This document shows positions 1 through 36,744 of a stretch of 36,744 nucleotides of DNA, in pieces. The stretch is from the NCBI GenBank assembly GCA_937961665.1, contig CALGMO010000015.1, positions 1 through 36,744 of the forward strand, in the 5' to 3' direction. Position numbers and translations under genes: made by a program. Below the pieces are notes generated by a model that made no database searches, was not told the origin of the DNA, and worked only from the letters and a program-made list of their open reading frames with translations. Numbering within the stretch: position 1 is the stretch's first letter; every line of letters begins with the position of its first letter. The stretch comes from an uncultured Fimbriimonadaceae bacterium (GTDB lineage: Bacteria > Armatimonadota > Fimbriimonadia > Fimbriimonadales > Fimbriimonadaceae).

Positions 1-11
1 CGGGGCCACGG

Positions 12-41
12 TTGCATCGCCGGGTGCTCTCGCGGTATAGT
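12..41 (+). promoter_or_regulatory. Probable sigma70-type promoter of tRNA-Lys
   Basis: TTGCAT at 12-17 and TATAGT at 36-41 are separated by 18 bases, close to the -35/-10 consensus. Transcription would start near 48, about six bases before the tRNA, which suits a stable-RNA gene. Inferred from sequence alone. Confidence 0.55.
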
Positions 42-53
42 TCCTCGTCCCGC

Positions 54-129
<76 letters not shown>

Positions 130-859
130 GAGTGCAGGTTCCGGGACCCTAGCCTGCGACGGTGTCGGGTTGCCCTGAGGATGGTCGGGCGGCTTCCTGC
201 GTAGCTGAGCGGCTTTGAGAATCCCGCTGTGGGGGAGGGTCCCAGAATCATCGGCCTGCCGCTCGGGGCGTCAACGGCCGATCGGTCTCGGCCGTGTTGG
301 GCCGGAACCGCTGGCTCTCGCCACGGGCGGCGTGCCGCGTCTCTAGCAACCTCCGCAGACGGCCGGGGGCCGCGCATCCCCGGCGCTCCTCGCGTCGCAG
401 GGCCCGACGCACCGAACCGCACGTAGCGGGCGTGACTGGTGCGCCGGCCCGGCGATGGGCTCGGTTCGCAAGCCTCTCGGACGGAGAGCCTTGGGGGGAG
501 CGGCGGACCCAAGGACGGGTTGAAGGGCTCCTACACGGACGCCAGGAGGGCCAGCGGCGCACTGCAGGTTGATCGATTGGAGGCTGAACCTGGCAAGAGC
601 CCCTGCACGGACGGCAGGAGGGCCAGCTGCGCCCTGCAGGTTGATCGATTTGAGGGTGAACGTGGCAAGAGCCCCTGCACGGACGCCAGGAGGGCCAGCG
701 GCGGCGGACCCACGGCTCCGGTACCCCCTGGCCGGGCTCGCCGGCGATCGTCGCACGCCCCCGACCGGCAGCGTCGCGCTACCTCGAACGAAGGCGCCGG
801 GCCCGATGAGTGAAGATCACATCAGGGCAGAGCCCCGCCTCGCGCGGCGGCAAGCAGCG
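130..859. other. Non-coding spacer between tRNA-Lys and purE
   Basis: About 730 bases with no convincing gene. Open frames on both strands overlap one another, are rich in Arg, Ala and Gly, and have no ribosome binding site or recognisable domain, as expected of GC-rich non-coding DNA. The one clear structure is the 72-bp tandem repeat at 534-703, listed separately. Confidence 0.6.
534..703. repeat. 72-bp tandem repeat, two full copies and one partial
   Basis: Units begin at CACGGACG at 534, 606 and 678, giving an exact 72-base period. Copies 1 and 2 match at 66 of 72 positions by hand count, and the third stops after about 26 bases. The motif CTGCAGGTTGATCGATT lies in the middle of each full unit. 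A decayed version of the unit's end (GGGCTCCTACACGGAC) lies just upstream of copy 1, so the array was probably longer. Seventy-two is a multiple of three, so open frames run through it, but no start signal or domain supports translation. Confidence 0.85.
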
Positions 860-890
860 TTGGCACCGAGCGGTTCGGGTCGGGCATACT
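860..890 (+). promoter_or_regulatory. Possible purEK promoter
   Basis: TTGGCA at 860-865 and CATACT at 885-890 resemble -35 and -10 boxes, though the 19-base spacing is slightly long. The -10 ends 24 bases before the purE ATG, leaving a short leader with GGGGG about nine bases before the start. No purine riboswitch fold is visible in so short a leader. Confidence 0.4.
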
Positions 891-914
891 TGCCCATCAC
901 GGGGGTGTGCGGAC

Positions 915-1406
915 ATGGCGAACGACAAGCCGCTCGTTGGCGTGATCATGGGTTCGAAGAGCGACTGGGAGACGATGCGGCACGCCTGCGAGGTTCTGGA
1001 ACAGTTCCGGGTGCCCTATGAGAAGCGGGTGGTGAGCGCGCACCGCACTCCCGAGCTGATGGCGGAGTACGCGCGGACCGCCCGCAACCGAGGCCTGGAG
1101 GTGATCATCGCCGGCGCCGGGGGAGCGGCGCACCTTCCCGGCATGACCGCAGCCCACACCACCCTGCCCGTGCTCGGCGTGCCGGTCCAGAGCAAGGCGC
1201 TGAATGGACTCGACTCGCTGCTCTCGATCGTGCAGATGCCGGCGGGGATCCCGGTGGCCACCTTGGCGATCGGCCAGGCGGGAGCAAGGAACGCCGGCCT
1301 GCTCGCTGTCTCGATCCTTTCGACCAGCAGGCCGGAGCTGGCGCGGGAGCTGCAGGCCTTTCGCGACCGGCAGACCAAGGCCGTCTTGGAGGACGCGCTG
1401 GAGTGA
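915..1406 (+). CDS. purE: 5-(carboxyamino)imidazole ribonucleotide mutase PurE
   Basis: PurE class I converts N5-carboxyaminoimidazole ribonucleotide to 4-carboxyaminoimidazole ribonucleotide in de novo purine synthesis, in the cytoplasm. The 163-aa product has the usual length. Family signatures are present: GSKSDW at residues 13-18, SAHRTP with the catalytic His at 43, and [12 protein letters not shown] forming the nucleotide-binding loop. The ATG at 915 is preferred over an upstream in-frame start at 810 because the homologous core begins with [11 protein letters not shown] a few residues after it and the putative promoter lies between the two. The stop codon overlaps the purK start in the sequence GTGA, so translation is probably coupled. 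Confidence 0.97.
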
Positions 1407-2536
1407 CGCCGATTCTGCCCGGGTCCACGATCGGGGTCTTAGGGAGCGGACAGCTGGGGCGGATGCTCGCCATCGCCGCCCGCCGCATGGGCTACCGGGT
1501 GCACACGCTGTCGCCGGACCGCGACAGCCCGACGGGACAGATCGCCGATCGGGAGGTCGTGGCCGCCTACGACGACCTGGACGCCGTGAGGGAGTTCGCG
1601 GCCGGCGTCGACGTGGTGACCTTCGAGTTCGAAAACGTCTCCTCGCAGGCCGCGGAGGCGGCCGAGTCCCTGGTGCCGGTCAGGCCCTCGGGATCCGTCC
1701 TGCGCACGACCCAGAACCGTCTGCGGGAGAAGCGCTTCCTGAGCGAGGGCGGCTTTCCGTGTCCCCGATTCGCCGAAGTCCGCTCGGAGGAGGAGCTGGC
1801 GCGGGCCGCCGCGGAGGTCGGTCTGCCCGGCGTGCTCAAGACCGCGGGCTTCGGATACGACGGCAAGGGCCAGAGGATCGTGAGGTCTCTCGGAGAACTG
1901 AAGGCGGCGTGGGCGGAGCTGGGCGCATGCCCCGCCATCCTGGAGCAGTTCGTGGAGTTCGAATGCGAGCTGTCGGTGGTCGCCGCACGTGGGACCGACG
2001 GTTCGTTCGCGCACTACGGAGCGGTCTGGAACACGCACCGCAACCACATCCTGGATGTGACCGTATCGCCCGCCCCCTTGCCAGAACCCGTGCGTCGCGA
2101 GGCTGCGGAACTGGCTCGGGCGATCCTCGAGGCCCTGGACGTGGTCGGGGTGCTCTGCGTGGAGATGTTCCTCGCTCCCCGAGGAAGGCTGTTGGTGAAC
2201 GAGCTGGCGCCCAGGCCGCACAACTCCGGGCACTTCACGTTCGACGCCTGCGTCACCAGCCAGTTCGAGCAGCAGCTGAGGGCGGTCTGCGGCCTGCCGC
2301 TCGGCTCCACCGAGCAGACGAGGCCGGCGGCGATGGCGAACCTGCTCGGGGACCTCTGGAGCCGGGGAGAGCCCGACTGGGAGTCGGCCCTGCGTTTCCC
2401 GGAGGTCAAGCTGCACCTGTACGGCAAGGCGGAGGCGCGGCCGGGCCGCAAGATGGGGCACCTCACGGCGCTCGCCGAAACGGGCGCGAAGGCGCGGGAG
2501 ACGGTCCTCTCCGCCCGCGACGCTCTGATCCGTTGA
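1403..2536 (+). CDS. purK: 5-(carboxyamino)imidazole ribonucleotide synthase PurK
   Basis: PurK is the ATP-grasp enzyme that carboxylates aminoimidazole ribonucleotide with bicarbonate and ATP and passes the product to PurE. The 377-aa protein has the N-terminal [11 protein letters not shown] pre-ATP-grasp motif, FEFENV around residue 75, the ATP-binding loop [12 protein letters not shown] near 150, and the metal-binding signature [11 protein letters not shown] followed by [11 protein letters not shown]. It starts with GTG overlapping the last bases of purE, so the pair is one operon. Length and motifs are normal. No further purine gene follows within 800 bases. Confidence 0.97.
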
Positions 2537-3344
2537 CCGATCCAGCCGCCTCGCACGCGACCCCGGGGCGGATCGCTCGACCGGTCAATTCCCGGTTCCG
2601 CCGCCAAGCAACCGACCGGATTCGATCAGGAGACGAGGCTGGGAGGTGCCTTGGCCGATGGCGATCCCAGCCCCTCGGTTGGTTGTGTCTTCCGGAAGCG
2701 GATGCGGCGGCGGATCGATGGAGCCTTCGGCCGTCCAGTGCGCTCGGCTGGGGGGCTCCCTAGACGCCGACCACAAGCTGCACGCCCCGGAACTCTTCTT
2801 GGATCGCGGGACTCCGCCTCGGCGGAAAGCGGGCGGGCGGATGAAGTCGGGGTGTCGAGAGACAGAGCATCCGGGAGGCTTTCCAGCGAGTGGAGCGGTA
2901 TGGATTGGTGAGACGCTCGCCCTTGGCCGCGAGGATGGGGCGACGAGAGTTTTGGTAGGGTGCGGCGCCGTTCTTGGCTCTGGCTACCTCATCTTGCCCA
3001 TCCGCCGGCGCAGGAACGCGCGCCTAACGACTGCATCTCCGCACCAGGGCTTGACGGAGCCCCGAGCGAACAGGGAGGCCGCCCGTCGGGTTGGGGGCGC
3101 CGGGAGAGGCGCAGCGGAGTCAGTCGTTTCCGCGCTGTCTGCAGTGGAGCCTGCCGATCTTCGACGATCCCCCGATCAGCCTCCGAGCTGAAACTCAAGG
3201 AGGTGAGTCCTGGGTGCGGAAGAAGGGGCTCGTCGTGGCCCTGGTGGTCAGGACTTCGATCGCGGAGGCCAAGGTCCGAGACGCCCACAAACGCCCGGCG
3301 GCACAGGACCGAGCCTTCTGCCCGGGTTCGGCTCGTCCATCTTC
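2537..3344. other. Non-coding spacer downstream of purK
   Basis: About 800 bases without a supportable gene. The longest + strand frame (2646-3191) has a biased Arg/Gly/Pro/Ser composition, no ribosome binding site and no recognisable domain. I see no tRNA, clear terminator or repeated unit. It may hold decayed coding sequence, but nothing recognisable remains. Confidence 0.5.
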
Positions 3345-3373
3345 TTGAGGAAGCAAATCGGAAAAACCATAAT
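3345..3373 (+). promoter_or_regulatory. Probable promoter of the lipoprotein gene
   Basis: TTGAGG at 3345-3350 and CATAAT at 3368-3373 are exactly 17 bases apart. A strong Shine-Dalgarno AAGGAGG follows at 3378-3384. The region is also noticeably AT-rich compared with its surroundings. Confidence 0.5.
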
Positions 3374-3395
3374 AGGCAAGGAGGCAAATTTGAGG

Positions 3396-4160
3396 ATGAG
3401 AACAACTTTGGCATGGCTGGCGCTTGCCGGCCTTCTCGGACTCCTCGGCACGACAGGCTGTGGAGGAGGAGGCGGTGGCGGGAGCTCCGTTCCGTCGGTG
3501 TACCGAGGCACGTGGTACGGCGGGTTCGAGGACGGCGACGGCGTGCTCAACGTGATCGAAATGACGGTCTCGGACAAGGGGACGGTGTCCGGAAAGGCCC
3601 GCGAGCCCGGCTCCGCGACCACGGGAGCACCGGTAACGAGCTTGTCCGGCAGTGTCTCAGCCGGCGGCATCCTTTCGCTGAAGCTGAAACACCCCGACGG
3701 AACCACTCAGACCGTGGCCGGTGTGGCGAGCTTGGCCGGGAACGGTGTGCTGCTCAGCATGGAAGTGGTGCCCGACCCGGCCCATCCGAACGAGAAGATC
3801 ACCATTCCGTTCGATCGTCAGCGGGCAACGGACCTTCCTGGGCCGCTGAGCGGGGAGATTCGGATCGAGGTGGCTCCCGGCAACGTTCTCACGATGCCGG
3901 TGCAGTCTGCCCAAGGCGTCGTAGGCGGACGCATGGTGGTCGTCGTGCAGACTTCCGAAGGACCGGTTGCGGTCGAGACCCGGCTCGGAGACGACGCCGC
4001 GGGGGCGAACAAGAGGGTCATCGGGTGGTCCCCCGACGGCCGGGTGTTGTTCGGCACTTACACGGCGGGAGTCGATTCCATCCGGGCGGAAGTGGACCTC
4101 CAGTGGGAGGAGAACGGGACCGAGCACACCGCCCACGCTACGATCGACCTGCAGCGCTGA
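3396..4160 (+). CDS. Putative secreted lipoprotein, function unknown
   Basis: A 254-aa protein with an N-terminal export signal: Arg-2, a hydrophobic stretch of about 16 residues, then a lipobox-like LGTTGC with Cys at residue 22, followed by a run of seven glycines as a flexible tether. The -3 and -2 residues (Thr, Thr) are not the classic Leu/Ala, so lipidation is likely but not certain. The mature part alternates short beta-type stretches (YRGTWYGGF, LNVIEMTVSDKGTVSG, GILSLKLKHPDG), suggesting a beta-sandwich or barrel. I do not recognise a named family. AAGGAGG at 3378-3384 could serve this ATG (11-base gap) or an in-frame TTG at 3390 (5-base gap). A hairpin follows the gene. Confidence 0.75.
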   Translation: MRTTLAWLALAGLLGLLGTTGCGGGGGGGSSVPSVYRGTWYGGFEDGDGVLNVIEMTVSDKGTVSGKAREPGSATTGAPVTSLSGSVSAGGILSLKLKHPDGTTQTVAGVASLAGNGVLLSMEVVPDPAHPNEKITIPFDRQRATDLPGPLSGEIRIEVAPGNVLTMPVQSAQGVVGGRMVVVVQTSEGPVAVETRLGDDAAGANKRVIGWSPDGRVLFGTYTAGVDSIRAEVDLQWEENGTEHTAHATIDLQR

Positions 4161-4210
4161 GGGCGAGACCCGAGGGTCAATCGCCTTGGGTCCGCGCGCC
4201 AACGGGGCTT

Positions 4211-4254
4211 GGCCGGCTCGGCCGGATGAAACGGCAGAGCCGGCCGAATCGTTT
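4211..4254 (+). terminator. Probable rho-independent terminator after the lipoprotein gene
   Basis: GGCCGGCTC (4211-4219) pairs perfectly with GAGCCGGCC (4237-4245) across a 17-base loop and is followed by GAATCGTTTT. The T-run is short, but the hairpin sits 50 bases after a stop codon and before an independent ribosome binding site. Confidence 0.5.
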
Positions 4255-4325
4255 TCCATGAGAGTCCGGCCGGACCGACCGGCACGCGGCGGGCGACGTC
4301 GGACGCACTCAAAGGAGGATCGAAA

Positions 4326-5747
4326 ATGCTCGCAGGAATCTGGATGGGGGTGGCGCTGGCGCAGGCGGGCGCCTCGGCCCCGGAGATCACGGTGTACAAC
4401 CAAGGCTTCGCCTTGGTGAAGGAGGTGCGGAGGCTGGAGCTCAAGCCGGGCCGCCAGCTGATCCGCGTGGAAGACGTCGCGGCGCTGATCGAGCCGAACA
4501 GCGTGGGCGTGCGCAAGCTGCAGGGGGCGGGGGACTTCCTCGTGCTGGAGCAGAACTACCAGTACGACCTGATCAGTCCGTTGGCGATCCTGAACAAGGC
4601 GGTGGGGCAGAAGGTGCGCTTCATCCGTCTGTTGCAGAACGGGCAGAAGGACGTGGTCACCGGCACGCTCCTCAGCTCCCCGACGGCCGTGGTGAACCCT
4701 GCCGGCGAGGGGGCACACACCACCTACAACGGCCTGGTGATCCGCACCGACGACGGGCGGATCCTGCTCAACCCCACGGGCGAGATCGAGGTGATGCAGA
4801 TCCCCGAGGGGATGATCAGCAAGCCGACCCTCGTGTGGGACGTGGAGGCCCAGGCCGGCGCCGTCGAGGCCGAGCTGAGCTACCTGACCCGCGGCATGAC
4901 CTGGTCGGCCGACTACGTTCTGACCCTGGACGGCTCGGGCAAGGCCGGCCTGATCGGCTGGGTGACCCTGAACAACTCGAGCGGCGCCACCTTCAAGGAC
5001 GCCAGGCTCAAGCTGCTCGCCGGCGACGTGCAGCGCGTCGAGACCCAGCGCATGGGCCTCCGCGGAGGAGTAGGCGGAGCGATGCCGATGATGGCCAAGG
5101 CCGATCAGTTCCAAGAGGAGTCGCTCTTCGAGTACCACCTGTACACGCTGCAGCGGCCCGCGACGGTGCGCAACAAGGAGACCAAGCAGATCCAGCTCTT
5201 GGCGGGCGACGGCGTGCCGGTGGAGAAGAAGCTGATCGTGGACGCGATGCGGGACTTCGGCCGCTACTTCCCCAGCGAGGGCGAGTTCGGCACCGGGAAC
5301 CTGAAGCCGCAGGTCCGTGTGGAGTTCGTCAACTCGGAGAAGAACGGTCTGGGAATGCCTCTGCCCAAGGGCAACGTCAAGGTGTACCAGCGAGACTCGA
5401 GCGGGTCGGTCCAGATGCTCGGGGAGGACGCCATCGACCACACGCCGAAGGACGAGCGGATCTCGCTGGTCGTGGGGCGGTCGTTCGACGTGGTCGCGGA
5501 GCGCCGCCGCACGAACTTCCGCCGCCTCGCGCCCACGACCGTGGAGGAGTCGTTCGAGATCGAGGTGCGGAACCGCAAGTCGACGCCCGAGACCGTGCAC
5601 GTCTACGAGCGCCGCTACGGCGACTGGAGGATCACCCAGAAGTCCCAGGACTTCGTGAAGCTGGATGCGAACACGATTGACTTCGTGGTGCAGCTGAAGG
5701 CCGGCGAATCGAAGAAGGTCAGCTACACGGTGATCACGTCCTGGTGA
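4326..5747 (+). CDS. DUF4139 domain-containing protein
   Basis: A 473-aa protein whose whole mature length resembles the DUF4139 family. The N-terminus (ITVYNQGFALVKEVRRLELKPG) matches the opening strand pattern of these proteins. The middle contains the typical LTYLTRGMTWSADY-like segment (here SYLTRGMTWSADYV near 180-193), and the end is rich in beta strands (VHVYERRYGDWRI, VQLKAGESKKVSYTV). A short hydrophobic N-terminus ending in ALAQAGASA suggests export. AAAGGAGG at 4311-4318, seven bases before the ATG, fixes the start. The family has no established biochemical role that I can name with confidence; many members are secreted or outer-surface proteins. No partner gene is obvious next to it. 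Confidence 0.85.
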   Translation: MLAGIWMGVALAQAGASAPEITVYNQGFALVKEVRRLELKPGRQLIRVEDVAALIEPNSVGVRKLQGAGDFLVLEQNYQYDLISPLAILNKAVGQKVRFIRLLQNGQKDVVTGTLLSSPTAVVNPAGEGAHTTYNGLVIRTDDGRILLNPTGEIEVMQIPEGMISKPTLVWDVEAQAGAVEAELSYLTRGMTWSADYVLTLDGSGKAGLIGWVTLNNSSGATFKDARLKLLAGDVQRVETQRMGLRGGVGGAMPMMAKADQFQEESLFEYHLYTLQRPATVRNKETKQIQLLAGDGVPVEKKLIVDAMRDFGRYFPSEGEFGTGNLKPQVRVEFVNSEKNGLGMPLPKGNVKVYQRDSSGSVQMLGEDAIDHTPKDERISLVVGRSFDVVAERRRTNFRRLAPTTVEESFEIEVRNRKSTPETVHVYERRYGDWRITQKSQDFVKLDANTIDFVVQLKAGESKKVSYTVITSW

Positions 5748-5791
5748 CTGGGGCTTGAATCCTAAGCACCCTCGGGAAGCTCTTGCTTGGT

Positions 5792-6148
5792 ATGAGTCAA
5801 GCTGTGAAGCCATTGAAAACGCAGGACTTTGAGACGGAGGTCCTGAACAACTCGAAACCCGTCTTGCTGGACTTCTGGGCGCCGTGGTGCGGCCCCTGCC
5901 GCATGGCCAAGCCGATCCTGGAGCAGGCCGCGGCCACGTTCGGCGACACGGTGGACGTGCGCACCGTGAACGTGGACGAGGAGCCCGCGCTGGCTAGGGC
6001 GTTCGGCGTGCAGAGCATCCCGACCATGGTCCTGATGAAGGACGGCAAGCCGATCGACGCCTGGGTGGGCGTGCAACCGTACGATGCGCTGGTGAAGCGC
6101 GTGGAGGCCAAGGCCGGTCTGCCCCCACGCGTTCTCCGGCTCAACTGA
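5792..6148 (+). CDS. Thioredoxin
   Basis: A 118-aa cytoplasmic thiol-disulfide oxidoreductase of the thioredoxin family. The active site WCGPC lies at residues 32-36 inside DFWAPWCGPCRM. The cis-proline motif SIPTMVLMKDGK and the VNVDEEP strand typical of thioredoxins are also present. There is no signal peptide. The ATG at 5792 is preferred; an in-frame TTG at 5783 would add three residues. No strong ribosome binding site is visible. A GC-rich hairpin follows the stop codon. Confidence 0.95.
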   Translation: MSQAVKPLKTQDFETEVLNNSKPVLLDFWAPWCGPCRMAKPILEQAAATFGDTVDVRTVNVDEEPALARAFGVQSIPTMVLMKDGKPIDAWVGVQPYDALVKRVEAKAGLPPRVLRLN

Positions 6149-6170
6149 ACTCGCTCCTCCGGAGAAGGCT

Positions 6171-6202
6171 GGAGGCTCCCAGGGCGACGCCCGGGGGCCT
6201 CC
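6171..6202 (+). terminator. GC-rich hairpin after thioredoxin, possible terminator
   Basis: GGAGGCTCCC (6171-6180) pairs with GGGGGCCTCC (6193-6202) over ten positions with one G-U pair, around a 12-base loop that could pair further. There is no T-tract, so termination is plausible rather than certain. Confidence 0.4.
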
Positions 6203-6289
6203 TCGCTCGCATGGACGCGGCCTTGGGAGAACTCGGCGCCCCCCCGGCATCCTGCGAGCCCGCCGGGCATCGTGGGGGCTCCTCTTCGG

Positions 6290-6295
6290 TACGAT
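6290..6295 (+). promoter_or_regulatory. -10 element TACGAT just before a start codon
   Basis: TACGAT ends five bases before the ATG at 6301, so transcription would begin at or next to the start codon. No ribosome binding site is present, so the mRNA would be leaderless. The same layout is seen before 21104. Confidence 0.45.
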
Positions 6296-6300
6296 GGGCC

Positions 6301-7887
6301 ATGCCGAGGATCGAGGCCGGCCCGGTCCGCCTTTGCACGTACGAAACCTGGGAACTCACCGCCGAGCTGGCGTCGGCGCCTGCGGACCCTTTCGAGCCGG
6401 ACCCGGCCTTCCTCGAGTGGACCACCCCCGCGGGCGCAACGAGAAGGGCCGGAGCGTTCTGCGACTCGGAGGATGGACGGGTTTTCCGAGCCAGGATTCT
6501 GCCGACGGACCCCGGCCCGCACCGATGGCGGCTCCGCAGCAGGGAAGGGCGCCTGCTGGCGGAGGGCGGCTTCGAGGCCGAACCGGGCGGGCATCCGGGC
6601 ATGGTGAGGGCGGAGGGCTGGCGGTTCGTGTGGTCGTCGTCGGGTCGGCCGTTCTTCTTCAACTCCACCACCGCCTACCTGATGGCCGGGCTGAGCGACG
6701 CGAGGATCGACCAGGCGCTGGAGAGACTGGCCGGGTACCGGATCGACCGCATCCGAGTGGCGCTGTGCCCCTCGAGGCAGATCGACGGCGGGCGGTGGAA
6801 CGAGCCACAGGTGAAAGAGCGGGACGACTTCACCTTCCGCTATGGCCCTTGGCCCGCCCGGAATCCGGCCGACTCCCTCCACCCCTCCTACGACCCGAGC
6901 CGATTCGATCTGGGCCACTGGAGGAAGTTCGAACGGCTCCTGCGCCGCGCCGACGAGCTGGGCATCGCCGTGCAGGCAGTGTTCTTCGTGGACGGGCAGG
7001 AGGCGCAGAACTACCCTTTCGATCGCGATCGGGCCGGCGACGACCCGCTCGAGGAACGGTACTTCCGGTACGCGGTCGACAGGCTGGCGGCTTTTCCGAA
7101 TGTGGAGTGGTGCGTGACGAACGAGTGGGCCCTGTTCCGCCCCGACGAGTGGGTTGAGGCCGTTGGTGCGCGCCTCGCGGCCTACGACCCTTACGGGCAT
7201 CTTCTGAGCGTTCACGGGCACGGCCACTTTCCGTTCCGGTCCAGCCCTTGGTGCACGCACGCCCTGTACCAGTGCTGGGACGAGCACGGCTCGCATCCGT
7301 TCCTGCTGCGGGCCCAACGGGACCAGGAGGCTGCGGAACAGCCCAAGCCGCAAGTGAACGAGGAGTTCGGGTACGAGGACCACTACGCCGCGTGGGGAGA
7401 AGGCAGGCGGAGCCCAGCCAGGGATGCGGACTCGCGAATCCGGCTGGCTTGGGAGATGCGGATGGCCGGAGCCTTCTGCACCACGGGGGAGTCGGCGGCC
7501 GACGGCAGAGGGGGCTGGATCAACGGCCTGCGCGACGGAGACAGCCGCCTCCTGCAGGGCCACCTCTGGATGCGCGCGTTCTTCGAGACGATGGATTGGT
7601 CGGCCATGGCGCCGGCCGAGGCATCGGGCCACGCCTACGCCCTGGCGAACCCACGTGGGGAAGTCGCCGTGTACGGCTTCGGGGAGGGGTGGACCGCCGT
7701 GCCCCTGCCGCATGCCGGACCCTGGGACGTGGATCGCTTCAGCCCGTGGACGGGCGAGTGGGCGGCGGTGCACCGGGGGGCTGCGCTCGAGCGGGACCCG
7801 TGGACCGGCCCCGGGGCGGTGCTTCCGACGCTTCACGCCGGCCGCCCGGTGGCATACCGCATCCGGCCCTCGGAGGGAACCGGCTGA
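6301..7887 (+). CDS. DUF5060/DUF4038 family putative glycoside hydrolase
   Basis: A 528-aa protein with an N-terminal beta-sandwich of the DUF5060 type (about residues 5-95, including FRARILPTDPGPHRWRL), followed by a DUF4038-like (beta/alpha)8 barrel. In the barrel, PFFFNSTTAYLM stands in for the usual opening strand, and ALERLAGYRIDRIRVALCP, VEWCVTNEW and VNEEFGYEDHY provide candidate catalytic acidic residues. Families of this type act on plant or microbial glycans; the substrate here cannot be read from sequence. No signal peptide is seen, so it may be cytoplasmic. The ATG at 6301 is chosen because a -10 element directly precedes it and the domain begins there; the open frame extends to 6211 with no support. 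Confidence 0.8.
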   Translation: MPRIEAGPVRLCTYETWELTAELASAPADPFEPDPAFLEWTTPAGATRRAGAFCDSEDGRVFRARILPTDPGPHRWRLRSREGRLLAEGGFEAEPGGHPGMVRAEGWRFVWSSSGRPFFFNSTTAYLMAGLSDARIDQALERLAGYRIDRIRVALCPSRQIDGGRWNEPQVKERDDFTFRYGPWPARNPADSLHPSYDPSRFDLGHWRKFERLLRRADELGIAVQAVFFVDGQEAQNYPFDRDRAGDDPLEERYFRYAVDRLAAFPNVEWCVTNEWALFRPDEWVEAVGARLAAYDPYGHLLSVHGHGHFPFRSSPWCTHALYQCWDEHGSHPFLLRAQRDQEAAEQPKPQVNEEFGYEDHYAAWGEGRRSPARDADSRIRLAWEMRMAGAFCTTGESAADGRGGWINGLRDGDSRLLQGHLWMRAFFETMDWSAMAPAEASGHAYALANPRGEVAVYGFGEGWTAVPLPHAGPWDVDRFSPWTGEWAAVHRGAALERDPWTGPGAVLPTLHAGRPVAYRIRPSEGTG

Positions 7888-7928
7888 TCGGGAAGGGGTC
7901 CCGCCCAGCGGTCCAACGGCGGGGCCGG

Positions 7929-7934
7929 TAGACT
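7929..7934 (+). promoter_or_regulatory. -10 element TAGACT before the desaturase gene
   Basis: TAGACT matches the TAnnnT pattern seen before several genes here and is the only -10-like site in the 91-base gap after the preceding stop codon. Transcription would start near 7941. Confidence 0.35.
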
Positions 7935-7978
7935 CTCATGGATGGTCCGTGTCGGAGCGCTCGGACCTTGAAACGAAC

Positions 7979-8998
7979 ATGACCGAGATCGCCTGGCAGC
8001 AGCTGCTCAAGCCCTATCGCACCCCCGACGCGCGCAAGGCTTGGACGCAGGTTTTCAACACTATCCCCCCGTTCCTCTTGCTCTGGGTTGCGACCCTGTA
8101 CTGCGCCTCGCGGGAGTGGTGGCTTCCGATGGTAGCGGTCGGCTTGGCCGCGGCCGGATTCATGATCCGCACGTTCATCCTGTTCCACGACGCGGGGCAC
8201 GGCTCGTTCTTTCCCTCCAAGCGTGCGAACGAGATCTTCGGCTTCTGGGCGGGCGCGTTGGCCTTCACGCCGAGCCATCAGTGGTGGCACAGCCACGCGA
8301 TCCACCACGGCTCCGCGGGAAACCTCGACCGGCGGGGCACCGGCGACGTGCTGACCCTCACGGTGCGCGAGTACCTGGCCTTGCCCTGGTGGAAGAAGGT
8401 CGGCTACCGGATCATGCGGAACCCGCTGTTCCTGTTCACGGTCGGGCCGCTGTTCGTGTTCGGCATCGCCTACCGCTTTCCGACGCGCTCCGACGGGCCG
8501 AAGGAGCGCAGGAGCGTTCTGCTCACCGACCTGTTCCTGATCGCTTGGGCGGTGGGGTGGAGCCTGCTGTTCGGCTGGAAGGCGTACCTGATCGCCCAGC
8601 TCCTCGTGCTGCTGGTTGCCACGGCCTCCGGCGTGTGGCTGTTCTACGTGCAGCACAACTTCCCGGGAACCTACTGGGAGCACAAGGACCGCTGGAGCTA
8701 CTACGACGCCGCGCTGGATGGCAGCTCGTTCTACAAGCTTCCGAAATGGCTCGACTGGATCACGGGGCACATCGGCTACCACCACATCCACCACCTGAGC
8801 AGCCGGATCCCGAACTACAACCTGGTGCGGTGCTACGAGGAGCTGCCCGAGCTGCACGTGAAGCCGATGACCCTGCGCGACAGCCTGAAGTGCCTGAGCA
8901 TCCGCCTGTGGGACGAGGATACCGGCGAGATGGTCGGCTGGTCGGCTCTGAAGCGCCACCGTTCGCCGAGCTCCGGCGCGTCCTCCCAGCGGGCCTGA
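7979..8998 (+). CDS. Membrane fatty acid desaturase
   Basis: A 339-aa integral-membrane di-iron desaturase that inserts double bonds into acyl chains of membrane lipids. All three histidine boxes are present: HDAGH at residues 70-74, HSHAIHH at 104-110, and HIGYHHIHH at 264-272. Two pairs of hydrophobic segments lie around residues 25-66 and 175-222, the family's usual topology. The sequence is closest in feel to acyl-lipid omega-6/delta-12 desaturases, but regiospecificity is an inference. The start is uncertain: a GTG at 7949 in the same frame would add ten residues and lies closer to the -10 element, and neither has a good ribosome binding site. Electron donors (ferredoxin or similar) are not encoded nearby. 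Confidence 0.92.
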   Translation: MTEIAWQQLLKPYRTPDARKAWTQVFNTIPPFLLLWVATLYCASREWWLPMVAVGLAAAGFMIRTFILFHDAGHGSFFPSKRANEIFGFWAGALAFTPSHQWWHSHAIHHGSAGNLDRRGTGDVLTLTVREYLALPWWKKVGYRIMRNPLFLFTVGPLFVFGIAYRFPTRSDGPKERRSVLLTDLFLIAWAVGWSLLFGWKAYLIAQLLVLLVATASGVWLFYVQHNFPGTYWEHKDRWSYYDAALDGSSFYKLPKWLDWITGHIGYHHIHHLSSRIPNYNLVRCYEELPELHVKPMTLRDSLKCLSIRLWDEDTGEMVGWSALKRHRSPSSGASSQRA

Positions 8999-9513
8999 GG
9001 CGCGCTGGCTCCGAGGCCCCGGCAGGTTCCGGGGGTCCGCACCCCGAGTGCGCCGGGCAGGCGCGAAGACATGCCCTGCTCGGATGCGTGTAGATTGCGC
9101 GCCCCCAGAGAGCAGGGGAGGCGCGGCTGGATCCCTTGTGGAGGTTCCGTTGCGTACCGAGCGCGCTGGTCGGGCTCTCCCGCGTCGCCCGAGCATGCTC
9201 CCCGCACGCGGAAGACCGTGCTCTCCGATGATGAAAGTGCCCGACTCTCGCGTGCAGAGCGGCGCACTTTCATCGCACGACTCGGGCACTTTCATCGCAC
9301 AACCCGTGCAGTCTCACGCGAGGACTCAGGCCGATTCGAGCGATGCCCTATGGCCCGGCGACGACTCGGTCCGCTCCTCGGATCTCCGGCCTCGCCCCCA
9401 GGTGACCGACGGCGCCCTGCGATGGTGCCCGACGAGGGCTCGCGAGGCTCAGCGTGCCGATCGTACTTCTTACTCCTGGCCTTCGAGGGTGCCCCAAAGG
9501 ACCGGCGTTGGGC
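8999..9513. other. Spacer upstream of the defence-like operon
   Basis: About 515 bases without a supportable gene, separating ordinary metabolic genes from the large operon. It contains the inverted/direct repeat at 9230-9296 (listed separately) and a TAGATT hexamer near 9090 with no plausible gene behind it. No integrase, tRNA or transposase remnant is visible at this edge. Confidence 0.5.
9230..9296. repeat. Inverted and direct repeats of a GATGAAAGTGC motif
   Basis: The left arm GATGAAAGTGCCCGA (9230-9244) is perfectly complementary to TCGGGCACTTTCATC (9282-9296). A third, inverted copy of the 11-base core lies between them at 9264-9274 and forms a 22-base-period direct repeat with the right arm. 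The three copies sit about 290 bases upstream of the defence-like operon. Confidence 0.85.
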
Positions 9514-9519
9514 TAGAAT
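9514..9519 (+). promoter_or_regulatory. -10 element TAGAAT of the defence-like operon
   Basis: TAGAAT is the best -10 match in the upstream region. A GTG that is in frame with gene 1 lies seven bases after its end (9526), and the preferred ATG lies at 9586. No -35 box is evident. It is the only candidate promoter seen for the three genes, which overlap or nearly touch. Confidence 0.45.
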
Positions 9520-9585
9520 GGTTCCGTGACGTTCTCGGAAGGCCGTGACTCCGGCCGATTCCGAGGCGGAAAGAGGCTTTCAGGA

Positions 9586-12500
9586 ATGGCGTGCACAGTC
9601 GTTCGATGCCACGAGTCGGCGAACCACAGCGAGGAGACGGCGCTTCGGCGCGTTGAGGCTGTCCTGAATGGCAGGCCGGGTGAGGAATGGGTCGTTCTCG
9701 CCAACCTGATGTTCTCACCTTCGCCAGACCGCCCGTCCGACGAACTCGACCTCGTGTGTATCGGGACAAGGGGCGTCGTAGCAATCGAGGTGAAGCATTG
9801 GCAGATCGTGACGGACGAGGATCGGCGTCGGCTGGAACGGGAGGCAGAGCGGATCAGCATGAAGGCCAGAAGGCTGTCCGGCTCGCTCAAGGCCAAGCTG
9901 CGTCAGTCCGGTCTGTTCGTTAGCGCAGGGATCTTGCTCACCAAGGCCTATTCCCGGCACGGTGAGGCAATCAACGGAGTGCCGATCCACGATGTCTCCT
10001 CCATTTCTCTACTCTTCGACAGCCTCTCAGGCCAACAGCTCTCTGGCGAGGCGGTTCGCTTCTCCGCTGAAACACTCCATGCCCAGGCTGCTATCCGTCT
10101 GCGAGAGAAGATACGCCGTCTTGCCGGCTACGTTAATTTGGAGCACCAGAGCAGCACGCAGGATGGTTTCCATCGAGTTTTCCGTGGCGTCGAGGCGAGC
10201 ACCAGGGAGCCGGTCGTTCTGCACCTGTACGATCTGTCCGTTGGGGCTGACGGCGATCTAGGCAACTTGGCGCGGCGGGAGTGCGAAACCCTGCAGCGGC
10301 TGCAGAAGAGTTCGCACGTTCCGTACATCCGAGAGACGATTCGGGACGTGCCGGGCTACGAGGGGGAGATGCTGTACTTCGTCCTGATGGATCCCTGCGC
10401 ACCCACGGTGGCTAAGCGGAAACAGGACAAGGCTTGGTCATGGCTGGAGCGGCTCTCTTACGCGACGAAGGCTCTGGAAGCACTCCAAGAGCTGTACGAA
10501 CTGGGGGAGTCCAGGCGAAGCCGGGAGCGTTTGGTGCTGCGCACCATATCCCCGAACACGCTTCTCGTTGCCAACGACAACCTGCCGGTCTTCAGTGATC
10601 TTCAGCTCTCGCGCCTGCCAGGCCAAGAGACGATCGTGCGCGGATCTGAGACCGTTCCTCAGGACTCATGGATCGCTCCTGAGATTCGAACCCGCGGCTG
10701 GCAAGTGGCGTCACAGGCATCCGACATCTTCGCACTCTGCACCGTCCTCAAGGATGTCTTCAACGTGGATTTCGATGGGCGCTCCGCTGACGACTGCGAC
10801 CAGGTGGTCCGCATCTTGGACAAGGGCTGCAGGGAGGAGCCTGGGGAGAGAGCGTTGGACCCGAGAGCGCTGGCGGAAGAGCTGAAGAGCGTGGGCGCCT
10901 CCGCGGAAACCACCGCGACAGCGGACAAACCTGAAGCGAGGAACCCCTCCGTGGAGTTCTGGAGCGAGGGAACGACCGTCCGTTTCAAGAACCGGCGATT
11001 CCGCGTCGTTTCGAGACTGGGAAGCGGAGGAGTTGGCCACACGTTCAAGGTGGAGAGCCTGGAGGAGGGCTCCGATCGAACGAACGGTACGTTTGTGGCC
11101 AAAGTCTTCCGAGAAGGTGTGGACGTTGAGCGCGTCCTGAAAGCGTACCGGCGGGTCCAGAGCGCATCGTCGGATGCCGGCTTGGCTACCGTCCACGAGG
11201 TCGCCGATGCGGCGGAGCCGAACGGAATCGGCGCTCTGATGGAGTGGGTGGAGGGGCCAACCCTGGACAGTCTGTCCGGTCGGCTCGGCGAGCAACTGGA
11301 TACGGACCTTGATCAGACCCTGGAGGCGCTGCTGAGAGGATGGATCGAGGACTGCTGCAGGGCCTTGGTGAGGCTCCACTCCCAAGGACTGGTGCACGGG
11401 GACATCAGCCCGCGCAACCTCATCTACCACAGGGAACGGCTTCGCATCATCGACTACGACTTGGTCACGTGGGAAGGCGAGGCTGCGGTGGGATCAGGGT
11501 GCCCGCGCTACGCCTCTCCGGAATCCTCGCTGAAGGAAGGGCTCTTTCCGAGGGACGACTTGTACGCGCTCGCAGCGTCGCTGTTCGAAGCCGTCTTCAG
11601 CGTCCAGCCGTTCCCCGCGTGTGAAACGGGTCTCGACAAGTCTCGGGGCCTTGACTGGACTAAGGAGCGGGCGGCCGTCTTAGGCGCCCTTGCAGAGTTC
11701 TTCAGTAGGGCAACCGATCCCGATCCGAACCTGCGGTTCCAGAGCGCCAGGGAGGCCCTCGCCTGGCTGAGGGGTGAGGAACCCATCATGGAGGAGCGGA
11801 CCAAGCAGGTTGTGCCTTGGCTGACGAATTTGCTGACGGTCTATCCCGGCTCGGTGCACGGCAACGTCGAGACGCGCGGTCTTGACAGCGAGTTCGCCGA
11901 GAAGACCTACGTGCCCACAGAGCTGGAGGATGCGCTGCGCGAAGATCTTCAACGCGGCGGGTCGCTCTTGGTGATCCTCTGCGGAAACGCCGGGGACGGC
12001 AAGACGGCGCTGTTGCAGTCGGTCGCGAAGACCCTCGGTGGCACGAACGTTCGGTCCGAGGATCGCGTGTGGACGTTCCAATCCGCGGATGGGCGCAGCA
12101 TCCTCATCAACTTCGACGGGGCGGCGGCCTGGAAAGAAAAAAGCTCAGACGAGCTGCTGGACGAGCTGTTCGAGCCGTTTCTTCATGGCGAACCGGAGGA
12201 CAGAAGAGTCCACCTTCTGGCCATCAACGACGGTCGCCTGCTGGAGTGGCTGCACAACTACGAGAGGGCCAAGGGCCGGACACAGCTTACGGAGACCCTG
12301 TTGAACTGCCTCGCCGCCGACGACGATCCGAGACCTGCACCAAGCCACATTCAGTTCATCAGCCTCAACCACAGGTCGCTGGTCGGCGGTGTGGATGAAA
12401 GGCGGCAAACGACCCAGGACTGGTTCGTCGATCAGCTCGTCTGCAGCATGCTCGGCGGGGACGATGCGCCGCAGACTTGGGAGCCCTGCAAGACCTGCAC

Positions 12501-13578
12501 GGCATGGGGGAAATGTCCGGTTGGGCCCGTCGCGCACCGCCTGATCGCGTCGTACCAGGAGACCGAGGAGTCGCGGACGGAGGATGCCCGTCGCGGCAAG
12601 AGGATCCGCAAGCGGCTGACAGAGGCGCTGCAACTGGTGCACCAGAAGGGGGAGACCCACATCACGGTTCGAGAGTTGAGGGGCGCGCTCAGCTACATCC
12701 TGTTCGGAACCATGACGTGCGAGGAGGTGCACGAAGCCCCCTCGAAGAACCTGTGGCACTACTTCGAGCGTGCGTTCGATCCCGAGTCGCCGGACCGTCA
12801 GGGAGCTCTGCTGCGGGAGCTGACGCTACTGGATCCGGCCTTGGAGGCGCATCCGCTCTTGGACCGTTGGGTGGTGGGCAGATCCTCGCAGAGAATCGAC
12901 GGCGCGGGGCCCGCCTATCCTGGCCTGCCGCTGAGCGCTGCCCGTCGGCGCGCCTACTTCGAGTGGCTGCCCGAGGAGATCGAGAGGGTCACCGGTTGGG
13001 AAGAGGGTTTGGGTCTCGCCGGGGGCGAGCACCTGCGGTCGTTCCACGAGGCGTCGTTGCGGGATGCGGATCAAAACAAGGAGCTGTGCGGCAAGCTCTG
13101 CCGGGGCATCTCGAAGCTGGAGGAGTTGCCGGAGGCGGCTCTTCGACGGAAGGATCGGGTGCCGCTGCGGCTGATCGGACGCAACCCCACCGAGACGATC
13201 TTCTGGATCGAGAAGAAGCTCGAGCGGTTCCGATTGGAACCGGAGTGGCCGCCAGCGTTGCGGCTGGGCCTGCCCGTCCTGCCGAACCGCCTCAGGCTGG
13301 TGTACCGGTACGCGGACGGCGGCGAAGAGATTCTAAGCATGGGTTATGGGCTGTTCCACACACTGCTCGCAATGAGTGAGGGCGAACAGCTGGGCGAGCG
13401 CCTCGCGGACGACCTGTACGCGAACCTGAAGCTGTTCGTCCAGCGACTATCGATGGAAGACGAGCGAGAGTGGTATGCGTGGCATCCGCGCGGGCAGGAC
13501 GAGGTCCTCCGGCTGGCGGTTCGCCAGAAGAACGGTAGACAGGTGATCTGCTGCGAAGATTTGGAGGAAGAAGCGTGA
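9586..13578 (+). CDS. NERD nuclease-pseudokinase-Ser/Thr kinase-ATPase protein (PglW/MAD6-like)
   Basis: A 1330-aa multidomain protein (numbering from ATG 9586). Residues about 5-160 are a NERD nuclease-related domain with the active-site pattern D55...E68-V-K70. About 190-430 resembles a kinase fold but lacks HRD and DFG equivalents (LRTISPNTLL, SDLQLSRL), so it is probably a pseudokinase. About 470-740 is an active-looking Ser/Thr kinase: Gly loop 479-484, K506, HGD at 604-606 with N611, and D623 in place of DFG. A P-loop ATPase follows: GNAGDGKT at 800-807, an AIND strand with D882, and a Cys cluster C968/C971/C977 that may bind metal. The order recalls PglW of BREX type 2 and the MAD6 kinase of MADS. 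AAAGAGG at 9570-9576 supports this start; a GTG at 9526 is the alternative. The stop overlaps the next start (GTGA). Confidence 0.85.
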   Translation: MACTVVRCHESANHSEETALRRVEAVLNGRPGEEWVVLANLMFSPSPDRPSDELDLVCIGTRGVVAIEVKHWQIVTDEDRRRLEREAERISMKARRLSGSLKAKLRQSGLFVSAGILLTKAYSRHGEAINGVPIHDVSSISLLFDSLSGQQLSGEAVRFSAETLHAQAAIRLREKIRRLAGYVNLEHQSSTQDGFHRVFRGVEASTREPVVLHLYDLSVGADGDLGNLARRECETLQRLQKSSHVPYIRETIRDVPGYEGEMLYFVLMDPCAPTVAKRKQDKAWSWLERLSYATKALEALQELYELGESRRSRERLVLRTISPNTLLVANDNLPVFSDLQLSRLPGQETIVRGSETVPQDSWIAPEIRTRGWQVASQASDIFALCTVLKDVFNVDFDGRSADDCDQVVRILDKGCREEPGERALDPRALAEELKSVGASAETTATADKPEARNPSVEFWSEGTTVRFKNRRFRVVSRLGSGGVGHTFKVESLEEGSDRTNGTFVAKVFREGVDVERVLKAYRRVQSASSDAGLATVHEVADAAEPNGIGALMEWVEGPTLDSLSGRLGEQLDTDLDQTLEALLRGWIEDCCRALVRLHSQGLVHGDISPRNLIYHRERLRIIDYDLVTWEGEAAVGSGCPRYASPESSLKEGLFPRDDLYALAASLFEAVFSVQPFPACETGLDKSRGLDWTKERAAVLGALAEFFSRATDPDPNLRFQSAREALAWLRGEEPIMEERTKQVVPWLTNLLTVYPGSVHGNVETRGLDSEFAEKTYVPTELEDALREDLQRGGSLLVILCGNAGDGKTALLQSVAKTLGGTNVRSEDRVWTFQSADGRSILINFDGAAAWKEKSSDELLDELFEPFLHGEPEDRRVHLLAINDGRLLEWLHNYERAKGRTQLTETLLNCLAADDDPRPAPSHIQFISLNHRSLVGGVDERRQTTQDWFVDQLVCSMLGGDDAPQTWEPCKTCTAWGKCPVGPVAHRLIASYQETEESRTEDARRGKRIRKRLTEALQLVHQKGETHITVRELRGALSYILFGTMTCEEVHEAPSKNLWHYFERAFDPESPDRQGALLRELTLLDPALEAHPLLDRWVVGRSSQRIDGAGPAYPGLPLSAARRRAYFEWLPEEIERVTGWEEGLGLAGGEHLRSFHEASLRDADQNKELCGKLCRGISKLEELPEAALRRKDRVPLRLIGRNPTETIFWIEKKLERFRLEPEWPPALRLGLPVLPNRLRLVYRYADGGEEILSMGYGLFHTLLAMSEGEQLGERLADDLYANLKLFVQRLSMEDEREWYAWHPRGQDEVLRLAVRQKNGRQVICCEDLEEEA

Positions 13579-15404
13579 GCAGAGGCAAGCAGGAAAGGGC
13601 TATTGCCCGGGTGTTCGGAGAGGCGTATTCGACAGCTCTTGGTGGCAATACTCTCCACTATTACGACCCGAATCTTTTTGACGAGCTTTGGACGGCTACC
13701 ACGGACTTGGTTCTGCCGCTGACACCTGGCGACTTTAGCGTCGGTTCGGTTTTGCCTGCGGTCATGTACATGATCCGCCGCGGGCATCGACGGGGCAAGG
13801 GTCGATTCCATGAGACATATGGAGCCTCAAACGGCTTGACAAACCAGGTAACAGTGGCTTCGGTGGCTAGGAAACTCGTCCAATGGCACGCACTGTTTTC
13901 GGGATTCTCAGATGAGATTAGGTTGGAGATACTAGGTGATCTTCTGTTGGCAACTGCTCTTGAAACCAAGAATCGGAAAGGTAGGCATGATATTGAAGTC
14001 CTGCGTGTGTATCCGTCTCACTACTTCGCCTCCTGGATAGATCTTCCACAGAAAGTAGGGAATCTACGCTTGGTCCCAGAGCTTATTGCCAACCTTCTCT
14101 CTGTTCAGGGCAAAGAGGTAAATCCCGCATCTAAAGAATTAAGCACTAGTGGTGGGGTGTCCCAGTCAAGCCTCTTAATAAAGGTGTTCGCAAAGGGCAC
14201 GGTTTTTTCGAACAACCCGAGCGAGCTTCATGGCGATAAATTTGATGAGCAAGAGGCATTGGCAGTTGATGAGCTCCTTATGGTTCGCTTAGGTGCGGGC
14301 TGTAGTTCTGCTCCAGAGAAATCCAAGGATACCACGATCGGAGCGTCAATTCCAAGAAACAAGCCGCTAAGCTCAAGGGCAAGTGAGATCTTTCGTAGCG
14401 ATTTGGTTAACTTTCTAGAAGCTTGTGGAGAGGCAGTTCCTAGGAGGATTCTAACTGGAATGCTGGAAGCACTCATAGGTATGGGGCTGTGGCACACCTC
14501 GTTGACATCGCTGAGGTGTTCAGTGGAGTGGGAGAAGACGGGCACGGTGCCGCATGAGAATGACCAGATTCCAGTTATGGTCTTCGTGGACGCATCCAAT
14601 GGTGCCATTGCGGATCTTAGGAATGAGTCGGAGCGTTCTTTTTCAGATATTCTATCTCTGTTGGACGATGCTATCGCGGCTATGGCGTGTATTAGAGTGC
14701 TACAGGAGAACGTGAAGTACGACCAAACGTTTCAATTACTGTTTGGAGAATCCGATGGGAATGCGGAGAGGCTCAATAAGTTGTACCGCATACGGAAACA
14801 AGATGTGCCTGGGGCTGAAATGGCAATAGGTATTATTTCTAGATATGTGGCAGCTCTCGGAGAGAAACTTAATAAGGAAGATCTGTGCCCTCCAGCTCAG
14901 CAGGTGTTGCTCAAAAACACAGGAAGCGATCCTGTTCGTGCATTAGGGGAAGCGTTGGTCGAACTAAGAGGTGGAGGGGATCTTCGTTCGAGGTTTCTGA
15001 AGCTGTTGGACTCTGCTGGCATGTCATTGGAGCCTCATGGGCTTGTCCGAAAACGTAGCGTCAAGCGTAAGATGTCAGACGGTTCTCGCCGCCAGACTGA
15101 GGCACGGTCGATTGCTCTTTCAGATGAACTTCTTGAGGCGCTAGTGCATACGCACTTGTTCGAAAGAGAGTTTCCGGTCTCATACCAGGAATTCCTCACC
15201 TTGTTGCGGGACCGGTACGGCCTGTGTGTCGATCAGGCCCCGCCAGGGCATGGAATACCTCAGGAGCTGTTGGTCCGTAACCGGAACATCTTGGAACGTC
15301 GGTTGCGCGATTTGGGGCTTCTCAGGGGTGTCAATGACTCCGAGTCGATGAAGCTCTTGCGATCCCGGTACAAGTACGCAACCACAGGCAAACAAAGAGT
15401 TTGA
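13575..15404 (+). CDS. Defence-operon middle protein of unknown function (MAD7/DptG position)
   Basis: A 609-aa protein with no named domain I can assign. It starts with GTG overlapping the upstream stop codon. The N-terminus contains a basic stretch (YMIRRGHRRGKGR near 65-77). The last 90 residues (FPVSYQEFLTLLRDRYGL, then a Leu/Arg-rich helix ending in LRDLGLL) look like a winged-helix, DNA-binding-type module. By position between a NERD-kinase and a HerA-like ATPase it corresponds to MAD7 in MADS or loosely to DptG in Dnd restriction; this rests on context. Base composition is odd: sampled 60-base lines give 23, 27 and 28 G+C at 14821, 14641 and 14101, against 43 at 12781 and 42 at 17101 in the neighbouring genes. 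GC rises again from about 15180. Confidence 0.75.
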   Translation: MSRGKQERAIARVFGEAYSTALGGNTLHYYDPNLFDELWTATTDLVLPLTPGDFSVGSVLPAVMYMIRRGHRRGKGRFHETYGASNGLTNQVTVASVARKLVQWHALFSGFSDEIRLEILGDLLLATALETKNRKGRHDIEVLRVYPSHYFASWIDLPQKVGNLRLVPELIANLLSVQGKEVNPASKELSTSGGVSQSSLLIKVFAKGTVFSNNPSELHGDKFDEQEALAVDELLMVRLGAGCSSAPEKSKDTTIGASIPRNKPLSSRASEIFRSDLVNFLEACGEAVPRRILTGMLEALIGMGLWHTSLTSLRCSVEWEKTGTVPHENDQIPVMVFVDASNGAIADLRNESERSFSDILSLLDDAIAAMACIRVLQENVKYDQTFQLLFGESDGNAERLNKLYRIRKQDVPGAEMAIGIISRYVAALGEKLNKEDLCPPAQQVLLKNTGSDPVRALGEALVELRGGGDLRSRFLKLLDSAGMSLEPHGLVRKRSVKRKMSDGSRRQTEARSIALSDELLEALVHTHLFEREFPVSYQEFLTLLRDRYGLCVDQAPPGHGIPQELLVRNRNILERRLRDLGLLRGVNDSESMKLLRSRYKYATTGKQRV

Positions 15405-15416
15405 ACAGCTGTAACC

Positions 15417-18400
15417 ATGGCACAAGACGTGAAGCGTGTGGATTGGATTCGAGCAGCTTTGCAGAAGCTGGCTGGGAGGCCCCACGCTGGGGACCTCGCC
15501 TTTACCCGAGCGTTCGACCGCGAGACGATTGAAACGGTGCTGTCTCAAGGAGATTCGCTGGGGGGATGGGAGCTGCGAGGAGTTGGCCATTCAAGTGCAA
15601 ACGGATGGATCACCGCTGACCGAGCAGTTGATCTGCGTGAGGCAAAGGGGACGGCGACGCTCCTGCTAGTGGATCGGGACTGGTCGGGCTCTGGGATGGA
15701 CGGCGTCTACAGCTCAGCCAGAGAAATTACGGAGAGCAAGCTGCTGGCCGCCGCCGTGCAGATTGCCTTGGCATCCCTTGAATCGGGGCTGACGGCTTTC
15801 GCCAAGGAAGCGTTCCGCCACGCGTCGCGCGTCGGCGGGCGGGGCCGAGCCGTATATGACAGCGAGAAGCTCGAATTTCTTGCGGCTCTAGCCGAGAATT
15901 CACAGGGGGTCGGTGAGGCGTTGCCCCATCTTCAACTGTGGCCGGTCAGCGGGGATCTGGAGCGGGCTCGGGCCTTGCTGGACGTCTCGGGGGTCATGGT
16001 GGAGCGTCTCTTATTGTCCCCCGCCACCGCCCAGACAGCCGAAGCGCGCATCGCCGGTCTCCAGCTTCAGGAGGCGGAAGACAGGACCGTTCGGGAACTA
16101 GCCGAGCAGCTGCGGAAGGGCGCCGCCTTGCCCGCCAAGACGACTCTGCTCCGGGTTGCGCGAGACTCCCGCCTTTGGCTGGGTAACCTTCGGCCGCTGT
16201 TCCTCGAGAAGAGAGTGCAACGGATCAAGGTCGTTTCGTGGCGCAAGAACGGGAAGCTCTCCAAGTGGAGCGGCTTGGTAGAATCAGGACCGGACAGCCT
16301 GCCAGAGTACCGGGTGGACCCCAAGAATCCGAAGAACAAACTCGAGGTGTGGTGGACGGTCCATCCAGGGAATCTGCCTCGCGGCTCCGCCTCCTTCAAC
16401 GTTCGTGTGTTGGCCGGGGACGAAGAGCTCGCTTCCCAGACCGTGAGCCTCAACGGTCGGAAGGAGCAGAAAGCGTCCTTCGGTCCGGAGGACTTTTCGG
16501 AACTGGAAGAGCACGGGCGGTGGCAGGCCAGAGTCGAGGTCACGGTGGTCGGCACGGACGAAGTCGCTCCCGAGACAACGGAGGACTTTATCGTCTGCTT
16601 CGGTACGGTTCCAATTGACGAAAAGGTTTTTGCGGGAACGGTATATCGTTGCCCGGTGGAGGGCGCCGTCGAACTCGACACACGCGAGGAGGCCGAGGCT
16701 CTCGCCGAGGCTGCTGCCAAAGGCGAGCATGGGAATCCAGACAACAAAGGCTTCCTGAGCTACCGCCCGAGGGACAAGAAAGGCGAGATTAGGAAGTCGT
16801 TCCGAGTGGAGCGGCCGCCGTTGCTCGCCAAGATCGAGAAAGACTGGTCCGAGCGGAACGACGCGCCGATCGGCCGATGGGTGGTGCGGGCCCGGCCGGA
16901 CGGATCGCTCGTGCAGGGACCGGACTACGAGCCCGTACCAACCGACGGGTTGGGCGACGCGGAACAGAAGCTGAGGGAGGCCACTGAGGCGCTCCGGAAG
17001 AGGCTCTCCGGGACGGGAGGGATGCTGTCCCAGATCTACGTTCACAAGGGGACCGGAGCGTCCGTCATCGGAGAGTACCTGAACGCGTGGATGTCTGCGT
17101 TGGAGAGCGGCCCTGCCCGCTTGGCGCTGGCCAACACCGTCGAGGTCCAGTCGCCGTCTGGGGAGACCATCGGCCTGATCGTGCTGCCGTTCCATCCGAT
17201 TCGGATGGCTTGGCAAGCTGCTTTCGACACGCTGGCGATCCATCTGCGCTGGGAGCAGGGCCTGAAGGCCGATCGGGTGCGGAAGGCGTTGTCCAACCTC
17301 GACGGGGCGCACTTCCCGTTCCTCCTGCCCGGTCTGAAAGCCGGCGAGGCTTTCGTCTTCGGCGACTGCATCGGCATGGCGGGAGTGGCGATGGTTTCCA
17401 CCAACGACCCGGAACCGAAGGCTAGCCTCTCGATGCTCGCCGCGGCCTACTCGGGCGACTCCGACCGCTTGAGGCCCGAGATCAGCATCGAGAGCGGGGA
17501 GGCTTTGGCGCGCGTTCTCCGTGCATACCTTGACACTCATCCGGGAAGCTCCCAGCTGATGGTGCATGCGCTCCGGCCGGGCGACGGCGCCACGGTGGTT
17601 CGGGCGTTGGGCAAGGCACTCAAGGCCGAAGCCGAAGACACGGAAGAGTCGGAGGACGGAGACGAGCGACAACGGGATCGCAGAGTCGCCGTCCGACTGA
17701 ACCTGTTTCCCGCACGGCGCGAGTCGATGGTGACGGGCCGGCATCTGACCAAAATCGTCCAGCGACGACGCACCGGGGCGCCGAACCCCCACGAGGAAGA
17801 TGCCTGGTGCCTGGAGTCCGTCGACTTCGGTGGCGGACGGATGCTGCCGAGGTTGCGTTGGGCCAAGCGCGACGAGGGTGCGCCTCGCGAGCCCGGACAT
17901 CTGTCCATCGCGTTCGACTGCTTCTCTTCCAGGGTGGCGTGCGAGGAGCCGACCGGCGAGCTGGCGCCCCTCCTGGCGTTTGGGCTGATCGCGAACGTTC
18001 AGCGGGTGTTCGCCGTCGAGGATGATCAGCCGATGTGGCGGACGACGATTCCCGCCGGCCTGGAGGGCCCCAAGCTCCAGGATCGGATCGTAACCGAGCG
18101 CTTGGTGCGAGCCCAGGCGGCCGTCTTGAAGTCCGTCGCTCGGCACCTTGGCTGCGACCAAGGTTGGCCCGTTCTGAAGACGCTCCTCAGTCCTGAGAAC
18201 CGGCAGCTGCTGGACGGCCTGCACGACCGGTCCGATTGGGTCGTGACGATGGACCGGAACATCGGTGTGGAGTACTTCGATTCTCCCAAGCATCTGCCGG
18301 ACGTCTTCGACGCCTACGTGATCGACGCTGTGCCGGAGCGGGACGATCTCGGTTGTCTGCAGCTGATCACGTCGACTTCGCACTTCGACGAGGTCCGGGG

Positions 18401-20480
18401 ACTGTTGGACTCGACGCTCCAGCAGATGGGACTGAGCGCATCGGAGAGGAACTGCAAGTTCCTGCTCGACGAGCTCAAGGCGCTCAGCGGGCGCTTGGCC
18501 CTTCGGATGGCCGGCGCCGCTGCGCAGGAAAATGGGGAGACCGTCGGGGCAGAGATGGTGGCCTTGGCGGCGGTGCACGCCCGATCCCGTTGCCAGCCAG
18601 AAGGGGTCCAGAGTTGGCCGGACTTGAAGAGGGGTTTCTTTGTTCCACTGGACGACGTTCGAGACCTCCTTGGGTCCCACGGCGACAAGGGGAAGGACGG
18701 CGAGAACGAGGGTAAGTCCCGAGCGGATCTGTTGTACGTGGGGCTCGGCTCGCGCGACCGACTGGTGTTTCGGTTCGTGGAGGTGAAGTATCGTCGGCAC
18801 CTGAGGACGGTGCGGAGCGACGAGCTAGCCTCCCGAATCGCGGAGCAGCTGAACGGCTCCCGGTCGGACTGGGAGAATTGGTATGCCAGCCACAAGTCCT
18901 GCAGCGAGCCGGAACGGGTGTTGAGGGCAGCCAGGCTCGCTCGGGTCCTGCGGTTCTACGCAGACAAGGCCTACCGACACCATCTCGGCGAGGACCCCTA
19001 CAGGAAGCTGGTGCGAGGAATCAGCCAGCTGGCAAAGAGCCCGTCGGACCTGAGTAGCGAGGTGGACGAGAAGGAAGACATCGGCATCGTCTTCTGCCCC
19101 GAACACCGGGACAGTGAGATCGAGACCCTTGGGAGTTCGAACGGCCATGCGATCCTGTTGTTCGGCCCGGACTGCCTGCCGGACCGGGCCGGGGAGAACC
19201 CTCCCGAGACGCAGGATGACGTCGAGCCCGCGCCGGCTAACGAGGAAGAGAAGGAAAGCCCGCCGCACAACTGCGACGGGGAAGGAGCGTCGGAGCAGGT
19301 AAGCGTCGGCTCCGGGCTGATCGGTGCTTCAGACTGCGGCAGCCACGAGTTGCCCAAGGGCGAGTCGGAACATGGCAAGGAACCGGTCTCGTCGGGCGAG
19401 ATCACCAAGCCGGTCGTCGGGCCGGTCGCGGTCCTCCTAGGCACAACGGACAGCGGGCAGGATGTCTCGTGGACGGTCGCCATCAACGGCAACCCCCACC
19501 TGCTGATTGTAGGTCAGCCGGGGATGGGAAAAACCACGGCTTTGGAGAACATCTGCCTCCAGCTTTGGCGCGGCGGCGTAGCGCCCATCGTCTTCTCCTA
19601 CCACTCGGACTTGGACGAGCATCTACTAAGCCTCCTAAAGGGCTGTACCACGCATGATTGCTTCAGCCTCGGCTTCAACCCGCTTCGGGTGCCGAGCGTG
19701 AGCCGCTTCGCGCACACCGACTCGGCCGGTCACATTCGCGACATCTTCGCCGCGATCTTCAGGGACCTCGGAGAGGTCCAGCTCGCCGCGTTGCGGGAAG
19801 CCGTCCTCGAGACGTACACAAAGTTGGGATGGGGAGACGGCGAAGAGCATCCGGTACCGCCGTTCTCGGCTTTTCTGGAGTCTATGAAGGCCACGAAGAG
19901 GAACGGATCCCGCGACCACGGGAGGGAGAATCTCCTTCTTCGCCTGAGGGAGCTGGAGGACTACAACTTCTTCGACGACTGCGAGGACTCGATCGGCAGC
20001 CTGCTCGAGGGAGGTGCACCCCGCCTCATCCGCATCCATACCGTGCAATCGGATATGGTGCAACGAGCTTACGCCAGCTTCATGCTCTTCCGGGTGTATC
20101 AGGAAATGTTCCTTAGGGGAACCCAAAGTCGGATCACCCACGCGGTGGTGTTCGATGAGGCCCATCGGGCGAGCAAGCTCAACCTGCTCCCAAGGATGGC
20201 GAAGGAGTGCCGCAAGTTCGGCATTGCCCTGATCGTGGCATCTCAAGAGGCGCGGGACTTCGACGACAGCCTGTTCTCGGCTGTGTCCAACTACATGGCG
20301 CTCCGGGCTGTGGACGCCGACGCGAAGGCCATGGCTAAGAAGATGGCGCCCAGCGGCCGAGAGCGGAGTCTCGCCGACACACTGATGAACCTGGAGAAGC
20401 ACCGTGCGGTGCTTCGAACGGGAGAGATGCCCAGGCCGAAGACTGTGAAACTCTTGCCCCCACCCGAAGGCTGCAACTAG
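15417..20480 (+). CDS. HerA-like ATPase with internal PD-(D/E)XK-type nuclease motif (MAD8/DptH-like)
   Basis: A 1687-aa protein starting 12 bases after the preceding stop. The C-terminal third is a HerA/FtsK-type ATPase: Walker A GQPGMGKTT at 1366-1374, Walker B VVFDEAH with D1580 and E1581, and sensor ASQ at 1608-1610. Upstream, D1104 followed by E1122-V-K1124 in strand-like sequence (FRFVEVKYR) fits a PD-(D/E)XK nuclease active site. A beta-rich region lies about 295-400. An acidic, low-complexity linker (about 1263-1330) separates nuclease and ATPase. The N-terminal LLLVDRDWSGSGMDGVYSSAREI segment resembles the opening of DptH/MAD8-type proteins, which have similar length. I infer a DNA-translocating effector that cleaves invading DNA with gene 1 in control. 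GC is host-like throughout. Confidence 0.85.
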   Translation: MAQDVKRVDWIRAALQKLAGRPHAGDLAFTRAFDRETIETVLSQGDSLGGWELRGVGHSSANGWITADRAVDLREAKGTATLLLVDRDWSGSGMDGVYSSAREITESKLLAAAVQIALASLESGLTAFAKEAFRHASRVGGRGRAVYDSEKLEFLAALAENSQGVGEALPHLQLWPVSGDLERARALLDVSGVMVERLLLSPATAQTAEARIAGLQLQEAEDRTVRELAEQLRKGAALPAKTTLLRVARDSRLWLGNLRPLFLEKRVQRIKVVSWRKNGKLSKWSGLVESGPDSLPEYRVDPKNPKNKLEVWWTVHPGNLPRGSASFNVRVLAGDEELASQTVSLNGRKEQKASFGPEDFSELEEHGRWQARVEVTVVGTDEVAPETTEDFIVCFGTVPIDEKVFAGTVYRCPVEGAVELDTREEAEALAEAAAKGEHGNPDNKGFLSYRPRDKKGEIRKSFRVERPPLLAKIEKDWSERNDAPIGRWVVRARPDGSLVQGPDYEPVPTDGLGDAEQKLREATEALRKRLSGTGGMLSQIYVHKGTGASVIGEYLNAWMSALESGPARLALANTVEVQSPSGETIGLIVLPFHPIRMAWQAAFDTLAIHLRWEQGLKADRVRKALSNLDGAHFPFLLPGLKAGEAFVFGDCIGMAGVAMVSTNDPEPKASLSMLAAAYSGDSDRLRPEISIESGEALARVLRAYLDTHPGSSQLMVHALRPGDGATVVRALGKALKAEAEDTEESEDGDERQRDRRVAVRLNLFPARRESMVTGRHLTKIVQRRRTGAPNPHEEDAWCLESVDFGGGRMLPRLRWAKRDEGAPREPGHLSIAFDCFSSRVACEEPTGELAPLLAFGLIANVQRVFAVEDDQPMWRTTIPAGLEGPKLQDRIVTERLVRAQAAVLKSVARHLGCDQGWPVLKTLLSPENRQLLDGLHDRSDWVVTMDRNIGVEYFDSPKHLPDVFDAYVIDAVPERDDLGCLQLITSTSHFDEVRGLLDSTLQQMGLSASERNCKFLLDELKALSGRLALRMAGAAAQENGETVGAEMVALAAVHARSRCQPEGVQSWPDLKRGFFVPLDDVRDLLGSHGDKGKDGENEGKSRADLLYVGLGSRDRLVFRFVEVKYRRHLRTVRSDELASRIAEQLNGSRSDWENWYASHKSCSEPERVLRAARLARVLRFYADKAYRHHLGEDPYRKLVRGISQLAKSPSDLSSEVDEKEDIGIVFCPEHRDSEIETLGSSNGHAILLFGPDCLPDRAGENPPETQDDVEPAPANEEEKESPPHNCDGEGASEQVSVGSGLIGASDCGSHELPKGESEHGKEPVSSGEITKPVVGPVAVLLGTTDSGQDVSWTVAINGNPHLLIVGQPGMGKTTALENICLQLWRGGVAPIVFSYHSDLDEHLLSLLKGCTTHDCFSLGFNPLRVPSVSRFAHTDSAGHIRDIFAAIFRDLGEVQLAALREAVLETYTKLGWGDGEEHPVPPFSAFLESMKATKRNGSRDHGRENLLLRLRELEDYNFFDDCEDSIGSLLEGGAPRLIRIHTVQSDMVQRAYASFMLFRVYQEMFLRGTQSRITHAVVFDEAHRASKLNLLPRMAKECRKFGIALIVASQEARDFDDSLFSAVSNYMALRAVDADAKAMAKKMAPSGRERSLADTLMNLEKHRAVLRTGEMPRPKTVKLLPPPEGCN

Positions 20481-21091
20481 GCGGCCCCATCTCTGGCAGG
20501 ACCCTCCCTGGGCATGCGGGACGACCCTTCTGGGCGGGAGGTCTTCGTCCTCGTTGGGCGCCTCCCCGAGGCTCCACCGAGGCAGCCGGACAGCGGAATT
20601 GGTGCACATCGGTGGACCGCAAGGTTCGTCTCGACGCAGAGGGAGGAGCCTCCCGAGCTTTTCCTCAAGCGTCTGGGGTCAGGCCCAGGGAATCTGTCCG
20701 GATATGCGATCTGAAAGCGGGGTTTTGCCTTGGGGTGCCTGGATCTGCTCCTGATGCAGGGCCGATCCGTTCCTTAGACCGCACCTGTCACCTCGCCGAT
20801 CGGCTTGCACGCGGCCGGGGTGCCGTCCTAACGCTCCCGCGCGGTTCCCCCCTGGATGCGGCGACACCGAATGCAGGAGCCGACGGGATTGTCAGGTGCA
20901 TGGCCTGGATCGCACGAAGGGTTGCTCTCAGGTGGTTGGCGTCGGTCGTCCGTTCGGACGCGGCAGCGGAGCCGAGGAGGACCGACGTCTTTCGTCGGCG
21001 CCGCAAGCATCGCCGGCCTCGAGCCGATCCTTGGTTTGCAGCGAGGACTCACCCAAGCGGAAGGCTCTTCGCTCGGCACAGGCGGAGGCGG
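20481..21091. other. Spacer downstream of the defence-like operon
   Basis: About 610 bases with no supportable gene on either strand. No strong terminator follows the operon; a few five- or six-base stems (for example CCGACG/CGTCGG near 20984) are too weak to call. No attachment-site repeat matching the upstream edge of the operon was found by eye, and there is no tRNA or integrase. Confidence 0.5.
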
Positions 21092-21097
21092 TAGATT
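21092..21097 (+). promoter_or_regulatory. -10 element TAGATT with apparently leaderless start
   Basis: TAGATT ends six bases before the ATG at 21104, so the transcript should begin at or beside the start codon. A GGAGG at 21084-21088 lies upstream of the expected transcription start and cannot serve as ribosome binding site for that transcript. Confidence 0.45.
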
Positions 21098-21103
21098 GGC
21101 GGC

Positions 21104-22159
21104 ATGGTGCAGGGGGTCTTGCTGGCGGCGGCGTGGGGGCAGGCGGCGGCGTGGACGGACGGCGAGCGGGCCGTGCAGGAGTGGCTCGACCGGTCCCGCG
21201 CGGTCGGGGTCTCGGTCGCGGTGGTCGACGACGCCGCGGAGTGGACCGCGCAGGCGGGCTGGGCGGACCGGGAGGAGCGGGCTCCGGTGCGGGCGGAGAC
21301 CCTCTTCCGCCTCGCCTCGATCAGCAAGGCGGTGTGCGCGACGCTCACCATGGGGTTCGTCCAGAGGCGGAGGCTCGATCTGGACGCCGGGGTCTCGCGC
21401 TACGTGCCCGGCTTCCCGGACGAGCGGGGCGCGATCACGCTCCGGCGGGTCCTCTCCCACACCGCGGGAATCCGTGGCTACCGGCCCGGCAGGCCCGACG
21501 TCTTCTTCCGGCCGCTGAGCACGGCGGAGGCGGTCGGACTGATTCGGCACTCGCCGCTGCGGTTCGAGCCCGGCACGGCCTACGGCTACAGCACGCATGC
21601 CTTCGCCTTGGCGGTGGCCTCCATGGAGCGGGCCGCCGCGAGACCTTACCGCGAGATCCTGCGGCTCGGAGCATCCCGCTGGGGCATGGATTCGTTGGAC
21701 GTGGAGCTGAGCACGGAGGACAAGCCGCAGAGGACCGCCCTTTACACGGCGGCGAAGGAGGGTCCGGCGGTCCGCGTCGCCAAGCGGGAGGACATCAGCT
21801 GGAAGGCCGGCGGGGGAGGTCTGGAGGGCACGGCGCTGCACGTGGCGCGGTTCGGTCTGGCCGTCCTCCGCGGCAAGATCGTGGGTTCCAGGGAGCGGGA
21901 GGCGATGTGGACGCCGGTCCGGCTGCCGAACGGCCGCTCGACGGGGTACGGGCTCGGTTGGGCGTGCGATCGGGCCACGGCGTCGCACGCAGGAGGCCAG
22001 CAGGGGTGTTCCAGCTTTCTGCTGGTGGATCGGCGCAGGGGCTTGTCGGTGGCCGTGCTGTGCAACACCGGCGGGCTGGACGCGGGAAGCCTGGCCAGAA
22101 CCCTGAGGGACCTCTGGGTCGACCGCGGGTCGGCCCGCGCGGGCGCGACCGGCCGGTAG
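21104..22159 (+). CDS. Serine hydrolase, beta-lactamase class C / esterase-like
   Basis: A 351-aa member of the serine beta-lactamase-like superfamily (class C/penicillin-binding esterases). The nucleophile motif SxxK is S72-I-S-K75 in FRLASISKAV. The Tyr motif is Y162-S-T, where class C usually has YSN, and HAGG at 295-298 replaces KTG. HAG in that position is common among esterases and D-aminopeptidase-like members and argues against true beta-lactamase activity. The first 16 residues are hydrophobic and end in AAA, so export is likely. It stands alone between two spacers, so context gives no substrate. Confidence 0.88.
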   Translation: MVQGVLLAAAWGQAAAWTDGERAVQEWLDRSRAVGVSVAVVDDAAEWTAQAGWADREERAPVRAETLFRLASISKAVCATLTMGFVQRRRLDLDAGVSRYVPGFPDERGAITLRRVLSHTAGIRGYRPGRPDVFFRPLSTAEAVGLIRHSPLRFEPGTAYGYSTHAFALAVASMERAAARPYREILRLGASRWGMDSLDVELSTEDKPQRTALYTAAKEGPAVRVAKREDISWKAGGGGLEGTALHVARFGLAVLRGKIVGSREREAMWTPVRLPNGRSTGYGLGWACDRATASHAGGQQGCSSFLLVDRRRGLSVAVLCNTGGLDAGSLARTLRDLWVDRGSARAGATGR

Positions 22160-22207
22160 GCGGGCGAATTCCAACAGAAAACCAGCCGCGTTTCGCAAAA
22201 GCCGTGC

Positions 22208-22248
22208 TATCATGATCAAAGCTTTGAGCAAGTCGCTCAAAGATTTGA
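22208..22248 (+). promoter_or_regulatory. Promoter with two LacI-type operators (autoregulation)
   Basis: TATCAT at 22208-22213 is a good -10 box. Directly after it lie TCAAAGCTTTGA (22216-22227), a perfect 12-base palindrome, and TCAAAGATTTGA (22237-22248), the same site with one half changed. Their starts are 21 bases apart, two turns of the helix, so both face the same side. They cover the expected transcription start of the lacI-led operon. An additional perfect inverted repeat, CTTTGAGC/GCTCAAAG, links the two sites. I infer that the encoded LacI protein represses its own operon here. Confidence 0.7.
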
Positions 22249-22262
22249 CCAGAGGCGATTCG

Positions 22263-23321
22263 ATGGCGAAGGACCGGCCCCAGAGGGAGAGGACGACGCT
22301 CTACGAGGTGGCGTCGCGGGCGGGCGTCTCGCCGTCCACGGTGTCGCTGGTCCTCGCCGGCAAGGCCGACCAGAGACGCATCCCGCAGGCGACGCGCGAG
22401 CGGGTGTGGAGCGCGGCCGAGGAGCTGAACTACGCCCCGAACCTGCTCGTCCGGTCGCTCCGCCGCGGCCGGACGCACGTCGTCTCCTTCTACAGCACGT
22501 TCCGGAACCGCAAGCGGGGCGACCTCTACATGGACCGCCTGGCGTCGGCTGTCGAGACGGCCGGAGGCGAGTTCGGCTACGATGTGCTGGTCCACTGCAA
22601 CTTCCGGAGGACGCCGCGGGAGACGTACCAGTTCCTGAACGGCGGGTTGGCGGACGGGCTGCTGCTGTTCGCGCCCACCAAGGACGACCCGTTGCTGGGT
22701 CTCCTGCGCCAGAGCAGCCTCCCGGTGGTCATCCTCAACGGCGTCGACGAGCGCGGGCAGTACTCCTCGGCCAGCGACGACATGGAGCAGGGGATCGCTC
22801 TGGTGGCAAGGGAGCTGCTCGCGCGGGGGCACCGTTCCCTCGCGGCCATCGGCTCGGTGGGCGACGACGTCCGCGACAGCGTTCCCCGCATCGAGCTGCT
22901 CCGGCGGAGCCTCGCCGAGCGCGGAGTCGAGCTGGGCGAGGAGCGCGTCGAGTGGATTTCGTTCGACCCCGGGGAGGCGATGGAGCGCCTCCTCTCCCTG
23001 CGGAATCGCCCCACGGCGCTGTTCTGCTGGCACGACGCCGTGGCCTACCGCGTTCTCGAGTGGTGCGAGGCGAACGGCGTCTCGGTGCCCGGCGATCTGT
23101 CGATCGTGGGCTACGACGGCGTCCACTGGCCGTCCACGTCGCGCCACATCTGCGCCTCGGTCGAGGTTGACCTGGACGCCATCGCGCTCGCGGCGGTTCG
23201 TCTGCTCGACGAGGCCATCAACCGTCCCGGCTCGCCGGCGCGCCACGAGAGCGTGCCGGTTCGGTTCAACGCGGGCACGACGCTCGCCACGCTTTCCAAC
23301 CTGCAACGGAGCAAGCCATGA
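22263..23321 (+). CDS. LacI-family transcriptional regulator
   Basis: A 352-aa DNA-binding regulator. The N-terminal helix-turn-helix (TTLYEVASRAGVSPSTVSLVLAG, about residues 11-33) and hinge helix region (IPQATRERVWSAAEELNYAPN) are textbook LacI family. The rest is a periplasmic-binding-like sugar sensor ending with the DLSIVGYDG and EVDLDAIALAAVRLL motifs. The start at 22263 is chosen because AGAGG at 22251-22255 is seven bases upstream and because an earlier in-frame ATG at 22212 lies inside the -10 box and would put the operators within the coding sequence. It heads an operon of transport and hydrolase genes and overlaps the next start (ATGA). The inducer is presumably a sugar released from the GH30 substrate. 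Confidence 0.95.
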   Translation: MAKDRPQRERTTLYEVASRAGVSPSTVSLVLAGKADQRRIPQATRERVWSAAEELNYAPNLLVRSLRRGRTHVVSFYSTFRNRKRGDLYMDRLASAVETAGGEFGYDVLVHCNFRRTPRETYQFLNGGLADGLLLFAPTKDDPLLGLLRQSSLPVVILNGVDERGQYSSASDDMEQGIALVARELLARGHRSLAAIGSVGDDVRDSVPRIELLRRSLAERGVELGEERVEWISFDPGEAMERLLSLRNRPTALFCWHDAVAYRVLEWCEANGVSVPGDLSIVGYDGVHWPSTSRHICASVEVDLDAIALAAVRLLDEAINRPGSPARHESVPVRFNAGTTLATLSNLQRSKP

Positions 23322-24106
23322 CACACGCGCACATCCACCGCAACCGAGCGTTCACGCTCATCGAGCTGCTGGTCGTGATCGCGATCATCGCGATCCTCGC
23401 CGCCATCCTGTTCCCGGTGTTCGCTCAGGCGAAGATGTCCGCCAAGCGCACCCAGGACCTGTCCAACGTCAAGCAGCTGAACCTCGGCGTCCAGATGTAC
23501 GCCGGGGACTTCGACGACACGTACCCCTTCTGCTGGGGATGGGACTCCGAGTGGAGACCCTGGACCGTGCAGATCAACCCGTACGTGAATAACTTCGACA
23601 TCTACAAGTCGCCGGTCGACAACTGGGACCGCGGGGCGACCGAGCCTGGCGGGACGTTCTGCGACGCCAACCGACGGCCTCCTCGGCTGGCCACCTACTC
23701 GATGAACTTCACGTGGCCCGCAAACGGCTGGGGGTGGGACGGCAACGCCCTCCAGAACCAGATGTCGCCCACGAGCAACATGGGCGGCGCCTCGACGACC
23801 AACGTTCCCTCGCCGGCGACGACGATTCTGCTGGCGCCTAGGCCGAACTGGTACCACTTCTACTGCCAGGGATGGGCGACGGAGGTGTTCTTCAACTACG
23901 GCGAGTTCAACATGCAGGGAGGCGGCGCCCGGATGTTCAACGGCGGCACCAACTACGCCTTCTGCGACGGGCACGCCAAGTACTACAAGAAGGAGGCCAC
24001 CCTCCAGCCGCAGGGCAACCAGGCCGGCACGCCTCCTCCCGATCTGTGGCCCAACGACCCGGTGAACTGGCCGTGGCCGGTCGGCATGTGGGACAAGCGT
24101 CAGTAG
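23318..24106 (+). CDS. Prepilin-type pseudopilin with C-terminal DGH motif
   Basis: A 262-aa protein with a class III (type IV prepilin-like) signal: a short basic leader followed by A-FTLIELLVVIAIIAILAAILFPVF, including the conserved Glu five residues after the expected cleavage site. The remainder is rich in Trp, Tyr, Asn and Pro, and near the end has NYAFCDGHAKYYK, the signature of the DUF1559-like pseudopilins that are multiplied in Armatimonadota, Planctomycetota and relatives. It starts inside the lacI stop codon (ATGA), so it is translationally coupled to the regulator. Placement inside a sugar-uptake operon suggests a surface role in capturing or sensing the polysaccharide; that is inference. 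Confidence 0.9.
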   Translation: MTHAHIHRNRAFTLIELLVVIAIIAILAAILFPVFAQAKMSAKRTQDLSNVKQLNLGVQMYAGDFDDTYPFCWGWDSEWRPWTVQINPYVNNFDIYKSPVDNWDRGATEPGGTFCDANRRPPRLATYSMNFTWPANGWGWDGNALQNQMSPTSNMGGASTTNVPSPATTILLAPRPNWYHFYCQGWATEVFFNYGEFNMQGGGARMFNGGTNYAFCDGHAKYYKKEATLQPQGNQAGTPPPDLWPNDPVNWPWPVGMWDKRQ

Positions 24107-24125
24107 GCGCTCGGGATAGCCGGAG

Positions 24126-24365
24126 ATGAGGGAAGAGGTGAAAACGCCGCTGATCGTCGCCGTGATCGCGATCGTGGTGGCGGTGGTGGCCTACTTCGGC
24201 TGGAAGACCCTGTCGACCGCTGGCAACTTGGACCAGGGACAGGTCCGGTACACCCCCGGCAAGCCGCCTTGGGAGGAAGCGGATCCGAGCAAGCGCGGGC
24301 CGGGAGGGGCGCCGACCAACGTGCCCGTGGCCGGACCGCCGACGGTGAACAACCAAGGCCAATAG
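24126..24365 (+). CDS. Small single-span membrane protein
   Basis: A 79-aa protein with one transmembrane helix at about residues 8-25 (PLIVAVIAIVVAVVAYFGW) after a charged MREEVK leader, then a hydrophilic tail rich in Pro, Gly and Asn. CCGGAG directly precedes the ATG. It lies 19 bases after the pseudopilin stop and 15 before the solute-binding protein. I do not recognise a family. It may help assemble or anchor the pseudopilin, judged only from position. Confidence 0.75.
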   Translation: MREEVKTPLIVAVIAIVVAVVAYFGWKTLSTAGNLDQGQVRYTPGKPPWEEADPSKRGPGGAPTNVPVAGPPTVNNQGQ

Positions 24366-24380
24366 CGAGGAGGCCCGATC

Positions 24381-25697
24381 ATGGAAGGAATCCGGTTGCT
24401 CGGCTGGCTCGCGGTAGCGGCCGCGGGGGTCTGGGCCCTCGTCGGCAGCGAGCGCGCGGCCAGCCGGCAGGCCGGTTCCGAACGGGTCGTCGTGACCTAC
24501 TGGGAGAAGTGGACGGGCGACGAGAAGCGCTCGATGCAGCGGGTCGTCGACGCGTTCAACGCCTCCCAGGATCGGATCGAGGTCCGGATGCTGAGCATCT
24601 CGGGCATCGCCGAGAAGACTCTTCTGGCGACGTCGGGCGGAAACCCGCCCGACGTCGCCGGGCTCTGGGCCGACCAGGTCGTGCAGTTCGCCGACGCTGG
24701 GGCTCTGGAGGATCTGACCGACCTCGCGAGGGAGTTCGGTATCTCCGAGAGCGACTACATCGGCAACTACTGGAGGATGGTGGTCTATCAAGGGCGCCTC
24801 TACGCCCTGCCCACCACGCCGGGCTGCAACGCGCTGTATGTGAACCGGGCCCTGATGCCGCCGGAGTACGACTCGCCCGAGGAGTTCCCCAAGACCCTCT
24901 CCGAGTTCGACCGCTTCGTGGATCGGGTGAGCAGGAAGGGGCCCGACGGCAGGCTCAAAACGGTCGCCTTCCTCCCTCGGGACGGTTGGGGGCTTTGGGG
25001 GATGCCGTACCTCTTCGGCGGGGGCTTCGTGAAGGACGGCAGGATCGACGTCAACGGGCCGGACGACGTGGAGGCTTGGACGTGGGTCCACTCGTTCGCC
25101 GAGCGGTTCGGAGCGCGCGAGACGCAGGCCTTCCGGAGCGGCTTCGGCAACTACTCGTCTCCGCAGAACCCGTTCCTGAGCGGCAAGCTCGCCGCCTATA
25201 GCGACGGACCGTGGTTCGGCAACTTCATCCGCCTGTACAACCCCAAGGTGGATTGGTTCGCGGTGCCGATGCCGCATCCGGACGGTCGTCCCGACCTCGC
25301 CGGATACACTTGGCTGAACCTGAACACGCTGATGATCCCCCGCGGCGCCAAGCACAAGCGCGAGGCGTTCGAATTCATCGCGTTCGTCCAGAGGCAGCCG
25401 GTGATGGAGCGGCTCTGCATGGACCAGTGGTGCAACACCCCGCTGGCCCGAGTGTCGAGGGAGTTCCTCGAGAGGCACCCGAACAAGGCGATCGCTCTGT
25501 TCGACCGTCTGGCACGCGGCGAGAGGGCGGTCCGGCCGGTTCAGATGGGCATCGCCGGGCAGATCGGATCGGAGGTCGGCAACGCCGTCGACCGGATGGA
25601 CCTGGGCGAGGCTACGCCCCGGCAGGCCTTGGACGAGGCCCAGAAGCGGCTCGAGGAGCTGTGGGAACGCTATCGAAGGCAGGTGCTGGCCAGATGA
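24381..25697 (+). CDS. ABC transporter extracellular sugar-binding protein
   Basis: A 438-aa family 1 extracellular solute-binding protein that delivers sugars to the two permeases downstream. The mature part begins VVVTYWEKWTGDEKRSMQRVVDAFNAS, with the typical GGNPPDVAGLWADQVVQFADAGALEDLTD segment following, and ends with a helical RQALDEAQKRLEELWERY tail. The N-terminus has a hydrophobic stretch (about residues 5-22) but no cysteine, so it is not a lipoprotein; it may be released or stay anchored. GAGGAGG near 24366 is a strong ribosome binding site. Its stop codon overlaps the next start (ATGA). Confidence 0.93.
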   Translation: MEGIRLLGWLAVAAAGVWALVGSERAASRQAGSERVVVTYWEKWTGDEKRSMQRVVDAFNASQDRIEVRMLSISGIAEKTLLATSGGNPPDVAGLWADQVVQFADAGALEDLTDLAREFGISESDYIGNYWRMVVYQGRLYALPTTPGCNALYVNRALMPPEYDSPEEFPKTLSEFDRFVDRVSRKGPDGRLKTVAFLPRDGWGLWGMPYLFGGGFVKDGRIDVNGPDDVEAWTWVHSFAERFGARETQAFRSGFGNYSSPQNPFLSGKLAAYSDGPWFGNFIRLYNPKVDWFAVPMPHPDGRPDLAGYTWLNLNTLMIPRGAKHKREAFEFIAFVQRQPVMERLCMDQWCNTPLARVSREFLERHPNKAIALFDRLARGERAVRPVQMGIAGQIGSEVGNAVDRMDLGEATPRQALDEAQKRLEELWERYRRQVLAR

Positions 25698-26569
25698 GCC
25701 CGCGGAGGGAGCAGTGGGTCGGCCTGCTGTTCGCCATGCCTTGGATCCTCGGATTCCTGGTGTTCCTCGCCTACCCGCTGATATCGTCGTTCTACTACAG
25801 CTTCACCAGCTTCTCGGTGCTCCGCAGGCCGATCTGGATCGGCTTGGAGAACTACCGGGAGATGCTGGGCGACGAGGTCTTCCACCTCTCGCTCAAGAAC
25901 ACGCTCGCCTTCACGGCGGGCTCGGTGCCCTTGGCAACCGTCGCGGCGATCCTCGTGGCGCTTCTGCTGAACACGCGGGTGCGGGGGATGGCGCTCTACC
26001 GCACCGTCTTCTACATCCCGTCGCTGGTGCCGATGGTGGCGCTGGGCGTGCTGTGGCTCTGGGTCTTCAACGGCCAGTACGGCCTGCTGAACGAGGTCCT
26101 CCGGCGGCTCGGACTGCCTGACCCCGCTTGGCTCAGCGACCCCGCTTGGGCCAAGTGGACCCTCGTGATCATCTCGATCTGGGGCACGGGGAACGCGATG
26201 ATCATCTACCTCGCGGGCCTGCAGGACGTGCCGCAGTCGCTCTACGAGGCCGCGGAGATGGATGGCGCGCGGTGGTGGGGCAAGACCCGGCACGTGACGC
26301 TGCCGATGATCTCGCCGGTCATCCTGTTCAACGTCGTGATGGGGATCATCGGGACGCTGCAGACGTTCGCGCTGCCGTACGTGATGTTTCCCGGAGGCCA
26401 GCCCGCCCGCTCCACCTACTTCTTCTCCATGTACCTCTACGACAACGCCTTTCTGTACCAGCGCATGGGATACGCCAGCGCCATGGGCTGGGTGATGTTC
26501 CTCATCACCTTGGCGCTGACGCTCCTGGCGCTCCGGGTATCGGCCAAACACGTGCACTACGAGGGCTGA
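25694..26569 (+). CDS. ABC sugar transporter permease, MalF/UgpA type
   Basis: A 291-aa inner-membrane permease with six predicted helices. The cytoplasmic EAA loop that contacts the ATPase is visible as YEAAEMDGARWWGKTRHVTLPMI (about residues 188-210). The opening MPWILGFLVFLAYPLISSFYYSFTSF is typical of the UgpA/MalF-type partner of carbohydrate importers. It overlaps the solute-binding protein gene by four bases and is followed after one base by the second permease. The open frame extends upstream without support. Confidence 0.95.
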   Translation: MSPRREQWVGLLFAMPWILGFLVFLAYPLISSFYYSFTSFSVLRRPIWIGLENYREMLGDEVFHLSLKNTLAFTAGSVPLATVAAILVALLLNTRVRGMALYRTVFYIPSLVPMVALGVLWLWVFNGQYGLLNEVLRRLGLPDPAWLSDPAWAKWTLVIISIWGTGNAMIIYLAGLQDVPQSLYEAAEMDGARWWGKTRHVTLPMISPVILFNVVMGIIGTLQTFALPYVMFPGGQPARSTYFFSMYLYDNAFLYQRMGYASAMGWVMFLITLALTLLALRVSAKHVHYEG

Positions 26570-26570
26570 G

Positions 26571-27431
26571 ATGACCAAGAGAGTCCGAGAGAACCTGCGT
26601 CAGGCTGCTACGCACACGGTCTTGCTCCTCCTCTCCGTCCTGTTCCTGGCGCCGCTCCTGTGGATGGTCAGCACGGCGATCAAGCCCCTGGACCAGACGA
26701 TGGCGTCGCCGCCCGTCTGGGTGCCGGATCGCCCCCAGTGGGAGAACTTCTGGAAGGCGCTGAGCTACAACGCGGAGGACCTGGGCTACATCCCGTTCCT
26801 GGTCTACGGCAGGAACACGCTCTACGTGACCGTGCTGGCGGTGATCGGGTCCGTGGTCTCCAACGCGCTCGTGGCCTACTCGTTCGCCCGGTTGAGATGG
26901 AAGGGGCGGGACCTGCTGTTCGGGGTCACCCTCGCGACCATGATGGTTCCCGGCCCCGTCCTGATGGTGCCGACCTACGTCCTGTTTCGGGAGTTCGGCT
27001 GGATCGGCACCTTTCGGCCGCTGTGGGTGCCGGCGTTCTTCGGCGGGGCGTTCAACATCTTTCTCCTGCGCCAGTTCCTGAAGACGATCCCGATGGAGCT
27101 GAGCGAGGCGGCTCGCATCGACGGTGCCTCCGAGTGGCAGACCTTTCTGCGGGTGATCGTGCCGTTGGCGCGGCCGGCTCTCACGGTGGTGGCGCTGTTC
27201 ACCTTCATGTGGGCTTGGAACGACTTCATGGGGCCGTTGCTGTACCTCACGGACCAGAGCACCTTCACGCTCTCCATGGGCCTGCAGTTCTTCCAGAGCC
27301 AACACACGGGGACCCCTTGGAACCTGCTGATGGCCGCGTCGCTCATCGTCGTGCTGCCCGTGATCCTGGTGTTCCTGTTCGCCCAGAGGGTGTTCATCCA
27401 GGGGATCGCGACCACGGGGATCAAAGGCTGA
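26571..27431 (+). CDS. ABC sugar transporter permease, MalG/UgpE type
   Basis: A 286-aa inner-membrane permease, the second half of the importer channel. It has a first helix at about 16-36 (LLLLSVLFLAPLLWMVSTA), the EAA loop LSEAARIDGASEWQTFLRVIVPLARP (about residues 177-202) and the C-terminal FIQGIATTGIKG that closes most MalG/UgpE-type proteins. No ATP-binding subunit is encoded in the operon, so the transporter presumably uses a shared MsiK/UgpC-like ATPase encoded elsewhere. Confidence 0.95.
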   Translation: MTKRVRENLRQAATHTVLLLLSVLFLAPLLWMVSTAIKPLDQTMASPPVWVPDRPQWENFWKALSYNAEDLGYIPFLVYGRNTLYVTVLAVIGSVVSNALVAYSFARLRWKGRDLLFGVTLATMMVPGPVLMVPTYVLFREFGWIGTFRPLWVPAFFGGAFNIFLLRQFLKTIPMELSEAARIDGASEWQTFLRVIVPLARPALTVVALFTFMWAWNDFMGPLLYLTDQSTFTLSMGLQFFQSQHTGTPWNLLMAASLIVVLPVILVFLFAQRVFIQGIATTGIKG

Positions 27432-27449
27432 CCGCTTGGAGATAGACCC

Positions 27450-29366
27450 ATGCTCGCCGCTCTGCTTGGCACCGTTCTCGTCTCCACGCCCCTCGAGGCC
27501 CTGGACCTGTCGCGCTGGTCGCAGGGCTGGCAGCGCCCCCGCCCCAATGCCGGCGTCGCGGGCGGGCCTCTGCAGGTCAAGGGTCGGAAGTATCCCAGCG
27601 GCGTCGGCACGCACGCCCCCGCCGTGGCGACCTACCTGCTGGACGGCACGGCCGACCGCATCGAGGGCCTCGCGGCGCTCAACGACTCGGGCGGCGGTTC
27701 GGTCCGTTTCAGCCTCTGGGGAGACGGCCGGCGGCTCTGGTCCAGCGGCGTCGTGCGGGGCGGCGAAGACCCCGTCCCGTTCCAAGCGGACCTCTCCGGC
27801 GTGAGGGTCCTCACGCTGGCCGTTTCCGACGCGATGGATGGCAACGGTGGGGACCATGCCGACTGGATCGGCGTCCGGATCCTCCACCGGGGCCCCCGAC
27901 CCCAACCCCTTCCCCCGATGAAGCCTCTGACGCTGCTTCCAGACCGCGAACGACAGACCATCGACAACTTCGCCGCTTCCGACTCGTGGACCATCGAGCC
28001 GCTGATCCGTTGGCCTGAGGCCAAGCGGAGGCGCATCGCCGAGCTGCTCTTCCACCGCGAGAAGGGCGCCGGGCTGAGCGGGTGGCGCACCAACCTCGGC
28101 GGCGGAATCGACCACGAGACGATCCACAACCCGCTCCGAACGGTCGATACGTACGACGCCGGGGAAGGGAAGTTCGACTTCTCGCGGTGCCCCGGCCAGC
28201 AGTGGTTCCTGCGCCAGGCCGCTCGGTATGGCGTCGAGCGGGTCGTGGCCTACGCCATCACTCCGCCGAGGCGGCTGACGCGCAACGGCCACCCCAACTG
28301 CACCGACGGCGAGGGCACGACCAACCTGAAGGAGGGAGCGGAAGGCGCCTACGCACGGTTCCTCGTCGGCGTGTCGGAGCACTTTCTGAGACTGGGCATT
28401 CCGATCACGCACATCAGCCCGATCAATGAGCCGGACCTGGAGTGGAACGGAGTGCCGAACCCGGGATCGCAGGAGGGCAACCGGGCCAGCAACGAGGACA
28501 TCGTGCGCATCACGCAGGCCCTTGCCCGAGAGATCCGCGACCGGGGCTTGAGGCTGCGCGTGCTGACGCCGGAGAGCAGCTCTCCCCAGCGCGTGTACCA
28601 GGAGAACGGAGGCATGAAGGCCAAGTACGGCGCGGCCTATGGGGACTATGCCGGACTGCTGAAGACCCAGACCGACTGGCGCAAGGAGACGAACCCCGTG
28701 CTCGCCTACCACTCTTACTGGTCCGACGGCATCGGGAACATGACCGACGTCCGTCGGCGGATGCGCTCCGCGCTGGATGGTCTGGATGGGCTGGAGGTGT
28801 GGATGACCGAGTACTGCCAGATGGCCGGCCCGCGCGGAGAGGGCGGCTGGGGCCGCGACACGGGCATGACGCTCGCGCTGAACGTGGCGCGTCTGATGCA
28901 GCTCGACCTCACGGTGGCCGAGGCGAACGCCTGGCAGTGGTGGCTGGCCGTGAGCGACGCGGACTACAAGGACGGGTTGATCTACGTGGACGACTTGGAC
29001 GCCGAGGGAGGAGGCGACATCTTCCCGACGAAGACCCTGTGGGCGGTGGGACACTTCGCCCGCTTCGTGCGGCCGGGTTTCGTACGCATCGGGACGGAAG
29101 GGCCCTTCGACGACGTGGGGGCGGTGCTGGCCAGCGCCTACAAGAATCCGAAAACCCGACGCCTGGTGGTCGTGCTCGTCAACCCCGAGACCCGAAGCGA
29201 GCTGGTCGATCTGAGGGCGCCCGGACGGATGCAGGGCAGGGCATGGATCACCTCGGACCGTCCGGGCCACGACTTGGCGCCTTGGCGGGAGTTCCGCTAC
29301 GGAGCGCCGATCCGCGTGCCGTCGCGGTCGGTGGTGACGGTCGTCCTCGACCCCCTGTCCCGATGA
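27450..29366 (+). CDS. Secreted NPCBM-GH30 family glycoside hydrolase
   Basis: A 638-aa protein with a signal peptide (about residues 1-17), an N-terminal NPCBM carbohydrate-binding domain (about 18-150, with KYPSGVGTHAPAVATYLLDG and the closing GDHADWIGVRI), and a GH30-like barrel. The likely acid/base is E327 in INEPDLEW and the nucleophile E454 in WMTEYCQM. A C-terminal beta domain ends with RSVVTVVLDPLSR. The closest GH30 members I recall act on beta-1,6-galactans or related glycans; the exact substrate is not determinable. GGAG at 27438-27441 is eight bases before the ATG. As last gene of the operon it probably makes the oligosaccharides that the importer takes up. Confidence 0.88.
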   Translation: MLAALLGTVLVSTPLEALDLSRWSQGWQRPRPNAGVAGGPLQVKGRKYPSGVGTHAPAVATYLLDGTADRIEGLAALNDSGGGSVRFSLWGDGRRLWSSGVVRGGEDPVPFQADLSGVRVLTLAVSDAMDGNGGDHADWIGVRILHRGPRPQPLPPMKPLTLLPDRERQTIDNFAASDSWTIEPLIRWPEAKRRRIAELLFHREKGAGLSGWRTNLGGGIDHETIHNPLRTVDTYDAGEGKFDFSRCPGQQWFLRQAARYGVERVVAYAITPPRRLTRNGHPNCTDGEGTTNLKEGAEGAYARFLVGVSEHFLRLGIPITHISPINEPDLEWNGVPNPGSQEGNRASNEDIVRITQALAREIRDRGLRLRVLTPESSSPQRVYQENGGMKAKYGAAYGDYAGLLKTQTDWRKETNPVLAYHSYWSDGIGNMTDVRRRMRSALDGLDGLEVWMTEYCQMAGPRGEGGWGRDTGMTLALNVARLMQLDLTVAEANAWQWWLAVSDADYKDGLIYVDDLDAEGGGDIFPTKTLWAVGHFARFVRPGFVRIGTEGPFDDVGAVLASAYKNPKTRRLVVVLVNPETRSELVDLRAPGRMQGRAWITSDRPGHDLAPWREFRYGAPIRVPSRSVVTVVLDPLSR

Positions 29367-29389
29367 GAGCTTGCGGGCCTCCTGGCTCG

Positions 29390-29947
29390 GCCGCGTCCGC
29401 CGTCGCTGCTCCGGTAGAGGCCAGGCTCGGAGACGGCGGTGCCGAACGACGGCCGGTCGTCCGCCACCCTGGACCAGAACGCGAGCCTGGTCATGGAGCC
29501 ATCGCCCGGGGTGGGAACGAACGCGACCTGCCGGCGGAACTCGTTGCCGGAGATCGGCGCAGGATGCACGAGCCTCCATGAGGAGGCTCCATCCTCGGTG
29601 AGGTACAGGCCGTTCCGGTCGAACACGGACGTGTTCGTGGCGACCGCGATGGCCCTTCGCCTACTCCGAGGGTCGATCGCAAGCCCCGAGGCCCCGCGAC
29701 CGAGGAAGCCCACGTTGGCTGGCTCCCAGCTGCGGCCAGAATCGCTGCTGCGGTAGATGCCGCCCACGTCCACCCCGAGCAGCAGGAAACCGCCGGAGGA
29801 GTCGCACGCGATCGACCTCGGCCACTGGCCTCCCTCGCCACCCGGGAACCCGCGAGCCCGAAGGTCGGTGGAAACCAAGGGCATCTGCACCCAACCGGAA
29901 GGCGGGGCGGTCATCAGCGACCAGGCTAGAGTCCATGCGAGCAGCAT
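29390..29947 (-). pseudogene. N-terminal remnant of a BNR/sialidase-like secreted protein
   Basis: On the minus strand from 29947, a signal peptide (MLLAWTLAWSLMTA) leads into BNR-type beta-propeller sequence: GGIYRSSDSGRSWEPANVGF, the LAIDPRSRRRAIAVATN strand, GLYLTEDGASSWRLV and GLYRSSDGG. Proteins of this sort normally run to several hundred residues with many such blades. Here recognisable sequence stops after about 185 residues near 29390, and the frame then runs antisense through the 3' end of the GH30 gene. I take it as a truncated gene whose 3' part was lost at the junction with the operon. It could still be expressed as a short secreted protein. Confidence 0.6.
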
Positions 29948-30310
29948 GCAGGCGTATTTTGGCTGGATCCGTCAGGACGCGCTTCCACCGCACGCTCTGT
30001 CCGGTCCCGCGGCTCACGGTTCTGGGCCTGTCGGAGCCGAGCGGAAGCGGGCGGTCTCCCCGCGGGGTCCGATCGGTCCGCTGGCAGCAGGGGGAGCTTT
30101 CGGGGTGTCGATCGCCACGGAACACCCGGTTCGAGTGCGCCACACGAAACCTCGCCGGCACACGCCGAACAGAGAATCGTGCCGCGGCGGAGCGCCTCCG
30201 CTGCCCAAGAACCCCAAACCATCCGGCACGGTGAAGGGAGAGACCGCTGGATTTCATCAAACCCTAACTTTCGGAGGAGATTTCGCACTCAAGCGTTAGG
30301 GATTTGTTCC
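29948..30310. other. Intergenic region between divergent genes
   Basis: About 360 bases with no supported gene. Near its right end CCCTAAC (30271-30277) and GTTAGGG (30295-30301) form a seven-base inverted repeat around a 17-base segment, just upstream of the -10 element, which could be an operator or a hairpin. Nothing else is recognisable. Confidence 0.4.
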
Positions 30311-30316
30311 TACAAT
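30311..30316 (+). promoter_or_regulatory. -10 element TACAAT of the 1277-aa protein gene
   Basis: TACAAT is a strong -10 match about 97 bases before the ATG at 30413; no -35 consensus is visible. The resulting leader contains GAGGAGGG at 30401-30408 as ribosome binding site, and a 33-codon open frame (30315-30416) whose stop overlaps the main start as ATGA. Confidence 0.45.
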
Positions 30317-30412
30317 GAAGGAGGAGCGGACCGAACCGATCGTTCGGCCGATCAGCGGTTTTGGGCGCGCCTCGCCCGTTGCAGCAGGATTCCCAAGGCC
30401 GAGGAGGGCAAG

Positions 30413-33400
30413 ATGAAGAGGATCGCATGGGTGGCGCCCTTGGCGGCGCTGTCGCTGATCGGCTTGGCGAGGCTTCAGGCGGAGATCGCGGTCGGGCCGT
30501 TCCGCCTCTCGCCCGACACCACGTGGGACGCCCCGACGGAAGGGTCCGTGTTCGGTCTGCCGGGATGGATCCTGCTGCGGCCGGGGGCGGCTCCTCGGCA
30601 CACGCTGCACCTGTCCAGTCAGACCGTCGCGTTCCGAGACGACAAAGAGCGGCATCGCCTTCTGAAGGAGCTCGCGCAGGCGACGGGCGAGGAGCATCCC
30701 GAAGGGTTCAAGGCATCGACCGCGAAGCTGGCGGGCGTGGACACCGTGTTGGCCAGGTTCACCGAGGGCGAGGAGACGGTCTTTCGGTATTTCCCATACA
30801 ACGCGGAACGGATCTTCACCGTGACGCTGGTCATCGGACAATCCAACGCCACGATGACCCAAGCCGGCCAGAAGGTGCTCGTAACCCTCAAGCTGCCGGA
30901 TCCCCCGTACAAGGCCCCCAAGAAGGACTTCTTCTCGGGTCTGATGGGGGCGCTCGAGGGTCTCTCGAAGGAACTCGACAAGCTCAACGACGTGCTGTCC
31001 GGCAAGCCTCCCAAGGATTCCGGCAAGACCGCCGAAAAGGGCAAGGAGGAGGGCAAGCCGCCGATCTTCGCCGATCCCCCGTTCGAGACGGGCAAGAAGG
31101 GCGATGCGGTCGTCAAGGAAGAGGGCGCCACGGTCGCCGTCTCCGTGCCATGGATCAAGCTCGACGAGGCCGGAGGCACCAAGTCGGACGGCCTCGCCGC
31201 GTCCGACCGGTATTGGGCGCCGGTGAGTTATCCGTTGCCGGAACGGCCGGAGATCGACGCTCTGCCGATGGAGCCGGTGCTCGATCTCCGCGAACTGGCG
31301 CGGACCCGCCCGGACGGTGCCTCGAGGGTACTGGCGGCTGGCTTAAGGGAGCTGATGGGTCCTCTGCCGCCGGCGGAAGCCGCGCGATTCCAGGCGAAGC
31401 TCGCTCCCACCGTGGCCATGTCCGACGACGAGCTGGATCGGTACTGGGAGAGCCTCATTCCCCTGGTGCAGGAGCAGCTGGCTCTGAGGGCCGCCGCGGC
31501 CACCGCGGCCGAGGAGTTCGACGCGGCCTGGCTGGAGGCCCGGATCGCGGCCGCGCTCGGCGCGGAGCAGGGCGTTCGGGAGGCCCTGGACATCGCCGAC
31601 CGGCAGCGGGAGACGCTCCAGATGATTCAGGCGAGAAACGCGGACCTCGCCAAGACGGCAGCCCGGGCCTCCACCCCCAATCCAGTCTCGCGAACGTTGG
31701 CTCAGGCTGCCGAGTACGAGGGTACCGTCAAGCGGATTTTGGCGGCGATCCGAGCGACGCAGCCGCAGACGCCCGCGAAGACGGACAAGCAGATCGCTTG
31801 GAGCTACTCGGGGAAGGTGCCCGCCGGATGGACCGTGAACAAGACCCCAACGGGCCTCGAGTTCTCCCGAACCAAACAGGAGACTCCGAAGACGGAGGGC
31901 CACTGGCAATCGAGCGTCGTGGCGACCGTGGTGGTTTCGCTCCCGAAGAAGGTGGGTGGGCCGAGCGACAAGCCGGCCACGGCCGCCGAGGCCCAGCTCC
32001 TGCTGCAGGAGAGTTTCAACGCACGACCCCAGGGCTTCACCCCGAACGACATGGCCGTGGGGCTGCAGAAGCAGGGCGGACTGGAGGGGGTCTCCGCCTT
32101 CTCGATCGGCGAGTTCAAGGGATCGATCGTGGACTACGCCATTTGGCGGAGAAGAGGAACGGCCGGCATGGGCTTCACCCCCGGCTACAACGGCGCCGGA
32201 GGGGAGGGCTTCGTGTTCAGCGAGGGCTACCGCATCTCCTTCCGGTACACCGTCGCGACCAGCTCCTGCTTCGACAACTGCCAGCTGGCTTGGGAGAACG
32301 CGCAGGCGATGGCGGCCCAGCGTGAGGCCCGCTCGATCCTCTCCTCGCTGGATCCGAAGGGCACAGGCGTCTTCGAAACGGTTCCTACGGAGGCGATCGA
32401 AGCGGGCGACGACCCAGTCTCGAAGCTGCCGCCTACCCTGCGGGATACCGTGCGGATGCACACCGACAACCTCAAGTTCCTCAAGGGCACCATCCAGAGG
32501 CTAGAGGGAGAGCTCGCTGCAGAGACCGATCCCCAGCGCCGGGCGGAGCTCCAGTTCCGTCTGTTGCAGGCCCGATCCGATGTGATCGCCGAGGAGGATC
32601 TGATCCAGTCGCACCTGACCGGCCAGATCGTCCGCCGTCCGACGCCTTTCGACGAGTACGCCAGTGCCCGTTTCGTGGAGTCGATCCGAGAGAACCAGCA
32701 GAAGATGGAGCGCTTCCAGCGGGCCCAGGCTGCGCTGCAGAGGCTGGCCGGCATGCTCCCGCCCGGCGAGGCGGAGGAGGCGCGGAAGTTCATCGATCGG
32801 CAGATCGACCGCAAGGCGATGGCCGCCATGGACTTCGAGAAGGTCCGGAGGGTGGCCGAGGCCCTGCACAACAAAGCCACCGGCTACTTCCTGGCAGAGC
32901 AGGCCAAGAGCGAGGAGGCAGCCGCCATGGCGCAGTACGGTCTGGAGACCGCGGAGCGGTTCAAGTCCACCGCCGACAACAGCCTGTTCGTGCTCTCGCT
33001 GTTCGGTGGCAGACCCGTCATGGCGGCCTATCAGGCGGCGACCGGATACGTGGAGGGAGGTCCGCTCGAGTCCATTCTGCGCACGGCGGCCTGGTGCGGC
33101 ACCCCGGCGTACGTCGCCAGCGAGGCCGTCCGCGGGTACACCCGGGTGGGCCCCGACGGGGAGCGCGCAGGCTGGACGGGCGCTCTGGAGAATGCCGCCA
33201 CGGCCTACGTGATCGGCAAGGCGTTCGAGTTTGGCGTCGGCAAGGTGGCCGGATGGGCCAAGGGCCGGGGCAGGGCTCCGGCGTTCTCCGAGGCCGACCT
33301 AGCCGAATTCAACCGACGCCGAGCGGCAGGCGAGCGGACAGCCCGGGCGTTCGCAGAAGCCCAGGCGGCGATCCAACAGGCGGGAAGGAGAGGAGCCTCC

Positions 33401-34246
33401 GCCCAAGAGATTCGCCGGTTGCAGGAGCGGGCGATGCGGGCGGCCCACGCGGTCAATGAGGATCCGCACGCGAAGAACTTCCTCAAATACAGGGGAGACA
33501 GGGCCTCGCAAAGGGCCTACAACCTGCTCATCACCGAGACGCACGCCGAGGTGCAGGCTCGGTTCCACGAGAACATGGCCCGCCGCGGTTGGAGTCGCGC
33601 GCCGATGAGGGAATTCCGGAACGCGTCGAGCTGCGGTTCGGTGGGCATGGACTACGACATCGGTCTCGACGAGCGCCTCGTGACGTCGCTCACCAAGGAC
33701 GGTCGCTCGCAGAGTCTGCACCGGTGGCAGGCCGAGGCTCAGCAGGCCTGGGACGAGGCCTACCGCCAGGTGACCGGCCGCAGCGCCAGCCGGTCGTGGG
33801 AAACCGTGACCACCAGCGCGCATGCTGAGGCCTACAAGGACCTGGAGTGGCTCTCCCGGAACAAGGAAGGCATCCGCCGAGCCTGGGCGCAGCAGGCGGC
33901 CGACGTCACCCGCTACAAGAACTGGCACTTGGCGGGCTCCGGGCTGGATTTTCTTACCGCGCTCCAGGAGAACAGCCGGGGCACGGCCAAGGACATCGAG
34001 ACGAAGCTGCTGGGCCTGTTCTGGCGGAACCTGCCGCAGAACCAGGCCTCCGCGGCCGCGATGCAGAACTCGCGCCAGAAGTGGGAGGCGATCCAGAAGG
34101 TGCTGTCGATGTTCGGCAGCAACCAGATCGACCCCGTGACGGCCTCGGAGCGCATCCGGCGCATCACGGGGGGAAGGGACGTTCCGCAGGTTCTCGAGGA
34201 CGCGGCGATGATGATCGAGTCGCTGGGCAAGAACGCCGGTCGTTGA
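30413..34246 (+). CDS. Large secreted protein of unknown function
   Basis: A 1277-aa protein with an N-terminal signal peptide (MKRIAWVAPLAALSLIGLARLQA). It has a beta-rich N-terminal part, a Lys/Gly/Pro linker (about 185-225), and a middle segment (about 460-625) with a cysteine-containing TSSCFDNC motif. Long Ala/Glu/Arg/Gln-rich helical stretches (about 690-1000), likely coiled coil, follow a short hydrophobic patch. The C-terminal 250 residues contain SCGSVGMDYDIGL with D1080 and D1082, and two conserved-looking helices with Trp and Arg. The GS...DxD pattern faintly recalls nucleotidyltransferases, but the spacing is too short to claim. C-terminal regions like this also occur in large polymorphic-toxin-like proteins. 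I do not recognise the family. The strong GAGGAGGG fixes the start. Confidence 0.85.
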   Translation: MKRIAWVAPLAALSLIGLARLQAEIAVGPFRLSPDTTWDAPTEGSVFGLPGWILLRPGAAPRHTLHLSSQTVAFRDDKERHRLLKELAQATGEEHPEGFKASTAKLAGVDTVLARFTEGEETVFRYFPYNAERIFTVTLVIGQSNATMTQAGQKVLVTLKLPDPPYKAPKKDFFSGLMGALEGLSKELDKLNDVLSGKPPKDSGKTAEKGKEEGKPPIFADPPFETGKKGDAVVKEEGATVAVSVPWIKLDEAGGTKSDGLAASDRYWAPVSYPLPERPEIDALPMEPVLDLRELARTRPDGASRVLAAGLRELMGPLPPAEAARFQAKLAPTVAMSDDELDRYWESLIPLVQEQLALRAAAATAAEEFDAAWLEARIAAALGAEQGVREALDIADRQRETLQMIQARNADLAKTAARASTPNPVSRTLAQAAEYEGTVKRILAAIRATQPQTPAKTDKQIAWSYSGKVPAGWTVNKTPTGLEFSRTKQETPKTEGHWQSSVVATVVVSLPKKVGGPSDKPATAAEAQLLLQESFNARPQGFTPNDMAVGLQKQGGLEGVSAFSIGEFKGSIVDYAIWRRRGTAGMGFTPGYNGAGGEGFVFSEGYRISFRYTVATSSCFDNCQLAWENAQAMAAQREARSILSSLDPKGTGVFETVPTEAIEAGDDPVSKLPPTLRDTVRMHTDNLKFLKGTIQRLEGELAAETDPQRRAELQFRLLQARSDVIAEEDLIQSHLTGQIVRRPTPFDEYASARFVESIRENQQKMERFQRAQAALQRLAGMLPPGEAEEARKFIDRQIDRKAMAAMDFEKVRRVAEALHNKATGYFLAEQAKSEEAAAMAQYGLETAERFKSTADNSLFVLSLFGGRPVMAAYQAATGYVEGGPLESILRTAAWCGTPAYVASEAVRGYTRVGPDGERAGWTGALENAATAYVIGKAFEFGVGKVAGWAKGRGRAPAFSEADLAEFNRRRAAGERTARAFAEAQAAIQQAGRRGASAQEIRRLQERAMRAAHAVNEDPHAKNFLKYRGDRASQRAYNLLITETHAEVQARFHENMARRGWSRAPMREFRNASSCGSVGMDYDIGLDERLVTSLTKDGRSQSLHRWQAEAQQAWDEAYRQVTGRSASRSWETVTTSAHAEAYKDLEWLSRNKEGIRRAWAQQAADVTRYKNWHLAGSGLDFLTALQENSRGTAKDIETKLLGLFWRNLPQNQASAAAMQNSRQKWEAIQKVLSMFGSNQIDPVTASERIRRITGGRDVPQVLEDAAMMIESLGKNAGR

Positions 34247-34291
34247 GCGGGGCAACCCCGACAGCCCGCCTCGAGACCGCACGGATCATGC

Positions 34292-34317
34292 GCGGGTCCG
34301 GGAAGTCTCGGACCCGC
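34292..34317. terminator. Hairpin between convergent genes, possible bidirectional terminator
   Basis: GCGGGTCCG (34292-34300) pairs perfectly with CGGACCCGC (34309-34317) around an eight-base loop. It lies 45 bases after one stop codon and 130 bases beyond the other on the opposite strand. There is no T-tract on either side. Confidence 0.45.
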
Positions 34318-34446
34318 ACGCCAAACCGCCTCCTCGGCCGAGCGCGGCCGGATGGGGTGTGCCGAGGTCGGCGCGGGCTCGTCCTCTGGCCGCTGCCTCG
34401 CTTGGCGGAGGCCTCTCTGCCCGAGCCTGCCGAGCCTCGGTAGCCT

Positions 34447-35991
34447 TCAGTCGCGCAGTGCCTTGGCCGCCTCGGCTTCGCCCTCGCCGTCGGCGCCGTC
34501 CCGACCGTCCGGATCGCTCAGGTCCGGGTTGAGCCGCTGCAGGATGCAGCAGGTGAGCGCGTCGCCCGACACGTTCACCACCGTCCTCATCATGTCGAGG
34601 GGGCGGTCGATCGCCCAAAGCAGCGGCAGCTTCGAGGTCGGCAGTCCGACCGCGCTGAGAACCAGAACCATGGTCACTAGGCCCGCGCTGGGGATGCCGG
34701 CCGCCCCCATGGCCGCCAAGACGCTCGTCAGCGCCACCAGAATCTGGGTCCCGATGCCGAAGTCGAACCCGAACGCCTGGGCGAAGAACATCGCTGCGAC
34801 GGCCTCGAACAGCGCCGTGCCGTCCATGTTCAGAGTCGCCCCCACCGGCAGAACGAACGCGCTGATGCGCCTCGGCAGACCCATCTCCTCCGCGCACCGC
34901 AGGGTCACCGGCAGAGTCGCGCTGGAGCTGTTCGTGCCGAAGGCTGTCGCAAGAGCCGGACCCATGCGCTGGAGGAACCGGATAGGGCTCACCCTCGCCA
35001 CGATGGCCAGGATGGCCAGCTGGAAGGCGAAGTGAGCGGCCAGTCCCATCGTAACGGTCAGTGCGAAGAGGCCGAGGCTCCGAAGGAGGGGGCCAAGGAA
35101 CGACGGCTCCTGGGTCGCGACCGTGTGGGCGACCAGAGCGAAGATGCCGAACGGCGCCAGGACCATCACCCACCCGACCATCACGGCCACGGCATCGTTG
35201 AGGCTCTGGAAGAAGCCGAGCACGGGCGCGGCCCGCCGAGGCCCGATCTGGAGCAGCGCCACCGCGAGCAGGATCACGAAGAAGAGGATCCCGACGACGT
35301 CCAGCTCGGCGATCGCCTTGACGGGGTTGGTCGGCACGACCCTTAGGATCAGCTCGGAGACGCTCTGTCCGTCGGCGGCGCCCTCTCCGTCGACCAGCCA
35401 TTGGCCCCGCAGGCCGGCGCCCGGCTTCACGACGTTCACCGCGATGAGGCCGATGGCCACCGCGACCACCATCGTTCCCACCATCCAGAAGGATGCCTGA
35501 AACCCGAGCCGTCCCAAGCGGCTGATGCTGCCCAGCGACGCGATGCCTACGAGCACCGTGACCAGCAGCAGCGGCACCACGAGCATCCGCAGCAGGCGCA
35601 GGAACAGCTGGCCGGCCACGTGCAGGACCTCGACCGGCCAAGGTCTCACCGAGACTTCGCCCCGGGCGACAACCCGCGCCGAGGGGATCGCGATTGCGGT
35701 TGCCTCCGCGACCGCCTTGCGGAATCCCTCGACGGGCATGCCCAGGGCCTTCATCTCGGGCGGCAGGCCGTTCAGGGGCGGCTCGGCCTTCACTCTGGCG
35801 GCGTCGCCTCCCGACGGAGAGGCCTCGAAGGTCAGGGTGTGGGTACGCCCGGTCGCCGTGGTGAGCTCCACCCGATCGTCGGGCTGAAGGCCCGTAGGCA
35901 GCCCAACGAGGAGCGCGCCGCCCACCACGCAACCCAGAACGATGCCGAGAAGCACCCGCAGCCCGAACCGGCGGTTGACGATTCCGTCCAT
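34447..35991 (-). CDS. Dicarboxylate/amino acid:cation symporter (DAACS family)
   Basis: A 514-aa inner-membrane transporter of the SDF/GltP family, importing glutamate, aspartate or C4-dicarboxylates with Na+ or H+. The serine-rich hairpin (GTNSSSATLP, Ser 355-357), the cation-binding NMDGT at 388-392, hairpin 2 (AAMGAAGIPSAGL) and the substrate-binding DRPLDMMRTVVNVSGD (462-477) are all present. Members usually have about 420-440 residues. The excess is an unusual hydrophilic segment of about 85 residues (about 35-120) between helices 1 and 2, which faces outside the cell. The start at 35991 is chosen because helix 1 begins right after it; the frame continues upstream through repeats. No good ribosome binding site is visible. 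Confidence 0.93.
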   Translation of the reverse strand: MDGIVNRRFGLRVLLGIVLGCVVGGALLVGLPTGLQPDDRVELTTATGRTHTLTFEASPSGGDAARVKAEPPLNGLPPEMKALGMPVEGFRKAVAEATAIAIPSARVVARGEVSVRPWPVEVLHVAGQLFLRLLRMLVVPLLLVTVLVGIASLGSISRLGRLGFQASFWMVGTMVVAVAIGLIAVNVVKPGAGLRGQWLVDGEGAADGQSVSELILRVVPTNPVKAIAELDVVGILFFVILLAVALLQIGPRRAAPVLGFFQSLNDAVAVMVGWVMVLAPFGIFALVAHTVATQEPSFLGPLLRSLGLFALTVTMGLAAHFAFQLAILAIVARVSPIRFLQRMGPALATAFGTNSSSATLPVTLRCAEEMGLPRRISAFVLPVGATLNMDGTALFEAVAAMFFAQAFGFDFGIGTQILVALTSVLAAMGAAGIPSAGLVTMVLVLSAVGLPTSKLPLLWAIDRPLDMMRTVVNVSGDALTCCILQRLNPDLSDPDGRDGADGEGEAEAAKALRD

Positions 35992-36124
35992 TCCAGGCGG
36001 GATACCCCACGCCGGTCGGCCTCCGGAGGGTCTCGTCCGCTCCCCCAAGCTGGCAGGCTCACCCTCCCACGGGCCGAGCACCCGCTCGCCCACGAGAGGC
36101 ACCGGCGGGAACGGCTTCGCCCCC
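35992..36124. other. Upstream region of the symporter gene
   Basis: A short GC-rich stretch with no clear promoter on the minus strand. It leads directly into the 73-base repeat. Frames through it on both strands show no domain. Confidence 0.4.
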
Positions 36125-36233
36125 CCATGCAGCAGGGCTTCCCAGCTGCCTGGTCGCCCAAACGAAAAAGGTTGACGCCCCGGAAGACCAGGGCATCCCA
36201 TCCAACAGGGCTCTCCAGCTGTCTGGTCGCCCA
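36125..36233. repeat. 73-base-period repeat, two copies of a 36-base motif
   Basis: The 36-base segments 36125-36160 and 36198-36233 match at 31 of 36 positions by eye, including CAGGGCT and CTGGTCGCCCA. Their spacing (73) is close to the 72-base period of the repeat at 534-703, and on the minus strand both families carry a GAAG-CCT-CT-CA-GG-like stretch; whether they are related is uncertain. The intervening bases include an AT-rich AAACGAAAAAGG. Confidence 0.75.
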
Positions 36234-36239
36234 TACGGC

Positions 36240-36504
36240 CCGCACCCTCGCGCCGGCGGACGATCTGGGCCAGCCGGACCGCTGGGCGAATCGGGCGCTG
36301 GGCGCCGAGACGATCGTCTGGCCGGGGCAGGGGACGGCCGAGCGACTCCGCAACGCCATTCAGCCTCCGAGCGGGATGGGCATCCCCGATCCGGCGGAGA
36401 CGGAGCGCCTGGCGCAGGAGCACCTGGCCTGGTGGCGGCGGTCGGGCCGGCCTCTGTCCGGCCGGGAGCTGCGTTCCGCCGTGCTGCGCCTGCTCTCGCG
36501 CTGA
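36240..36504 (+). pseudogene. C-terminal gene fragment of unknown function
   Basis: A + strand frame of about 88 codons ending in TGA at 36502-36504. It has strongly coding-like base use (G or C in nearly every third position) and a plausible protein C-terminus (IVWPGQGTAERLRNAIQ, then a helical AQEHLAWWRRSGRPL segment). No start codon or ribosome binding site lies between the repeat at 36125-36233 and the first Met, which is already deep in the sequence. I read it as the end of a gene whose front was replaced by the repeat. The family is not recognised. Confidence 0.4.
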
Positions 36505-36578
36505 CGGCGGCGCCCTTGGCCGGTGCCGGCCCCCCCCGCGCCCGTCGCCTACGGCCGCGGGCAATCCTCCCTCCCGAT

Positions 36579-36603
36579 CCCCCTCCCGCAAGGCGGGAGG
36601 GGG
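36579..36603. repeat. Perfect GC hairpin, REP-like
   Basis: CCCCCTCCCGC (36579-36589) and GCGGGAGGGGG (36593-36603) pair along 11 bases around a three-base loop. Elements of this shape are common dispersed extragenic palindromes in GC-rich genomes. It may also act as a terminator for the gene fragment upstream. Confidence 0.7.
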
Positions 36604-36638
36604 AGGGGCGATGGTGGAATCCCGCTACCCTTCACCTC

Positions 36639-36669
36639 CACCCTCCGCCCTCGGAGAGGCAGGAGGGTG
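36639..36669. repeat. Second GC hairpin
   Basis: CACCCTCC (36639-36646) and GGAGGGTG (36662-36669) pair perfectly around a 15-base loop. It lies 35 bases after the first hairpin and looks like part of the same kind of extragenic repeat cluster. Confidence 0.5.
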
Positions 36670-36744
36670 TGGGGCCGCCGCCCTCGGGGGGATCATTGAG
36701 GCAGGGCGGTCTCGGTTGAAGGCCGAACACGCACGAAGCAGCGG

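Follow-up and report, generated by a model that had tools for sequence, protein, structure and literature searches.

MADS, the methylation-associated defence system, is said to include the gene set MAD6-MAD7-MAD8, reportedly described by Maestri et al. in 2024. A DndF architecture that carries NERD and kinase domains is described by Rakesh, Aravind and Krishnan (NAR 2024; PMC10853773), who propose DndFGH as a stand-alone system and who found DndFGH in 1798 taxa but the full set of eight dnd genes in only 316. NERD has been termed a backup nuclease in print. The N-terminal domains of DndF are taken as occasional co-effectors (PMC10853773). PglW of BREX type 2 contains NERD, pseudokinase and kinase in an order that is also found in a subset of DndF proteins (PMC12839542). 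SspFGH is coupled to phosphorothioation by SspBCD and is toxic without it (PMC8092258), and toxicity of mark-dependent FGH modules in unmarked hosts is recorded in both PMC8092258 and PMC12707154.

The window analysed here (36,744 nucleotides) is the entire contig C15 of a 2.88 Mb, 95% complete assembly of an uncultured Fimbriimonadaceae bacterium. Surrounded by housekeeping genes are three genes on the + strand that encode 1330, 609 and 1687 residues. The three co-directional frames, the GTGA overlap and the 12-base gap that the earlier note had given were all found as stated, whereas its start at 9514 coincides with the opening base of a TAGAAT −10-like stretch and holds no start codon. Direct and inverted repeats (two 22-nt copies and 23-nt inverted arms; 9230..9307, +) lie 0.2–0.3 kb upstream of the operon and possibly form a regulatory or terminator element. 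The frames are conserved at full length in relatives from distant phyla with ∼34–42% identity, well above chance. The operon encodes two nucleases (NERD and the DndH REase) and one protein kinase whose catalytic residues are intact, together with a pseudokinase and two P-loop ATPases. Read previously as either supplied with a self mark from elsewhere or reduced, the operon is likely a complete, stand-alone counter-invader system of DndFGH type, of the published NERD-kinase subtype (PMC10853773). In common with the DndFGH of that paper are the DndF domain order, the zinc-chelating insert, DndG, and a DndH with inactive methyltransferase, REase and HerA/FtsK (PMC10853773); shared with SspFGH are the three-gene order, a gene 1 core similar to SspF and a gene 2 end similar to SspG (PMC8092258). 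Judged by its sequence, the three-gene set, with no marking gene adjoining it, probably serves to detect and cut invading DNA. Housekeeping identities for the three proteins were considered and set aside, such matches being limited to kinase or ATPase stretches.

Gene 1 (9586..13578, +, 1330 aa) is of DndF type, and consists of NERD, pseudokinase, kinase and a P-loop DndF/SspF core with a CxxC...C insert. An alternative GTG start at 9526 gives 1350 residues (20 extra), and the ATG at 9586 fits the start position in relatives. Profile matches (NERD PF08378, 3.4e-7; Pkinase, 5.9e-16) together with a check of the catalytic sites bear out the NERD, pseudokinase, kinase and P-loop parts proposed earlier, although the P-loop was then incompletely described, being part of the SspF/DndF core (SspF match 5.5e-23, residues 794–1063). 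The NERD catalytic stretch D-E-L-D ... E-V-K is located at 9739..9795 (+; residues 72–90 of the 1350-aa form). Within the P-loop core the Walker A lysine and N901 are both present in 64/64 proteins, and N901 would, by our own mapping, be the published second-motif Asn of DndF. The proposed likeness to PglW holds for the kinase region and no further: PglW models match gene 1 just around the kinase with 34.8 bits versus a cut-off of 990, and neither PglX nor PglZ is found among the flank proteins scanned. Two additional NERD matches occur in the genome, on contigs C117 and C133.

Gene 2 (13575..15404, +, 609 aa), which starts with GTG in the overlap with gene 1, had been listed as unknown. Its AF2 model (pLDDT 89.1, pTM 0.91) has instead the DndG fold (MAD7/SspG type), aligning by VIA-align with DndG 7exx at a Z of 15.9 (next row 5.0) over 407 residues, with an rmsd of 6.1 and 12% identity. 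At the sequence level, gene 2 is matched by MAD7 (NF047733, 6e-32) and, at its end, by SspG. Plain Foldseek returned zero rows for gene 2 at E<0.001, and the gene-2 clade profile found no sequence in the PDB; DndG came up with VIA-align alone.

Gene 3 (15417..20480, +, 1687 aa) is of DndH type as indicated by the PADLOC DndH model (5.2e-22) and by the match of its clade profile to DptH 7es4 in the PDB (2.7e-20). The PD-(D/E)XK motif and the HerA-like ATPase ascribed to it earlier are both present, but a methyltransferase fold that lacks the catalytic motif had been overlooked. The nuclease core D1104 ... E1122-V-K1124 (18726..18788, +) is intact and is placed on two adjacent strands in the model. 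The HerA/FtsK ATPase (19449..20453, +), by comparison with DptH 7es4, contains Walker A K1372, Walker B D1580-E1581 and sensor Q1610, of which K, D and E are retained in 56/56 DndH proteins and Q in 55/56. The methyltransferase fold spans approximately residues 581–1030 (17157..18506, +); its top VIA-align rows (Z 12.1–8.8) are nearly all methyltransferase folds, mostly of the small-molecule type, and the DNA methyltransferase M.BseCI and lmo1582 score Z 10.3 and 10.8, respectively. The [NSD]PP[YFW] motif is absent from the window's gene 3 and is found anywhere in the chain in just 1/56 DndH proteins, so the domain appears to be of the inactive type, with the fold predicted and the usual catalytic motif missing. 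Of the N-terminal SWI2/SNF2-type domain and the TRDs that would be expected in a DndH of this subtype, the former was sought with Foldseek, which lists the human Brr2 helicase region among its best hits with a TM of ∼0.1.

The earlier note had called for a survey of related genomes, and this was carried out mostly with a single gene-2-seeded scan, from which the best 80 of 84 relatives were taken in. The scan yielded at least 78 loci under at least 21 phylum labels. All three genes are kept in 71/79 loci examined, and the order F-G-H on one strand holds in each of the 71 complete loci with a median F-G overlap of 4 bases. Among 468 neighbour proteins from 86 loci, no family occurs in more than five loci, and neither a modification gene nor a methyltransferase cluster is shared by more than three; a flank of at least 2 kb on both sides is available at only 34/86 loci, and partners may therefore be missed. 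A methyltransferase gene adjoins the operon on the same strand at L039 (21 bases upstream), L106 (192 upstream) and L021 (253 downstream), and an N6-methylase cluster is present on the opposite strand at three loci (L037, L055 and L082). No common modification partner emerged. Within the phylum, gene-2 relatives are found in 10/291 genomes including the window's own, with some matches weak.

Conservation of the two nucleases was compared in the 64 F and 56 H proteins that passed length filters (window included), loci cut by contig ends having been dropped. The NERD residues D75, E88 and K90 are intact in 63/63 DndF proteins that span them, the window's among them, whereas the DndH nuclease residues are intact in 48/56 (again with the window) and altered in 8/56, which corresponds to at least six changes on a quick tree. 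At all seven loci that combine an altered DndH nuclease with a scored gene 1, NERD is intact, and the contrast gives a Fisher p of 0.0018 with relatedness ignored. The firmer alterations are those of L023/L024 (one event), L054 and L082; L076, L085 and L100 are long branches of less sure alignment, and L062 shows conservative changes only. The clade-profile NERD match is missing only in contig-end-cut or decayed-looking loci (L098, L104), or in L030, where Pfam does find NERD. Kinase residues are altered in 3/64 proteins (L023, L025 and L064), and L064, in which gene 3 is truncated as well, may be a decaying copy. In this clade the catalytic residues of NERD persist longer than those of the DndH nuclease, and NERD and the kinase pair are constant in uncut, undecayed copies, whereas such domains are described as occasional co-effectors in PMC10853773. 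A tentative proposal is that the NERD attached to DndF, restrained by the pseudokinase-kinase pair, would be the executioner that cannot be spared, and that the restriction nuclease of DndH would be optional.

The absence of a self-marking gene near the operon was upheld, as none was recognised in the contig by Pfam and PADLOC on the flank proteins, and a modification gene sought in the window among the flank ORFs scanned by the same means was not recognisable. Flank proteins with a Pfam match comprise AIR carboxylase, an ATP-grasp purine enzyme, DUF4139, apiosidase-like, fatty acid desaturase, beta-lactamase-family, LacI and prepilin-like proteins, ABC transporter parts, GH30 and a dicarboxylate symporter; a large flank protein (30428–34246) has neither a Pfam nor a PADLOC match. 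Self might nevertheless be marked by an unlinked enzyme, be it a methyltransferase on contig C46 or another, as in MADS, Dnd and Ssp. Kinship of the operon with MAD6-7 and SspFGH/DndFGH favours such a mark, as do the same-strand methyltransferases at L021, L039 and L106, the presence of some DNA methyltransferase in most carrier genomes (over cut-off in 46, 48 and 37 of 50 for N6_Mtase, N6_N4_Mtase and C5 methylase, respectively), and the single methyltransferase-type ORF (DrmMI/type IIG-like) of the window's genome, on C46. The latter, however, adjoins DpdE-like and DruE-like helicases that resemble another system, and the genome has no match to PF01555, PF00145 or PF02086. DndC exceeds its cut-off in only 8/50 carrier genomes, and the window's genome, in contrast to the phosphorothioation-coupled SspFGH, gave 0 DndC matches in its 95% complete assembly. 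The nine DndC stretches from these eight genomes contain one DndH-type match and no NERD-type F, so those DndC genes do not stand beside the operon. With methyltransferase clusters next to the operon in at most 3/86 loci, dependence on a mark is considered unlikely.

Also to be weighed is a divergent or reduced MADS, in which MAD6-MAD7-MAD8 would remain after loss of MAD1-5. The profile and structure searches that the earlier note had advised did match DndH and, below the MADS cut-offs, MAD6/MAD7. The MAD6 and MAD7 models align nearly end to end (3–586 of 612 and 12–529 of 529, with the best MAD6 stretch of NF047741 at 24–585 of the 1350-aa form, 5.3e-43), and 52/52 gene-2 proteins, the window's included, match MAD7 and nothing else among NCBIfam models at E<=0.001. 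The scores are far under the curated cut-offs (147.4 versus 460 for MAD6, 111.4 versus 410 for MAD7), gene 1 has an SspF/DndF core in addition, and gene 3 has the full length of a DndH-type protein compared with the 314 positions of the PADLOC mad8 model. Neither MAD1-5 nor their methyltransferase was found beside the set in the flank proteins and ORFs scanned by PADLOC and Pfam (ten flank proteins without a PADLOC match at E<=0.001), and as the neighbour clusters show no partner that returns with the three genes from locus to locus, they give no pointer to loss. Canonical Dpt was not recovered by NCBIfam either (DptF TIGR03238 at E 0.09, DptG and DptH rows absent; DptG model matching 0/52 gene-2 proteins). 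The claimed kinship with MAD6-7-8 and DptFGH stands as that of a related defence-type set, and a reduced MADS is improbable. Least probable of all are decaying or silent horizontally acquired genes with no function in the host: third-position GC is 0.78, 0.53 and 0.79 in genes 1, 2 and 3 versus 0.86–0.94 in six neighbours, and a gene-2 match is missing from both other genomes of the genus (one 73% complete), but the three frames are open with all checked catalytic residues intact. An empty insertion site was sought in the two congeners and none was found; the desaturase homologue of congener G149 is on a 6.5 kb contig where 0/12 other window flank proteins match, both congeners lack a match to the right-flank beta-lactamase-family protein, and the longest word common to the two operon flanks is 11 bases.

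For the stand-alone DndFGH system that we favour, the F, G and H proteins would form one complex in which DNA is held by gene 2 together with two regions of gene 3, its N-terminal stretch and its methyltransferase-fold domain, and the HerA ATPase would travel along this DNA. DndF would bind nucleotide and the pseudokinase-kinase pair would set when to fire, with cutting by NERD and the DndH nuclease. The rule that separates self from non-self is most likely a signal of infection, whether a nucleotide, a protein or a state of the DNA, and not a DNA mark, because SspFGH and DptFGH harm unmarked hosts and no mark-making partner is common here.

The NERD-kinase DndFGH design is already known from its description in 2024 (PMC10853773). 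New are the survey of its occurrence and the sign that NERD is kept where the presumed main nuclease is lost, such that NERD may be the indispensable nuclease. The MAD6/MAD7 matches suggest a kinase arm common to MADS and the DndFGH world. How DndFGH is tolerated by carriers without the mark is a real question, because Ssp and Dpt FGH modules damage unprotected hosts, yet DndFGH is far more widespread than the full dnd set (PMC10853773). The clade, being uniform, spread over many phyla and free of a common partner, is suited to asking how DndFGH tells self without a mark. If the proposed role of NERD is true, the system would act as an alarm that cuts DNA under kinase control and needs no mark, and in evolution it would bridge DndFGH and the MAD6-7-8 arm of MADS.

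The earlier note had described three co-directional genes, and these are borne out at 9586–13578, 13575–15404 and 15417–20480 on the + strand, with the ATG at 9586 agreeing with the start seen in relatives. The HMM and structure-based searches it proposed gave matches to MADS (MAD6, MAD7, mad8), Ssp (SspF, SspG), DndG, DndH and DptH. Gene 1, in which Pfam finds NERD and kinase domains, matches MAD6 over residues 24–585 (5.3e-43) and SspF over residues 794–1063 (5.5e-23), gene 2 matches MAD7 (6e-32) and SspG (3e-10), and gene 3 matches DndH (5.2e-22) and mad8 (1.4e-15). The AlphaFold model of gene 2 (pLDDT 89.1, pTM 0.91) superposes 407 residues on the DndG crystal structure 7exx at Z 15.9 and rmsd 6.1, the second-ranked row having Z 5.0, and the profile of the relatives of gene 3 has DptH 7es4 as its best PDB chain (2.7e-20). 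Gene 3 also contains a methyltransferase fold at residues ~581–1030 (top rows Z 12.1–8.8), followed by the nuclease core D1104...E1122-x-K1124; the [NSD]PP[YFW] motif is absent from this protein and present in only 1 of 56 proteins. The interpretation given in the earlier note is upheld in part: the matches bear out the kinship with MAD6, MAD7 and mad8, and the MADS-like reading gives way to the published DndFGH type, gene 2 having the DndG fold. This architecture was published before by Rakesh, Aravind and Krishnan, who describe DndFGH as often uncoupled from the modification module and propose a stand-alone role (PMC10853773); likeness to PglW is also stated in PMC12839542. Within the available portions of the literature on these systems, a set that leaves out the original MADS paper, no statement was found tying MADS to DndFGH.

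The window is an entire contig of a 2.88 Mb assembly (142 contigs, completeness 95%), with a tRNA-Lys(CTT) at its left end (54–129), 9 kb from the operon. Upstream of the operon, 9230–9307 holds a direct repeat of 22 nt in two copies, together with inverted arms of 23 nt; the 15-base core occurs twice in the window (≤2 mismatches), where 0.06 occurrences are expected by chance. The operon looks acquired, because third-position GC is 0.78, 0.53 and 0.79 in genes 1, 2 and 3 versus 0.86–0.94 in six neighbours, and gene 2 has no match in either of the other congeneric genomes (completeness 73% and 96%). In agreement with the earlier note, Pfam finds no methyltransferase or known modification family among 18 flanking ORFs, some of them competing frames, and PADLOC has zero matches among ten flanking proteins. 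For a protein of 1272 aa (30428–34246), neither Pfam nor PADLOC gives a match at E≤0.001.

In the genome as a whole, there is no match to DndC, PF01555, PF00145 or PF02086, and a single match to PF02384, a DrmMI/type IIG-like ORF on another contig, so that a genome-wide lack of modification cannot be claimed. On that contig (L126:1–10912) the methyltransferase ORF lies beside a DpdE-like helicase (3.5e-217) and a DruE-like helicase, a gene content that apparently represents a separate, further defence or modification system. DndC exceeds the cut-off in 8 of the 50 genomes holding relatives of the operon (14/50 at E≤0.001), is absent from one further genome (that of locus L035), and methyltransferases are present somewhere in most of the other carriers.

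The survey of relatives suggested by the earlier note extends this to the neighbourhoods, with 468 proteins (≥120 aa) around 86 loci, of which only 34 are bordered by at least 2 kb of sequence on each side. The commonest neighbour family, a small gene in the vicinity of G and H, occurs at 5/86 loci, all proteobacterial, three of them from Accumulibacter, and methyltransferase-type clusters occur at 3 loci at most. A methyltransferase-like motif is found in 19 of the 468 neighbours, and all six of those scanned match DNA methyltransferase families; plasmid annotation names further methyltransferases in loci L020 and L021. Among these neighbours neither the family nor the distance nor the strand is constant, which is the pattern one would expect in defence islands. 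L039, L106 and L021, however, have a methyltransferase adjoining the operon and sharing its strand, and these three loci speak against a strict rule of no partner.

Scanning the gene-2 alignment (A1) against genome contigs placed 80 of the 84 matched relatives in at least 78 distinct loci, carrying 21 phylum labels (from submitters' titles; two loci lack a label). After addition of L020, L021, L023 and L026 and removal of the duplicates L086, L092 and L099, 79 loci were examined. All three genes are held in 71, and every one of these has the order F-G-H on a single strand with a median F-G overlap of 4 bases; the eight incomplete loci, mostly at contig ends, lack H (L046, L060, L098) or F (L066, L093, L102, L108, L109). 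At five loci gene 2 forms tandem arrays between F and H, with four copies at L088:7906–15635, three at L100:8366–13870 and two each at L022:1385–4989, L054:8046–11752 and L076:9929–13515 (44–94% identity among copies); if gene 2 reads DNA, such arrays may broaden the target range. A two-gene insert separates G from H at proteobacterial loci (L043:7136–8300, L051:6397–7396, L102:1712–2705). The longer protein of the L043 insert matches nucleotidyltransferase domains, MarR falling below the cut-off, and from these matches the insert would fit a toxin-antitoxin pair.

From the observed composition, folds, intact sites and gene order we infer a mechanism in which the three proteins would assemble into a complex, gene 2 and gene 3 would scan DNA, the HerA ATPase of DndH would translocate, nucleotide binding and phosphorylation would act as a gate, and NERD and the DndH nuclease would do the cutting. 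According to published reports, SspFGH is toxic in unmarked E. coli (PMC8092258) and DptFGH becomes toxic once its modification genes are lost (PMC12707154); ungated FGH is thus dangerous. Kinase gating could be a simple route for FGH to exist without a mark.

Residue counts, which include the proteins of the window, bear on the division of labour between the nucleases. All 63 DndF proteins that span the NERD D, E and K residues retain them; the kinase K/D/D is intact in 61/64 and the DndF Walker lysine in 64/64; the HerA Walker residues are intact in 56/56 DndH proteins and the nuclease D/E/K in 48/56, its alterations amounting to at least 6 changes on a quick DndH tree with nuclease columns excluded. 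In the phylum of the window, two genomes belonging to a single family (loci L023:508–11262 and L024/L025) have changed kinase and DndH nuclease residues and keep NERD, the kinase alterations being seen in L023 and L025. Among the 45 loci in which both proteins were scored, NERD is intact and the DndH nuclease altered in 7, and the reverse is seen in 0. As read from these residues, the pattern is contrary to what a backup role of NERD would predict, on few events, some of them on long branches. Both nucleases are intact in the window, and its operon brings a testable point: which nuclease counts, NERD or that of DndH.

Follow-up and report, generated by a model that had tools for sequence, protein, structure and literature searches.

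A DndFGH/MADS6-8-like restriction operon with a low-GC middle gene that may be open to exchange by recombination

The middle gene of a three-gene restriction-type operon, located in a 36,744-nucleotide stretch of DNA from an uncultured Fimbriimonadaceae bacterium (the window, meaning the whole stretch analysed), is markedly poorer in GC than its two neighbours, and its counterparts in one pair of related operons form a mosaic with a sharp boundary. We read the operon as a DndFGH/MADS6-8 restriction system in which gene 2 would carry an exchangeable reading part and the compositional island in the window would be a product of recombination; this joint reading has, in our estimation, an even chance of being correct. 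The features concerned are as follows.

9595..13578, + strand: gene 1, with a NERD nuclease-like domain, a pseudokinase region, a Ser/Thr kinase (MAD6-like) and a fused DndF/SspF-like P-loop core
13575..15404, + strand: gene 2, a MAD7/SspG-like subunit of 609 aa
15417..20480, + strand: gene 3, a DndH/DptH/MAD8-like protein with a C-terminal HerA/FtsK ATPase
13555..15644, no strand: low-GC3 island, GC3 0.52 versus 0.79 outside, from two-state segmentation and model comparison
15045..15311, + strand: C-terminal winged-helix-like region of gene 2, residues ~491-579, from the AlphaFold2 model, entropy and the relatives' breakpoint

Judged from its sequence, the operon belongs to a known superfamily and represents a stand-alone restriction system of DndFGH/MADS6-8-like type. 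Gene 1, for which an alternative ORF start at 9526 is possible, matches Pfam NERD (E 3e-7) and Pkinase (E 6e-16) and NCBIfam MAD6 (E 1e-42), the last with 146.6 bits and thus below the equivalog cut-off of 460. Its residues 771-1040 match PADLOC SspF (E 5e-23), corresponding to the DndF-like P-loop core of subunit 1 in DndFGH; the hhalign comparison with E. coli DptF is weak (E 5e-5, probability 68), and the motifs GNAGDGKT (Walker A) and IND are visible by eye in the translation. Gene 2 matches NCBIfam MAD7 (E 6e-32; 111.4 bits, below the equivalog cut-off of 410), PADLOC mad7 (E 9e-8) and PADLOC SspG (E 3e-10), the SspG match being confined to ~95 C-terminal residues. No homology of gene 2 to the classical, E. 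coli-type DptG was detected in an hhalign comparison of its profile with seven DptG sequences (E 0.42), and a Foldseek search against solved structures returned no significant fold. Gene 3 matches PADLOC DndH (E 5e-22) and mad8 (E 1e-15), aligns with E. coli DptH over 323 columns (hhalign E 7e-14) and carries the HerA/FtsK ATPase of DndH. Its translation contains GQPGMGKT, FDEAH and FVEVKYR, all read by eye, the last of which would fit a restriction-type PD-(D/E)xK nuclease.

The operon shares with DndFGH (DptFGH) the F-G-H gene order, the NERD/kinase-fused DndF-like core, the DndH-like HerA ATPase and the apparent lack of a modification module, but its gene 2 gives no profile match to E. coli-type DptG and matches the related SspG at the C-terminus. 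The available portion of Rakesh et al. 2024 (PMC10853773) already describes DndF with NERD and kinase domains, as well as DndFGH without a modification module, which it reports as a frequent state, and proposes DndG as a triple winged-helix target-recognition subunit. We met no description of gene-2 exchange or tandem gene-2 copies in the portions of the DndFGH literature available to us, including PMC10853773. The best family matches of genes 1 and 2, along with the mad8 match of gene 3, liken the operon to mad6-mad7-mad8 of MADS (methylation-associated defence system). Unlike MADS, however, the scores of genes 1 and 2 fall far under the equivalog cut-offs, gene 1 possesses a DndF core, and neither a methyltransferase nor further mad genes were found in the ten flanking window genes tested (0/10); dnd modification genes were likewise not recognised among the flanking genes tested. 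The SspF match in gene 1 and the SspG match at the gene 2 C-terminus recall SspFGH (mBio 2021, PMC8092258, available in part), but the latter spans only the C-terminal residues given above, and no sspBCD were recognised near the window operon.

Gene 2 has a GC content of 51.0% and a GC3 of 0.53, against 63.0% and 0.78 in gene 1 and 63.8% and 0.79 in gene 3. The chromosome flanking the operon has ~70% GC and a GC3 of mostly 0.85-0.95; the operon lies below its flanks and gene 2 lower still, therefore the operon as a whole appears somewhat foreign, with gene 2 the more strongly so. The GC depression of gene 2 inside the operon had been pointed out in a first-pass annotation of the sequence, and its G+C counts per 60 bases are reproduced here (43 at 12781, 35 at 13561, 28 at 13621, 28 at 14101, 27 at 14641, 23 at 14821 and 36 at 15181), save for position 17101, where we count 43 instead of 42. 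The value of ~70% GC that it gave for the neighbouring genes belongs to the flanking chromosome, the operon neighbours being at ~63%. Segmenting the GC3 of genes 1-3 into two states delimits the island with a log-likelihood gain of 92, compared with at most 13 in 40 permutations, and places its left limit within 13516-13632 and its right limit within 15630-15675. The first-pass annotation also posited a clean breakpoint within gene 2, followed by 75 host-like codons. Neither survives the segmentation: the island spans the entire gene 2 and ~75 codons of gene 3, and moving its end from 15645 back to 15165 costs the model 8.5 log units. GC3 is intermediate (0.685) over the final 74 codons of gene 2 and low again (0.596) in the first 100 codons of gene 3. 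Since the island extends into gene 3, a sharp breakpoint inside the window gene 2 is unsupported. Neither end of the island carries convincing repeats.

Of 291 genomes from the phylum of the window, 8 contain homologous triads, some merely remote or partial; others occur in nine genome contigs, on two Rhizobium plasmids (the only plasmid-borne relatives) and in further genomes. Gene 3 was not detected in the 100 host relatives searched, including two congeners, and in the empty-site comparison the window flanks either have no match in the congeners or match on different contigs. No gene 2 was present in the viral contigs scanned. Gene 2 shares 33-40% identity with homologues that occupy the equivalent place in their operons; the closest relative stands at ~40%, and a final genome search for closer alleles added none. 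All 17 gene-2 homologues match mad7. The operons of relatives are surrounded by a mixture of type I, type III and ISP restriction systems, none of which is a constant partner. Gene 2 is broken by a stop in loci L017 and L020 and by a frameshift in L022 and L029, and gene 3 is likewise interrupted in L017, L020 and L022.

The relatives provide a case of exchange. Locus L015 is annotated as Chromatiaceae (purple sulfur bacteria), and loci L054-L057 come from genomes sampled from its order and family; the alignment of L015 with L055 demonstrates gene 2 exchange for this one pair in one clade. The two are ~60% identical in DNA over gene 2 codons 1-497 and 92% identical over the C-terminal winged helix and gene 3, with ~91% across the gene 2 end and gene 3 start, while the blocks upstream of gene 2 show ~92-94% identity, apart from one block at 83%. 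The best breakpoint, L015 codon 497 as numbered on the gene-2 sequence used for comparison, reaches a z of 16.4 against at most 4.3 in 500 permutations and 3.4-6.0 in control pairs. Identical synonymous codons, summed over windows, amount to 101 of 277 (36%) in codons 1-480, 81 of 110 (74%) in codons 481-600 and 149 of 179 (83%) in gene 3. As the synonymous codons display the same step, protein conservation alone does not account for the jump in identity. In codons 1-480 the quartet sites place L055 with L056 (70 versus 50), but beyond them they place it with L015 (31 versus 4 and 49 versus 4), and an N-terminal gene 2 extension of ~150 aa is common to L055 and L056 and absent from L015. In an alignment read by eye, the breakpoint corresponds to window protein residues ~490-505, where the C-terminal winged helix begins in the AlphaFold2 model of the window gene 2 (pLDDT mostly 82-97 in the region). 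The Chromatiaceae boundary thereby falls exactly where the first-pass annotation had suspected one.

The recombination reading of the first-pass annotation is partly supported: the mosaic bears it out in relatives, and the window contributes compositional evidence. The window operon has no close relative, therefore a direct mosaic is absent and the case for the window leans on composition. Together with a longer gene-2 branch (1.68, as opposed to 1.01 and 1.00 in the other two trees, long branches being unsure), the composition makes it likely that gene 2 was replaced in the window itself. A mosaic or an island might also arise in assembly, if the 4.3 kb contig of L055 or the window island joined reads of different strains. 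L015 and several other loci are from metagenome-assembled or draft genomes, the window genome consists of 142 contigs, and a second copy (L054) is present in the genome of L055. However, the reading frames are unbroken across the junctions, the overlap of the gene 2 GTG start with the gene 1 stop is intact in the window, and independent assemblies repeatedly show islands at this gene; we regard an artefact as very improbable.

In the four loci L015, L054, L055 and L056, toxin-antitoxin-like genes that differ by locus lie between genes 1 and 2. L015 has Unstab_antitox and DUF433/DUF5615 at 8487-9801, antitoxin and DUF433-like genes also occur in L055, L056 has a PIN gene at 6895-7606, and other PIN-like genes are seen by eye on the - strand of L054. 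The extension of L055 and L056 is either fused to gene 2 or lies in its reading frame, and its only match, a weak one, is to ddrB-ParB in L055. In L054 the intact operon is followed, beyond gene 3, by pieces of what appears to be another, decayed gene 3.

When GC3 was segmented in 18 operons, that of the window among them, gene 2 was the only place with clearly significant low-GC3 islands: these occur in the window, L015 (gain 59), L054 (58, wider), L056 (71) and L057 (17), and more weakly in L055 (12, partial contig). The islands of L056 and L057 stop within gene 2, ~50 and ~120 codons short of its end, the same shape that had been ascribed to the window. L023, where a brief part of gene 3 is picked out, and L026, with a segment of slightly higher GC3, are barely above their few permutations. 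Low GC as a family trait of gene 2 was ruled out, a check that the first-pass annotation had proposed: most triads have gene 2 at the GC3 of its neighbours, and the GC of gene 2 equals theirs in L016, L017, L020-L024, L030 and L059.

These islands bear on an alternative in which the operon moved whole, gene 2 having been low in GC already in the donor or by constraint (e.g. weak or paced translation), so that no replacement need have occurred in this lineage. In its favour, five of the six loci tested from the Chromatiaceae sample have low GC3 at gene 2, sequence-divergent ones among them, and the deep trees are congruent. The GC1 and GC2 of the window gene 2 are lowered as well (0.58 and 0.42, versus 0.66 and 0.45-0.46 in its neighbours), and are therefore a pointer to long residence at low GC. 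By contrast, gene 2 is at or near the GC3 of its neighbours in the high-GC loci L019-L022 and L030, therefore no family-wide constraint applies, and the swap in L015/L055 is real. We consider transfer of the whole operon an unlikely but credible account. The preferred reading is that the gene-2 segment of the window would have been gained by homologous recombination from a lower-GC relative, and that the recipient operon would itself have been horizontally acquired.

At the scale of the family, gene 2 does not stand out. The trees of genes 1, 2 and 3 are congruent at clade level, contrary to the discord that the first-pass annotation had anticipated. The diversity peak it expected in gene 2 appears as an excess divergence confined to the Chromatiaceae sample, while the overall matched-set entropy is 1.42 for gene 2 versus 1.40 and 1.40 for genes 1 and 3. 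Gene 2 is the best conserved of the three in alphaproteobacteria, averaging 4.5 points above genes 1 and 3, and nine E. coli dptFGH alleles show no diversity peak in dptG; these two observations rule out a general hypervariability of subunit G. Within gene 2, the C-terminal winged-helix-like region is the most conserved part by entropy.

The pattern invites comparison with HsdS, the specificity subunit of type I restriction systems, in which target-recognition domains are swapped (PMC3077401, PMC7557576, available in part). In both, recombination would swap the reading part and keep conserved ends, as the L015/L055 mosaic displays with its variable part replaced between conserved flanks, and extra gene copies occur. 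Unlike HsdS, gene 2 is an unrelated protein, its exchange is seen in one pair only, there is no sign of phase switching, and the subunit lacks family-wide excess diversity. By this analogy, the likeness would be one of mechanism, with no homology.

L021 and L019 have gene 2 in tandem, with three and two copies, respectively, lying between genes 1 and 3. The copies are ~50% identical within each locus and are grouped by locus in the tree, which suggests that they are old, retained duplicates, as would be expected if every copy has its own role. The tandem copies are compatible with a specificity subunit. We infer that the exchanged part of gene 2 sets target specificity, a role that agrees with the published DndG proposal and with the tandem copies. 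Alternatively, the exchanged part could be a sensor or interface hit by phage inhibitors, the swaps serving to escape anti-defence proteins rather than to gain new DNA specificity. In the model, helices dominate the exchanged part, the clear winged helix lies outside it, and several sensors would equally explain the tandem copies. Against this, the related DndG was modelled with three winged helices, and related modules occur in SspB and FokI, according to the available portion of PMC10853773; two strand-bearing N-terminal stretches of the gene 2 model could also be more winged helices. We find a sensor role improbable.

With gene 2 as the specificity subunit, gene 1 would sense or regulate through its nucleotide-binding DndF core and its kinase and NERD nuclease domains, gene 2 would read DNA via winged-helix domains, and gene 3 would translocate and cut DNA as a HerA ATPase with a nuclease domain. 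The N-terminal ~490 residues of gene 2 would constitute the exchangeable reading part, and its C-terminal winged helix would stay with gene 3 for docking or a core DNA contact. A bolder proposal, which we hold to be rather unlikely, is that gene 2 serves as an interchangeable reader cassette in a restriction system without its own modification enzyme, entering by recombination before the C-terminal winged helix, with some hosts keeping two or three diverged readers for several targets. The findings touch on the question of how DndFGH-type systems without their own modification genes tell self from invader: natural swaps with a sharp boundary in the middle subunit may point to the part doing the telling, and L015/L055, the L021 copies a/b/c and the L019 copies a/b offer ready-made allele pairs.

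Two minor observations concern the window outside the operon. The start of a prepilin-like gene (N_methyl), at 23342-23500, matches tens of places per genome of the genus; taken with the small size of the phylum, this is a hint, though no proof, of an Armatimonadota host. Repeats of GCACTTTCATC, both inverted and direct, are clustered at 9230-9307, ~220 bp upstream of the operon, with four matches in the window versus 0.5 expected.
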